From positions 542,596-606,595 of the forward strand of contig ML213514.1 in NCBI GenBank assembly GCA_004369045.1: DNA of 64,000 nt. The letters run 5' to 3'. Position 1 is the stretch's first letter, and every line of letters starts with the position of its first letter. The translations under genes and the position numbers were made by a program. This document shows positions 1-64,000 of this stretch, piece by piece. The notes below the pieces were generated by a model that worked only from the letters and a program-made list of their open reading frames with translations, did no database searches and was not told where the DNA came from. Source of the stretch: Heliocybe sulcata. Taxonomy: Eukaryota > Basidiomycota > Agaricomycetes > Gloeophyllales > Gloeophyllaceae.

Positions 1-41
1 TCATGTGCCAAGACAAGGGAAGGAGAAAGTCCGTAGCATAC

Positions 42-836
42 TTTCTGCAAATCCTCTTCGGATAACTCGCTAACTGGGTCGGCTGAGTTGAAGGCCATAT
101 GGGTCGTGCTGATGAGCGGCATGATCAGGTGCTTGGAGAGCAAATCTGCGGCTGTCCTAGGTCCAACGATGTATGTCTCCCATCGCCATTTGAAGTGGTC
201 GCATTCGAGTTGCAGGGCAAAATCCTGTGAAATGTAGGGGTGAATTGTCGTGACGGCCATCCTGCCAACAGTGCTTACGGCGTCCCGAGATTCTACAATA
301 TTGAACGTGGCGCTGGCAATATTCGCGAGAGTATGGAGCTTAGAGAGCCGGTCAAGATTGTGGCGTCTCCAAGCTTGCTCTTCCATATCATCTTCGAGAG
401 GAAGCCCACCATCCCTGTTTATCTCGCGCCATCTTCGGGCGAAACGTTTGCCTGTAAGAACTGGAAGAGCAAATATAAGGATATTACTGCTACAGTCAAT
501 TACTGAGTGGGTACCTTCAACCCAGACGGTCCTCGTGTCAGTTATGAGCAGGTAGCATGCAAGCTCTGATGCTGAATGGTAGAATTTCTAGGAGAACAAC
601 ACGGTCAATTCGACATGTCCACCGAATTCGCTCAGAGCATGCGGCGTAGACCTTCGAGAAGGGAAGTTACGAACGAAGAGATACGGGGCCGATTTCTCAC
701 TGTCTATTTTAATGAGCCACTCCTTTCCAAGGAGGCATTTGGAATGCTCCTAGCACGTGAAGCATATGCTGATCAGTAAGCGTGGACTATACGGCGTGGA
801 AGACAGGTGTATATAAACCTCGGTGAATGGATCCAT
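42..836 (-). CDS. XLF/Nej1-type non-homologous end-joining factor (5' part)
   Basis: Partial gene. Five exons are visible: 836-819, 749-675, 587-515, 460-279 and 224-42. A GTATGC donor follows at 41 and the gene continues past the left edge. The start is short (MDPFTE) and splices in frame to EHSKCLLGKEWLIK and then to a strand reading YHSASELACYLLITDTRTVW, the N-terminal head-domain pattern of XLF (NHEJ1/Nej1). Exon 4 carries a helical stretch, exon 5 a FKWRWETYIVG strand and an LLSKHLI helix. In the known family this protein stimulates DNA ligase IV with XRCC4/Lif1 during double-strand break repair in the nucleus. The coiled-coil stalk and C-terminal tail lie outside the window. All five junctions keep phase. 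It is divergent from the FHA/G-patch gene. The assignment rests on remembered family patterns. Confidence 0.75.
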
Positions 837-1075
837 GCCAATGTCAGCAGATGCTCGGGGACGTCGATTTGTTTCAGCTGATGCGAAGAGCTGATGCGAA
901 GAGAGTGCTATCGATATAGTTCTGGCGCAAACCGGTTCAACTGAACGTGAGAAAGAAATGGCGTTCTGTTTGTCCCACACGCGTACGGCGGTGTTGTGGC
1001 TGTAACCTGGACCTGTTGGCACTCACTGCTTACTCTTCCTTGGCAAGTCGCTTTCACCGTCAATCTTGAAATATC
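837..1075. promoter_or_regulatory. Short divergent promoter between XLF and FHA/G-patch genes
   Basis: Only 239 bp separate the two start codons (836 on minus, 1076 on plus), so both genes must share this segment for initiation and 5' UTRs. The stretch contains a near-direct repeat of CAGCTGATGCGAAGAG around 875-905. No clear TATA box was seen. Confidence 0.6.
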
Positions 1076-2218
1076 ATGCCAGAATATGTTTACGATCCCG
1101 CATATGAATATCCTGGCGAGACCGAACTCTTAGCTTCTGCCCTTCCGAGACAGACTTCCGAGATACGCCCCGTCCTGCGGTTGGTTATATTACGGAGCAC
1201 GGTTCTACCGAAGAAACAGGCTGCTGCCGTGCTCGACGGCTACGAAGAGGGTCAGATAGGACGTGATGCTGCGCCAGCAGGTAGCGAAACCCCTCGTATC
1301 CGTCTTAAAGAGATGGAAGTCTCGAAATATCACGCCAATGTCTACTGGGACTCCGAGCGGCGACAATGGGCTGTAGTGGATATGGGGTCAAAACATGGCA
1401 CGTTTCTCAGGTCCTCATCTTCCTCTTTCGCTTCATCTTCTCTCGCGGGGCCGGAAGAGAGAGGGATCAGGCTGTCGCCGCCTCGTGTCGCGAGTATGCC
1501 CAAAGCATTACATCACCTGGATCAGCTGAGCATAGGGGGCACGACGTTCTTGGTACATCTCCATGAAGACGGGCTTCCCTGTGCCGACTGTGCTTTGCAT
1601 GAACGTGCGGAGGTTCCCCTGTTTGCCGTACCTAAGAAACGAAAGCGAGAGGAGAGTTCAGTTCCTGTGAACGAGCCCGGGTTACAACCAAAGCAGCAAC
1701 ATGACCCTAGGAAAGCTCTCTCTTCGCTGAAACGGAGCCTTTTGCACAGGCACGACGATTCCACCTCTTCATCAAGGTTTTCTACCCCTTCCGCTCCGTA
1801 CGTCGACCGATCCGCGCGTCGTCGAGCACTTCATGCCACTTCTGCCTCAGAGACTCCAGGAGTTATGCCTCCTCCCCTCCAGAAAGCCGCTTCAGCAGCA
1901 CAATCTGCTGTCGTCGATCCGAATCCCAATCCACTTCCGGAGCCCGTCTCCGCGCCTCCGACTCCTCTCTCAAGCAGTAACATCGGACACAAATTGCTTA
2001 TGAAACAGGGCTGGCAGCCGGGTACCTCCCTCGGGCAGGCAGAGTCTGAAGGAACAGCCCTCATCGAGCCCCTTCAAGTTGCAATCAGCAAGAATAGAGC
2101 CGGGCTGGGGATGGCGGCAGTGGAGGGCCAGAGTACCCCCAATGAGACCGGCGTAGACTGGAGAGACACAGCTAGGCGACGACGGTTCGAGGACCTGAGG
2201 GCAGGAGACCGAAGATAG
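1076..2218 (+). CDS. FHA and G-patch domain protein (AGGF1-like)
   Basis: Single-exon gene of 380 codons. The first half holds an FHA domain at about residues 35-165. Its signature residues are visible: a GR turn, SKYHANVYW, then DMGSKHGTFL and a late LSIGGTTF strand interrupted by a serine-rich insert. A basic nuclear-localisation-like patch (KKRKR) lies near residue 187. A low-complexity linker follows, then a G-patch at about residues 300-345 (HKLLMKQGWQPGTSLG, ending NRAGLGM). FHA domains bind phosphothreonine and G-patches activate DEAH RNA helicases. This order matches human AGGF1 and fungal relatives of uncertain role, so a nuclear RNA or splicing role is inferred. The lack of introns is unusual for this locus. 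Confidence 0.85.
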   Translation: MPEYVYDPAYEYPGETELLASALPRQTSEIRPVLRLVILRSTVLPKKQAAAVLDGYEEGQIGRDAAPAGSETPRIRLKEMEVSKYHANVYWDSERRQWAVVDMGSKHGTFLRSSSSSFASSSLAGPEERGIRLSPPRVASMPKALHHLDQLSIGGTTFLVHLHEDGLPCADCALHERAEVPLFAVPKKRKREESSVPVNEPGLQPKQQHDPRKALSSLKRSLLHRHDDSTSSSRFSTPSAPYVDRSARRRALHATSASETPGVMPPPLQKAASAAQSAVVDPNPNPLPEPVSAPPTPLSSSNIGHKLLMKQGWQPGTSLGQAESEGTALIEPLQVAISKNRAGLGMAAVEGQSTPNETGVDWRDTARRRRFEDLRAGDRR

Positions 2219-2949
2219 GGACTCTAATTAAAATTGTATCTTGCCACTATCGCCTTGCAAAGATCCTACTCTGCCGAGTCATACCCTGGACGACCGCGGT
2301 CGCGAAAGCGCACCCCCTACCTCGTTTCTCGATGATTGCGCGATTCCGAACCAGGAACAGATATGTATCAAGTGCAGATAAATAACAAAACGATACTCTA
2401 TAGCACATCGTTAAAGGGATCTAACAGGACGTGATACAAGAGGGTTGCCAGTCCAGAATGACCCAGATATCGAATCAGCGGACAGAAAGCGGTACATGAC
2501 ATGTCCAGTCCAGGCAGCGAGAGTTCGACAGCGACGAGAGGTTGTACATGGACGAAACAGGGAGAACAGAGACGGCGAGACCAACGGTAGATGAGTACAT
2601 ACAACACCGGATGCGTGAAGCGAGGAGCCAGTCAGAGAAGAACGAGCAAGACAGCAAAGCGAGATAGCTAGACGCAGAAGAGGGCGCAGGATACCGTGAA
2701 ATGTGAAGCGACGAGACTCGCCACTGAGAAGCATAGGAGATGCACAAACAGAACGAGAAACGGATTGGATGATATTTCCGATAAGGAAACGAATAATGAT
2801 GTGGGGAAGGGGATGTATGCGTATAACGCAAATAGAATTGGATAGGAAGACAGGGAGGGGTAGGATATGCACAGTCGTAGAGACAAGACAAGGGAGGTCC
2901 ACATAGATGATAGATCATGCCAAGGCGGCGTGCAGCGTGGACAATTCGT
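2219..2949. other. Convergent 3' region, no gene seen
   Basis: This lies between the stop of the FHA/G-patch gene and the stop of the cyclin gene. It should contain both 3' UTRs. Several open frames occur on the minus strand around 2411-3014 but none has family similarity or splice-consistent structure. Confidence 0.5.
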
Positions 2950-4753
2950 TCAGTGCTCAAGCTCCATCTCCTCTGCGACCTCGTCGGCATGCGCCTGGGC
3001 CCACTGGCGCGCATATATTGACGCCTTCAAGAACTTCTTGTCCGCATACTTCTTGAAGACGTGCTGCTGCTCGAACTCCTCGTCGTTGAGTTTATCGATG
3101 AGAAGGCGGAAGCCAGGCAACAGGTGCTCCTCGGTGCAACCAGAATGGAACACAAAACCCTCGCTCTGAAGTGAGGAACAACAGGACACGTGTTAGCATG
3201 CGGTATAACAATCAAAGGGATCCATGATATATAAGACGATGGCAACTTACCCAGTCGGTGTTTAACATCTTTCTGGCCGTGTACATGCCCACAGCAGCAA
3301 CCAGACTTGGCTTCACTCGGACGAACCGGTAGTCCAACAGCGTCACCTCCGTCAGGAACTTACTCAGCGTCCGGGTCTGGATATCATAGTCATCCGCCTT
3401 GCTGATCCTCCGCATCCAGCTGTAGGGAGAGCAGTACTGCGAGATCCTGAACTCGAGAGTCTGCAGGACTATCCGTTCGCCCTTGAGAATCTCCTCTTTC
3501 GAGTAGCCGTTCTCGGTCATGAAGACAAACTCGTCGACGGAAGGAGCTAGGATCTCCTCGTACTTGGATGCGATGAACATGGCCGTGACTCCGACGAGCT
3601 GCAGCTTTACACGAGATACCACTCGCTTGGTGAGGAACCGGTCGACGATGTTGATGGCGATCCAAAGGGTTTCAGGGAGCATGTGGTATCTCCGGTGCAC
3701 TTGCAGCAGCCAGTCCACGAGCAGTTGCCGCATATCCCAGGTGATCTCAGTCTGACTGGACATATAGTCCACACCAGGCATCATCTCCTCCTGAACAGCC
3801 GGAGATTAATCAACTGTCATTCAACAATGTATGCCAAGCAAGCGTACCTCGAGTTCGGCCATATACTCAAAGATATCGTCCGAGTACTCCGAAACCATCG
3901 TGGTGTCGAAGATGTCGACCTCATCCTCGTAAGTGGCCTTGACGGTCTCAAGCTCCTGCTTGTAACGTTTGCCTTGCTCGGTGGAAACTTCAGGCCAGAC
4001 ACGAGCGGCGTTCGGAGGTGCCACCTCCTCCTGTTCCTCAAGTTCATCGACATCGCTGTCAACTTCACCGACCACTGCCTCGGCCTCCTCCTCTCCGGTT
4101 CCGAGGCTCTCGCAATGAGCCGATACTGGACGCGAGGGAGCTCGCTCGCGCTCGACATCCATCTCGTCCTCCTCACTGTCGTCGGCGGCGGGTGGTGACG
4201 CATCATGCTGTAGATTAGATTGTGACGGAATGGGCTCCGAAGGAGTGACAAGTGATGAAGGTCGGAGAGCCTTTCCCGAATCAGCGCGTGCATTGACGGG
4301 CTCGGCTTGGGGTGGGACAGGTTGTGCTTTCGCGGGCAACAGCGTTGCATGTCGCGCGGGACCCTTGAGAGTAACTGAAATGCGCTTGGCATTTGCGATG
4401 ATCTCCTTGCCTTTCGAAGGGGCCTTGCCACCCTACACGACGTGCCCGATGAGTACCCAGGTGGCAATAACGTTTACGACCCGGCACATACCTTTGCGTT
4501 CAGGGCGCCAGTCGTAAGTTCATTCAGCACCGGGCGTTGCACACCGTTCTTGCCAATAGCCGAAGGGAGGCGACTGGCACCGGCAGCTACCTTGCCGTCA
4601 GATGGCTTCCTCGCGTGTTTGCTCGTTGCATTCTCATCGGCGAGCTTTGAACGATGCAGTCCAAGGCGGTTTCGCAGGGGGAACTGCTAAGTGTGAGCGA
4701 ATCAGCCGCGTATAATACAGTCGGACACGTACACGTTGAGTGTTGTTGGCCAT
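2950..4753 (-). CDS. G2/mitotic-specific B-type cyclin
   Basis: Five exons (4753-4733, 4686-4492, 4432-3848, 3790-3251, 3165-2950), all phase 0, give 518 residues. The tiny first exon (MANNTQR) joins QFPLRNRLGLHRSKL, which contains an RxxL destruction-box-like sequence as expected for APC/C-driven proteolysis. A long acidic linker follows. The cyclin box begins near residue 275 with MRQLLVDWLLQVHRRY and continues with the FIASKYEEI helix. The second cyclin fold ends in a short acidic tail. B-type cyclins activate Cdk1 for mitotic entry. Length and order match fungal Clb/Cdc13/NimE proteins. Upstream MCB/SCB-like elements suggest periodic transcription. Start chosen because exon 1 has a clean GTACGT donor and gives the canonical short N-terminus. 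Confidence 0.93.
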
Positions 4754-4962
4754 GTCGTCGAGAACGTATGAAGTTAGAGGGAAAAGTTACCGTTGGCTAC
4801 GAATGTCAATGTACCGAAAGCGAGCTGAGACAGAGTATGTCGGAGAGGTCGCAGTTGAAGGGGAGGTTGAGTCGAGCCTTATGCGCAAAGGCAAGAGTGG
4901 AGGAGACAAGGTCAGCCGTGCGCTCTTGCTAAAAAGGGATTCGAACCATTTCACCCGCGCGT

Positions 4963-5051
4963 CACGAAACGCGAACGTGTCACGTGATGTGACCACGGAG
5001 GCAAACGCGATCGTGGGAATGTGATTATAGAGAGAACGCGTAGGAACGCGT
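4963..5051. promoter_or_regulatory. Cluster of SCB/MCB-like cell-cycle boxes upstream of the cyclin
   Basis: Within 210-300 bp upstream of the cyclin start codon are CACGAAA (4963-4969, the SCB core), TCACGTGA (4980-4987) and two ACGCGT MluI boxes (5036-5041 and 5046-5051). ACGCGA variants lie between them. SBF/MBF-type factors bind such boxes in ascomycete yeasts. Function here is inferred from sequence and position. Confidence 0.5.
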
Positions 5052-5059
5052 CCCGTCAT

Positions 5060-6590
5060 GACATCCTGGCTTTTTCCCTGTTGCATCACTGCTTGCACTA
5101 GCTACGTGCTGCAGTCCACATGTCATTTCCAGGAACATCTCAAATATAAACTGCTGGTAAAGACAATCAACCGCAATTAACCGGACCTGCTGCTATTGAT
5201 GAGAACTTATGGCCGTGCAGATATCGTCGCAATGGGACACTCATTTTACCTTCTGAAGGCGGAATATATCCTGGGAATGAATGCAATTATTAGATAGGTC
5301 CTTCAGCTTGCGCCGGTGTTCCATAGCCAATCATGGTGACCCTCTGCATAAGCCTGCAAATCCGACAATAGAGCGTACGTGCTACAGCAGTTCTAGCGAT
5401 TTTCTCTGTGCTTAGCATCATCGGCAACTTGAAACAGCGGAGTCTACCAAGGCGTCACCTGCGCCGACATCTCGGCACAAGGCCCCAGTTATTTAGGAAT
5501 ACACTGTGATGCGGAATCCATCACTGGACAGCTATTCCCCGGGCAGTGTATCTGCACTGGTAATTACTACAGGCGGAGCCGCTCGAGAAAGAGATTTATG
5601 CGATCTGATTGGCCCAGGCTTGCTCCGCTCTTAAGAAATTACCAGTGCAGATACATTCCGAACGTCAGCGCTTGTACATATGACAACTTTGGAAAGTCCG
5701 CGCACCTCCTGGACTTAGAAGTTGAAGAAGTCGGCAGCTTCTGTCGGCGTCTTATCATCCTATCTGCAAGGACGTCACCGTGTACCCGACTCTTTGGCTC
5801 ATCTGCCGAAGACTAGCGTCGGGACCTTTTTGGACCTTATTGCACCATGGCCGCAGCTCGATTCTCATCAAGGGCCTCTTACTTGCATATGGTCCTACAC
5901 CTTGATAAAGTTCCGCTCTACTTTGATAGGATCTGACCTCTGTCGTCTCCTCCCGAGCAGAGGCGGTCCACTCCGCAGCAAGGCATTTGCTACTGGTCAT
6001 ACAGACGGACGCTACTGGACTATCCTACAAGGCGATGATTGGACAGCTCAAGGCGTCATTCCCGAATCAAAGCAAGTACTATCTTCAACCAGTCTCAGCG
6101 CTGATGCATCCCCGGTGGTCTCGTGATTTGCCCGTGGTACCGCTACTGGGCCAGAATATTCCTAGCGAGCTTCCGCCCTGAATCTCGCTACAGGAGGCGG
6201 TTATGAGTCTAGTCCCTTTGCCTCAGGGCTGATGCATTCCACTTCTTGGGGGCGTACTACCGACTGCCGAGCTTGTACACCCATGCGGTACTCCGTGTCG
6301 TGTTCTGACCAGTGACTTCCGACTCCGTACGTGGGGAGCCAATCTGGATGATGCATTCCTGAGATTCAAGAGTTGAGATCGCCTGAGGTAACCTGTAACC
6401 GGTTCCAGTTGGCTCCGACAATGCAGAAAAATCGTGGAACCGGAACTACTAGTGATTATTAGGACCGAGAGGCACCCGTCGGAATCCTTCAGCAATTACC
6501 ATGGCGTACTGGTTACACGGATACCTCATGCCCAATTCAACGAGATATTTTCCGTCTGCTCCATGAGAAGCGTCAAAGCCACTTCCTGAA
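5060..6590. other. Gene-poor stretch, no intact gene recognised
   Basis: Short overlapping frames occur on both strands, none with splice-consistent structure or family similarity. A perfect 19-bp inverted repeat (see the hairpin entry) and three copies of a TGATGCATnCC-like word (about 6102, 6230, 6347) are the only structure noticed. It may include decayed parts of the copia-like fossil that follows. Confidence 0.4.
5547..5655. repeat. Inverted repeat with 19-bp perfect arms
   Basis: Arm 5547-5565 (TGTATCTGCACTGGTAATT) is repeated as its exact reverse complement at 5637-5655. A further GCGGAGC/GCTCCGC pairing lies inside. The 109-nt unit could fold into a long hairpin or be a MITE remnant. 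No target-site duplication was confirmed. Confidence 0.55.
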
Positions 6591-6599
6591 TTTGTGATG

Positions 6600-7050
6600 T
6601 CTAGGAGATGATACGCCTTGTCTACGGGCTCAGGCGGTGCCTGGAATTAATCCGGTTGGCATGGCGTATAACCAGTTCCCTCGTCCAGGTGAGCCAGTCA
6701 CCACCTGATATCAATGATTATCAGAGGCATCCCGAGTTCCAAGCAAATAGCCGACTCCCAAGAAGACGTTTTCCGGCTCTTCTAATGGCGCAGATGAGGC
6801 CGCCATTATCTGTATCGCGATCAGACACGCTGGATCGCCGGGAAACTCCATCCCTTATTGCTTAAAGTAGGTTTCCGGGAACTGCGCCAACTTGCCTGTC
6901 ACGGCTATGTAAGTATTGCAGATGCCGCAGAGCTAACGATATCGTCTATGAGCGGAAAGGGCTCTTGGGAAGGGGCTATGCGCGACTTCGGCGTGAAGAA
7001 CGCTTACAGCCAGTCGCAGAATGGTGAACGGGTGGGCCGATAGGATTAAC
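6600..7050 (+). mobile_element. Ty1/copia-like fossil fragment (reverse-transcriptase region)
   Basis: Two short stretches, in the right order and spacing, recall copia reverse transcriptase. One resembles the conserved YGLK region (near 6618) and one the DLG region (near 6975). The element is broken by several interruptions, has no recognisable LTRs here, and looks old. Call based on pattern memory only. Confidence 0.3.
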
Positions 7051-7099
7051 AACATGAACACATACGGAAATCATAAGGGATAGATCGGATCAAAGAGCG

Positions 7100-7658
7100 T
7101 CATAAGTTTGTTCTCAGAATGGCTGCACCTTCTCCTCGTGACAGCATCTCATCCATCTGCTCACCCAGCTGCAATACCCTCACAAAAATTTCGTCGTCCG
7201 TGTGCTGCAAAGGGAGCAAGTCGCTCATCTCTAGGTAGCGTATGCATCGCAGCACCCATCCTATGCTCGTCCACCCGCGTCCGCCGGTCGGGTAGTCGTC
7301 CCGTTCAGGGCCGAATGCCCCGAGGAATTCGTCCAGGTCACTTTCGCTCGCGGACACGCGCCCGACATGGACGACACCGACCAGTTTCGTCGATCCGTTT
7401 AACGGCCTTTGCCTGAAGAGCGTCTTCCACGCAGTAGGTCGGCCGTTGTCGTCGCGGTTGACCAGCTCGTAAGTCCGGACGAGGGCCGCATCGTATGTCT
7501 GGGGATGGATGACCAATGCCCAATGGTACGCGATGGAGCCCACATCAATCCCCTTGTGCAGGGCAATTCCGATTAGCATCGACTGCCCATCACCTGGCGA
7601 GTATAATATCAGAGGCGCATCAACTGTGAACGAGCGAAGCCATACCTTCCTCTGCCAT
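7100..7658 (-). CDS. Small orphan protein, 168 aa
   Basis: Two exons (7658-7646 and 7593-7100) joined by a 52-nt GT-AG intron, with G+GT completing the split codon. The protein starts MAEEGDGQSMLIGIALHKG and continues with a compact alpha/beta-looking sequence containing YHWALVIHP, TYELVNRDDNGRP and a WVLRCIRYLE helix, then a leucine/glutamate-rich C-terminal helix. I recall similar uncharacterised proteins in mushroom-forming fungi but know no function. No signal peptide or membrane segment. It is divergent from the multifunctional enzyme and lies just after copia-like debris. The clean intron and uniform coding frame argue for a real gene. Confidence 0.65.
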
Positions 7659-8146
7659 GAAAGAGTTCTAAGACTTCGCGGCGACGGTCAACGAGTGTAG
7701 GAGCCCCGTGCCAGCCTGAGTGCGAGCAAACAGGATGGAAGCGATGGGCTTTTGATAAAGTCGTGACGTGAGGGGGACAGAAAGGAATGATAATATCTGA
7801 GGAGGGTGGATATTAAATAATGGAGGGCCTATTGCCGAGATTACATATAGAGAGCGCATCGAAAGGGTGATGCCGCATGTCCACGATAAGACACGAAATC
7901 TGCGTACTGATTAACCCATAAACTTAAACGTCGCGTCCCGCAACGAAACTCAGAAGCTTCCGGTCTTCCAACAGGTAGGCGCCCACGTTATATTCACAGC
8001 TCGCGGCCGTCAGAAACAATTCCCCTTTTCGATACCTCGCAATGTGGGGTCGCCCCGGCAGACCGATTCAGATATCACATGCATCCCGTTCTCGCTCGTT
8101 AATAACGCGCACCGGGCTGTCCTGCACTGTGTTAACTGTCTGAACC
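7659..8146. other. Divergent intergenic region
   Basis: 488 bp between the starts of the small orphan gene (minus) and the multifunctional beta-oxidation enzyme (plus). No open frame with family similarity. It presumably contains both promoters. Confidence 0.5.
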
Positions 8147-11100
8147 ATGTCGCAGCTGTCGTTCAAGGGCCATACTGTCGTCGTAACTGGAGCAGGAGGG
8201 GGACTGGGAAAGGCGTAGGTCGACTCGGATCCCTCCCGCAATCAGAACTCACCCACACACAGGTACTCATTACTGTTCGCTTCGCGTGGAGCAAACGTCG
8301 TGGTTAACGATGTCAGCCAGCCTGCCGCGCAGAAGGTAGTTGACGAGATTGTCCAGGGTCCGTACAATTCAATGCATGCAGGTGAAGCAGCTGACTCAAA
8401 TATACGGACGCAGCCGGAGGGCGTGCTGTTGCGAACACATCTTCGGTGACGGACGGTGCAGCTGTTATTCAGACAGCTCTCGATACCTTCGGTGCGGTAA
8501 CGATTCTTATCAACAATGCGGGTATTCTGCGGGATAAAGGGTACGTCTTGATTACCACGTATCGAGATGCTCTGACGAATGTTTCATAAAGCTTCAAGAA
8601 TATGACCGACCAGGAGTGGGACCAGCTTCAGTTAGTACATTTGAAGGGTGCTTTCTCATGCACCAAGGCCGCATGGGGTCATTTCCGGAAGCAGAAATTC
8701 GGACGCGTTGTGAATACCGCTAGCGCTGCCGGATTGTACGGTAGGTCTCCGTCAGTCTGGTGAGAAGCAGGTGATCGAACCGGGCGCAAAGGGAACTTCG
8801 GGCAGGCAAATTATAGTGCCGCTAAGATGGGATTGGTTGCGTTCACGAAAACGCTGGCAAGAGAAGGTGCGAAGTACAATATCAGAGCCACTGCCATTGC
8901 ACCGGTTCGTCACTGCTTAGTGTCTTTCCGTCCCTATATTTCCATTAAACAGGATATTTAGATGGCAGCATCCGCCATGACGCAGACCATCATGCCTCCC
9001 GAGATGCTTGCGACCCTGAAGGTTCGTAGCGCAGGATAGGAAGTACCTCACAGCATAATTGACCTTTTCTATAGCCGGAGTTCGTGGCACCGTTCGTGGC
9101 TGCAGTTACGCACCCTGACGGGCCGGAGGCGAACGGTAAGGTATTTGAGGTTGGGGCCGGATATGTGGCCGAAATTCGATGGGAACGCAGCAGAGGCGCC
9201 ATCTTCAAGACTGACACTTCCTTCACGCCCTCTGCGGTAAATCCCACATGCTATCCATCGGTGCAGTATTCTCATGACCTTCTTCCGACTAGGTAAAAGC
9301 TAAATGGGAGGAAGTCACGGACTTTGAGAATTCCACGTTGTACGTCATGTTACCAGGTGTGAGCTGTCCGAGGCTGATCATCCGACAGCCCTAATGACAT
9401 GTCCGAATTTGACGCGAAGGTACTGGGAACGATTACATGTCCTTCGTGAGATACTGACGCTTTGTAACTCGATCTAGGGTACGCTCGAGAAAGCCATGAA
9501 GCTACCCCCGAATCCGCAGTCAGACCCGGAAGTTCGTTTCGACAACAAGACTGTGATAATCACCGGAGCGGGTGCCGGTTTAGGGAGGGCATATGCACTT
9601 ATGTATGGCCGGCTCGGTGCCAATGTTGTTATCAATGACGTCAAAGAGGAGAACGCTGCTGCCGTCGCAGAGGAGATCATCAAAGGCAAGTATCATGAGT
9701 GTCGATACTGGACTTTAGCAGAAACTAATCAATTGAACCACAGCCGGGGGGAAGGCACTTCCTGTAGCATGTTCGGCGGAAGACGGTGACGCCATTGTCA
9801 AGGCAGCGGTTGAGAAATTCGGAAGTGTGCATGTCCTAATTGCGAATGCGGGAATTCTCCGGGACAGATCCTTCACGGCGATGACCGAGCAGGAGTGGGA
9901 TGCAGTGGTTGCTGTACACCTTCGGTGAGCCCCTCGTGTATGCGAACTATCGGCCAATCTGAGTGATCGGTTTCATGAAGGGGCACGTACAAGGTAAAGT
10001 TGGCTCCATGTGCTCCGCGTTTCCCAGCTCACGGAGAGTTGTTATTCAGTGCTGCAAAGCAGTGTGGCCGGTCTTCCAGAAGCAGAAGTACGGACGCATC
10101 GTGACTACATGTTCACAAGTCGGAATATGTCGGTAAACCTATTCGATGCATTGGGACCATGCTCACGGAGATTTTGCAGATGGCAACTTTGGACAGGCTA
10201 ATGTGCGCTTCCCGTCCTCTTGTGTATCCTCATGCATCTTGAACCGAACCCTATGTAGTACTCCACTGCCAAGGCTGGTATTCTTGGCCTAACGCGTTCC
10301 CTTGCAATTGAGGGCCAGAGATTCAATATCTTGGCTAACACCATTGCTCCATCGGCTGGTACAGCAATGACAGCTACAATCTGGTACGCCGATGTCCTTG
10401 GTTGTTGCTAGCCGATCTGATCGTATCGCAGGCCCCAGGAGTGGCTGGAAGCTTTCAAGGTAAGATATCCTGTATTGGCAGAATGACAGCAGCCAATCAA
10501 TTATGCAGCCCGATTACATTGCCCCTGTCGTGGGATTCTTGTCGAGTGAAGGTATTTGCCCTTGACATGTTTGCTCCGAGTAATGACTGACTCGTCTGTT
10601 CTATTTTAGCCAATGAAGAGACCTCAGGTTGTCTGTTTGAGATTATGGGTGGATGGGCTGCCCAGACACGCTGGCAGAGAGCCGGGGGCCATGGCTTCCC
10701 GGTGAACAGGGCGCTGACACCGGAAGCTATCATCTCGAAGTGGGATGTCATTACTAACTTCGGTAAGTCGTTTCTCATGACACCGGCAGACGTTCGAGGT
10801 CTCATCCATGATCCCAGACGATGGTCGTGCGACGAATCCGACGACGACGATGGAGGCTGGGCAGCAGGTAAATTTGTTGTTATCGCATTGCACTGTTATG
10901 CGGTGCTCATGCTTTGTAGCTATTGGACAACTTCCAGAATCTCGCCCCAGATGGCGATGAGTCAAACTCCGACTCGTACGCGGACCCTGAAGATTCAGAG
11001 CTGGTAGCCGAAGCGAAGAAAAACGTGCCGGAGCCGCTGGACTACAGCTATACCGAGCGCGATGTCATACTGTACAACCTGGGTGTCGGGGCTACTGAGC

Positions 11101-12312
11101 AGGAACTGCAATGGACGTATGAAGGCCATGACCAGTTCGCAGCGCTGCCAACATTCGGAGTCATCCCACAGTTCCTGGCTAGCGGAGGCATGGCTCTCGA
11201 CTGGCTACCGAACTTTAACCCGGTTGGTGGTCCAGTTTACGGTCGTTGAGGTCCATCTCTGACCCCTGGTACATCATTCAGGCCAAACTCCTGCATGGCG
11301 AGCAGTACCTCACAATCAAAGCCCCTATTCCTACCAGTGGTGAACTTGTCAACGAGCCCCGGTAGGTTAGGCATGCTCCAAGTTACAGGCTGCTCTGCTT
11401 ACTGGGCCTACAGACTTTTGGAGGTATTGGACAAAGGAAAGGCCGCGGCTGTTACGTCCATCGTGCAAACGAAGGACAAGGCGACGGGACAGGTAATATT
11501 CGAGAACCAGTCCACCGTCTTCATACGCGGTTCCGGTGGGTTTGGCGGAAAGCGTACCGGTAAAGGTATGTTACACGGCATCTAAGCAGTATTCGTGAGT
11601 AACGCGATCCTGGTAGATCGTGGTGCAGCGTCAGCGGCCAACACGCCGCCAAAGCGCGCACCCGACGTTGTGATGGAGGAGAAGACTCTGCCACAACAAG
11701 CCGCTCTATACAGGTTCGTATTCTCAGCGTATTCTCAGCGAAGTACAGCCTCGTCCAGTATAGCTAATCCCGTCCCTTACAGGCTCAGCGGTGATTACAA
11801 TCCCCTACATGTCGGTATATCACTAGAATGCGTGCCTCACGTTCGCTAACTGATATGCCAGATATTGCCGGAATTCGCGGCTGTCGGCGGCTTCGACAAA
11901 CCCATTCTGCACGGTCAGCGATGTCTGTCTTAATACCTGCCGTCCTCGTATACTGAATAATTCGTCAGGACTGTGCTCTTTTGGCATATCTGGAAAGCAC
12001 GTGTTGAAGAGCTTCGGTGAATACAAGGACATCAAAGTTCGGTGAGTTCCCTGTTCCCTGCTACGGTAGCGCGGCGCTTACTCCATCCTATAGTTTCGCC
12101 GGTGTCGTCTTCCCCGGTGAGACCCTCGTTACCGAGATGTGGAAAGAGGGGAACAAGGTATTGTTTGGTAAGTGGACTACTCTGTTAAGCCATGACCAGG
12201 CACTGAAAGGCTGCCATCAGTCACGAAGGTGAAGGAGAGAGGGACTACTGTCCTTGCCAATGCAGCAGTCACATTAGCAGAGTCGAGTATACCGATCAAA
12301 GCGAAGCTGTAA
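8147..12312 (+). CDS. FOX2: Peroxisomal multifunctional beta-oxidation enzyme (FOX2 / MFE-2)
   Basis: 28 exons code for 901 residues, matching the roughly 900 of yeast Fox2. Two short-chain dehydrogenase domains come first. Each has a TGAGxGLG NAD-binding start, an NNAG or NAG strand, a catalytic Ser/Thr-Tyr-Lys set ([11 protein letters not shown], then [11 protein letters not shown]) and similar intron placement. From about residue 600 follows a 2-enoyl-CoA hydratase-2 (MaoC) domain with the GDYNPLH active-site motif. The C-terminus is AKL, a PTS1 peroxisomal import signal. The enzyme hydrates trans-2-enoyl-CoA and oxidises the (3R)-hydroxyacyl-CoA. All 27 junctions keep phase. The intron at 9686-9743 uses a GC donor; those at 10129 and 11811 use GTCGGT; exon 12 (9981-9993) is 13 nt. 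Confidence 0.96.
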
Positions 12313-12635
12313 TTTGTGGACAATGGACGTCATTATATTGCCTGTATCATATGTACGCATTACCCCGTAGTCTAAGTAGTGTCTTGACCAAGCTTCGAAA
12401 TGTACGTCGAAACCGTCTGACAGCAATTATAAGGTACGGTACATAGGCAAAGGTGGAGGGGAGGGGAAAAGGGCATTGCCGTCGTCCGATGTACAAACCC
12501 AAGCCAGAACAAGAACGTGTTACGTGAGGGGATGGAGACGTGTATTAGTACAAATTGAGATGGAAAGCAGCGTGATAATTTGGTTCTTTTAGATATCGCA
12601 GAAAGCACTGACAGAGCCAGGGGTATAGGACATCA
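12313..12635. other. Convergent 3' region between FOX2 and VCX1
   Basis: 323 bp holding both 3' ends. No gene seen. Confidence 0.5.
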
Positions 12636-15073
12636 CTAGCAACTAAACTGGCTGTTACCTGAAGGAATGTTCAGTAAGGAATCTCGAGAGGTACCAGTGT
12701 ACACGTACCAGGGGTATAGAACCAGAACGCGACTGCGAGAATGAGGTAGAGACCTGTGCACAGCGTCAGTACTCTCTGGAAAGACAATATAGCATCCACG
12801 TACACATCAGAATCATGCCTTCCAACCAATTTGACTTTCCATCCGCGACAACATAGTTAACGGTGAGTACTGCCAAGAACAAAGCGATGGCCTCGAAAGG
12901 ATCGAACAACAGTGACAGCGGCTTTCCAATGATCCATCCAAGAGTCACTATGAAGGGAATAACGAACAACGCGATTTGCTGCGAACGCACTGTCAGAAGT
13001 GAACACAAAGCAGATGCATATCGACTTACAATACTCGAACCGACGGCAACGCCGATACTAAGAGCGAGCTTGTCCTTGACGGAGACGGTGACGGCCGTAA
13101 CGTGCTCTGCGGCATTGCCGACGATGGGCAGCAAGATCATACCGACGAATTCCTTGCTAATGCCGCCGCTCTCCGTCAGCCCGTCGATGGAGCTAACGAG
13201 CCATTCGGCGGTAAGGGCAACAAACTGATAACAACAATCTTCAGCCACGAAGAGGGCCGGGCCGGGCCTAGGGAAAGGGACGTACGACTGTAACAACAAC
13301 AAGCAGGACAATGCTCATAAGGACGTTCAACTGCGGCGTCTCCGCCTCCTCCTCTTCCTGGTCTACACCGCTTTCGACGTCCCCGTTCGGCGACGCGACA
13401 TCTGTGCGGTCTGTAAGCGTGTCGGTGCCATTCATGTTGTTTGTGCCGACAGCGTTGTCATCGATTCCGCCGCCCGCCACGACAGGATTCCTTTTCCTGA
13501 GAGGGTTAGAGATACGCGGGAAAATGTGCCCGCCCTTCTCGCGTTGCTGGTAACGAGATGAGGCAATTATGTCCCCGCCAGCGTCATCGTACATGGTCTT
13601 GTGCGAGAACAGCTGGAAGATGATGTAGGATACATAGACTGCAATTACCGTTCAGTATGTGATCCTGCCGCCAGATCCTTGAGATAGAAGTACTGACTGA
13701 AAAGCAAAATGATAGCAGTCTAATAAAAAGCCATCACGTTAACTCGTATACAATAAATTGAATACGCGCTCGCTTACCCCGTGACTGACGCTAAGAATCT
13801 CCTTGTTTTCCTCAGAAACGGTTACCGACGAACTATCGGTGTACTGGAAGGCCGCAGGTAGAAGCACAGCAATAACGCTCAAGATCAAAAGCGAAGAATT
13901 GACTTGCGCAGCGCCTGATCATGATTTGAACACATCCATATCAGTTCCATCACGCCATCACAACTTTAACCAGAGAAACCAACGTACTTGTACCGAAACC
14001 CTGTTCCGAGAACCGAGTACCCCCCGCGAAGAAACACATCCCGAGGACCAATACTGGGACCGATGATCAGTTACCGACGTCATCGGACAGACTGGGATTC
14101 AAGTACTCACGGAGGTTACTGAGGATGGATCCCACCACTAGGAATTGAGATGCGAATTAGATGGGCTGTGGGGGCGGTGATGTCAACCAAGGCAGACTGC
14201 ACGTACGCGATGATTGCACGACCGTCAGTTCGCATTGGACAAGAGCAATGATCTAACGATAGTGAGTTGACAAATGACCGAAACTGACATAGCAGAGACA
14301 ACATACGGCAACAATCAGTTCGACGCTTATCAGTGTGGAAGAAGAAAGGATAGTCAGTCAAGACAGTAGGCATCGTGACGGGAACAAGACGCACGCGTTA
14401 CCGAGAGTCGCGTTGAGCAATCCAGCTAGTGTTTGACCGACCCTCAACGACATTTCTTCCGTGGCATATGCCAGTAGCTATGATGCAATGCAAGTCAGAA
14501 TTGCAGCCCACGTAACCGGCTTGCGCCACACGAACCTGGGCGAGGGGAATAATAGCCAGAAATGAGACTATATGCACCTTAGTCTACAGGGCCGACCAGA
14601 GAAAACGGTAACACTCACATACGAACACCAGTGTGTTGTTTAGGTGCGCAAAATGGAAGGCCCACTAAGGCTCCAATATTAGGTATAATGCACAAAATGG
14701 GACTGCGCCGCCAACTCACAGAAAGTGGGATGAAAACAAGCAAAACGTTGAGCCCTAGTGATCGTTTGCATCAGCACATGCGACGCTGAATACCTGTAAC
14801 GGGTGGCTCACATGAACAAGTAACAATGGCTCTGAGACTCTGCATATTCGTCGGTTCGGCCCCAAGCGGCCGTTCTGGCTGCATCTTCTGGGAGAGCACT
14901 GTCGTACACCGGCGTATGAGGCTCTTAGGGCCAGTGACTGGGTCTGCGACGGTGGACGCAGTTGACTGCCGTTTGCTGGCTCGCCGACTATTCCGGCGTT
15001 CATTGGGGCTACCGTTCTCCACAGGCAGCGCGGGCTCCTGCACGCGGACACGATCGGGTTCAGAGGTAGACAT
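12636..15073 (-). CDS. VCX1: Vacuolar Ca2+/H+ exchanger (CAX family, VCX1-like)
   Basis: 16 exons (15073-14812, 14754-14720, 14664-14619, 14567-14536, 14477-14395, 14325-14307, 14252-14207, 14137-14111, 14053-13988, 13914-13778, 13719-13698, 13638-13286, 13224-13030, 12978-12804, 12753-12709, 12658-12636) give 521 residues with every junction in phase. A cytosolic N-terminus precedes eleven-helix CAX topology. The first repeat carries GNAVELIVA and the second GNAAEHVTAV, the paired ion-binding motifs of the family. An acidic loop (EEEEAE) separates the halves. Known members move Ca2+ into the vacuole using the proton gradient. The 19-nt exon 6 encodes the core of the first motif. A GAGGCTG word at 15450 resembles the core of a calcineurin-response element, which is weak evidence. 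Confidence 0.95.
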
Positions 15074-17237
15074 TGACGAGTTCGTCGCTAGACGTGAAGC
15101 AGAACGTTGACCGTCGATGAGATTCGAGGACGAAGTCTCTGCGAAGAGGAAATCAGACGATTATATGGGGGGTGTCTGATGGGCACCCACGCATAAGAAG
15201 GCTGCGACCGATCACTGTATCCGGCTGTAGCAGCGGTTGCGGTCGGGAAGCAAATGGTTCAGTAGTAATATGGAACAGCCGTCAAGGACGAGCTGAGCGT
15301 TAGAGGAGAAGGGCAAGAAAGGAGCGGAGAGTTGGTGAGAGTAGGGGCATATAAGCGGGCAGCAGTATTGAGGTGAGGCCCGGATGACGATGTATTGGCT
15401 TTAAGAGTAACTCCGCAACAGCCAGGCGCCAACGCGCCAAGACATTTACGAGGCTGTGCACCGCCCCAGACTTCCGCCACACCTCCTGCAGGCCTTTTCG
15501 GCATTGTATTCACAATAACTCTTCGGCGACCTCTGGACACTGGCAAGTCACCGTTGCCTTGTGGGTCTCCATGAACAAGGATGCCAACGTCCGGAACAGG
15601 ACAGAATGTTTGTTCTCTCTTAGCGCAGCAATGAAAGCTGTACAATTACAGGTGTCGCTCAGCTTAGGCGGTCTTCTATACCCTTACCACACGAGCGCTT
15701 CCTTCAATATCTGTGCTAAATTTACCGAACTTGTCTTGCTTCGCGAGTGCGCAGCTCGGGTTCACGCAGCCACCCTCACCGCCGATATCGCCAGAAGGCA
15801 CTCATTCTCATAGCTTGTATAACATCTCGTACGAATGCAACACTGCCCTGCTCCTGGTAACGGGCATAATTATGGCCGACAGCGCAAATGCCCTTCATCT
15901 CCGTCGGCAGCTCTCCGCTACTAGACAAAACCCGCAGTTGCTGGAATCGCACTGTATAGTACAACTCGCTCGCAGGATCTTGTTTTTTTCTATAGATGGT
16001 GCCACCATGCTATCCAGTGCAGTGTTGAACTGTCATCGACCCGATTATCACGGTGCATTGGGATGTTGATCGATCATCAAACTCAACCAAGATCTATGTT
16101 AAGCAGGTATGCAGGTACATACCACTTTACCTGGTTCTCATCCACCGCACCGCTATGTAGTGCTATGTCGCTGATTGGTAGCTAATTTTATAGGGAGGGT
16201 GACGCCGCCCCAATGGTTATGGCCGCTTTCTTCACCGTGCACAGCTATCCGCACATCTCCACCCCGATTGCTGAGTCGCCGACATGTCTCTGAGCATAAC
16301 TGATTCAGGGCTGTCTAAACACGTTACAGCCCGTGCATGAAGCGAACGCCATCTCCATGTGCCGATCTCTACATCCTTGCATATCGACGAATGCTGAGAC
16401 GGACATTAACTGCTCTGTACCAGAGACTATGTCGCCCTTCTCCAGAGTCAATATCTCGAGTGAAGGTAAAATATGCGAGGCGTACAGATCTCCGGGGTTA
16501 CGGCACCAGAATCCACAGAATATCTGTATGTGAGCGTTATCTGATAGTCCCCTCAGACATGTTCATAGGTACTGTAGCGTCCATCTATCTGTGAAGGCGC
16601 TAATCAGCTATCAATCAAGCGCTCTGTCACGGTGGCACCGTCTATTGCAAGGTGAGATATGCACATGCAATTCTCCAGCTTGCTGTCGCTTGGATCTTCA
16701 AAGCTTCATTGATGTGGTTTACTGCATCAGGAAAATGTTAGTACAACATGACTTGGCTTATTTTATCTTATTGTCTTAGCCGGTCTTAAATCCGTCTTAG
16801 AGACGTTTTAAGGCCCATTTTAAGCGTTTAAGCGCCCGACTTGCCTTATTTTTTCTGGGAAAATCGGAGTTAAGACCGAAAAAGACGTCGCTAAGGAGAA
16901 AAGTCAATTTAGCACTTTCCTGATGTGTTCGGGCTCGCCAAGAGCTGTAGAGGGTTAGTCTAGTCCGCGGCCACGAAGCGGCGCACAACGCCACACCACG
17001 AACAAAAGGCCTGCTGCTGCATGTGCACAAGCCTCTGATATGAACATCTCGCGGGTGACAAGCGTCCGTTGCCATTAACTCTAGAACAGCAGACTCCGTT
17101 CAAAGCATTACAACGAGGACAAGCTTCCATATTTACGTACACTTTGATATACATGGAAAGTACATTCGCAGTCACCCGCGCCTTCTGCATCAAAGTTCTT
17201 AACAAACACAAACAGAATACAATGCACGTTATCCCTG
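15074..17237. other. Intergenic region with no convincing gene
   Basis: 2.2 kb upstream of VCX1 and downstream of the F-box/LRR-like gene. Overlapping short frames occur (for example 16337-16594 on plus, with an LAYRRMLRR stretch vaguely like LYR proteins), but none can be supported. An AT-rich imperfect inverted repeat lies at 16775-16895. Confidence 0.4.
16775..16895. repeat. AT-rich imperfect inverted repeat
   Basis: CTTAGCCGGTCTTAA (16775-16789) returns inverted as TTAAGACCG (16870-16878) plus GCTAAG (16890-16895), the second arm being split by 11 nt. The interior is rich in TTTAAGCG-like words. Possibly a MITE remnant or a folded 3' element. Confidence 0.4.
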
Positions 17238-19606
17238 TTATCCCTGATAAGCAAAAGACACCGCCCCGTACAGCCCGTCTTCCCTCCCGAGCAGCCCTTG
17301 GCCGTGCAGGATCTACATGTAAGCGTGTATCAGTCATAAGCCTCATTTGAATAGAGCGCCCTATAACGTACCTCCATCTTCCTAGCATGCCACCCCACAC
17401 CGCTGTTGACATTCCCATTAGCATCGGACAGTCTCTCCATTTCCACGCGCAGGTGGTGGTCTCGCGGGAGGTCCCTCCGTAAGTGGTCACCGCTCTGACC
17501 TTGACCTCGAGATTTCTGAGAATCCACGTGCGTCGGCGAGGTCACCCACCCGCTCGCCACATCCACATACCACCCTCTGCCGCCCTTGCTCTTGACGACT
17601 CTCCAGGTCCCCGCGCCGGCACCCAGCCCGCCTAAAAGCGCCGGCGAAAGCTCGATGACGCGCAGCCTGGTCGGGGGCTGCACGGGCGCGGTGACGGGGG
17701 CCGAGAGGCTGAACGACACGGGTGCGCTGCACAGGGGCCGGATGATCTTGGCGTGCAACGCCAGACTCGCTGCTCTCAGCGGCACGCGCACTTGCGCGTA
17801 CCCGAGCTCAGGAGATGTCCCCGCCAGCGTGAGCACCTCCAGCCCCGGCGCCTTCGTCTTGACGAACTCGCTGATGGCGTCGAGAGGGAGTTGAGGAATG
17901 TGCGAGAGCCCGAGGGACCGCAGATGCGGCTGCGCGGGGCAGACGTCCAGCAGCACTTCTCTGGTCAAGCGTGCACTCGATAAGTCGAGGTAACGCAGCT
18001 TGCCGCTGGTTATGCAAGGCGCCCGAGACAAGAACTCTCTAACCTCGTCCTCGGACAAAGGGCAAGGGAATGTAGCGTCGCCATAGAGACTGAGCTCCCG
18101 TACGTCTCTCACGGCCTTGGCGGTAATGAAGAAGTCGCAAATGCTCTCCCCCGTGAGGCGAACACATCGCCCAAGTGATAGCGAGTGCAAGCGTAAGGAT
18201 GATCCGCCAAGTGAGGCAAGCAACTCCGGCGTGATGCGCGTACAAGACAAGTCCAAGTGAGTGAGCGAGGGGCAGGCGAGGATGAATTGATGCAAGACAG
18301 TCGGCGCAAGGGATTTAGCGCCGTAAAAGCCTAGTCTCTCGAGACCGTGCAGGACATGGGTATTGTCACGAGATCTCCTGCCTGCTGCGCTATCGTCCTC
18401 AGCGTCAGCTGCCGGAGTAAGATAGGTATTGACGAACTCGGTCAGGGCCTGGACAAAGACAGCGCTTACGCATCCTGTAAAGTCGACAGCTTCGAGCTCC
18501 TTGCAGTACCTAAGCCGCTCCTTCTCTTCTTCATCAGAATCCGCGGAGTCGGGCGTGCGCCCACGAGAGCGACGTCCACGGGACGTAGACCCTCTAAGGA
18601 AAAGCTCCTTCAATACCGGCAACGTCAGTGCGCCGTCCATATACTCAGTTGCCCCGAACGTAGTCAGGTTTGGCATTTCCTGCGGGAATATAAGATACGA
18701 TTCCGTAAAACATTCCGGCTTCAGCAAAGGCATACCTTGAGAATAGCTTCCAGACGTCCGCCGGTGACGAAGCGACTGTTGACGCCTTCTTCCACGGATC
18801 GACGCATCCCGATGGTGCGAAAATGGTTGAAATCCAGATGCCGCAAGTAGCGGCCTGGACTAGGGTCTTCCGGGATAGGGACTAAGCAATGCCTGATCAG
18901 TGGCCAGGAGGAGGAAAATGAAGTGTCTGGACGACGTACCATACACGCCTACTTCATCTCGTCCGAGCACCGCTTGGAAAGCATCATTTATGGACCTCAT
19001 CACCTTCCATCTTACAGGACTCTTGCTCTTCGCCCTGACGCGTCTGGGACTGGGTTCCCTCGAGGCCGGCGGGGATAATAGCTCAAGCGGTATGGGACCG
19101 CCCGGACCTCCGAGAGTAGCCAGGATAGTCTGATGTAGCTTCTCCGCGGATTCTGGATCGGCTTGCTCGCCTAGAATATTGCGAGCTGCTAACACGGCAT
19201 TTTCGGCTTCCTTGAGGGTCTGTCCAACAACTATAGCCACCTGTTCTTCAGCCGCTTCATCGTCCTCACCACCCAAGACGGCGTCTATTAGCGACAACCA
19301 GCTACGGGGCATACGGACCTCGACTTTCCGCCAAAGCCATGGTTTCGCGGCTTCGTGCCACGCTCGATTAGTCAAACTGAGACTGAGCAAAGTCTTGCGG
19401 ACGACATGCTCAGGCCAGTTGGCGGGAGGAAGGCTGGACGGTAAGCTTGTCGGAATGCCATGATCAGAGACGAATAAGGGATCCAGGGAGGGCTGCAGAG
19501 GCGGTATGCCGGCACAGTAGACATGGGCACATATGGCGAGGAGTAATTCAGGAGGGAAGGGGTTGGCTCCGGAGTGGGACGGAGTAGTGAAATCAATAGC
19601 AGACAT
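17238..19606 (-). CDS. F-box-like leucine-rich-repeat protein, 733 aa
   Basis: Four exons (19606-18945, 18892-18736, 18679-17372, 17312-17238). The N-terminus has an F-box-like helix set (NPFPPELLLAICAHV, later LSLTNRAWHEAAKPWLWRKV), as in mushroom F-box proteins that recruit substrates to SCF ubiquitin ligases. A mid-region rich in Ser/Arg leads to a long LRR-like domain of repeated L-x2-L-x-L motifs (such as LTHLDLSCTRI and LRYLDLSSARL). The last exon adds a short tail reading LLGREDGLYGAVSFAYQG. The first donor was placed at GTATGG because it is the only choice that keeps the frame into exon 2. Substrate and partner are unknown. Confidence 0.8.
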
Positions 19607-21001
19607 CTTTTATGGGTTACGCGCACCCGCTTTTAATGGCTTAAAGTATCGAGAAGATAGACGAGGGAAATTAAGTGGGTGTTGCACGCTCTGTCGGTAC
19701 GGGAATGTGCTTGACGAAGGGTATCCTGATCACAGTAGTAGACGGGTAAGAGCGTAAAGACAGGATTCGGACCGATCGTTGGACTTACCTATATAATATT
19801 TTAGTTTTGGGAGTCGTGACTAGGACGGTCCTCGCAAGGCGGGTCAGGTTCTCACCACCGAGAACAGTCAAGGTAGCGATGGTGCACAGTTATATGATAG
19901 CGGAAGAAGATACAGAGACGTCGAAATAGATGGGGAAAGTTTTTTGCGGCTCTGCAGGGAGTTTCAGGAGAATTGGCGATGGGCTCGGGCCTTGCTTGAA
20001 CCACGTAGCCTTTTATAGGTTGAGGAAAGAAGCGCCGACAGTGTCTTTCTCCGTGGCACGTGCACCCGATCGAAGCAAAGTGCGGCCGATCTCTGTGCCT
20101 TGAAGTCGCAATTGATGACTTCTATAAATTCTCTTACGAAACAAACATAGAATTTATTCCTTCGTCGACGCCAGTCTCTAGATTAATATTGTCGTCCTTG
20201 TACTGTGCCTACATCCGCGAAACCCATTCACTCGATTATTCTGGGGTTTCATGTAGATGCACGTGCTTATGGTCACCTGTACCGAGGCGTGGGCTGGTTC
20301 AATGCAATACCTCTTCTTTCATACCGCTATGGTGCCATCCGGACTGCCCTGTCTTGTCGCCAATGGTGCGTCGCCAATGATGCAACGCACGCGCCATTGA
20401 CGCAATCTTGTGTAGAGAGCGACGCGTACAGGGTCGGATTGATCGGCCAAGCGCGAGCAGAGACATGTCTTTGATAGGAATCCAACCGCCATGACTATAA
20501 CATGACTCCATAGTAGGCAGGGTTGAATCGTCCGACAGCTCCCCGACCACTTAGATGGCTAGCGTCGCTAGTTTGGTCCAGCTCCAGGCGGTCCACACGG
20601 AAGCATCTCGAATTCCGTGATCCTCCCGGTAGAGACGATTTGCAAAGGCCTTTGCTTCGGCAGTAGTCTTGAGTGTAAAGGCTATCTGCCGTCGGCCCCT
20701 CGGCACTTCTCCTCTCTGGCGGGTGCTTGAGCGCTTGACGTGGTTTAAGCCCAATGCATTCGATTATTTGTGTACGACACCCCATATGTATAGAGTGCTG
20801 GTGGCACGCCCAGCCAAAATGGATTCCCTAGCGAGATTAACATGGATCTGCAGTGGGTATTCGGAGGGTCACTACTCAGATGACACCTCTCGTGGTTGGA
20901 CCGCAAGTCGTCCCTCGCACGTACAGTGATCGGACGGCATATGCACGGATCAGCAGATGATGTCTCCAATCCTGATGCGCACTGGCCAGCCGCCGTGACC
21001 T
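19607..21001. other. Intergenic region, no gene recognised
   Basis: About 1.4 kb between the F-box/LRR-like gene start and the ERG28 stop, both minus. Only scattered short frames. The word GTCGCCAATG occurs twice near 20348-20376, with an imperfect inverted partner just downstream. Confidence 0.4.
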
Positions 21002-21653
21002 TTAACGCTGGACGTAAAAGTCGTACTGCCGAAACATCCAGATCAAAGACGTAGCTGCAGAGAGTCCCAACCATAGAGCGTCAGCGCCTTGCACGTTCAC
21101 CCCACAACTCGCACTCACTAGAGACTATAACAGGGCTGATCACGCCAGGGTTGAGCTTGGCGGTGCGGAATATAAGAAGCTCTGAAGAGAAGTGCCCGAA
21201 GGCGATGAGGTACGTGAAGAGGGCCATGTCGTACACTCTGGCGCGATATATCAGCATCCTCTCGTTACTTTGCTCTAACTAGACACGTACATCTTCTGAT
21301 CAATGTGGTACGCGGCATAGAACCGCACAACAGCCGACGTCAGGGTCCAAATGGCGAACGTACGAGCCTGCAAAGGCGTGACTGCGGTTGTACCAGCGTT
21401 ATTGAGTTAACAGTGGCTTGCATGCGAGCACATTGATCCATACCTAATTCCGGCGGGACTCTGTCATACACTCTTCTGGTCAACTTCAGAGTCGTGAAGT
21501 TCTGGACGGTGTTGAACACCGCCATGACGGCGACCAGCAGCTGCCATTTGGGCAGCAAGCCTGCAGCGTCGGGTAAAGGTATCACTAGACGACGATTAAG
21601 CGGCAGGAAGGCACCGCATAGATACACTACTCACATCCAGCCAGCGATGCCAT
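21002..21653 (-). CDS. ERG28: Ergosterol biosynthesis scaffold protein Erg28
   Basis: Five exons (21653-21635, 21560-21444, 21381-21291, 21237-21119, 21054-21002) encode about 132 residues, close to the usual 130-150. The sequence LLPKWQLLVAVMAVFNTVQ opens the first helix. TLKLTRRVY, then TPLQARTFAIWTLTSAVVR and the final WMFRQYDFYVQ are classic Erg28 segments. Erg28 is an ER membrane protein that tethers the C4-demethylation enzymes (Erg25, Erg26, Erg27). The start at 21653 fits the GTGAGT donor in phase. A longer in-frame-looking start at 21733 would need another donor, so the N-terminus is uncertain. The other junctions are clear. Confidence 0.9.
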
Positions 21654-21869
21654 AGAGGTGTTGGTAAGAGGGTGATCTCAGGCTGACCAGACGCCGTGCT
21701 GGCTGTTGATGCATCAACAACGCTGATGGACATGTTATGACCGAAGCCCCTGTTTAGTGGCCGCTTAATCGCGGCACTAATTTAGTGGAGTCGAATTTTA
21801 GGCCTCAGCACCCGAGTCTCAGTATAATAATTCCGCAACATCCATGCTCGCTCGCTGACACCCACGGCG

Positions 21870-24800
21870 ATGGCGACCATCGACGGGCCTCGCATTGCTC
21901 CGACAGAGGCTGCCGAGTCTATGCGAGACGCGACCTCAGCGAACACGCCTCTATCCGGTGCATCGCTCTCGCGTCGATCTCGGACGCGTACTAGCAGATC
22001 GAGGGCAGGCTCTATCCAGACTGCCCCCACAGAGACGCAAGGGAAAGGTGCGGGGCCCTCGACGGCAAAGGCTAAGAAGTTCGGCGACGCTGACGTCCTC
22101 GTGCCTCCGCCGAATGGGACGGGTGGAGCCACCAAGGTAGTTATGGGATCTGCAGGGAACCGAGCCAGGACGCCTACAAGCACGACGAGCACTTCCCGAC
22201 TTGCTCTGGCAGATGCGGGTGCTATACAGTCATTGCACAAGGGACAAGGAGCGGGGACGAGCGTTGCATCTCGAGAGTCAAATGAGGTGAGTAGCAGTTT
22301 CGCTTGGATAAGGTCGTATATCAAACAACACGAATCAACCTAGGCTTCTGCTCGCAAGAGATGTCAAAGCCTGCCGCGACGACTTGCTAGCAAGGCGGGT
22401 TCGTCGTCAGATTCTTCCTCGCAACCGAGTCCCGCCACTCCGTTTCCGATCCCTGGTACCTCTCCTATCGTGTCCTCGGCGTCTCGGGATGAAATCCGCC
22501 AGTCTATAATCTCTACCACATCGTCGTCGGTGTATCCAGCTTCTACTATCTCACGCAGTGGTTCGGTGTCGACGACCCGGTTCTTCTCTGACGACGACGA
22601 CGTACTGGATTCAAAACTGCGCGAGTTCTCATCGAGCTTCGACGTAGACGATGTTTCTGAGCGTCTCCGACTGCTGGTCACTAACAGCTACTTCCTCCCG
22701 CCTGCTCATTCTAAACCCGCCCTCTCTCACTTGGGCTTGAGTGTACCGAAAACACCGACGAAGCCCGCTAGTCCGGGCTTTTTGGACATATTCCGATTGG
22801 GCAAGTCGAGATCGAAACCCACAACACCCGAGGGTGAACCGAGCGCTCCTGTTGTTCCCATTTTACGAACGACCTCGGATTCCACGACAGCATCGGGTTG
22901 GATTCCTACGCAAGGCTATTCCCGTTCAGCGCCTCCCAGTCCTGCACCTCACGAATACATGCGGCCGAGTAAGGAGGCGAATCGGGCCCCGAGAGTGGTC
23001 GTTGTTCGGGAAAGAATGGACAACTTGGAGCTGGCAGCGAAGGAAGCGGAAGAAGTGTTGAAGACGAGAGGGGAAAGCAATTCTGTTCCCTTCTTCGTCG
23101 ACGATGTTGTGGACCCCACGGACGCAGTCGATGTCCCACATAGTAACACTGAGGTCGCACACTTGATGGTCGGAGATGCCATGGATGCGGCGGAACTGGC
23201 TGACGCTCTTGTCCCTCCGGCGACAAGTCCTGCCCTTTGGTCATTGGATTCACAGGAGGTCAATTGGAGGAAAGCCATATTACATCAGGCTGTGGGACAC
23301 TCCCTGAACAACTCGTCTATGTCCTCTTCTGCAGGCATGTCCGCCGTTTCTCCGACATCGCCATCCTCTCTGGAATGGAGCTCCTCGATGGCATTGGCCA
23401 AGGGCACAGTGGGAAGACCTATCATCGACCAGACGCTCATCGAGCGTGAGGAGAATGAGAGGAGCAAGACCCTGCGGCCTAGTAAATCCGAGAGTAGGCT
23501 AACAGCTCGCAAAGCTGGACAGCCGATCCGTACATCCCCAGGGCAATCCGCGCCGTCCACGTCCAGGGTATCGATTCAGGCCCTGCGAAGGGTAGGGTCG
23601 CCACCGGTACCTCCTGTTCCCTTGGCTCCTCCGCCTCGTCGGCCCTTGTTAAATTCATTATATTCTCTATCTCAGGTCGATCTTTCCGGAGGCGCCGGGG
23701 ATGTGATTCAGGACACGACACATGCTGTCCGCAAGTCTATGTCGTCTCCCGCCCTCGGGCATATTCATGAGCATGGGGTGAATACAAGAGCCTTTGTCTT
23801 GACCCCACCTCCGCTTGCTCGCCCTAGCAGGAGGTCAGCGGTATCACCCATCCTGCCGGAAGAGGCGGAGACTCGAGATTCCTCGCCGGTTTCTGAGCGG
23901 ACCGATGGACCTCGGTATTCGGACGAGAAGCCGCCGAGTGCGCTATACGTGACCCCCCGAGACTCTGATGAGATGTTACCGCGACCATCCGTCAGCGTCT
24001 CTGTCAGCACGTACGGCCGTCCTTCTATGTCTGATTATTCTCAACCGTCGCCGTCGCCGACGCAGTCGGCCTTCCAAGATGCACTGTTTGATGCCAGGTC
24101 TAGCACCAGCTCTATTCCTCGCATTAGCATCGACGGTGTGGAACACACTCCTCATCGTGATATTCCTCGCCGTTCTGAATCGTCTGTCTCTCGGAGACCG
24201 TCGCCGCTTAGGAGTCAAGCCTTTGCTAGATCTCCAACCTATCCTATTCTCGGTTCTTCATCCTCGTCCCGTGAAGATGACTTTGAGTCTTCCGACTCCA
24301 GATCCATCCCGGCATCCCCAACGACAATGCAACCTATACTTGCGCCTCCCCCGACGACTCCACCTTTGCCCGATTTCTTTTCGCCTCCCCCAACGACCCC
24401 GCCTTTGCCAGATTTTAGTGCATCTCCAGGATCACCTCCGGCACCAATATTGGAGCAACGCAGTAGAATGTCACCTGGCCCGCTGGCGGTTCGTATACCA
24501 TCGCGGCGGATAAAGCAAGATATCCATACTGCCCCGGTACCTGCCTCCCCGATTTCCTTCTTCGACAGTATAGAGGAACAATCTATTGCCTTAGACGCCC
24601 TTGATTCGTCGGACGAAGAGGAAGATAATGCTGCTCAGCAAATCAATGATACCCAAAGTGCTCGGATTTACATGGATACCCGGACGAATGCTTCTACTAG
24701 CACCTTCTCGATTTCGTCTGCTCAATATTCTATTACTCGGCAAGGAAATTTCTCAACACCGTACCTAACGCCTTCGCAAGCTTCCGTTCATTCCCTCCCT

Positions 24801-25175
24801 GCCTCCGCAACACCTTCGTTTGACCTCAAGAGAAATAAACCCGTCAGTAACGTCCCTTCACGAGGGACGTTCTTTTCTGGAAAGAAGGGCAAAGGCAAAG
24901 GCATAAGCTCCGTCTCCCCTCTGGATATCGGGAACTACGACCAGAGGCAATCTATAGGTGCGGAGTCGATGGCTAGCATCCGCAAGTCAGAGGGCGAGCG
25001 CCCCGGGACGGCAGGTTCGGGTCAGGCCAGTGTAGACAGTCATGGGAGTGCAGGTCGTCGAGATGCATCTTTGGAGATGTTCGAGGGCATGTTGACGAAG
25101 CACCTTCAGGCGGAGAAGGATGTTATGAAGAGGATCGCCGATAACGCTTCGAGCCTGCAAAAGCGTCGACGGTAG
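21870..25175 (+). CDS. Large disordered Ser/Pro-rich protein, 1082 aa
   Basis: Two exons (21870-22286, 22344-25175) joined in phase 0. Nearly the whole product is low-complexity, rich in Ser, Pro, Arg and Thr, with many basic-SP phosphorylation-like motifs. An 11-residue unit, PPPTTPPLPDF, occurs twice in tandem near 24350-24410. The only region likely to fold is the C-terminal 40 residues, a charged helix (MFEGMLTKHLQAEKDVMKR...) that looks like a short coiled coil. No catalytic domain, signal peptide or membrane segment. The long open frame and codon use support a real gene, but I do not recognise a function. A scaffold or polarity/signalling adaptor is only a guess. Confidence 0.8.
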
Positions 25176-25617
25176 GCTTGGACGGATTGTCTGAGTTATT
25201 GCTCTATATTTACTATTGTCTCATCTTGTTTATCTATATCATACCATTTGCTCCTGGTCGTATACGAGTATATAGTTATTATGTAAATAAGGAAGCAGAG
25301 TCGGGATCCCTTCAAAGCTTCAGGCCTTCAGGCCTCAGGGAGCCACATGGCGCCACAGTCTAAGAAGTGCAGTTTCGCCCCCGGAGCACGTGCCCCGAAG
25401 TGAGCGCTCTCCCTGTAGAGTCATGTTCAGTCTTGCTGGGCCTTATAGTAATAACTGCTGGTATCCCCCCCTTGGCCCTTTCTTTGAGTCGCAGCATCTG
25501 AGCCTCTCTACTTACCGTCACTCTGAGGTCAGAACGCATTGTTCAGACTGACCTTGCTGAGATACACGCTACTCTTGTGCATCGGGGTAGCCTCGAGTCG
25601 AGACACGTCTGGAGAAG
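25176..25617. other. Intergenic region
   Basis: 442 bp between two plus-strand genes. A T-rich 3' UTR-like segment follows the Ser/Pro-rich gene. Nothing else recognised. Confidence 0.4.
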
Positions 25618-27338
25618 ATGGAACTACAATACTCATGGCACCAGGTAAGATGCTTGCCTTCTGATCCATGTGCATCTCATAGTCCTGTATGCAGTCTCAT
25701 GACCAGGTAAGTCCCTCGGGAATCATCAGGGGAGCGTTCGTTCATATGTTGAACTCAGGCCACCGTGCTCCTTGTCGTGCCGTATGAGAGTACGGAAGAT
25801 GACGTTCTGGTACAGTGAAACTATGCTCCGTAGCATTCCTGCTTGACGGACAACGTAGTTCGTTATCGACCGGAATAATATCGCGGCTGGTGTGCGTGGC
25901 CGTGTCCCTATGGTGAAGGTGGGGACCACAGCGTTATCCCCGTCAACAATGTTCATGTTTATTTCTTGCTTAGGGTCGGCTTTATGGCGGGATTGACCCG
26001 TCGGCCTCCACCTGGCAATTAGAACCTCGGCCATCAGGCTATTCGGGACGAGAGAGGACAATTTCTTCCATATCGACTGCTTCCACGCAGTCTTCCTACT
26101 CCGTGGTATCTGATCCTGAAATCTTGAGCAGCTTTAGCAGTGCCATCGGGAGTGGCCCAGCTTCAGACATCGAAGATATCTCTGGATCATTTTCTGCGAC
26201 TTCCTCTCCCGTGTTTTCCTCGCCGGAGGAGCACAACACAGTCCCTATGTTTTCGGGACGGAGCATACAACAGAGCAGTTCACGACCAAGGTCACCTAAC
26301 CTCTGTCCGGCCCTCAGCGTGACATCCTCGGTGTCCTCCATCGATCCCTCTTCCCGTTCAGGTAGATTGTTAACCTTGCATCTTGAGAAGGCGGAGTCGG
26401 CCATATGGCCGTGTTTGATCTCCGGTCCCGCTCCCAGGGCACTCGAGTCCCGCACTCTTGCTCCTCTTTCGTCTAATCAGGCGATAGAACAGAAATACAA
26501 CATGGATCCGACCAGCCTACTACTCCTGGGATCTGACCTCCTTGATCTCCGCAGAGAGGAGGAGGAGGCCTTCGAGTATTTATTGTACGTATTGAACCAG
26601 ATGCTTTGTCTCATCAACATAGATGTCGACATGTAACCTAGGCGTGCATGGACCTTTGGGCAAATACCATCAGCTGCGCTCAAGCTTGTGACACATTACC
26701 TGCCGCCACATTTGGCACCAGTGTCTGCCTTCGTACAAGAAGATCCTGAACCAGGGACAGTGGCTTATTACTTCAAATGCATTGGAGGTGCAGAGGGCCT
26801 CTCCGAGGCGTACCTTGCGGCAGGCCATCTTTACCTGGAGGGGACTGCATCGAAATTACTCGCGAGGCCTTATTCGCCTCTCTCTTCGATCCGGATCCCC
26901 GCAGGCGGTCCGCCATCAAGCTACAGTGTCTCAGACACTGAAGGCTGGCATCGTGATCGGGAGAAGGCGAAAGCCTATTTCAGCTGCGCCAAAGCTCTCA
27001 ATCCGTCCCTAGACGCCCCTGCTCTCTTCACAGACGAACATGAGCTTCGATCAGGGGCGTCATCCAGCGGTGGCATAGGGCTGAATATGCCGTCCCTGGT
27101 TATCGACTCGAAAGAGTCAAGAGAAATCGTACCCGAGCCGGACGAGCCAGGCGATCAAGCCTCAGGGCTGCGCAGGAGACGAAGAGGGAGCACAGTGACC
27201 GCGACAAAACCTCAGCAGGGACAAGATGGTACTTGGTATTTGTACGTGCCGGGCTTGGTTGGAGCCGGCACTGCGTTGCTTGTGATTGGTGTCATAGGAG
27301 CTATCAATTTTTCTTGGAAGAAAAATCAAAGCTCCTAG
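25618..27338 (+). CDS. Sel1-like repeat protein with C-terminal membrane anchor
   Basis: Proposed exons 25618-25644, 25695-25706, 25759-25809, 25859-25912, 25974-26584, 26642-27338 (483 residues). The last two exons are well supported. They encode a Ser-rich linker, then an EAFEYLL helix and TPR/Sel1-like helices (AYYFKCIGGAEGL, AYLAAGHLYLEG), and finally one hydrophobic span, YVPGLVGAGTALLVIGVIG, close to the C-terminus. A tail-anchored topology is likely. Sel1 repeats scaffold protein complexes, as in ERAD and chitin-synthase regulators. The first four small exons are all phase 0 and were chosen only on splice consensus, so the 5' end is tentative. The 12-nt exon 2 could be skipped without a frame change. 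Confidence 0.65.
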
Positions 27339-27723
27339 CTGCATCGTGTGGCTTAGTGGGGCGAAGTTGAAAATGTATGGCTACATGCATGGATGGATCT
27401 TTATACACGCCCCTACATGTTGGACATATGTGAAGGAACGACTTAATAAAGTGTGAAGGCGCTGTAGGTGGCGATCGTTCTTGCACAAGAAGAAGACAAA
27501 TGTGATCCCTATCTATATAAATTTCGGTATAATCTGTCGCGGTGCGACGGTACAAATTACAAGGCAGTTTCCTAGGGTACGTCTGTGTGATATCTCCAGA
27601 CAGTGCAAGGACCTACTCGAAGGGAATCTCTAGACCAGAGGACGCCCTGGCTTCGCGCTCTTCGAGAAGTCGCCCATCGGCTGCATCGAAAGGCTATGAG
27701 GATGAGTTCGTTCATTATAAGGA
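27339..27723. other. Convergent 3' region
   Basis: 385 bp between the stops of the Sel1-like gene (plus) and the DUF6534-like gene (minus). No gene seen. Confidence 0.5.
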
Positions 27724-29554
27724 CTACGCGGTGCTTACCATGTCGTCAAATACCTGAGTAGTTTCTTGAAAGATCTCGATTTGAGTGGACGCAATGTATG
27801 GAGGCTGGTTCCGAAGCCGACTTCTCGTCAATGAAGTTGGGTCTCGAGATGGCGTCATTTGTGCTGCATCTCGGCCAATTTTTAGGGCATGGTTCCGGGA
27901 ATTTAAGCTGCGGATAAGTATCCCGGTTAGAGAAAGGCTTCCCAGGACAGACCAGATCATTACCTCGCCAGGAAGGAATTTGCGTATACTGTTCAATGAG
28001 TGAGGTGAGACGGCAGAAATCCCTTGCTAAGGAAGGCACGTACGCTTGCTCTGTATCTCTACCAATCCCAAGAAAACCAAGGTACTAGGCAATGAGCCGT
28101 ACTGTGCTTTAATTAGCACCATCGTGGATGATGACGGTGGCTGAAACTTACCGTGATGACGATCACAACGGAAAAGATACTGCGATGAACATTAAGCCCT
28201 ATATCCTCCCCGATCAGCTAGGCACGTACGTGGTAAGTGCCCCAGTGTTGATTGTGTACGCCATGATGAACTTGAGGCGGTTATCCGAGCTAGGGAAGAT
28301 GATTAATTACGCCGTCCATCGCAGTCGGAGATGAATCTCTTACGGAGCGAAGCCAGAGCGGTTTTGGTCCAAGAGGTAGATTAAGGCGACTGCGACGATA
28401 ATGTCCACCACGGCCGCACTTGAGAGACCGCCGGCAAGGGTTACCTGCTCGAGCAAGCGCGTCTGAGACAGTCGTGACAGACGGAGTCGCGGAGCTACCC
28501 ACTAGAGGGAGTCTCTTCTCATGGAAAGTCGTCCATTTACCAACAGTATAACTGAGGTGAGAACGAGCAATTAGCGTCTACGACATGGTAACAGTGTGCC
28601 GATATCGTTACCATTGAACAGTCGTTGCTTATCATCACGGTGCGTTCTGAGTAAATTGTCACTCGCTGATAACGGCTTGAACCCACCGGTGCCAAACACT
28701 GATGATCCATGAGCATCGGGGATGGAGCGGAGTCAAGATGGAACTCACCGAAACGAGCCACCGCTAACAGGGTCTGCTCTCGTAAGTAAAGACTCCTGGT
28801 ACAATGGGACGTCGCTAACTCACCGTAATGCCGGTTAATGTTTTGTTACCATGGCTCACTGCGAAAGAGTCAGAGGGCGCAGGTCAGAGTCGAAATTAAC
28901 TCACTGATCCATAGTCGCCGGATATAGTATGCGTGGACCAGCCCAGCTACCAGGACCTGAAGTACCGTGAGTATCATCGAGTGCGTCAGACAAAAGTGGC
29001 GACTTACACCTAGTATCACCGTGATCTACGCCAGACGACAAGAGGTTAAGTCCATGTTGCTGGTGCCAAACGAGAGTCACTTACACCTCCACTCCTGGTA
29101 GAAGTTAAGTCAATGTGGACATCGGAGCGCTTGAAGAGTGCAGCATACCAATAAATATCGTCAAGGAATGGCTCATCTCCGAAATGAGTGATTGTGTAGA
29201 CGTAGATGAAGTCTATACAAAACGCTGTGTGCAGTGTCTCCAAAACCCTGGGGAAAGCATTATGGCACAGGTTCTCCCGCAACGCTGTTCCGACTTGCCA
29301 TATTATCCCGACCTAAACTCCATTAGCGGATGCGCTTAGATGCCAATCATAGTACTGGATGCTCACCATCCACTTCAGGAAAGCACGATCCCCAGGATAC
29401 TGCTGATAGTACACGAAACTCTGCGTACATGTAACGCCATACAGACTGTCGCGTCGTCAGGACTGTCAGTAGGAGATGGCAGGACTAGCGCTTACATAGC
29501 AGCGATAAATATACAAATAAGTAGATCCCCCGCAATGTCCTTAACCACAGACAT
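27724..29554 (-). CDS. DUF6534-like multi-pass membrane protein, 308 aa
   Basis: Seventeen exons, all in phase, starting at 29554 (MSVVKDIAGDLLICIFIAA). Exon sizes from the 5' end are 59, 79, 14, 99, 10, 18, 52, 35, 25, 12, 11, 158, 60, 28, 58, 25 and 184 nt. About seven hydrophobic spans follow the family order: LYGVTCTQSFVYYQQYPGD, a WVLETLHTAF helix, VLVAGLVHAYYIRRLW, LAGGLSSAAVVDIIVA, AYTINTGALT, and SKLYANSFLASLNSR before a cytosolic tail. Such proteins are expanded in mushroom-forming fungi and their function is unknown, so a receptor-like role is speculation. The intron at 29248-29298 uses a GC donor. It starts about 1.2 kb from the divergent NUF2 gene. Confidence 0.85.
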
Positions 29555-30710
29555 GACAGTTGCAGAGAGGAAAGCCCTGGCATGCAGACTAGCCGATGCT
29601 CCTTATAACGGACAGCCATGTCGCTACTGGATATGTCGGATCAGGAGAACTGCAGAGAATATTGATAGAGCTCGGGCGATCACCCGAGGTACAGGAAGGA
29701 ACAGGCAACTGACGTGGGATTGCTTCCATTTTCGACAACTGCTGTCTCGACTCCCTGCTGCACTCTTGCTCGGGGTCTGTCTACGCGCACAGGGCGACAT
29801 GGAAAGCCTCTACACACAGGTGTCACGTCGGCCTGTGGCCCTCCCTGCTGAATATTGTGTTAATCCATACAGCATGCCACTTTCTATCCCGGATGTCGAC
29901 TGGCTCAGAGAATTGATCTTGTGGGAGCGAGTCAGGTGCATTATAGCCGAATAGTAGCATCCTCCGTAACGCCATAACCGTCGTGCGAATGCAAAGCGGA
30001 CAGCATCAAGAGATCGTGATGAGCTATGGATCCATAGAAAGTGTCGTCCCACCGCTTGTGCTCGGCTAACATCATTTTGCTTCCGTCGTGGGGTATGGCT
30101 GCGCGCCAAATCTTCTTCACGAAGAGGAAGCAAAGTGAGCGAAGTAAACGTGGGCTATGGTATGCCGAAGGCAAATGCGAGTTTTGGGAGAGGCCAAAGT
30201 TCATTGGCAGTTACAGACGTTTTTTCGCAGGTTGTCAATGGATATTCCGAAACCATCGGGTTTCAACGTTCAACAGCCGTAGGCCCAGAGAAAGCAGATC
30301 CTGACCGTCCTGCGGGAACTCAAGGAAATGCCCGCAAGCTAGAAGATCCCATCCCCGAGGCAGCATCTCCTGAGGCACTGCAGATGATCAAGAAAAGCCG
30401 GATATTGAGTAGCACACCATGGTCGTCGGCCAATAGAACAGTCTCAACTGGTATTCGCTCAAGCGCTCAAGCTTGGCACCCGCATGATACGGCCAAGAAT
30501 TGAGATGTGAGAACTTTTCGACTCGACCTTGTTTGTGACAGGCGGTGTAGGTCCTTGTTTGTGGCAGAAGAGAGACGCGTGCTGTCACATCTTACGGTCT
30601 GTGACTCCTCCTGTTTCTCTCGTCGACGCGTGTGGAGATTCTCGGGTTCCTCCATAAGCCATCCACTACCCGTAATACAAGGCTGATATCTCCTAAAACT
30701 ATCGCTGAAC
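29555..30710. other. Divergent intergenic region, no supported gene
   Basis: About 1.2 kb between the starts of the DUF6534-like gene and NUF2. A plus-strand frame at 29340-29954 overlaps the DUF6534-like 5' exons and has no family similarity. Another at 30135-30503 lacks an ATG. Neither is supported. Confidence 0.4.
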
Positions 30711-32500
30711 ATGTCAGACAATGACGGCCGGTTTTGGTACCCCTCTATGTCCATCCGCGAGATCGCCGAAGCGCTGGAAGCTTGGAACCTGACTGTTAGC
30801 CACGAACAGCTCGTCAAGCCCTCGTCGGACTTTGTCATGTCCGTGTACACGGTCTGCGTGCAGCAGGTAACCGGGATAACACAGGAGAGCTTGATGCCTG
30901 CGGTAAACAGGTCGATAGCTGCTATCAACAGCCCATACGCGGTGTGTGCTCAGCAGCCGTCGGCTCTATAAGGAAGCTGACACTGACAGAAACTTGCAGG
31001 AGCTCTACACCCAGGGTCTTGCGCAGAACTTCCTGCTACACCATATGTAGACTTATAGCCCTCTATTTTTGCGTGCCTCGAGGAGCTGATGACATGCTGC
31101 AGAACCCGATTCGCCGCAACCGCCCGCATGGCAGACTTCAACTCTCGAGATATCTACTTTCCCGAAGCAGAGCGGACTCGCCTCATTCTGTCAGCCTTTA
31201 TCAATCTTGTCAAGTTCCATGAACAGTGTGCGGCAACCATCGATGAAATTCGCAGGAAGGATGCGGAGCTCGAGTCGGAGCGGGAGGAGGCTATCAGACG
31301 TCTAGCTGACATGGAGAGGGAGCTTGATGCCCATAAGTGAGTCATAGGTAGCATCCTAGACTGGCGGTGCTGACTTGGCGGCGAAGGGCGAAGCGAGCAG
31401 AGGACGAGCCGCGCTGCGAACAACTTCGGAAGGAGACAGCTGCCATATTGGCGAAATTAATTGAGTACAAGGACGTCTATACGGACATCTGCAAGCAGAT
31501 CGAGAAATTGAAGACTGAGAAAGCTACGGTGCTTCAGCGCAAGGTGCGGATAGTCGCAAGTGTCCGGTGCATGTGACTGACGCGATGATTCGCAGGAAGC
31601 TCTTAATAAAGAGTTATCCGTTGTCGTGGAGTCCATCTCGCACAAACGGTCTCGGATAGTCCAGTCTCCGGAGCGTTTGAAACGCAGTATCGCGTCAATG
31701 AGAGCCACTGCTGCAGAAGAGAAGCAGACTCTCGCATCCAATGAAGCTAAAATACGAGATCTGAAGAATAAGATCAGCATCATTCAGGGCATCGACAAGG
31801 TAGGTTTTTCGTTTCCATTATCGTGGAGTCTGCATACTCATGCTTGATACCTTAGGACATTCGCTCTTGCGTGGAGCAATTGCAAGACGTGCAGAAGAAA
31901 GTGAACCATCTCGAGACGACGCAGAAGGAGCTTTCAGAACTACGAGAACATCTAACAAAGCAAAGGATCGCGAAGAGCGATCTTGAACGCAAGTACGAGG
32001 TGCGGGGTCTATCCGCCACATCATGTCTGCTTACGCTGACTGCATCATGTTTTCAAGCGTATGAGGCAACAGCTCGCAAATGCGGAGGAGAAACTGGAGC
32101 GCACGCAGCATCAGGCTGAGGAGAAGCGAGCTACTAGTCAGCGGATGATCGAGGAGCTGAAGCTGGATTATGAGAAGATGGCTGCGGAGCGGCGAGAGAA
32201 CGACAAGCAGATGGAGGAACTGAGAGCACAGGCGGACGCGATAGAAGAGATGGTGCGTATCATCCATTATGAGTGACAGGACGATGCTCACGATTCTTGC
32301 TCGTGTCGTAGAAAGCAAGACATCTCAAGCAGAGCGAGGCTGAACTTGCGGAGCTGCTGCATGAATACTGGGCTCTACGACATGAGACAGGTGCGTTGCC
32401 GTCTTGTCGATCTTGATCAATGTTGTGACCAGGTGTCTTGACAGAGGTGTACATGGAAACCCTATCAAACAAGCTTGGGATGCACGTCACTCGGGATTAA
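30711..32500 (+). CDS. NUF2: Kinetochore protein Nuf2
   Basis: Nine exons (30711-30941, 31000-31046, 31103-31336, 31387-31543, 31596-31799, 31856-31999, 32058-32252, 32312-32390, 32433-32500) give 452 residues, the usual Nuf2 length. The N-terminal calponin-homology domain opens with FWYPSMSIREIAEALEAWN and includes VYTVCVQQVTGIT, then RLILSAFINLVKF. From about residue 150 the protein is a nearly continuous coiled coil containing the family phrase RSRIVQSPERLKR. It ends LSNKLGMHVTRD. Nuf2 pairs with Ndc80 to form the microtubule-binding arm of the Ndc80 complex at kinetochores. Junctions are all in phase. The second intron acceptor (before 31103) was picked to keep the frame. Confidence 0.93.
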
Positions 32501-33157
32501 CGTGGTCGGCTGGCGGTGGATCTAATAATCAAATGCTTCGCCGGCTTCCGACTGCGGAGATCCGCTTCGACACGCGATATCAAGTCTCCTCCAGTCGAGC
32601 TTCTGTGCTATCGTTGTTCTAGCCTGCTTTTCAGATGCGTACATTGCTAATTGGTCTATATTGTAGCTAAGTCATACTTGTCCTGTGTTACATTGTTTTA
32701 TCTGCGTGCCACTATAGGCCAGGGTAGGCCGTGCATTACCATGTACGTGGCAACGGAACAGAACTGCGGCTCGAGCACTTCCAGAATGCTATAATTGTAC
32801 CGCCACATACCTTAGAAGGCAAGTCCCGAAGCCTTGGATCTGCACTCTTGCTTTGCTGGTGGGCGATATCTCAGTCTACTACCGGCTACGTGCTCGCCAA
32901 TTTGATGCCCATACTTACATAGAGACTGGTGGACTGGCGTCGGAGCCATAGAACTCGCCCCGCTCGCCGAAGCGGAAATGGGGTGAAGACGGGAGCTGCG
33001 AAAGGCGTTCTTCGCGATCACTGAAATGCTTCCATTCGTCACGTGACGAATGCCGACGCTCTTCGATATGTTTGCCGAATCGTTTCAGCAGCGGCGAATG
33101 TCCTCGTCTCGACGACTAGCTGCTCTATAATTACATTTGTTTAATTACCCAAACGCC
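32501..33157. other. Intergenic region with an 18-bp palindrome
   Basis: 657 bp between NUF2 and the second exchanger gene. The perfect palindrome at 33034-33051 sits about 107 bp before the exchanger start. A TATA-like CTATAATT lies near 33124. No gene seen. Confidence 0.45.
33034..33051. promoter_or_regulatory. Palindromic TCACGTGA element
   Basis: ATTCGTCACGTGACGAAT is a perfect 18-bp palindrome centred on CACGTG, the E-box read by bHLH factors such as Cbf1 or Pho4. Its place just upstream of the CAX-like start suggests an operator. Inference only. Confidence 0.5.
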
Positions 33158-36100
33158 ATGCTACCTTACGCGCATACACCCACATCCGCTAATCCAGCTT
33201 CCTCCTCCTCCGACCGGTCGTACTTTCATTTGATCATGCAGACCCCGCCCCAATTAGAAAGGTTGGACACTGGGCTTTCTAGTTATTCGTGTAATTCGAC
33301 GTCGCAACTTGTTATGGACGCCGGGAAGGCGACCGGCGACGGTGCGCCGCGTCAGCAGCGAGGGGAGCGGTCTTGCTGGCGCTGGCCTTCTCGCTCGCGG
33401 CGCAGAGGGACGCAGAGTGGTTTTGGGTTGGAGAAGGGAGGAGCAGCGCAGGTCAAGAGTCGTCCTGCACGACGGCCCGCTAAGCATCCATGGGACGGCT
33501 GGAAAGTTATTATCTTGGACTCATGTGAGTCCGACGCACATGTTCTGTGTCGCAGGCTAATAACTGCGTACAGGGCTTAATCTCCTGCTGTTCTTAATTC
33601 CCGTCTCGGTGCGTAAGACTCGTTGTGGCCGATAGCAGACCTCTCATGTTGCATATATAGTGGATTCTCGAGTTTACCCTACTGGGATCCAGCGCCCTAA
33701 TATTCATCTGTAAGCTGTCGTTTGACCATTTTAGCGTGCTTGCTCAACAATTGCCGCAACCAGTCTGTGTGCTTTCCATGATCCCCCTTGTTAAGGTAAG
33801 CACTATCCGGTTACCTTGGTGTCATCGTTCACAAGGAATTCAGTTACACGACCTTGCGACTCGTGAACTCGCCATCCGCATCGGAGGCTCCAAAACAGGC
33901 CTGTTGAACGCGAGCATGGTACGATCCAGCACAGTATTGCTATACAGAAGCTGCTAATACTTTGCTATGTTATTTTAGGCTAATATGTAAGAAATAAATC
34001 ACCTAAGTCCGACCTATGTAATTGATCAATCCCTAAAATGACAGCGTAGAACTGGTATTTGCGGTATGGAGGCTCGTTTTAGATTGCTGAGACGACCGGA
34101 CTGACAAGGTCTTAATTGCGCGCATAGATCAGCGCTCTTCGGAAGTGCGAGCTGCGTGTCGTGCAATCCTCCAGTAAGCATTTACTCTTATTTCCGCTAC
34201 CGTCTCCGTCTGACGGACTCGTTCTCCGTAAAGTGGTGGGATCCATACTTAGCAAGCTCCGTGCGTGCATATATGCATCTCCTGCCTCAAGTAACTCTAG
34301 GCTTAACTTGATACTTGGCATGCAGTCCTCGTCCTTGGGATGTGCTTCTTTGCCGGAGGTACCCGGTTCCAAGAGCAAGGTTTCGACGCTAGTAAGCATC
34401 AATCTCATTTCACGGCATGACCTGCAGCCCTGATTCTGATTCTTGCCACTAACTCATGTTGCCTTTGAAATTGATGGCAATTCATAGCCGCGACAAATCT
34501 GCAATCCTCTTTACTGATCATCAGTGTCAGTGCCGTCCTCCTCCCATGCGCCTATCATTTTACGATCGCGCGTGTGAGTGAGGAAGTGTTCGATGAGCAG
34601 AAGGACGATCTACTGAAGATGAGCCACGGGGTACGTCTTAATACGCTTCGGCCTTTCCTGTTTGTCCTAACTTGGACGTGCCGAAGGTTTCTATCATCCT
34701 CCTCTTGAGTAAGTAGTCTTTTTTATATTCCGATGTGGCCTGGTCTGACCGTCATCTATCAGTCTACTGCGCGTACCTCCTGTTCCAATTCTACTCCCAC
34801 ACGCACCTTTACCAGGACAAGCACACCAAGCCGAGCACACCGCACCCTTACGTCGCAGCGACCATGTCCAAATCATCCGCCAACCTGAAGTCTAGCTCCA
34901 CTGTAGATGTCACCGCGAAAGACACCCAGACTCAGTCCCCCCGAGGGGGGAACAGGGAGTCGTCGAACTGGACAGACTCGACGTATACCGTCGGTGGGGG
35001 ATCCGTGCGCTCGCGGAGGTCGTTCACGATGTCCAGGGCGGACCCTCTGACTGAAGACAGCTTCAACATCGGTGGGCAAGACAGTGCGTCCACGATGGCC
35101 AAGGATAGCACTGTCGCCTCCAGAGGCGCGGTGCCGGCTCCGGATGTGGACCCCACGATTAGGCTGGTGCAGTCGTACTACGCAAATGAGTCAAAGGAGA
35201 CTGTTTTAGTGGTACGGGATAGACATCACCGCCGACTATCCGCTTTTGTTCTGACCAGTATGGTTTGTCTTTGCAGCTGAACGAAAAGGCTGAAGAACAG
35301 CGCATTGAGCGTGTCGTTGTCGAGAGCAGACCCGGGACACGACTCGAGTTCATCCCATCGAACCAGAGCCAGCCGACCGTATCCGTGCCTGAACAGCATG
35401 ACCTCCGGCAACACGAGAAGCATCCGCAGCTGAGTTGGCTCATGACAATGGCTCTGTTGACGGCTGTGACGGTGGTAAGTGTCTCCCTCCCATGTACCGT
35501 ATTCAGTCCCTGTGGCTAAAGGTGGACTATTGATATAGATGGTTTCTGTAAATGCTGACCAGCTGGTTGAGTCTATGGATGGCATCTCTACGCATATCGA
35601 CAAGACGTGGATTGCGCTTGTGTTGCTGCCGGCGGTTGGGTCCATAGCCGGTGCGTAACTGGATACGAATACTTCAACTGCAACAGCTCATTTTACACTT
35701 ATCCTTAGAATGCGTTACGGCGATCAACACGTCGGTAAAGGACGAGTTGACATTCAGCATCAGTGTGGCTGTCGGGTCTACTGTCGTAAGTCGATTCTTC
35801 TCCATAGCTGTATCGGTATTGACGTCGGGTGGACGCTAGCAAACCGCATTATTCGTAATCCCGTAAGCGATGGTCGTTGGTACACGAGTGCGATTGGTCT
35901 AACCTGCACTCTAGCTTTGTCGTCCTTCTGGGATGGGTCCTGAACAAGCCGCTCGCTCTGTTGTTCGACCCATTCGAGTCTGTGGTGTTGTATATCTCCG
36001 GTATATGCTGACCTTTCCTTCTATCCATATGACTATATGCTAACATGAATCGTGTACAGTGCATACTATGACGTCTGTTGTTCAGGACGGGAAGTCTAAC

Positions 36101-36315
36101 TGGCTGGAAGGTGCCATTCTCATCTGTGAGTAACATAGCCTTGTCGAGCGACTGTAACAGCAATTTAATGTGGCGCAGGTCTATACGCTATCATCGCCGT
36201 GGCTTTCTGGTTCTATCCTGGTGAGTAATACGGACACGCTGTGGGTCTCTGAGACTAACCTGGAGCCATGTTCGCAGCCTCGGATGTCTCGAACACGCTG
36301 GCGGCCTGCACATAA
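33158..36315 (+). CDS. Divergent CAX-type cation exchanger paralogue, 659 aa
   Basis: 21 exons (367, 35, 49, 32, 75, 8, 19, 46, 27, 66, 143, 22, 449, 198, 112, 77, 23, 86, 66, 42 and 38 nt) give 659 residues in unbroken phase. Order and helices mirror the VCX1 gene of this window, with nearly all intron positions shared. There is a longer basic N-terminus and a central hydrophilic loop of roughly 220 residues. The two signature repeats differ: ANIVELVFA replaces GNAVELIVA, and GSIAECVTA replaces GNAAEHVTA. Both glutamates remain but the second-repeat Asn and His are gone. Transport of Ca2+ or another cation across an internal membrane is likely, with altered specificity or regulation inferred. 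Start 33158 is the first ATG in frame. An 8-nt exon lies at 33979-33986. Confidence 0.88.
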
Positions 36316-36881
36316 AGCTCAGCGACATACTTCCTATAATCCTTTTGCACATTGCCTTTCACATTCATCTTAGATGTCTATTAGAGCTTCGGAGCGACCG
36401 CGTCAACACCAATCAACTTGCACTTTCCTTCGCGGACTCGGACTTATTATACCTACCCTTTCAGCGGAATATAATGTAGCATATCATCCGGATTCCATTC
36501 CTTCCTAGATTTGTTCTATCTACACTCGTAGAGCTACATAATTTGTACTATCCCCTGTAGCATCTCACCTCTCCTGGAGACGGTGAAAGACCATGTTGGG
36601 TTCTGCGCGCACGTAGGCTTGCTGGCGGATCCGACTTTCCTCGACGTTACCGAGTAGGCGAGGAGCCAGTGTCATGGAGATCACGCCCCGTTGCTGCTTG
36701 CTTGTAGTGAAGAGCATACGCTTGTTGCTCTAGTTTGCTCTAGTTTGCTCTAGTATGACACAACTTCCAACTCCTGAAGAGATCCGAATAGACTAGTGCC
36801 GTCTTCCACTGTCCCAGGTATCCACAATCACGCTTGCATGTAGGATAACCATTACAGAAGGCGCTGCCGTGCCGTATCATT
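36316..36881. other. Convergent 3' region with a short tandem repeat
   Basis: 566 bp between the CAX-like stop and the URK1 stop. It contains the threefold 10-bp repeat at 36725-36754. No gene seen. Confidence 0.45.
36725..36754. repeat. TTGCTCTAGT tandem repeat, three copies
   Basis: Three perfect head-to-tail copies of the 10-mer TTGCTCTAGT, lying between two convergent genes. Confidence 0.8.
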
Positions 36882-39264
36882 CTAGAGGTAGTACCGATCC
36901 CCTAGTTTCCAACACTTCAGCGTTGACGGAATTGAAGGAACAGGAGCCGTACCGATTTGGCCCATACCGGGCTCAATAACCCACACCTTCCTCCTATGAA
37001 TATCGTTCTCATCCGTGGCATCCTCAATCCAACATTCCCTCAAATGTGCATCGATAGCTCCCGTAACAATCCGAACTTCAGGAAAAGCCCTCCTCAGGGT
37101 AGATACGCCACCGTCGTCAGCAACCAGAAAAGTAACGAAGACGATGTGATCCTGAAGAACGCCATGATCCAGCAGAACACGAATGGCCATGAACGCAGAA
37201 GCCGCGGTACCGATCTACCACCGGGAACGTCCTAATCAGCAGACAAACAAAAGTGCCAAGATAAGCCATGTCACCTACCTGAGCGTCCAGTAAAAATACC
37301 CAGGTGTCCTTCGCCTTTCCTCGGTCTCGAACGCATTTCGGAAGCATGACGTGCAGGAGCAATGGCTCGGATGTTGCTGGATCAGTTTGCACTAATAGGG
37401 ATCCGAGTAGTACATCATTGATCACCCGTTGAAGACCGCGCTCCAGTGGGCCGCCTCTATGTAAGTGAATCATAGGAATGAACCCGCGGTGACGACGACT
37501 TACGATCGTTGAATAGTCACGCCGCAGACGCACTGCAGAAAGAGTCGTCAGAACAGATATTGCAGCAGAAGTAGTCACCTGGCCTACATGGGCTTCGAGC
37601 TCTTTACCCGGCGCCTCAACGCCGCAAGGCGTCTCCACCGACTTGGGCCGGAAGGGGAGCAGTTCGACCGCAGCTTCAATTAATAGCGTCGCCAATCTAT
37701 CAACGAAGAAGATGAAATCCTGTTTGGCAGTTGTCTCGTCTCGCAGAATTGTGTAGATTCCCTGAGTAAAGCCAAGGACGTGGTACTTCAATTTCGGAAA
37801 CAATAACGTCGAAATCATCCTACCTTGAGCTGCGCGGTCTGGGGAAGCAGAATCAAATTGTGATGACGTTGCTCCTTCGAATTTGAGGACGTTTCCGTCG
37901 GGACAGGAGCGTCATTTGGACGTCTCGGGACCATATTGGGCCTAAAATGTCGTGCACGTTCCCGGAGCTGTCTGCGTATGTGGGTCGATATCAACTCGAT
38001 AGCGACGTGATTATCAGAACCGGGGACTATCTGCGCAGGACATGAGAATGCACAGGTTAGTCGTGCATAGCCGGTTGATTTTGGTACACATACAATATCG
38101 GCATAGCGAGACGTGGGTAGCACGAAGTTGTCATAGGCCGGTTTGACATAACGCAGATATCTACGGCCTTTTAATGACCCAGCAAGACCCGTATGCGAAG
38201 GAACGGCTCACTGATCCAAAACACCTTCGACGCTTCTGCCACGTTCTTTCACGTCTCTTCGGATACGACGCGCGAGCATAAGGTCCGAGTCGCACTGAAC
38301 GAATATCTGTCGGAAACAATTGACGGTGAGATTTTTGCTTTCTTACACACGTTTAGTGCACACCTTCAGATCGTAAACGGCACGGAGGGCCGGGTCATGT
38401 AGGGCCATTATACCTTCCGCTGTCACCATGCCCGATCAGCACAAATGACATCAGCTAACACAGAATACTGGGGCACCGATTATAATAGCAGCGCCGTACA
38501 GATACTGCGTTTCATCCAATCGCTGGTGCTCCGTGAACGAGTACACGGGTACATTTGTCTGTCGACACTTCTTCAAATCTACGAGGCACTACCCTCACAA
38601 CGGAGTTTCAAGTCAAGTTAAGATCCAGTGGAAGCATGTCTCTATGCATAGACACGTACCTGTGCGAACATGGGCATGTCTAGCGCGTCCGGGTGGTCGA
38701 AATCTATCTTATTGTCCATTGCCAGCGCCACCTCCTCTGGCGTATGACGTTTATAGAAACTATCCTACCAAGATACCCGGTCTGACATGAGTGACGAGGG
38801 TGGGGATGATGATACGCACCTGCGACAGGATAACTACGGTCGGAATAGACCCAAGGGACCGGACAATCTGGCGAGCGACATGGGTCTGGGCAGGCGATGA
38901 GCAAAAGCCCATGACTAGTCCGTATACATGTGCCGACCTTTCCACTCGCAGATCCGCCTGGTACGACAGCAGTGAGCAAAGTGCAAGACTCGGGAACGTG
39001 GCAAAGTCATGATAGTACCCGCTACCCCGATGACGAACGCGTCAGTTATCGGCTCTCCGTCTTGCCCGTACCTGCGTAATCGCCTTCATTATGCAGTATT
39101 TCAGAGCAGGGCTTGGAAGTGATTCACCAGGGTGGGCGACCATGGGATTTTAGCACAGTATTCTTCAGAGCTTGTATGGTCGTACTAGTGCTGCTCGGCA
39201 GGCTACCGAAATTACCACCGTCGAGGGGGACATTGGGCATACCGTCTTCCGGAGTATCGCTCAT
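36882..39264 (-). CDS. URK1: Uridine kinase with UPRT-like C-terminal domain
   Basis: Fifteen exons (39264-39128, 39071-39019, 38957-38938, 38885-38820, 38764-38660, 38588-38477, 38419-38364, 38306-38212, 38160-38094, 38030-37824, 37761-37588, 37532-37504, 37456-37279, 37214-36953, 36901-36882) encode 526 residues. The kinase domain has the Walker [14 protein letters not shown], then [21 protein letters not shown] and EGIMALHD. The phosphoribosyltransferase-like domain has [23 protein letters not shown] and [13 protein letters not shown] at the end. Urk1 phosphorylates uridine and cytidine in pyrimidine salvage. The loop that binds PRPP in true UPRTs reads LLDAQIGTAAS, as in kinase-fused relatives, so UPRT activity is doubtful. 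The intron after exon 3 uses a GTCGGC donor. Confidence 0.95.
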
Positions 39265-41381
39265 GGCCTGATGGTGAGAAGGGACTACAGAGACGTCGAC
39301 AGAACTTGGAAAGCTATCTCTGTCGTACAGCCGAGTGCAAGGGCGGGACTGAGCACGTGACTAGCGCGCTCGCCCTCAGACTCATCAGCTGGCGTACTGC
39401 AAGAAATAGTGTGCCGACCACCGTAAACCTCAAGGTTGAAAGCATGAGAAATCAATGCTGGTTCTGAATCATTTCGTGATCAGGTCTCTCGTAAGACCCG
39501 TATGTCGCCATCTCTTCCTCTTGCGAACCCGACAATCGCTCATTCCTGTTGGGAGCACCGGAAGCACCGTACTGAATTAACTTAAGCTGGATACTTTTCA
39601 TGTGGGATGGGTAGGTCAAGCTGTACGTGCAATCACTTGCTTGGCACTTCTCATGAACATTAAACTCGTGAGCATAGCCTCGTAAGGACTGTCGAGTCCA
39701 TCAAGCTCGGGCAACGAAGAGAAGTTCTTACGTTCGCATCATCGTGTACCTATTGGATGGCCGTGAACAGCGGCTAGACCAAGCCAACCCACTTCACTCC
39801 GGACCCGTATACGGCGTTGATATGTCCTAGCTGTCCTATCTCGCCCCTTGAGACTTCATGGACTTTGCTCAGGACGTCCGGACTTCACCGCTTGACGCAT
39901 ATGGCATGCCAAACCCATGCTGTCCGAGCTTCGGTTGTGTTTCGATAGAAGGGACGGACCATCTGCAGTATGGGATGCGATAACGGGTCTATAGGCCGTG
40001 TCTCCAGCGAATTGTCTTCGACTTCGTCGTGTCCTCCGTATACCCATATGACTCACTGTTTCTGGTTAGAATTCGAGAGGCCATAAAGCCGACGGCGATC
40101 ACAGCTTTCATCCTGGTCAGCAAAGTGTTCTCTCGGGAAGATAGTTCTCTGTGCCTCATCTTGGTGATACCGACCCCAATGGAGCCCAAGACGCCTGCCA
40201 TGTATAGTCACAAAACTCTGTCAATCAAGGGGCACTTCTGCCGCAGATGCTCAGGGCCGAGTTCATGAGGACAATGCTCGCGGCGGGGCTCCTCGCACTT
40301 GCATGTGTAATACCTTGTCACGGTCGAACCGTGAATTTGCTGGGATCTTCTGCGGTCAAGCTCCGGCTCCTATGGAATTATTGGTATGTATTACGATCGA
40401 TAACAGATAATATGCAATTCATGCTTTCTCTCGCGCGCAATTCATTGGCCTTGTGGCGGTTTTGATGAATTGTACCTTTTCATAGCGGCGTTTTGGCTGC
40501 CGTCAATCTTCTATCACGATCTTGTGCTGGGCGTGGACTTCAAAGGACTCGAAATCAACTTCTCTGTCTGGCAACAGCATCCGGGTATTCTGCGGACCCG
40601 AACTTTCTGTCCTACTCAATGGAGACAACATCTGACCGGCTCTTGGCTCGATATCCATCGGATATGCCTGCCATAGCGTGATGGACGGTATACAATAAAC
40701 CACCGCAGATGAACCTCATCAAGGTCTCACTCGCGTCAAAGCGCCGGAGGTTCGGACGGTGCGAACGTCCAAGTTTGGTGCCCACGGCCTGGCTGAAGGA
40801 CCTCCGAAACTGTGGGACTTCTGCATGGGTTAGTACATTCAGCAACATGCCCGGCTGTACACCTGGCGTAATTATGGCGTTTCTGAAGGCAGACCACGCG
40901 CCACTGTTCACGCTTGACTAATTCGTTGGACATGCTTGAATCTGCGAAATACCGCCAACCTTGGCTATACCGAAGCTTTTCCACCCCCGGTTGTCCTTCC
41001 CTAGGAAACCTGCGTTGCTCAAAGGTGCAAGTTTTCCCCTGAATTGTATAGGGACCAGAGATGATGTTTTTTTTTTGATAGCCTTGAGTTTCGGGCTTAT
41101 GACGCTTCTCATCCTTGCTTTTCATCCTTGGCGCTAAACTAAACCGTCTTGTAACAATATTAATGATTGGCTCAGGCGGGCAGCAGACCATCACCGCCAC
41201 CTGAACCGGCGGCAAGCGGTAGATCTCATCACCGGCGGCTACGTCAGTGGGCAATTCGCGGCTTATGATTGGCTACACGGCCTCCTAGACGATCGACGAC
41301 GTCAATGCGAGTCTGCAGCCTTCGTCACTCGACACAGATTATAAAGTTCCAGCTCTAGCTTCATTTATAAAGCGTATTCCT
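39265..41381. other. Intergenic region, no convincing gene
   Basis: 2.1 kb between URK1 and the hemerythrin gene, whose starts face each other. Minus-strand frames at 40736-41254 (about 172 codons, containing a poly-A-derived lysine run) and plus-strand frames at 40029-40268 and 40247-40465 (the latter with a signal-peptide-like MRTMLAAGLLALACVI) are open, but no splice-consistent model or family match was found. Confidence 0.4.
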
Positions 41382-42236
41382 ATGTATTCTCGCCTTCTCG
41401 CTCACTCTGCTCCCTCTCTATCACGCACCGCCCGGATTTACCCTCGAGCATTCACAGCAGCGTCCATACAACTTAGAGGCATGGCGGGCAAGACTTTGAC
41501 AGCGGCTATAAAGGATGACCACCAGGAGGTACGTGGTAGACAGATTGCGAGAAATAATGGTGGTGATTGAATGTTTCCAGATGTACGACTATTATGATGC
41601 CTACAAGAAGGCGGCGGGCGATGCCGATGCTCAGGCCCGGTGGGCGCGACAATTAACCTGGGAGGTCGCTCGTCACGCAGTAGGCGAAGAGATTGTCGTT
41701 TATCCCCTGATGGAGAAGCACCTTGGCCAAAAAGGCGTTGAACTGGCTGACCACGATCGTGCGGAGCATCAGGTAAGGCCGCAGAACGTTTCCGCTCTTA
41801 AGGCCAAGTGTCATGTATAAACCATCTAGAGAGTGAAAGAGGATCTGTATCATTTGGAATCGCTCACTGTCGGCACGGAAGAATATGACAAGACAATGAC
41901 GAAGGTCATTGAGCACCTACGTCCCCACAACGACGATGAGGAACAGAAGGACTTGCCGATGCTTGAACCCGCCTTGGGCGAAGAGGGGAGCAGAACTGCA
42001 GCTGCAGAATTCAAAAGAACAAAGAAGTTTGTACCTACGAGGTCGGTGTGTCTTTGCTGTGGACGTCCCACGCATCTGACTCCTCCCGCAGGGCGCACCC
42101 ATCCGCACCCAATAAACCACCTACTGAGACGTTCGTCGCCTTCCTTACGGCCCCCATTGATAAGCTCAAGGATGAGTTCGCCAAGTTCCCGACGGACGAG
42201 ATGAAGGAGGAGCTTAAGGAGGAATTGAAGCACTAG
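41382..42236 (+). CDS. Hemerythrin HHE-domain protein, likely mitochondrial
   Basis: Four exons (41382-41528, 41581-41772, 41830-42041, 42092-42236) give 231 residues. The first 35 residues are rich in Arg and Ser without acidic residues (MYSRLLAHSAPSLSRTARIY), typical of a mitochondrial presequence. The HHE four-helix domain shows metal-ligand histidines in IKDDHQE, ARHAVGEEI, DHDRAEHQ and EHLRPHNDDEE. Family members bind a di-iron centre and sense or store oxygen, nitric oxide or iron. The specific role is unknown. A charged C-terminal helix ends the protein. The third intron uses the unusual donor GTCGGT. TATA-like ATTATAAAG lies about 40 bp before the ATG. Confidence 0.9.
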
Positions 42237-42457
42237 TCGTATCATCCTATCGAGACCATGAGGAGCAAAGAGATGTTCTATTCTGTCCATCGTCTACACT
42301 AATGATACATAATTTCGCTGTAACTCTACCAATGCAATGCAACAATATCTATGTCTAATCGTAACTATGGTAATTTTAGAGGACATGATGAGACGCGTAG
42401 AGCTCCCCAGTTGCGCCTAGATAAACCCAAGAAAATGCGAGACCACTCGGCAATAGA

Positions 42458-45282
42458 CTAATTTTGGATCACCATACCCTCCTCGGCATCAGACAAACTC
42501 TTCTTCGGACGTTCGCTTCCGGCGGCGGTGCTGCTATCGCTAAGAGCAGGGCTAGCAGGAGTAGCGACGCCCTGCCCATCGCCAACCTTCTCCGCGTCGA
42601 CCACAACTCTCTTGGTGGAGACATGCTTGCCTTCCTCAAGATCGCTGTCCCTGACCCCGGTTCCCCTCTTCGACAGCTTCTTCTGCTTCAACAGGTCCTC
42701 TGCAGCCTTTTTGAGTTCGTCGTCGTCAGGGCGCTTCAGATCGTGGTGCTGAATCAAGAACAGAGCTGCAAGAGTCGCCACGGCGGTGTATGCCACCGTA
42801 AAATAGAACACGCGTCTGAATCCCTTGGAATAGCCGGTAATTATAGCGCTGCGGTCCGCATCGCTGAGGGTTATTGTAGACGTATAGTAGGAGCCGGCGT
42901 TGATGATAGTGGGATCGTTAAGAATAGCAGAGATCTGGTCGGCGGAGAGACTCAGAGTTTGCAGGGCCGCTCGGAGGGTGTTATTGATGATAGTGGCGCA
43001 AATTGCCAATGTAATGGTGGAGCCGAAGAGGCGGACAAACATACGCACACCCGTCACAACTGCCATGTCGCGGCGGGGGACTGCAGCCTGGCAGGCGATG
43101 AGGGAACTGCAAATCAAACATGAGACACTTTCACGGTCGGTGGTATTGAGATGCGAAAGGGGGCACTCACGTCTGGAACGTCAAACCGGAGGCGCAACCA
43201 GAAAGAAGCAACGGTCCAACGATCATGGCTGTCGAAGAGTGCTGATTAATCATCGTTTGCAGACCTTGCCCGACGGTCCACAGCGTGTAGCCTAGAATGA
43301 CCATTGGTCGGTAGCTTCCTGTTCTGGCCGTGATTTGACCTGCGAGAGGACAGTTTGAGAATAGAACAGTTGAATGGCGAATTCGCAAATCAAGAAGAAC
43401 GATGTACTCACCGCCAATGGCTACAACCAGCGCTGTCATAGGATGTCATGACGTCAGATTGCTGCGCTTGCTCGTCAGAATCGCTGGTACATACCAATGG
43501 GACACAGGAAGGGCAATAAGAGCAGACTTGACCGCATCGGGCTATCCCCGTGGACGAGCTGCAAGAACTGCGGAATGTAATAAAGTACCTAGGATAGCGG
43601 CTTAGCAGATACACGTAGGCACCCGTCCTGGACGGTGCTTACCGCAAAGAACGTCATCCCGCTAGTTGTAGTGAAGGGAACATTAGCCGGTGCTCCATCG
43701 GGAATCAGGGCCGACGTACTTAAGCAAAGTAGATATGTAGACGCCATTGACCGTCCTGTATCTAAAAATATGAACTATCAAACAAACAAGCGTCAATGTC
43801 TAAGTATAACCAGATAAACTTGTACACCCACCGGGAACAATGGGAATCTTGGCATAACGTGCTTCCCAAAGGATAAAGACGGCCAGTGTTGCAACGCCAA
43901 GAAACAAGGGTACAAGCACTGGCGCCGAGGTCCAGGAGTAGGTGACCCCACCCCTTGCGGTGGCATTAGGACTTAGCTTGAAGCGTATGCGGCGAACTCA
44001 CCAAGTCAAAGCAATCTATAACGGACTTCAGCTTAATGGACGGTGATCAGAGGAGGAAACTCACAAGCAGGAGGATAGAACTGAGAATGGTTAGTCCCGA
44101 TCCAACATAGTCGATCTTGAGTAGCTTCGACTTCATGTCTCCATGGACCTTCTTGAGGGGTAAAAGCCACAGGCATACAAGAATAGCGATCCCAGCCAGA
44201 GGAAGATTGAGCCAAAAAGCCCATCGCCTAACATGAGCAGGAGGACAAGTGATTCGTTATCACCGGAGCTGAGGTCATCCAAAGCGAAGGGAAGAGAGAA
44301 GCTTGCCATGTAGTGTATTGTGAAAAGACGCCGCCCAAGATGGGTCCTACGCCATTCGATACGGCTGCAATAGCTTCGTTTATTCCTTGATATTTCCCTC
44401 GATCTTTGAGTGAAACGATATCCGACACGCTTTACAAGTGGAGTAAGACGCGAATTCCGCTTGTCGGAAGACTGTGCACCTACATGATCAGAACAACCGT
44501 AATGATCGCTGTGGATACAAGCAATAGTGTGAGATGGAAGGTTGGTTCGCATGCAGTATGACCGTTACCTCCTCCTCCTATTCCTTGCAATGCACGGAAG
44601 ACAATAAGCTTACGGCGCTCGGAATCAGCGGGTTATCACTACTTTAGCTGTGGGACTAGGACACCTACCTGAATCATAGTCTTCGATAGGGCGCAAGCAA
44701 GAGAGAATATAAAGAAGACGACTAGGGCAACAAGGAGAACAATCTTGCGTCCGAAGATGTCTGACCATCTCCCATACAGTGGAGTGAATGCCAAACTAAA
44801 TGGCACTAAGCCCGGGTTTGATACAATGAGAAATAGACCCCGTACCTGGTCAGTAAGTACGCTGTAGCAACCCATGAACTCTCCGATCCCGATTGAAGAT
44901 CGGAAGAAATCCGAGGAAGGCAAGTAGCAACACTATATGGCAGGTTAGATATAGATAGGTTTGGTCCATGATAGACGCCTTACATTGTTTGTTCTATGAA
45001 AGAGCATGCGAGTGCCGTGCACAGACCAAGATAGACAGTTATAACCTGTCTTGCAGGTAGAAAGTTGGTTTGATCCGTGAGTTCTGAATCGGGTGGCGGC
45101 TTGCTCCCATTGATCTTCTCTGGCGATACCTGGTGGAGGGACTGTGGCCGAGTGGCTGGGCGGGAAGTAGCTACAATCGTTCTATCGTCTTCTATGTCAT
45201 GTTCGTCGTGTCGTGCAGTCTGAGATGCTATACTGGCCGCTGAAGACATTGGCCTTTGTTCGTGAGCGGCGGGCGCGGCCAT
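42458..45282 (-). CDS. MFS multidrug-type transporter (DHA2-like), 668 aa
   Basis: Fifteen exons in phase from 45282 to 42458 (299, 87, 127, 40, 25, 123, 163, 14, 122, 55, 19, 94, 21, 169, 649 nt). After a cytosolic N-terminus come about fourteen hydrophobic spans. The MFS motif A is LYGRWSDIFGRK. IVFRALQGIGGG and RWAFWLNLPLAG are typical of drug:H+ antiporters with 14 helices, and IVSDIVSLKDRG is the loop between helices. A long charged C-terminal tail (about 100 residues, many Lys, Asp and Ser) is cytosolic. The substrate cannot be predicted from sequence; a plasma-membrane efflux role is likely. The intron 44228-44306 has a GC donor. It is convergent with the hemerythrin gene. Confidence 0.93.
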
Positions 45283-48200
45283 CTTCCCACTGATGGAAAA
45301 GAAAGGGAGGCAAGGGGGTGCGATACTGGTCTGCCCATTTCTTGTCTATTAGTAGTGGGGGGGAAAACTGTGGAGAAACATCAAGTCGTGCAGCTCTTCT
45401 GGAATTATTGCGGGGTGCCGTCCTTCACGTGATGTATCGGCATCGCATGCGACTGGCGGGGGACCCTATTCTGCGTTCTAAACACGCACTCGCTATGAGA
45501 TTCTCTTGGGCAGAGTTCCGCTCGAAGTCGTTCTATTGTATCTATGAAGCGATCATCGCTGCCTCAAGTCAGTCGTGCACTCACCAGAGTCAATTCAACG
45601 TAAATCCCCCTCCTCAGGCTCCCTCCGCACCGCGACTTTCGAGAGATAACCAGCACCAGCTGGGGGCCTACCGACGTGCCGACCAGCCGCCCTACCTCAT
45701 GTCCTAATCATTACTTCATTATTACCTCCACAGTTAGGTCACAAGAGACAAGGTGCGACTGCGATGAGTCCAGAGTCCAGACTCAAGAATACCAAGGATG
45801 TCGGGCCGACTTCCAATTAACTGCTGCATGTCCTCCTTTCTTAAGCTGTCTCATCGCTGATTGGTCTGGCGTTGAGGATCGACGACGGGGACCTCATGCT
45901 CTGCGCTAGATGCTGCCTTCATTAATACGCCGACATTAATCTGCCTGAGGCTCAAGATGAGGTGAAGTGAAGAGATTGTGGTGGTGCTCCATGCTCATGA
46001 TGTCTGGCATGACGCATTTGAAATACACTGGTGGAGGAGGATTATAACGAGGGCGACTATAGACGAGGATTTGGGCAGGTGAATGCGATCTCAGGACATC
46101 CATGGTTCGTCATACCTCAGACGCTACTAACCACTCGTGTTAGGCTTCTCTGGAAGATTTGCCGCTTTCTAGGTCGTGGATTACTTGCGGCATGACTACA
46201 ATAACCGTCGTTCATATGACGCGAAACCCGAGATACAACTAGGTGCCGCAGCCCAAGTATTGTAACCAAAATGAAAATGAAATGAAATGAGATTGCCACG
46301 GACGGAAGTGAGCATTCTGTTGTGAACTGGTATGGTATCAGATCTTTTAACGATCTATGACGACTGCAGCGCTAATTCACTCTCGAGGATACAGACTACG
46401 GATACGCGTACGACAAAGGCGAAATGCTATTCTGGCCCACACTATATCTGACTATGAGCAGCTAGGTTGGTTCGACGCAGTCTTGTCTTCACAGTCTATG
46501 CTATCTCCCTCCGTAGCATCGACTCCACTCGGGTCTGATACCTCTTGGGTTGTCATCCGCACCCGTTGAATCGGCCTTGCTGGACATTGTCTGATACCAT
46601 CTTCGGAGGTATTTGCTGCGAATTGACCCCGGTTATCTTCGACGACTGATGCATTCCTCTAAGGGCATGCTCGGGACCAAGGCTCATATCCTGATACTTG
46701 CGGGTTACAATCTAGTGGCGAAACTCAGCGCTGTCACTGACAGTGGAGTCGTCTATTCGAGGTTCAACAGGTTCAATCCTTCGAGGAATCTCTGCTGATG
46801 TTCACGGCAAAGCCGCGATCCTCTGACCGAGACTGGCCTGGCGATAGAAAACTCATCCATTAGCACGGGTACCGGCCACACTGACAGCACTATGCATACA
46901 CCTTGACGCGGGTCTCACGACTGCGGGTATCCTTATCCTCCGAATGCCATCTCTGTCCGGTATCCTGGACCTCTCCCGGGCAGTATGATAGCCCTGCCCC
47001 ATCATACCCTAAACCAACCTTCGATCATGCAATGTAACCTCTTCAGGATGGGAATGCCAAGTTTCTCCAAGTCGAGGAATCCTTGTCGATCGCGGATTGA
47101 TCGTGTTTATTTCTGCTGGCTGCCATTTGTCCAGTACATATCGCACGCTGGTCTTCGAGCTACCATCTCCGTGTTAAACCGGCACTCCCATTTCGCGCTC
47201 TCGGCTAAAACTCCGACAACTTCCTCCGGTCGTGTTCCGCGTACGTTATTTCAGGAATCCGCGTTATGCTCGATGTCGACAGGGGTCCGCCGTTATCTGA
47301 TACGATGTGGTCCGACGGAATCTGATCCCTACCTATGAACATATCCTTTCACCAAGAACGCCGGACGAACTGTACGAAACCAAATACTAATCGTCCTTGC
47401 AAGGTGCTAGGCCCTTTAGACCACGGCGTAGCCAACCAGACTCGCTTGACGTCCGTGTCAAACAGGCTCGTTCCAATCAGCTCGAGAGAAGGGCGGGTCC
47501 CTTGTCTCCTGTCACGCCCTCCTGACCCGTTCGCAACGGCACCTAGACGTGGTGGTGCAGCAGCCGAGAGCTGTAAGAATAGCATGTCTCAATTACCTCT
47601 GATGTCATGAAGAGATCCTGGGTCATACGATCCCGCTATAACCGGCGGCCCGCTCACGAGGTCCTAACGAGAAAACTGGGGTTAGGTGGTAAGTCAAGCG
47701 GGATGCTTTCGCCCATGAAGCTTGAAGATGGGTCATCTTCATTGTGTTATGCCTTTGTCAGCTCACAAGCATCGGAGTATCAGCTGACTGTTACTGTATA
47801 GCTTCAACACCGGTAGTTTATGCCAGGCGCTTCTCCAGCGAAGTCAGTCCTTTCTGTCCGCATACAGCCACAGTCCGTTTCCCCTGGACTCCATCTCTCA
47901 CTCCAAGTGCCTAGAATAATGCATACTCTGAGCTTGATGCAGCGACATTCGGGAGCATTGACTCGGACTAGCGCTGGAAAAGCTATTCGTGGATCGTGTG
48001 GACCGGGGGCCGAAGGTAGAACTGATACCGACGTGGACAGCCATGGGACAATCAACGAACTAGGGTACGAGCCGGTCATCTTATACCTCCCTGTTGACTT
48101 CGATTCATGGGTGTCAACAGATGACGAAAGACGCAAGGGAGCGCAAGCAGTCCAAGACGGCACCAATGCAGATATCTGGACTTGTAGCGTCGAGTCCAAG

Positions 48201-50634
48201 GATGCAAAGCATCGGATTGGGTCGAGACGAACTCTGTAACTTGATGCTGATCAGAAGATCTCCAAAATCGGGCGTTCTATTTATCACCTTGGCCGCATCC
48301 ACTTGGCGAGACCTCAAACCAGTTTTGACTTCGGTTTTCGAGGCGCCTACTGGTGAAGTAACAGAAACGGTGTCTCGCATTCTGTCATGACCACTTCTTT
48401 CAACTGTCTTATTTGAACTGAATGCAATGAAAGCTTGCTCGGGCAGGGACTCCCCGATCCGAGAGACTGGGACCCGGATGCCAAGCCATTCAACATAATT
48501 AACCACAGATGTAATGCCAAGCCCGCGGGTCCGATATAGGCCTGCTTCTTCCCATTCTTTTCCGTGGGGTTTTCCAGCGACTTACTTGTCCTCCAGGTCT
48601 CAGACTTTCGCGGGCTCGGTTAAGCGCATTGTCCGCCATCGACTATGGAGAACAAATCGTCTCCGCCGACTGAGGCAATGCATGTGGCTTACCGGCATAG
48701 CCTTCATGCCCACTTGCTGCCACGCCAGTTGTGGAAAGACTGTCGCGGCTAGACGTCAATGGGCGGACTATTCCTCGGGTCAGAGTCGTATCTTCTGTCA
48801 AAATCCCATCCGATCTCTACACCGACGGTTGCTTTAGGTCAGAGTAGACCATTCAACATATTGCATGTGTCGGCTTCCACTTTGATATCGTGGTTTCTGA
48901 CGTCGATTCCAATACTATAGCGACTCTTACCGTCCATACTCAAGTCTGTCGCTTGAGGTGCCCAGGTAGAAGGACTGGGCTGTGTCGAGCTGTCATCGGC
49001 CCCTGACATAGGCAAGTGCTACTGCCATAAAGACCACTAAGCTGTTGACTCAACATCGGCAGTAGCGCTTCACGCAGCTCCCCAATACAGGTGTGAATGT
49101 GCGGGCTGTGTTGCAGAGACTCGGTCATCGAAGGTTCCCGAGCAGGCTCGATGCAAGCGGCCGTCGATAATTAGCGCCGCGGACCACAGCAGGGGTTCAG
49201 TTACCTATTGCTGCGAGGTACTTCTCTTTGCGTGGGTCTTGTTATGCTCGAGTTACATGCATATCAATGAAATAGCGATCCGAGCATCCCTTGGCTCTTC
49301 CACGAACCTGTCATGCGCGCCACATATGGCCGTCCCTTACCTTGGGCTCTTGGCGAATACCCAACGACAGCAAGAATATGATCTACGTACTGATAATGTA
49401 TGGATCGCTGCAACCACGGAGCACGGAGCCTCTCAAATGGCTGGCAGACGACCGAGGTACGCGATATATGCCAAATCAGACATGGTTTCGTCCACCTGTC
49501 TCCAAGCCTTCAGGAACCCTCTCCCGCCATAAGGCCTCATGAACGTGCGGGCATCGCCTCATCTTTGTCATAGGAGCTTCCCAAAGACTCGACATGAGCA
49601 CGGTATTTGGCGTTTCTGTCCATGAATTGGCAGGTACGCATTCTGCTGTTGGCAATCATCATTACAGAAACGACATCCTCACGACCTCCGGGAACAAAGG
49701 AACGATCGCAACAAGCTGAGTGCTGTTCTCCGTCCGTTGGACAGCGCTGGCATTAATGTCGGCTGTTGAGCAACTGCGTTAACAGTTTTTAGGCAGAGCA
49801 TGGAACGAGCGAACCTTGAATGTAGCGGCAATCGCGGGGTGATGAGGGAAAATGCAACTGTTTTGCGAGTTCTATGGGCTTGTTACTGGCCGGAAATGGA
49901 CCAATGAGCAATGCTCGCGAGACCCCCCTCGAGCTCAAAGGAGGACCGTCACATAACGAGTCTTCGACCAGTATTTCGAGCCGTCCGGCATAAGCGGAAC
50001 TTCAATGTCTGGTTATCACTGCATGCACGGTTCCTTCCGCAAAAACCTCCGAAAGTTCAATCACGGAGTCTCTGGGTTGCGTATCTTGCGACATCAGCAA
50101 CCGATGGAGGTAGGTCTCAATCAAGCTTCCATGAAGGTGATTTTCCCATGAACCAGTATCGCGTGCGGTGCCGTAAACATTGTATTGACAACCGTGACGC
50201 CGAAAGAGAACATCCGAACTGACTGATATGTGGTTATTCTGGTCCTCGAATGTTTCTCGAACAAAATGCCGTCATGCAGCGGATGGCACCGAGCTCTCCA
50301 GTGGGTCTGTGCCTGCGTGCAATCAGCGAGTCGGTGACCGTTGATTGTTCTTCTCCCGTACCTCCCAGGCTCACGGATACGACAGGTTGGCCACGGTTCA
50401 CAAGCATTCGATCTCGAGCTCGGCGGCTTCGATCTTGGCTCTCCGACCCTATTTAATGTTCCACGCTTCAAATGAACTCGTTGTTTCCACCTTCGGTCCC
50501 AGAGGCGCTTGCTGTGCTACACGTGCCCTCCACCACTAGTCCTCTTGCAGATCCTTGGCGACATTCTGTGCTGCTCGACATATTAAATAATCCAGTCCCC
50601 TAAGACTCGACAGACCATATCCTCTTCCTCCTCC
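45283..50634. other. 5.3-kb gene-poor region with possible copia-like remnants
   Basis: Many short overlapping frames on both strands and no splice-consistent gene. A minus-strand stretch near 47280-47330 recalls a copia integrase. The rest carries nothing I recognise. Confidence 0.4.
46900..47620 (-). mobile_element. Ty1/copia-like fossil fragment (integrase region)
   Basis: On the minus strand a short reading near 47280-47330 (IVSDNGGPLS) recalls the conserved RTDNGGE region of copia integrases. No flanking LTR or intact frame was seen. The element is broken in several places and old. Boundaries are approximate and the call is weak. Confidence 0.2.
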
Positions 50635-52130
50635 ATGTCTTCTGAGGCGAGTACTCGCAAGAAGCGCGCTCCCGCTGAAGGTGCCACCCGGACACCCGAG
50701 ACCGACCATAGGAAGCGTCGTCGTAACCGGACTACGCAGTCATGTTTGAACTGCCACACGTCAAAGCGCATGGTATGTCTCTCAAACTCGATGTCGGATA
50801 GTTTATTGAACGCCTCCCAGTGCGACAGAAAGCGACCCTGCGGTCGGTGCACGCAGCTAGGACTGGTGCGATTTATTTCAGCTTCATTCACCCTTTGCTA
50901 ATGGCCTGGTCTAGACTGGCTTATGTATCTACGAGATTGATGATCCATCCCAACGGTGAATAATCTTGCTTTTGCCCCACGAGCTTGAAACTGAGAAGCT
51001 TCGCACAGAGACGATCAGGACGAGAAATCACGACTCCAGAGTCGAGTTGCTGAACTCGAGCGTGTCATCAGAGAGGTACGTTTCTTAGATTGTTCAACAT
51101 TGAATAGCATCTGAGCATCGCATACGACAGCTGAAGAACAAGCCTCATCCCCGCTGGGTGCAGGCGCAAATGCAAGCGGCCACTCAGGCGGACGGCTCTC
51201 AGTCCGGGTCCTCTCCACGAATGGACTCTGCCACTACGGCGCCCGGGAGTCCACTAACGTCTTCGCCATTGTCGTCCTCCGGACGCATGAGCTTGGATGG
51301 GGGTTCAATGAACGTCCAGATGCCAACCAGTCCCGGAACATCATACTCCTCAACCTCCCGCCCTCACCTTGCAATCGAGACTGCTTCGCCCGGCAGTAAT
51401 CCCTATCCCCTCACTTTCGATTCTCCACCGACCTTCAATAGTCCTTCGCCGCTCGTCCTGACCCCTAGAGATGACGGACAACGTCCCTCAGTAGCCATAG
51501 CCTCGGACGTCCAGGATGAGATGTCGAACGGGCATCTTACGAATATATTCTCAGCAGGCTATCCTACACTGGGCATGGCAGAGGATGGCCTCTTTGGGGA
51601 CTTGTTGGACCGAGTCCTGCACTCGGAATCATCGAAGGAGTCTTCTGCCGTCCTCGACACTTGTTCAGCCTCTGCCTCAGAGCACAGAGAGGGACACTGC
51701 GGATGCTTGAATGAATCTTCCAGCTACACCGTGGTGCTTGAATTGACGCTCCGGCTGCGCAAGGCAGCTGAAATATTGGGACGGTCCAGGAGACATCACT
51801 CGGACTCCGGCTGCCTCCTTCACCAGCTGATTGTCGAGCTGGATGCCTTTGTCGCGTAAGTCAATTTTCGGCGGCTCTTGCCAATGCATGCTGACTCGGA
51901 CGCTCAGAAACACTGTGGGGAACGTTGCTCCACCGACTGGAGAAGTCTCTGGCCCCACCATCAATAGGCAAGGTCGCCAGCTGCTGACCACAACATTGGC
52001 TGGCACGCGGCCGCGCCTTTCTCAGCATGCTTCTGCATCCATGAACCCTGCCATGCCACCGTCACCCCCGTCCTTTCGGTCTCAAGGATCTTGGAAAGAT
52101 TCATTCATGTCATGGGAGCCTTCTCGTTAG
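50635..52130 (+). CDS. Zn2Cys6 fungal transcription factor, 412 aa
   Basis: Six exons (50635-50772, 50821-50865, 50915-50955, 51009-51075, 51131-51855, 51908-52130). A basic N-terminus (KRRRNRT) leads into the binuclear zinc cluster CLNCHTSKRMCDRKRPCGRC followed by a final Cys in LGLTGLC, spacing C-x2-C-x6-C-x5-C-x2-C-x8-C. Introns fall immediately before the third Cys and before TGLC. After a short linker a heptad-like coiled coil (SRLQSRVAELERVIREL) suggests dimerisation. The rest is Ser/Pro-rich, with a Cys/His-containing stretch (EHREGHCGCLNES) and a leucine-rich helix. There is no fungal-specific middle homology region. Targets are unknown. TATA-like TATTAAATAA lies near 50581. Confidence 0.92.
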
Positions 52131-53032
52131 GTCCTGTGGTGAAGAGCTCCGCCCGCTTGCATATTAGTAATTTTATTTGAGGTGACCATGAGGTTCGAAG
52201 AATCAATCCAGCGCTTATCCCATGCTTCTGACCGATATTGGTTGTACATAGTGTAGTAAGGTTATACCCTATGACCGGCGGGACGGTCATCTATGTATTT
52301 TACATTCACGGCATATAGAGGGATAAATACATCGACTATCTCGGCTAACACTTCATCTACGATTTAATCGCGCTGATTAATGGTTCCACGAGACGGGGAC
52401 GTTCAGGCGTAGGCTCATGCAGATCTCTGAGCAAACCTGGACCAATGAGGTAGTCTAGGAAACTCAGAGTCCCCGGTAAAGGGGACGGCTAAGCTTGGCA
52501 CCTTGATATTGAGCGCGTACCTGCAGACCGGAGCATGAAGTGGGCGTTCTCGATCCACCCTACGTCCCGCAGGGACATCCCCAGATGCATCACGTCGACG
52601 AGCGCATGAATCGAACCGACATTGATTCCCAATACATTGTGCAATGGTAATTATGCCGATTATCGGTGGCGGAGCCAGACCGTCCCAGTACTGTGGTTTA
52701 TCGTGGACAAGGTGGGGGGATGTAGGAATTCGAGAATTGTTTGGGAAGCCGAAGACCTACACGCCAAGACACCGGACCATGCGCCAAGAGATCTGCAGCA
52801 AAAATAGTCAGATTAGATGAAAGATCCCGCGTACTCGGAACACTCTCGCAACGTCCTGTTCAAGACTGAACTGACTGCCTGGACATAGACTTCGAGAATC
52901 TTCCAGGGCCTCATAGTACTCGTCCTTTCCTCCTTGCGGATACGTCGGTGCCGACGTCGCCCAGAGCTGTTGAGGCGTGCTGGACAAGCTCTACGGACGA
53001 TGGAAGGCCTATATCTGTTGTATTAAGGTCCA

Positions 53033-53045
53033 GGGGGGGGGGGGG
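53033..53045. repeat. Homopolymer run of 13 G
   Basis: Thirteen consecutive G residues within the gene-poor block. Could form a G-quadruplex, be a slippage hot spot, or be an assembly error. Confidence 0.85.
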
Positions 53046-56000
53046 TAGAGTGCTGCCGCAAATTCCAACTCCCCTGTTGGGATCTGTAATCTTCATGCCT
53101 AGTAGCTGTTGCGGAAGCGTGCATAAAAATCACAGGCCTACTCAGAGACAGCAGGGCAAATCAGATAAGAAGAGCGGATACAACCTACAATGCAGGGAAC
53201 ACCTACTCCTAAGCCGGATAATGAAGACACGAGTGTCGGTGTCCACGCAGTGGTCGTACAAGAACTATGACTGATACTGCTTCCGGTGTGATTTGCACTA
53301 CCAGGCGTGGCGGCGACGAGAGACGGGATAAAAGCAGAGTAACCCCAAGCTGATCAGCGACCTGTTTGCCAGTACTATAAAGGGCATTGACTCGGCCTCC
53401 ACAGTGATGTCCTCTCTTCAGGACTTCGGAGGATAGCCTCTATCGGTGCCCGCACTACGTGATTCAATACGGCTCCGATGCTAACAGCGGACTATCGGAG
53501 GAGCGACATACCGTGGCAAATGGAAAATAGATATCTGCCGTATGGCTGTGCCATGAAGATTGATAGCTGGATTGTGCCAGGCTGCATATCTGTAAGTTAA
53601 GCAAGCGCAGACTCAGTCCAGGCGAGAGAGAGGAAAGCTGACCTAGAGCCTCGGATTACCACCCCCATCTATTCTCTGAGCGTGCAGGAGCCTCGGCTGC
53701 ACTGTGACCAGAGCCATTACATCGTGCGCACCGCGAAGCCTTCGTTATCATCACTATCCTCTCTTGCGGAGACTGGCTCCTATCCATCGCATATGGAGCT
53801 AGAAGCCAGATGACACAGAGAAAAGACGACTTGTCTTATAATAGCTGACGCGGATTCCCTCAGGGACGGTAGCGTTCGCGCATTCCATCGAAGCGGGAAA
53901 AATTGAGCGCAGGCATAAGGAGAGACCGGGACGAGATGTGATATCCCCGATGATAGGTAGTTGCATTATTCTGCCTATATCAAGCGGATCAGGGAGAACC
54001 GAGCCAACCAGGTCGTTGTGGAAAGGGTGCCCAACTGGTGCTTCTATCCAGGTTTTAGCATACAGAGCTGAATAGGGGACGGCTGGATTCTTACTCAGAG
54101 TTGCATAGACACCGGGGAGGGATACTCCCATTCAAGAGACGACATAGTCGCAGAAGCTGGCTACTTGAGATGGTGCACCGTATACGTGGAAGAGGGCACT
54201 TACATGGCCAACTATGAGTTGATGCTCCATCTTCGCATTAGTGGAATTGTTATGTAGACCGGTAAAAATTGCGAGTTGGAAGGACAAATATTCCCTTTGT
54301 AATCAGCGACGCCACAGATCAGAAGGACACAGGACGTACAGCAATTCAGTGGAATAGTAGTATTCCACCACTGGTGCCAGTATTTGGGAAGCTTGACGAA
54401 AAATTATAATGTAGCTCGGATAACGAGCTTTTGAATATGAAATATGAAGACGTCTATTGCAAGGCAAGCTGGTGACGGCTTCAGGCATGCGACTCCCTGA
54501 CGGCCCCAATGACGGATGGCGCCGACTATCGACTTCAGAGCATTGATGGCTGGCGCGGGTGAGACAACCCGGAGGAACAACTCACCAAGCTCAGTGTATT
54601 CGAGTGAAGTGGGTAAATCTACAAGGCTGCGACATACTTCGACTTCCTCATCCTTGCCCGTGGACGGCGCATGAACAGACGTGGCCTGCAGAACAGTATA
54701 CTGAATTAAAGGGGTGGTTATGCTGGTCAGGCTGGGCAGAGCAGATAGTCCGAGTCAACGTCGATGGCGCTGCCCGGTGCACTGGGTGTTCTCAGGCGAA
54801 AAGAAGGCTCTCTGGGCGAACACAAGAAGTGCCAAGCCAAACCGCTACCTCCGCCGCTCTGGATAGCCAAGCCTTTCTCAAGGAGAATACTAGAAGGCTG
54901 ACAAGCTACCGCAGGTACCGGCATCGGTGGCAAGTGGCATGGAAGCGGCCTGATACGTGAGCAGTGGGAATTGTAGAGGAGTATCTCTGAGTATCTGACA
55001 TTATCCCAAAAGATGAGGAGGCGGAGTGCGTTGTGTCAGCTAAGCCATGCGTCTGGAACATGCAGATCGCACCAGATAGTCATAAGAAGCGTTGCGCCAG
55101 AATAGCCTTGCAGAGGGACACTACTAGTCCGCCACCACGGGACAAAGCTCGTTCATGATAGGACGAAAGCGGGATTGATGGATCATGAAAACCGTAGCTT
55201 AACCCGGCAAGCTCCGACGCACCGCTCGGCGAAAGCCCGAGGCCGCTCCTGCAGACATTGTTTCTTGCCTTGATGCCACTCACATTCTCATGGGCTATGC
55301 TATAATTTATAAGCTGTGATGTGATATGAACTTTGTTAACGATGCCGTCTATACGCAGGTGGACATGCCGGCAGTCGAGGTCAACATCAGCGAAATTGCG
55401 CTGAGAGAGCCACGCTGCCTCCGTCGCCATCTGGATGTATGCATAATCGAAGCACAATCGCGCCGCCACTGCCTCACTGCCCCCGGGTATGCTGCGACTA
55501 GCAAGCAGTTGTATGTCAAACTGTCACCCTGTGGATGCACGGACAGCTTCATTGCACGTCAACCTAAGGCGAGTAAGCAACCATCCTTGTGATCAAGAGT
55601 TTTACCTATCTTTTACGTTTTGTCCTGTCCGGAAGCTGTCGAGGACCATGGTGATAGATCCCACATATCAGATTCACTTACCTGAGCAAGCATCGGTCTC
55701 AGCCTCTCCTCACACAAGCCGGCGGCCTCAACCATTTACTCACGTTCACGGAATCGGATTCTGCACATGCGTACTTAAGCGACATCCCGCCCCGGTAGTA
55801 CATGCATGGCGGGCCGCCATGGGTGCGGGTACGGGTACAGTAGGAATCCGTGTTTACGAACCTCGCCATGTTGATTCCTAGGGAAGGGGGAGCGCGCTTT
55901 GGCGCCTCATCGTTCACCACGAATCAGAGCATAATCTATTCCGACTATGCGGGTTTGCGACGAGAGCTGGTTCGGTGTCATCTTCCTACCTTGGTGACGC

Positions 56001-57579
56001 TTACACCTTCCCTCCAGGGACGCCCGAGAAAGCTCGAATGACTGTCTCGGGTTGTCAAGTCCGGAGGTCTGAAGAGAATAGGAGATGGAAAATTGTAGGA
56101 ACTCTGGCTATGCCAAATTCGCGTCTCGGCGTCCTTCTTCAGTCAGTACTTTGCTGCCTGCCGTGCCTTATTGACGATGCACCTGACACGGCTGGGCCAA
56201 AGGAGGGCGCATGTGGTAGCAGGCACTTGTGTTTCCCTCTCTTGTCTGTCGTCTGACGCTGACTCAGATAATGGCTATTACCGGTCTTTCACCCTCTCGT
56301 CCTAGTTGGTGCTTCAAGTCGGAATGGGCCACCGATGGTCCTCTATATAATGATTGCCAGCCAGACTTGGGCGATAGCGAGACTCGCATAGGCGGCTCCT
56401 TGCATGTGCTTACCCAGCAACAATCAAGACGATCCGATGCCAGCTCAGGAAAATCTGAGCTCCCCATTCCGTTTTCGGTGATGATTCTGTCAATCAAAGA
56501 AAGCTAAAGTTAACTAATTTCCCTATGCTGCGTCGCACGTGTGCTAGATCATCTCCCTCCTAAGATATTTCGTGGCCCTGCTACGGCCGTTGTTTCCAAT
56601 TCCTCACTGCCATTCGATGCAGGGTACTTATCCCTACAGATCGCCCTCAATGTTCTGTTGCTGTGTTTCTGTGCTGCTCGACTCCCGAAGATGCAGAGGC
56701 ACCCATGGTCATCTTGCTGTACGTACCCTTCATTCTAGGCGCCTTTCTGTGAGTGATTACCGAGTAGGAGCGTAGCAGGTGGCACTCGCAGATGGGAATG
56801 CCCAGAGGTGGAGCTGTGAATTGCATCACTTCTTCATTGAATTCGCTTATGGATCACTGAGAGCGCAGTGCAACACCGACGTGGTGGTCCCCGCCTCGCT
56901 CCACGCAGAACACTTAACGTCCTCGGGTGAGGACTCTATCACGTATGATACCCATCGGCCTCGCATACCTCACCGAACGCGGGTTGTTGCTGAGTACCCA
57001 CCGACTTCGATTCCAGAGTAGCGACCCCAAGCTGAAAATGCGCTGGCGCGGCGCCGAGGATTGCAATGTCCGCCGTACTGAAGATTTCTTGGAGGTACGT
57101 TCCAAAACCCCAACGCTTTGATTTTGAAATAATTGGTCAACGGATTCGTAACAGCTCTGCCAGTTCTCGCAGTCCCAACAAGATCGCCTTATACTTGTTC
57201 TGATTTTATCCGCCTCCTCTTAGGGTCCGGATGGCGTAGAGTATTCTAACAGAGCAGTCACCTACGTGCATCAGAACTGAAGCCAGACAAAACAGCTGGG
57301 ACACGAATGTATGCGAGCCGTCCTGTCCTGGGGTTTACCAACCTCTCCATAGCACCATAGCATGATGCCGCGCTTAGACGGTCCTCATAGGATCCCCGAG
57401 TCAGGCTTAGCAGAACAATGTTCTTGAGCTGTCGTCCCACCGTCGGCCCTTTGCAAGAACCGCTTCTGACCAGGAGCCATGCTATCGGTCATGTCCTCGA
57501 TCAATTTGATGAAGGCGACTACTCTTCTCGCTTGTCCTGGGCTCCTGGCTTGGCTTACCCCAATAAATAACGCTTATGG

Positions 57580-58130
57580 AGTGGCAGTCACTTGGCATCC
57601 TTCAGATGGATAGCCAAGAAGACGGGCACAGTTGGAGTCCGGTATGATTTTGTATGTATCACGATATTGACGTACTCGCTCTGTCTCGCTTCTGTCGTTC
57701 TCATTCGAGACTCTTCAACGCCCGCCACGGTGTTATTACCTGCGCGGATCTGGCCACTATCTCCTCAGCCCAAGAAGCAAGTCGCGCACAAGATGACCCA
57801 TAGTTTGGTCGTGTCCTTCCTGCTGATGGCACTCCAGCTCTCCTGAGAGCGTCTGCGTGCGTCGCTCCTTCGCACGATACCCCGCAAGACCGAGCACCAC
57901 CCTACCGTCGTCGAAGACCACGCAATTCGGGTTATGCTTTGCGCATCATAAGCGCCACCCACGCAATATCTCCTATATGGCTGTCCCTGTTGTGGGAAGC
58001 CTTCTGCGGTGCAATCAGAACGGGGCCATCAAGTTCTCGAGTTTCCGCGAAAGCAGGTGCCATAAGCAGAAAGGAGCCATTCGCCGCCGTGAGGAAGCCA
58101 GTCTAGGGAAGCAAATACACGTCGTGGATT
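57580..58130 (+). mobile_element. Ty1/copia-like fossil fragment (RNase H region)
   Basis: A stretch near 58010-58100 reads like a decayed copy of the copia RNase H segment (QNGAIKFSS recalls NQGAIKLS). A KKQ-containing stretch upstream near 57770 recalls the SSKKQ region at the expected spacing. The element is broken by several changes. No LTR was identified and it looks old. Boundaries are approximate. Confidence 0.35.
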
Positions 58131-59168
58131 GCCAGCCGCCTGTGCCTCCTCATTCTCTCTCATCTTTCCCTCGTCGGCTGGCTTCAGTAGTGTTCAATCC
58201 GACTTCTTCGCCGGTTGTTGCGCTGCGTGGCACGAAGATATTCCTCGTTAGGTTCTAGACAGCCTATGGTCTCACGTCCCATGCTGGCCACTCGTCCTTG
58301 CGAAATCTACTCCATAGCGTCTAGTGGGACGACTTCTCTTGCACAACGCGCGTGCCTACGTTGTGCAGGTCGACGGGTCTACGATCTCCAGGCTATCATA
58401 GGTTCTTGCTTGCGAGATTTCCGTCGATTCCGGTTCGCCTTCAGGCTGATGGTGCTTCACGAGCTAGATGGATCATCGTCCAGGAATACTGCTGGTCTGA
58501 GCGAATCAGGCTCAGCTAAGCTCCGGAGCAGGTTCCTTCCCCAACTTCCTCAATCCAAAGACACGCCGGTCAAGGCTATACTACGGGCATCACAAGGGCG
58601 ACTTCGGAAGCCCAGTACTCTCTTAGATGTGCAGAGTATGATATAACGGATCCTTGGTGCGTCGGATCGCAGCCTCTGGTGGAAGCTTGTCAGCGCAACC
58701 TTATAGTACGAACTACGTTGGTGGTGAGGCCGAGCTGCTGGCCCACGCAGGACGACACAAGAGAGATTGGCAGACCTCATCATAGCGATACTCTTGCGAG
58801 TCCGCTGCCTTGTTCTTGTCGCTCGGATGGCTCGCAGATGGCGCTATTTGATACCCGAATTCATGGCCAACGAACTGCGAACCAAGCAAATCACGGAATA
58901 TCATCGAGCTTGGAACGCGGCCGTCACTGCTCCAGGTGGCGAGCTCGCGTACCAAAGACTTTCCATAGCTCTCACTTCAGCGGAATGTATCAAGGCGCCT
59001 ACAGTCGTCATCATCTCATAGCGCCAGCCCATGACTCGGGTGCTACTCAGGACATGCGCTCAAGAGGATAGGAAACTCTCATACGGAAGACAGGCTCAAT
59101 ACAATGGCAATTCGAGCGACGGTAAATTACAAGATTTCAGTACACTTCGCGTCCTCCCCAGCTATCCT

Positions 59169-59486
59169 TTATGCCTTGCCGACAATGTTCATATCCTGCA
59201 AACGAAGCTCTCAGCAAGGATCGCTCTGCCCGGGACTCACAAGCGCCACGTACCAAGTAGTTGGTGGTCTTGCCCGTGTTGTCGTTCTTGATAGCGTAGC
59301 GGGTCTCCTGCGCACGCCGAGTGCATAGTCAGCCTTTCGTTTCAACCGGATCCAGGGATCGTGACTTACCCCACCCTCCTCGATGATGTCGACGATCTCG
59401 CCAGTGCTGTGCGCGACGTTGTCTGATTCACCACCGATGGGGCGGTACTCGACCTTGTCACCTTTCTTGTAGGAAGTCTGTGGCAT
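59169..59486 (-). CDS. HVA/TUDOR-domain small protein, 65 aa
   Basis: Three exons (59486-59370, 59307-59254, 59195-59169), all phase 0. The start MPQTSYKKGDKVEYRPIGG leads to STGEIVDII, then RYAIKNDNTGKTTNY and a final NIVGKA. This is the compact TUDOR-like beta barrel named after hypervirulence-associated protein 1 of Cryptococcus. It is usually a short stand-alone protein in fungi and bacteria. The biochemical function is not known; involvement in stress or metabolism in Cryptococcus is family knowledge. A TATA-like CATATAAG lies about 125 bp upstream on the minus strand. A longer in-frame start further upstream is possible, but the short form matches the family. Confidence 0.88.
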
Positions 59487-60864
59487 CTCCGTTAGAGTGG
59501 AACTCGCGATGCCAGCCTGCCAAAGACCACTGACCATGATTATTCTGGGAGGTGCGATGAAAGTGTTGGCTCGTCTGTTGAGCAGAGCGAGCTGCGACTC
59601 CGTGCTCTTATATGTCGAGACTAGATGGAGCTTCCGAAGGCATTGGATCATCGCCAACGTCAATGCTGGTCACACTGACTCGCAATTTTACGTTCTTTTT
59701 ACGTTGTCGCAACGGCATCGCATATTGCGGGTAAAGGATGTCTCTGTTCGCCACCCTGCAGTTGGCCTGTCTGAGCGGCGATCTGCGTCATGCTTCGCGC
59801 TGCTCTTGATCATCGGTCGCCACAGATCCGTATGGGCAAAAGAGGCTTCGAGGTGGCACGTTCAAACTTCAGACGCTTGTGGCCAATTTCGCGGGCTGTA
59901 TCCACTCACTTCCTAGTCGCCGTTTCTTTATTCAATATTCACTCCGCGCTATAGCCCGGGCCAATCAGGACCGGTGGATCCTAGTGCACGAACTCTGATG
60001 TGACTACGGTGGGTCGTTGATGTCATCTGTGTCATTACTGACGAAGGCAATAGTCGCACTTGAAAGCTCTAGATCGCGACCAACGGGAGTATATCTCTCG
60101 ACACCAGCAGATTCTTCTCTGTTCTTGAACCCGCCCGCGTCGGCTCAAGTCAAGCTGCTGCATGCTTCTATCTCGGACTCCGGAGCGACGTTGCTGAGGC
60201 TCTGGTGCTGGGCTTACTAACTATCGACACTACTTGTGCTTCCATCATCCACGGCTCTTCTGTTGCCCGAACTCGGACTTGGACCTCCACACGACACATG
60301 CCGACGAAGCAGCTTGTAGCTTCACACATGCGCCCGTTTATGACTATTGCATTCACCACGGCGGGAGTGGCGAGGTCATATGTACATGCCACTCCAGCTG
60401 CAGTTTATCATGGAGTTGCCCGTCTCGTACGAAGCACTGATCCGGGCACGCAGTCACCAGTCATGCATCATGTCAGACCAGGTCGCGCATTGCGGTTGTG
60501 GAGGACGCTGTGGCAAAAAGCGGCCACTCAGGCGGAGTTAGCCGAGGCAGCCGAATGGTACCGTGGGAGTCCAAACGTCCACGTGCCGGAGACTGCACGT
60601 CGTGGACTCGGTTGCTGTGGTCGTCATCTATGACCGCCGCGACGACGTTTCTGAACAGCAGTCTTGTGCGGCGCCCCTTTCCACAATGTTCCTGTCCGTT
60701 CCCACCGCCCGGCTCAACGTCCACTTATTCCGGCTGATTCTCTTCCGTTCCGATTCCAAATTGCACTGCGCTATATAACCTCGGCACCGTCTCGCCTTGT
60801 CGCCGACTGACACCACCGTCACCACACGCCGTTGTGCAGGAATAGCATTCTCTGCCTCAGTCTG
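59487..60864. other. Divergent intergenic region
   Basis: 1.4 kb between the HVA/TUDOR start (minus) and the small Ser/Pro-rich gene (plus). Open frames at 59497-59916 and 60205-60633 (plus) show no family similarity. Confidence 0.4.
60772..60778 (+). promoter_or_regulatory. TATA box
   Basis: TATATAA lies 87 bp before the ATG of the small Ser/Pro-rich gene, a spacing compatible with a core promoter. Confidence 0.45.
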
Positions 60865-61446
60865 ATGTCAAACGTCCGAGACATCACTCCAACGCCACAG
60901 ACACCGCTGTATATCACCTTGGACAGCCCCGGCGCCTCGTCCTCCTCTCTCCTGAGACAAGCCACCTTAAAGTCCAGACTCGCTCGTCTTCCCGTTCTTG
61001 AAGCGCCGCGACGTGTGAGTGGCTGTATCGATTCGTGAGCGTGGGGCGGGAGTCGTTAACATCGTGAACAGCGAGTCATCTTGCAGGACCTCGGACCACG
61101 AGGCCAGTGCCAGACCCCCGAAGTCCATCTGCCCAGCTCCGTATTCGCAGCTGCGCCATCCCAGGACTCCTCTCCCGCAAACGCGCCCTCATCTTCACCA
61201 CCTACCAACCCTCGTCGACCATCCATGTCACAATCAACCTCCTCCGCCCGCCCAGGCGGCGCAGTCGACTCTTACTTCCAACTCCCCGTCGGCAACCACA
61301 CACCGCGAGTATCTGCTGTACACCAGACAATCTGCGGTGTCCGATTAGAGGCTACCAAGGATGCAGCCCTGCAGCCCCCGTCTCCATTACTATTACCACC
61401 CAGCTCTAGCAGCGGCACGACGACAGCTGTCGCAGTGGGTCGGTAA
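60865..61446 (+). CDS. Small Ser/Pro-rich hypothetical protein, 169 aa
   Basis: Two exons (60865-61014 and 61087-61446) joined in phase 0 by an intron beginning GTGAGT and ending CTTGCAG. The product opens MSNVRDITPTPQTPLYITL, has a short basic helix (LLRQATLKSRLARLPVLEA), and then a long disordered Ser/Pro/Ala stretch ending in a run of leucine, proline and serine. No known domain, signal peptide or membrane span. A TATA box is present at the right distance. It could be a lineage-specific regulator or adaptor, but function is unknown. Confidence 0.6.
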
Positions 61447-61774
61447 CCCGCGCGGTGATTGGGATGACGTCGGAGCTTCGTTGTTGGACTATTCGGTTGC
61501 GTATATAAAAGTCTGGAGTTGTGTTTCTCGCCAGCTAAATTATTCATTCGTGCTGCAGTGTTCGATACGGCGTGTTGTACAATCTTAACCAATGTACTAT
61601 ATGCTACACATAATACCCTCCTCATAACAGTGTAGAACTGAAGCGTCCCCTAGGCCCCGGTGAAGGTTTCTTCCGTAAAGGTCATGATGGCAGTCAATGG
61701 ACTCTACCTGGCGTCGATCTGGCTGTCCTTCCCTACGCCTGCTGCTCATTTTGATCTTGGTCCCGCGTCTCGTA
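61447..61774. other. Convergent 3' region
   Basis: 328 bp between the stops of the small Ser/Pro-rich gene and the second DUF6534-like gene. No gene seen. Confidence 0.4.
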
Positions 61775-63584
61775 TCATACGGGGGACGAACTCTGCGAAG
61801 GGCAGCAGGGACACGCACACCTGCGCCGCGGCTGGTCGCCGTACCAGTCCTTTTCATCCCCCTCCTGGGTCTGCGAAACTGGGCTGACGGGCGGATGCGT
61901 CTCCTCTATCTGGTCCTCCAGTCCCTCGCGTGCTTCGCCCTGCATGCCCCAATCGTCAACAGACAAGCAATTGAAGATACTGGCAGACAAGCTCACCGTT
62001 ACTTGTGGGAGGGACGTCCAATAGAGCTGCGGGAGCTCTATCTGGTTAGCACTGACTTGTGCACGCAGATCCGCCCTGCTGTTCCTGTCGATGGTTCGCA
62101 AGTTAGCTCGTACGACCGAGTGCAGGATGGCGCGGACGTACAAGGTGAAGAGCAGGGAGATCACGTAGAGCTTCCCCAGGATGGACTGGGGCACTAGGTT
62201 CCAGTAGTTGTGCTCGGCCTTGTCACGCAGATATCAGTTAATAGTGGGGACGCTGCAGGGATGAGCGAGGCATTCACCCAGCATATGAACACAGCCATGG
62301 TGGTAATCGCGCATACGCAAGGGGGGAGAGCCGATTCCCACGTGATGGCTATCAGGCTGTAGAGGACCTGGTGGCGGGAGTTTAGTCGTGGTAAAGGAAG
62401 AGAGGCGGGGGGGTGGGGGACGTACCCTGCGGAATTGCTGTGTCGCGACGCTCGAGCGGGAGCGGAAGAGGAAGATCAGGACTGGGGGTTCGGGGTTAGT
62501 AGGGGTTAGTGAAGAGGGAGGGTGTTGGCTTACGGAGGGTTGTCAATGTGACGTCCATGACTGGAAGGATGAGGATAGGTAACTGGGGCTGGGTAGCGGG
62601 GACTTACCGGCGGAGAAGACCATGCTCAAGGTATCTAGATTATGATCAGCGATATCCGAGGATGGCGCTGAGGAGATAATCACAGTTGATTTCCACACTG
62701 ATACCGACTAGGAGTACGTGAGCGACTTCCAAACCGAGATACAACGACTTGACTGACCACTGCTAGGCTATGGAAGGTGGGCCCTCAGCTTTCCCGACGC
62801 GGATAGTGGGACTTACAAGAGGGGCAACCGGTCCTCGTAACGGCGCGATGAAGTCGAAGTCGAAGACCATGGCGGTCGTCACGGCGCTGACCACGACGTT
62901 ACCCAGGAGCAGGATGCCGAGAGGTAACTATATGCGATGAAATCAGATCGGATGAAGCACAGGACCGAGGGTGGGACGGACGAGAGTTAAGAGTCTTCTA
63001 TTTGACAGCTGACAAAGACAGACGGTCAGTTAGACTTGCGCTGGAGTGAGAGATCACGTACGACGTAGCACCTCCAGATGAGGAACATTTGGACTGGGCA
63101 GGACATGACCATCGTCTACTGTAGGCCTCAGCGTCCTGCTGATATGATTGACTTGGCACTTACAATGACATTCTGGGTTCGTATCGGCCAAGAGAAATTT
63201 ACAACATTCACCTGCTCCACCAAATCAGGTGAGCGTCTCTCCAGATGAAACAGGATGGAGACGCACCCAGTCTCCATAGAATGTGACATGCGCCTGCCAG
63301 GTATCCCAGAAGGCTGCGGCGGTTTGATAACTGCCGACGATTAATGCATGCTCGACTTGGGTGAGCACAGATGCGTACAGTGCTACCAGGGATACAAAGG
63401 CGACGAGATATTTAACAATCGGCTTTTCTCCGTGCGACGTCGACCAGAACTTGACAGACTGGCCGTACAAGACCCCAGTCAAGACAGCCTGCAGAAACGT
63501 ACTGACAAGACCGGGTCCGATGTAGGATGCGGGGTTAGCTTTGACGTGTTGGAGCGTGAAGGGGCCTGAGCTGTTCTCCGCCAT
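61775..63584 (-). CDS. Second DUF6534-like multi-pass membrane protein, 429 aa
   Basis: Eleven exons (63584-63267, 63211-63164, 63115-63062, 63008-62982, 62927-62817, 62759-62705, 62667-62608, 62560-62534, 62481-62426, 62367-62278, 62218-61775), all in phase. The start MAENSSGPFTLQHVKANPA is followed by about seven hydrophobic spans, including ASYIGPGLVSTFLQAVLTG, an LVALYASVLTQVEHALIVG helix, LLPLGILLLGNVVVSAVTT, MDVTLTTLLIFLF and ISLLFTLYVRAIL. The long C-terminal tail is hydrophilic. Order resembles the 308-residue DUF6534-like protein of this window, but sequences differ widely, so family membership is inferred. Function unknown. A longer in-frame frame extends upstream of the chosen start. 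The last exon may hold further introns. Confidence 0.7.
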
Positions 63585-63804
63585 GAGATCGATGCATCCG
63601 GATGTTAGACGATGCGGGAGCGCGAATGCTAGATCCCGGCGGTCATGAAGAAGAGGAATCGCACGGCGAATGCTATTCGTACCGACCAGTCTATAAGAAG
63701 AGTAATCACGGGAAAGGTGGTGGGCCTGCTCAGTGGATGAACGTCTATTCAAGTGCTACTAAATATATAACGAAGGTGTCAGTGTGCGGCGAAGCTGGCG
63801 GGAT

Positions 63805-63999
63805 TTACTCACCACCCACAGTACTGCAGACGTAAATCACGTCGACAACGGCATCGAGGGCTACTCGGACGTGGTGTCGGGACCAACGATGCTTGTGCGG
63901 ACAGATATACCTGCCCGCAAATAGTTTGGTGCCATCCTCGAGGCCACACGCACTGATTACTGAATGCTGCTTCCTCCTCCAATTAGAGCAGACCTTGGC
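63805..63999 (-). CDS. Open frame running off the right edge, unidentified
   Basis: A 64-codon frame enters from the right edge and ends at a TAA (63807-63805). It reads KVCSNWRRKQHSVIS, then HRWSRHHVRVALDAVVDVI before the stop. The ALDAVVDVI stretch recalls a DUF6534-like helix and could be an exon of a third such gene, but introns may be hidden and the evidence is slight. Confidence 0.25.
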   Translation of the reverse strand, partial: AKVCSNWRRKQHSVISACGLEDGTKLFAGRYICPHKHRWSRHHVRVALDAVVDVIYVCSTVGGE

Positions 64000-64000
64000 G

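What the first reader, a model, noticed from the sequence alone, without database searches (positions are those of the whole stretch)
33158..36315. A CAX exchanger that has rewritten both ion-binding signatures
The VCX1-type gene in this window keeps GNAVELIVA and GNAAEHVTA. Its neighbour has ANIVELVFA and GSIAECVTA: both acidic residues persist, but the second-repeat Asn and His are replaced by Ser and Cys and the first Gly by Ala. It also carries a loop of about 220 residues. The frame is open through 21 exons, so the protein appears maintained rather than dead. This suggests a transporter with a different ion, a regulatory sensor, or an inactive partner of VCX1.
Basis: partly seen in the sequence, partly recalled or inferred. 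Interest (0 to 1): 0.7.

Follow-up and report, generated by a model that had tools for sequence, protein, structure and literature searches.

The report
Calcium exchanger copy with rewired core
A fungus carries a spare copy of the gene for its vacuolar calcium/proton exchanger in which several highly conserved ion-site residues have changed, one of them to a positively charged lysine, while the two essential glutamates and the reading frame are kept, so it may now move a different ion or act as a partner protein.

Summary
Window 33158-36315 (+) assembles into 21 exons, 659 aa, no stop, with ANIVELVFA and GSIAECVTA. None of the alternative splicings enumerated restores GNxxE. Corrections: the loop is 188 aa, not about 220, and the canonical gene (15073-12636, -) lies 18 kb away.

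The change is deeper than reported. In Vcx1 numbering, TM3 Asn133 is Lys (Asn in 80 of 80 prokaryotic CAX sampled and 5 of 5 canonical references), Glu83 is Arg, Ala104 and Ala300 are Ile, and the stretch before TM7 goes from net -10 to -1. Glu106, Glu302, Asn103, Ser129, Ser132, Ser325 and Gln328 are kept. Neutral evolution of the branch is rejected (ω=1, 2ΔlnL 32.9).

It belongs to the VCX1 lineage: 14 of 14 comparable introns of the canonical paralogue are shared, and a second divergent relative lies on contig 27. Best reading: a maintained CAX paralogue, unlikely to be an efficient Ca2+/H+ exchanger, more likely a cation/H+ antiporter of altered selectivity; a regulatory partner or a divalent-metal exchanger are the main rivals. 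No fungal collection was available, so the orthologue test was not possible. Function is inference.

The parts
33158..36315 (+). Divergent CAX paralogue ('CAX2' in this report), 21 exons, 659 aa
   Evidence: Spliced model; Pfam Na_Ca_ex 5.7e-31; best PDB match 4k1c Vcx1 3.7e-76
33862..33864 (+). Codon CGT: Arg at Vcx1 Glu83 (M1)
   Evidence: Glu in 80 of 80 prokaryotic CAX sampled and 5 of 5 canonical references
33979..34063 (+). First ion-binding signature ANIVELVFA, split over exons 6 and 7 (intron 33987-34044): G102A, A104I; N103 and E106 kept
34254..34256 (+). Codon AAG: Lys at Vcx1 Asn133 (YfkE N99) in TM3
   Evidence: Asn in 80 of 80 and 5 of 5
34798..35426 (+). 188-residue loop between TM6 and TM7 (intron 35212-35276); last 30 residues net charge -1 against -10 in the canonical paralogue
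35638..35713 (+). Second signature GSIAEC, split over exons 15 and 16 (intron 35651-35708): N299S, A300I, H303C; E302 kept
12636..15073 (-). Canonical VCX1-type paralogue ('VCXn'), 16 exons, 521 aa, used for comparison

Best explanation
This is a duplicated VCX1-type antiporter that has been kept by selection and whose central cation site has been re-charged. Shown: membership of the VCX1 lineage, an intact gene, and loss of conserved site residues. Inferred: the two carrier glutamates (E106, E302) still alternate between the two sides of the membrane, but the new Lys133, beside the lost Asn299 and His303, sits near E302 and supplies part of the positive charge that Ca2+ supplied. The site then carries a net charge nearer -1, which would disfavour Ca2+ and favour exchange of H+ against another, probably monovalent, cation. 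Arg83 and the loss of the acidic stretch would remove the cytosolic Ca2+-concentrating element. So it most likely is a cation/H+ antiporter that no longer handles Ca2+ well.
For: Lineage: 14 of 14 comparable VCXn introns (15 in all, one outside the aligned core) are in CAX2 at the same place and phase, and 15 of the 15 C27 introns seen; 57% aa identity to VCXn over 326 codons. Maintenance: ω=1 on the CAX2 branch rejected, 2ΔlnL 32.9; of 500 neutral runs on the 326-codon core, 3 reached 63% identity without a stop, and of another 500, 12 reached 75% without a stop. Site: E83, G102, N133, N299 and H303 are each invariant in 80 of 80 sampled prokaryotic CAX and 5 of 5 canonical references and all changed here, while N103, E106, S129, E302, S325 and Q328, equally invariant, are kept. 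Precedent: a Lys put into the NCLX pocket (S468K) strongly suppressed Ca2+ transport (PMC12571890, passages); YfkE N99 and H256 lie beside E72 and E255 (PMC10227063, passages); VCX1 E83 and the acidic helix are reported, second hand, to serve Ca2+ concentration (PMC7869505, passages). Vnx1 exchanges vacuolar H+ for Na+ or K+ (PMC6539216, passages; its placing among CAX proteins is recalled); the type II-like gene of this genome (C16) has also lost E83, N133 and H303 and reads GSIIE and PNTTEF.
Against: No transport, expression or structure data. Clustering of losses at the ion site is weak: 5 of 11 site columns against 7 of 48 others, p 0.036 one-sided, with a site list I merged from two papers after seeing the Lys; without N133 p 0.11, VCX1 list alone 0.20, YfkE list alone 0.07. 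The YfkE paper notes that the polar shell residues, N99 and H256 among them, have no direct contact with Ca2+ in the VCX1 structure and proposes a role in phosphate binding, so their loss may bear on phosphate rather than on the cation. The tested lysine precedent is at another residue. A review states that Ca2+ transport is conserved in all CAX genes studied (PMC4982074, passages). Synonymous sites are saturated and branch lengths sit at their bound, so ω itself is not well estimated.
Confidence: 0.4

Rival explanations
1. Non-transporting or weakly transporting partner: it forms mixed oligomers with the canonical exchanger VCXn and tunes it, the long loop and N-terminus being the regulatory parts.
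For: VCX1 and CAX_Af are reported as dimers and YfkE as a trimer (PMC7869505, passages); Arabidopsis CAX1 and CAX3 form heteromers, and the co-expressed pair differs in Ca2+ Km and in inhibition by other ions from deregulated CAX1 (PMC5853972, one section read). A Lys in the pocket suppresses transport in NCLX. The loop is twice as long as in VCXn and rich in Ser/Thr, 45 of 188 against 12 of 90.
Against: Both carrier glutamates and much of the polar site are kept although 43% of the core residues differ from VCXn, which a non-transporter would not need. No interaction data.
Confidence: 0.25
2. Still a divalent metal/H+ exchanger, for Ca2+ at lower affinity or for Mn2+, Zn2+ or Cd2+, the Cys near the site and His residues at the loop ends favouring softer metals.
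For: Alanine at the G102, N133, N299 and H303 equivalents in YfkE changes kinetics without abrogating transport; CAX1 variants exist with more metal and less Ca2+ transport in yeast (PMC4982074, passages); 4 His in the first 20 loop residues and 3 in the last 30, against 1 and 0 in VCXn.
Against: A lysine next to the two glutamates should disfavour a divalent ion (inference). His is not striking over the whole loop, 7 of 188 against 2 of 90. The same review calls trace-metal transport generally not a trait of non-plant CAX.
Confidence: 0.25
3. A gene early in decay, relaxed after duplication, with an intact frame by chance.
For: Long branch, 0.74 against 0.15 for VCXn, and 1.17 for C27. 12 of 59 highly conserved columns lost, 7 of them outside the site list, such as F288W and K314E.
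Against: ω=1 on the branch rejected, 2ΔlnL 32.9; all 20 introns keep GT and AG; only 3 of 500 neutral runs to 63% identity stayed free of stops. Recent relaxation after long selection is not excluded.
Confidence: 0.08

Closest known systems
Saccharomyces cerevisiae Vcx1 (PDB 4k1c), type I CAX
   Same: Sequence homologue over both halves, 3.7e-76; both carrier Glu, N103, S129, S132, S325 and Q328 kept
   Different: E83R, G102A, A104I, N133K, N299S, A300I, H303C; acidic stretch lost and 188-residue loop
YfkE of Bacillus subtilis (PDB 4kjr)
   Same: E72, E255, N69, S278 and Q281 equivalents kept
   Different: G68, N99, N252 and H256 equivalents are Ala, Lys, Ser and Cys; alanine mutants of all four were made there
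Type II CAX, Vnx1-like (C16 gene of the same genome, YccF plus Na_Ca_ex)
   Same: E83, A104, N133, A300 and H303 are changed in both; c-2 GSIAE here resembles c-1 GSIIE there
   Different: No YccF hit here; C16 changes N103 and keeps N299, the reverse of CAX2; its TM3 residue is Gly, not Lys
C27 paralogue of the same genome (L042)
   Same: Grouped with CAX2 in the tree (ultrafast bootstrap 78, not strong); all 15 introns seen are shared; TM3 Asn also lost (His)
   Different: Keeps GNxxE in both repeats and His303 (GNAIEF, GNVPEH)

Membership tests
CAX family of the CaCA superfamily (type I, VCX1 lineage) | Two Na_Ca_ex repeats, over the Pfam cut-off | tested here: met
   PF01699, 108 bits against 24.9, two stretches
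CAX family of the CaCA superfamily (type I, VCX1 lineage) | Closest to Vcx1 among solved structures, both halves aligned | tested here: met
   4k1c 3.7e-76, two stretches
CAX family of the CaCA superfamily (type I, VCX1 lineage) | Descent from the same intron-bearing ancestor as VCXn | tested here: met
   14 of 14 comparable introns shared; tree of 16 sequences, 8 of the 80 prokaryotic loci used
CAX family of the CaCA superfamily (type I, VCX1 lineage) | GNxxE in both alpha repeats | tested here: not met
   ANIVE and GSIAE.
CAX family of the CaCA superfamily (type I, VCX1 lineage) | Carrier glutamates E106 and E302 | tested here: met
CAX family of the CaCA superfamily (type I, VCX1 lineage) | Acidic helix between TM6 and TM7 | tested here: not met
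   By charge only: net -1 over the last 30 loop residues, VCXn -10; first 20 loop residues +1 against -1. Helicity not tested
CAX family of the CaCA superfamily (type I, VCX1 lineage) | Ca2+/H+ exchange | not testable with these tools
   Needs a transport assay
Type II CAX (Vnx1-like) | N-terminal YccF domain (recalled as typical of Vnx1) | tested here: not met
   Only Na_Ca_ex found in CAX2; the C16 gene has YccF at 5.2e-16

The most novel reading that the evidence does not exclude
A fungal CAX subfamily in which a lysine tethered in TM3 stands in for part of the transported Ca2+ charge, turning a two-glutamate Ca2+/H+ exchanger into a monovalent cation/H+ antiporter (or a proton-only device), a route to changed coupling within type I CAX proteins that is separate from type II Vnx1.
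Probability: 0.25. Interest if true: 0.65.

Novelty: new variant of a known kind. Interest (0 to 1): 0.42.

Why it matters
If true, the paralogue is a natural experiment on which residues set ion choice and proton coupling in CAX antiporters: the carrier glutamates are held while the surrounding conserved shell, the histidine and the Ca2+-concentrating acidic element are replaced. It gives named residues to test, above all Lys133, and a within-genome series of three paralogues, from canonical VCXn to C27 and CAX2.

Tried and rejected
Alternative splicing restoring the motifs: not found in 1564 and 294 in-frame combinations of 0-2 introns; more introns or other exons were not enumerated. Sequencing error: rejected for the set, open for K133 alone. 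Recent tandem duplicate: rejected, 57% aa identity and third positions 36% identical. The first codon-model run went to its bounds and was discarded; a second run with another optimiser was used. A CAX2 ω different from the other branches was not supported (2ΔlnL 0.76). Calcineurin docking: the pattern search printed one PxIxIT-like string with a wrong position and a VSVP at aa 481 in CAX2; the script was faulty there and I draw nothing from it. Orthologues: in viral contigs none of 4 and none of 36 pattern matches encoded a relative. Papers: seven searches were answered, listing 20 of 41, 19 of 20, 12 of 223, 15 of 318, 12 of 59, 10 of 483 and 0 of 0 papers; no listed title or abstract start describes this variant, but most hits were not seen. 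The C11 hit was under the Pfam cut-off (18.9 bits) and aligned poorly, so I dropped it; C20 shows GNGSPD, which I recall as NCX/NCKX-like, and was not used. In C16, 5 of the 29 columns counted as not kept are gaps of the typed fragment.

Full report
The gene. Starting from the raw sequence I assembled 33158-36315 (+) by hand from splice sites: 21 exons, 1,980 nt, 659 aa, no internal stop, all 20 introns GT-AG and 48-96 nt long. The motifs are ANIVELVFA (exons 6-7) and GSIAECVTA (exons 15-16). The canonical gene on the minus strand, 15073-12636, has 16 exons, 521 aa, GNAVELIVA and GNAAEHVTA. The two lie 18 kb apart on opposite strands. Enumerating 0-2 GT-AG introns over exons 5-8 (1564 combinations) and over exons 15-16 (294) gave no GNxxE.

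Family. Pfam gives Na_Ca_ex at 5.7e-31 as the only family. Among solved structures the best match by sequence is yeast Vcx1, 4k1c, at 3.7e-76, then Arabidopsis CAX1 and YfkE. So this is a CAX protein of the VCX1 kind by descent.

The genome. The window lies in a held genome of 31.6 Mb, contig 12. Searches with the protein, with Pfam PF01699 and with the canonical paralogue (lower bounds by the tool's own note) show further CaCA genes: C3 (L041, canonical apart from ANAAEH in c-2), C27 (L042, divergent), C16 (L043) and C20 (GNGSPD, recalled as NCX/NCKX-like). C16 carries a YccF domain (5.2e-16) upstream of a Na_Ca_ex domain, which I recall as the architecture of Vnx1.

Descent. Within the comparable core, 14 of 14 VCXn introns are in CAX2 at the same place and phase, the 15 C27 introns seen are all in CAX2, and CAX2 and C27 share three that VCXn lacks; C3 shares only 2 with each. 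A tree of 16 sequences (CAX2, seven references and 8 of the 80 prokaryotic loci) puts CAX2 with C27 (ultrafast bootstrap 78, not strong) beside VCXn, with branch lengths 0.74, 1.17 and 0.15. So one copy stayed slow and canonical and two diverged.

What changed at the ion site. I aligned CAX2 and seven reference proteins with 80 prokaryotic CAX proteins; Vcx1 numbers come from aligning 4k1c and anchoring on E106 and H303. 59 columns are at least 95% one residue in the prokaryotes and identical in all five canonical references; CAX2 keeps 47 of 59, C27 44 and C16 30 (five of the C16 misses are gaps). The 12 that CAX2 lost are A75V, E83R, G102A, A104I, I108V, N133K, F288W, I292V, N299S, A300I, H303C and K314E. 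N133 is Asn in 80 of 80 prokaryotic proteins and 5 of 5 references, Lys here, His in C27, Gly in C16. Kept are N103, E106, S129, S132, E302, S325 and Q328. The stretch before TM7, where VCXn has EEEEAE, has gone from net -10 to -1 over 30 residues.

What the literature says of these residues. In VCX1, as reported second hand, E106 and E302 are crucial for Ca2+ transport, E83 with E230 and D234 of the acidic helix serve Ca2+ concentration, and S129, S132, N299 and H303 hold M3 to M7 (PMC7869505, passages). In YfkE, E72 and E255 are essential, while alanine at G68, N69, N99, N252, H256 or Q281 changes kinetics without abrogating transport; in the authors' model N99 and N252 were restrained to 4.2 angstrom (PMC10227063, passages). 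The same paper says that these polar residues do not touch Ca2+ in the VCX1 structure and proposes that they bind phosphate, which tells against reading every change as a change of cation. In NCLX, an H+/Ca2+ exchanger of the same superfamily, a lysine placed in the pocket (S468K) strongly suppressed Ca2+ transport (PMC12571890, passages). Lys133 is at another place but, judging from YfkE, in the same neighbourhood; no structure of CAX2 was predicted.

Is it maintained? A branch codon model on 326 codons of four genes rejects ω=1 on the CAX2 branch (2ΔlnL 32.9, p about 1e-8) and finds no difference from the other branches (2ΔlnL 0.76). Third positions are saturated (36% identical to VCXn) and several branch lengths sit at their bound, so the value of ω means little. 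Neutral decay of the VCXn core left no stop in 3 of 500 runs to 63% identity and in 12 of 500 runs to 75%. Long-term purifying selection is supported; recent relaxation is not excluded.

Is the change aimed at the site? The losses hit 5 of 11 literature site columns against 7 of 48 others (p 0.036, one-sided), but the list was merged from two papers after I had seen the lysine; with N133 left out p is 0.11, with the VCX1 list alone 0.20, with the YfkE list alone 0.07, and with the alpha-repeat cores as a whole (6 of 17 against 6 of 42) 0.08. The same test on C27 gave 3 of 11 against 12 of 48, p 0.57. I treat this as suggestive only. The quality of the changes, a Glu-to-Arg, an Asn-to-Lys and the loss of the histidine beside E302, is the better argument, and it is chemical inference.

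Mechanism. I commit to an alternating-access cation/H+ antiporter with poor Ca2+ handling, in which Lys133 offsets part of the charge of E106 and E302 (0.4). The main rivals are a regulatory partner of VCXn, with CAX1-CAX3 heteromers as precedent (PMC5853972, one section read), and a divalent metal exchanger of changed preference (0.25 each). A decaying gene is unlikely (0.08).

Limits. No fungal sequence collection is held, so the orthologue test was not possible; two viral scans found no relative and the genome scan, whose best 80 of 554 relatives I saw, gave prokaryotes only. Seven word searches of the paper library showed no listed paper on this variant; the listings were capped, and this is not evidence that none exists.

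Noticed in passing
L042 (own genome C27:195500-199500): A second divergent CAX paralogue, grouped with CAX2, with TM3 Asn133 replaced by His, S129A, E83D and GNVPEH in the second repeat; longer branch than CAX2, VCXn or C3.
   Followed up: partly
L043 (own genome C16:162800-166500): Type II CAX-like gene with an N-terminal YccF domain; repeats read GSIIE and PNTTEF.
   Followed up: partly
L041 (own genome C3:239500-243500): Canonical CAX with c-2 ANAAEH, Gly298 changed to Ala; of its 12 introns seen only 2 are shared with the window's two genes.
   Followed up: partly
window 37117-37911 (-): Uracil phosphoribosyltransferase domain (Pfam 7.2e-15) in an open frame shortly downstream of CAX2, on the other strand.
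   Followed up: no
window 1070-2218 (+) and 3212-3805 (-): An open frame with FHA and G-patch domains, and one with cyclin N and C domains.
   Followed up: no
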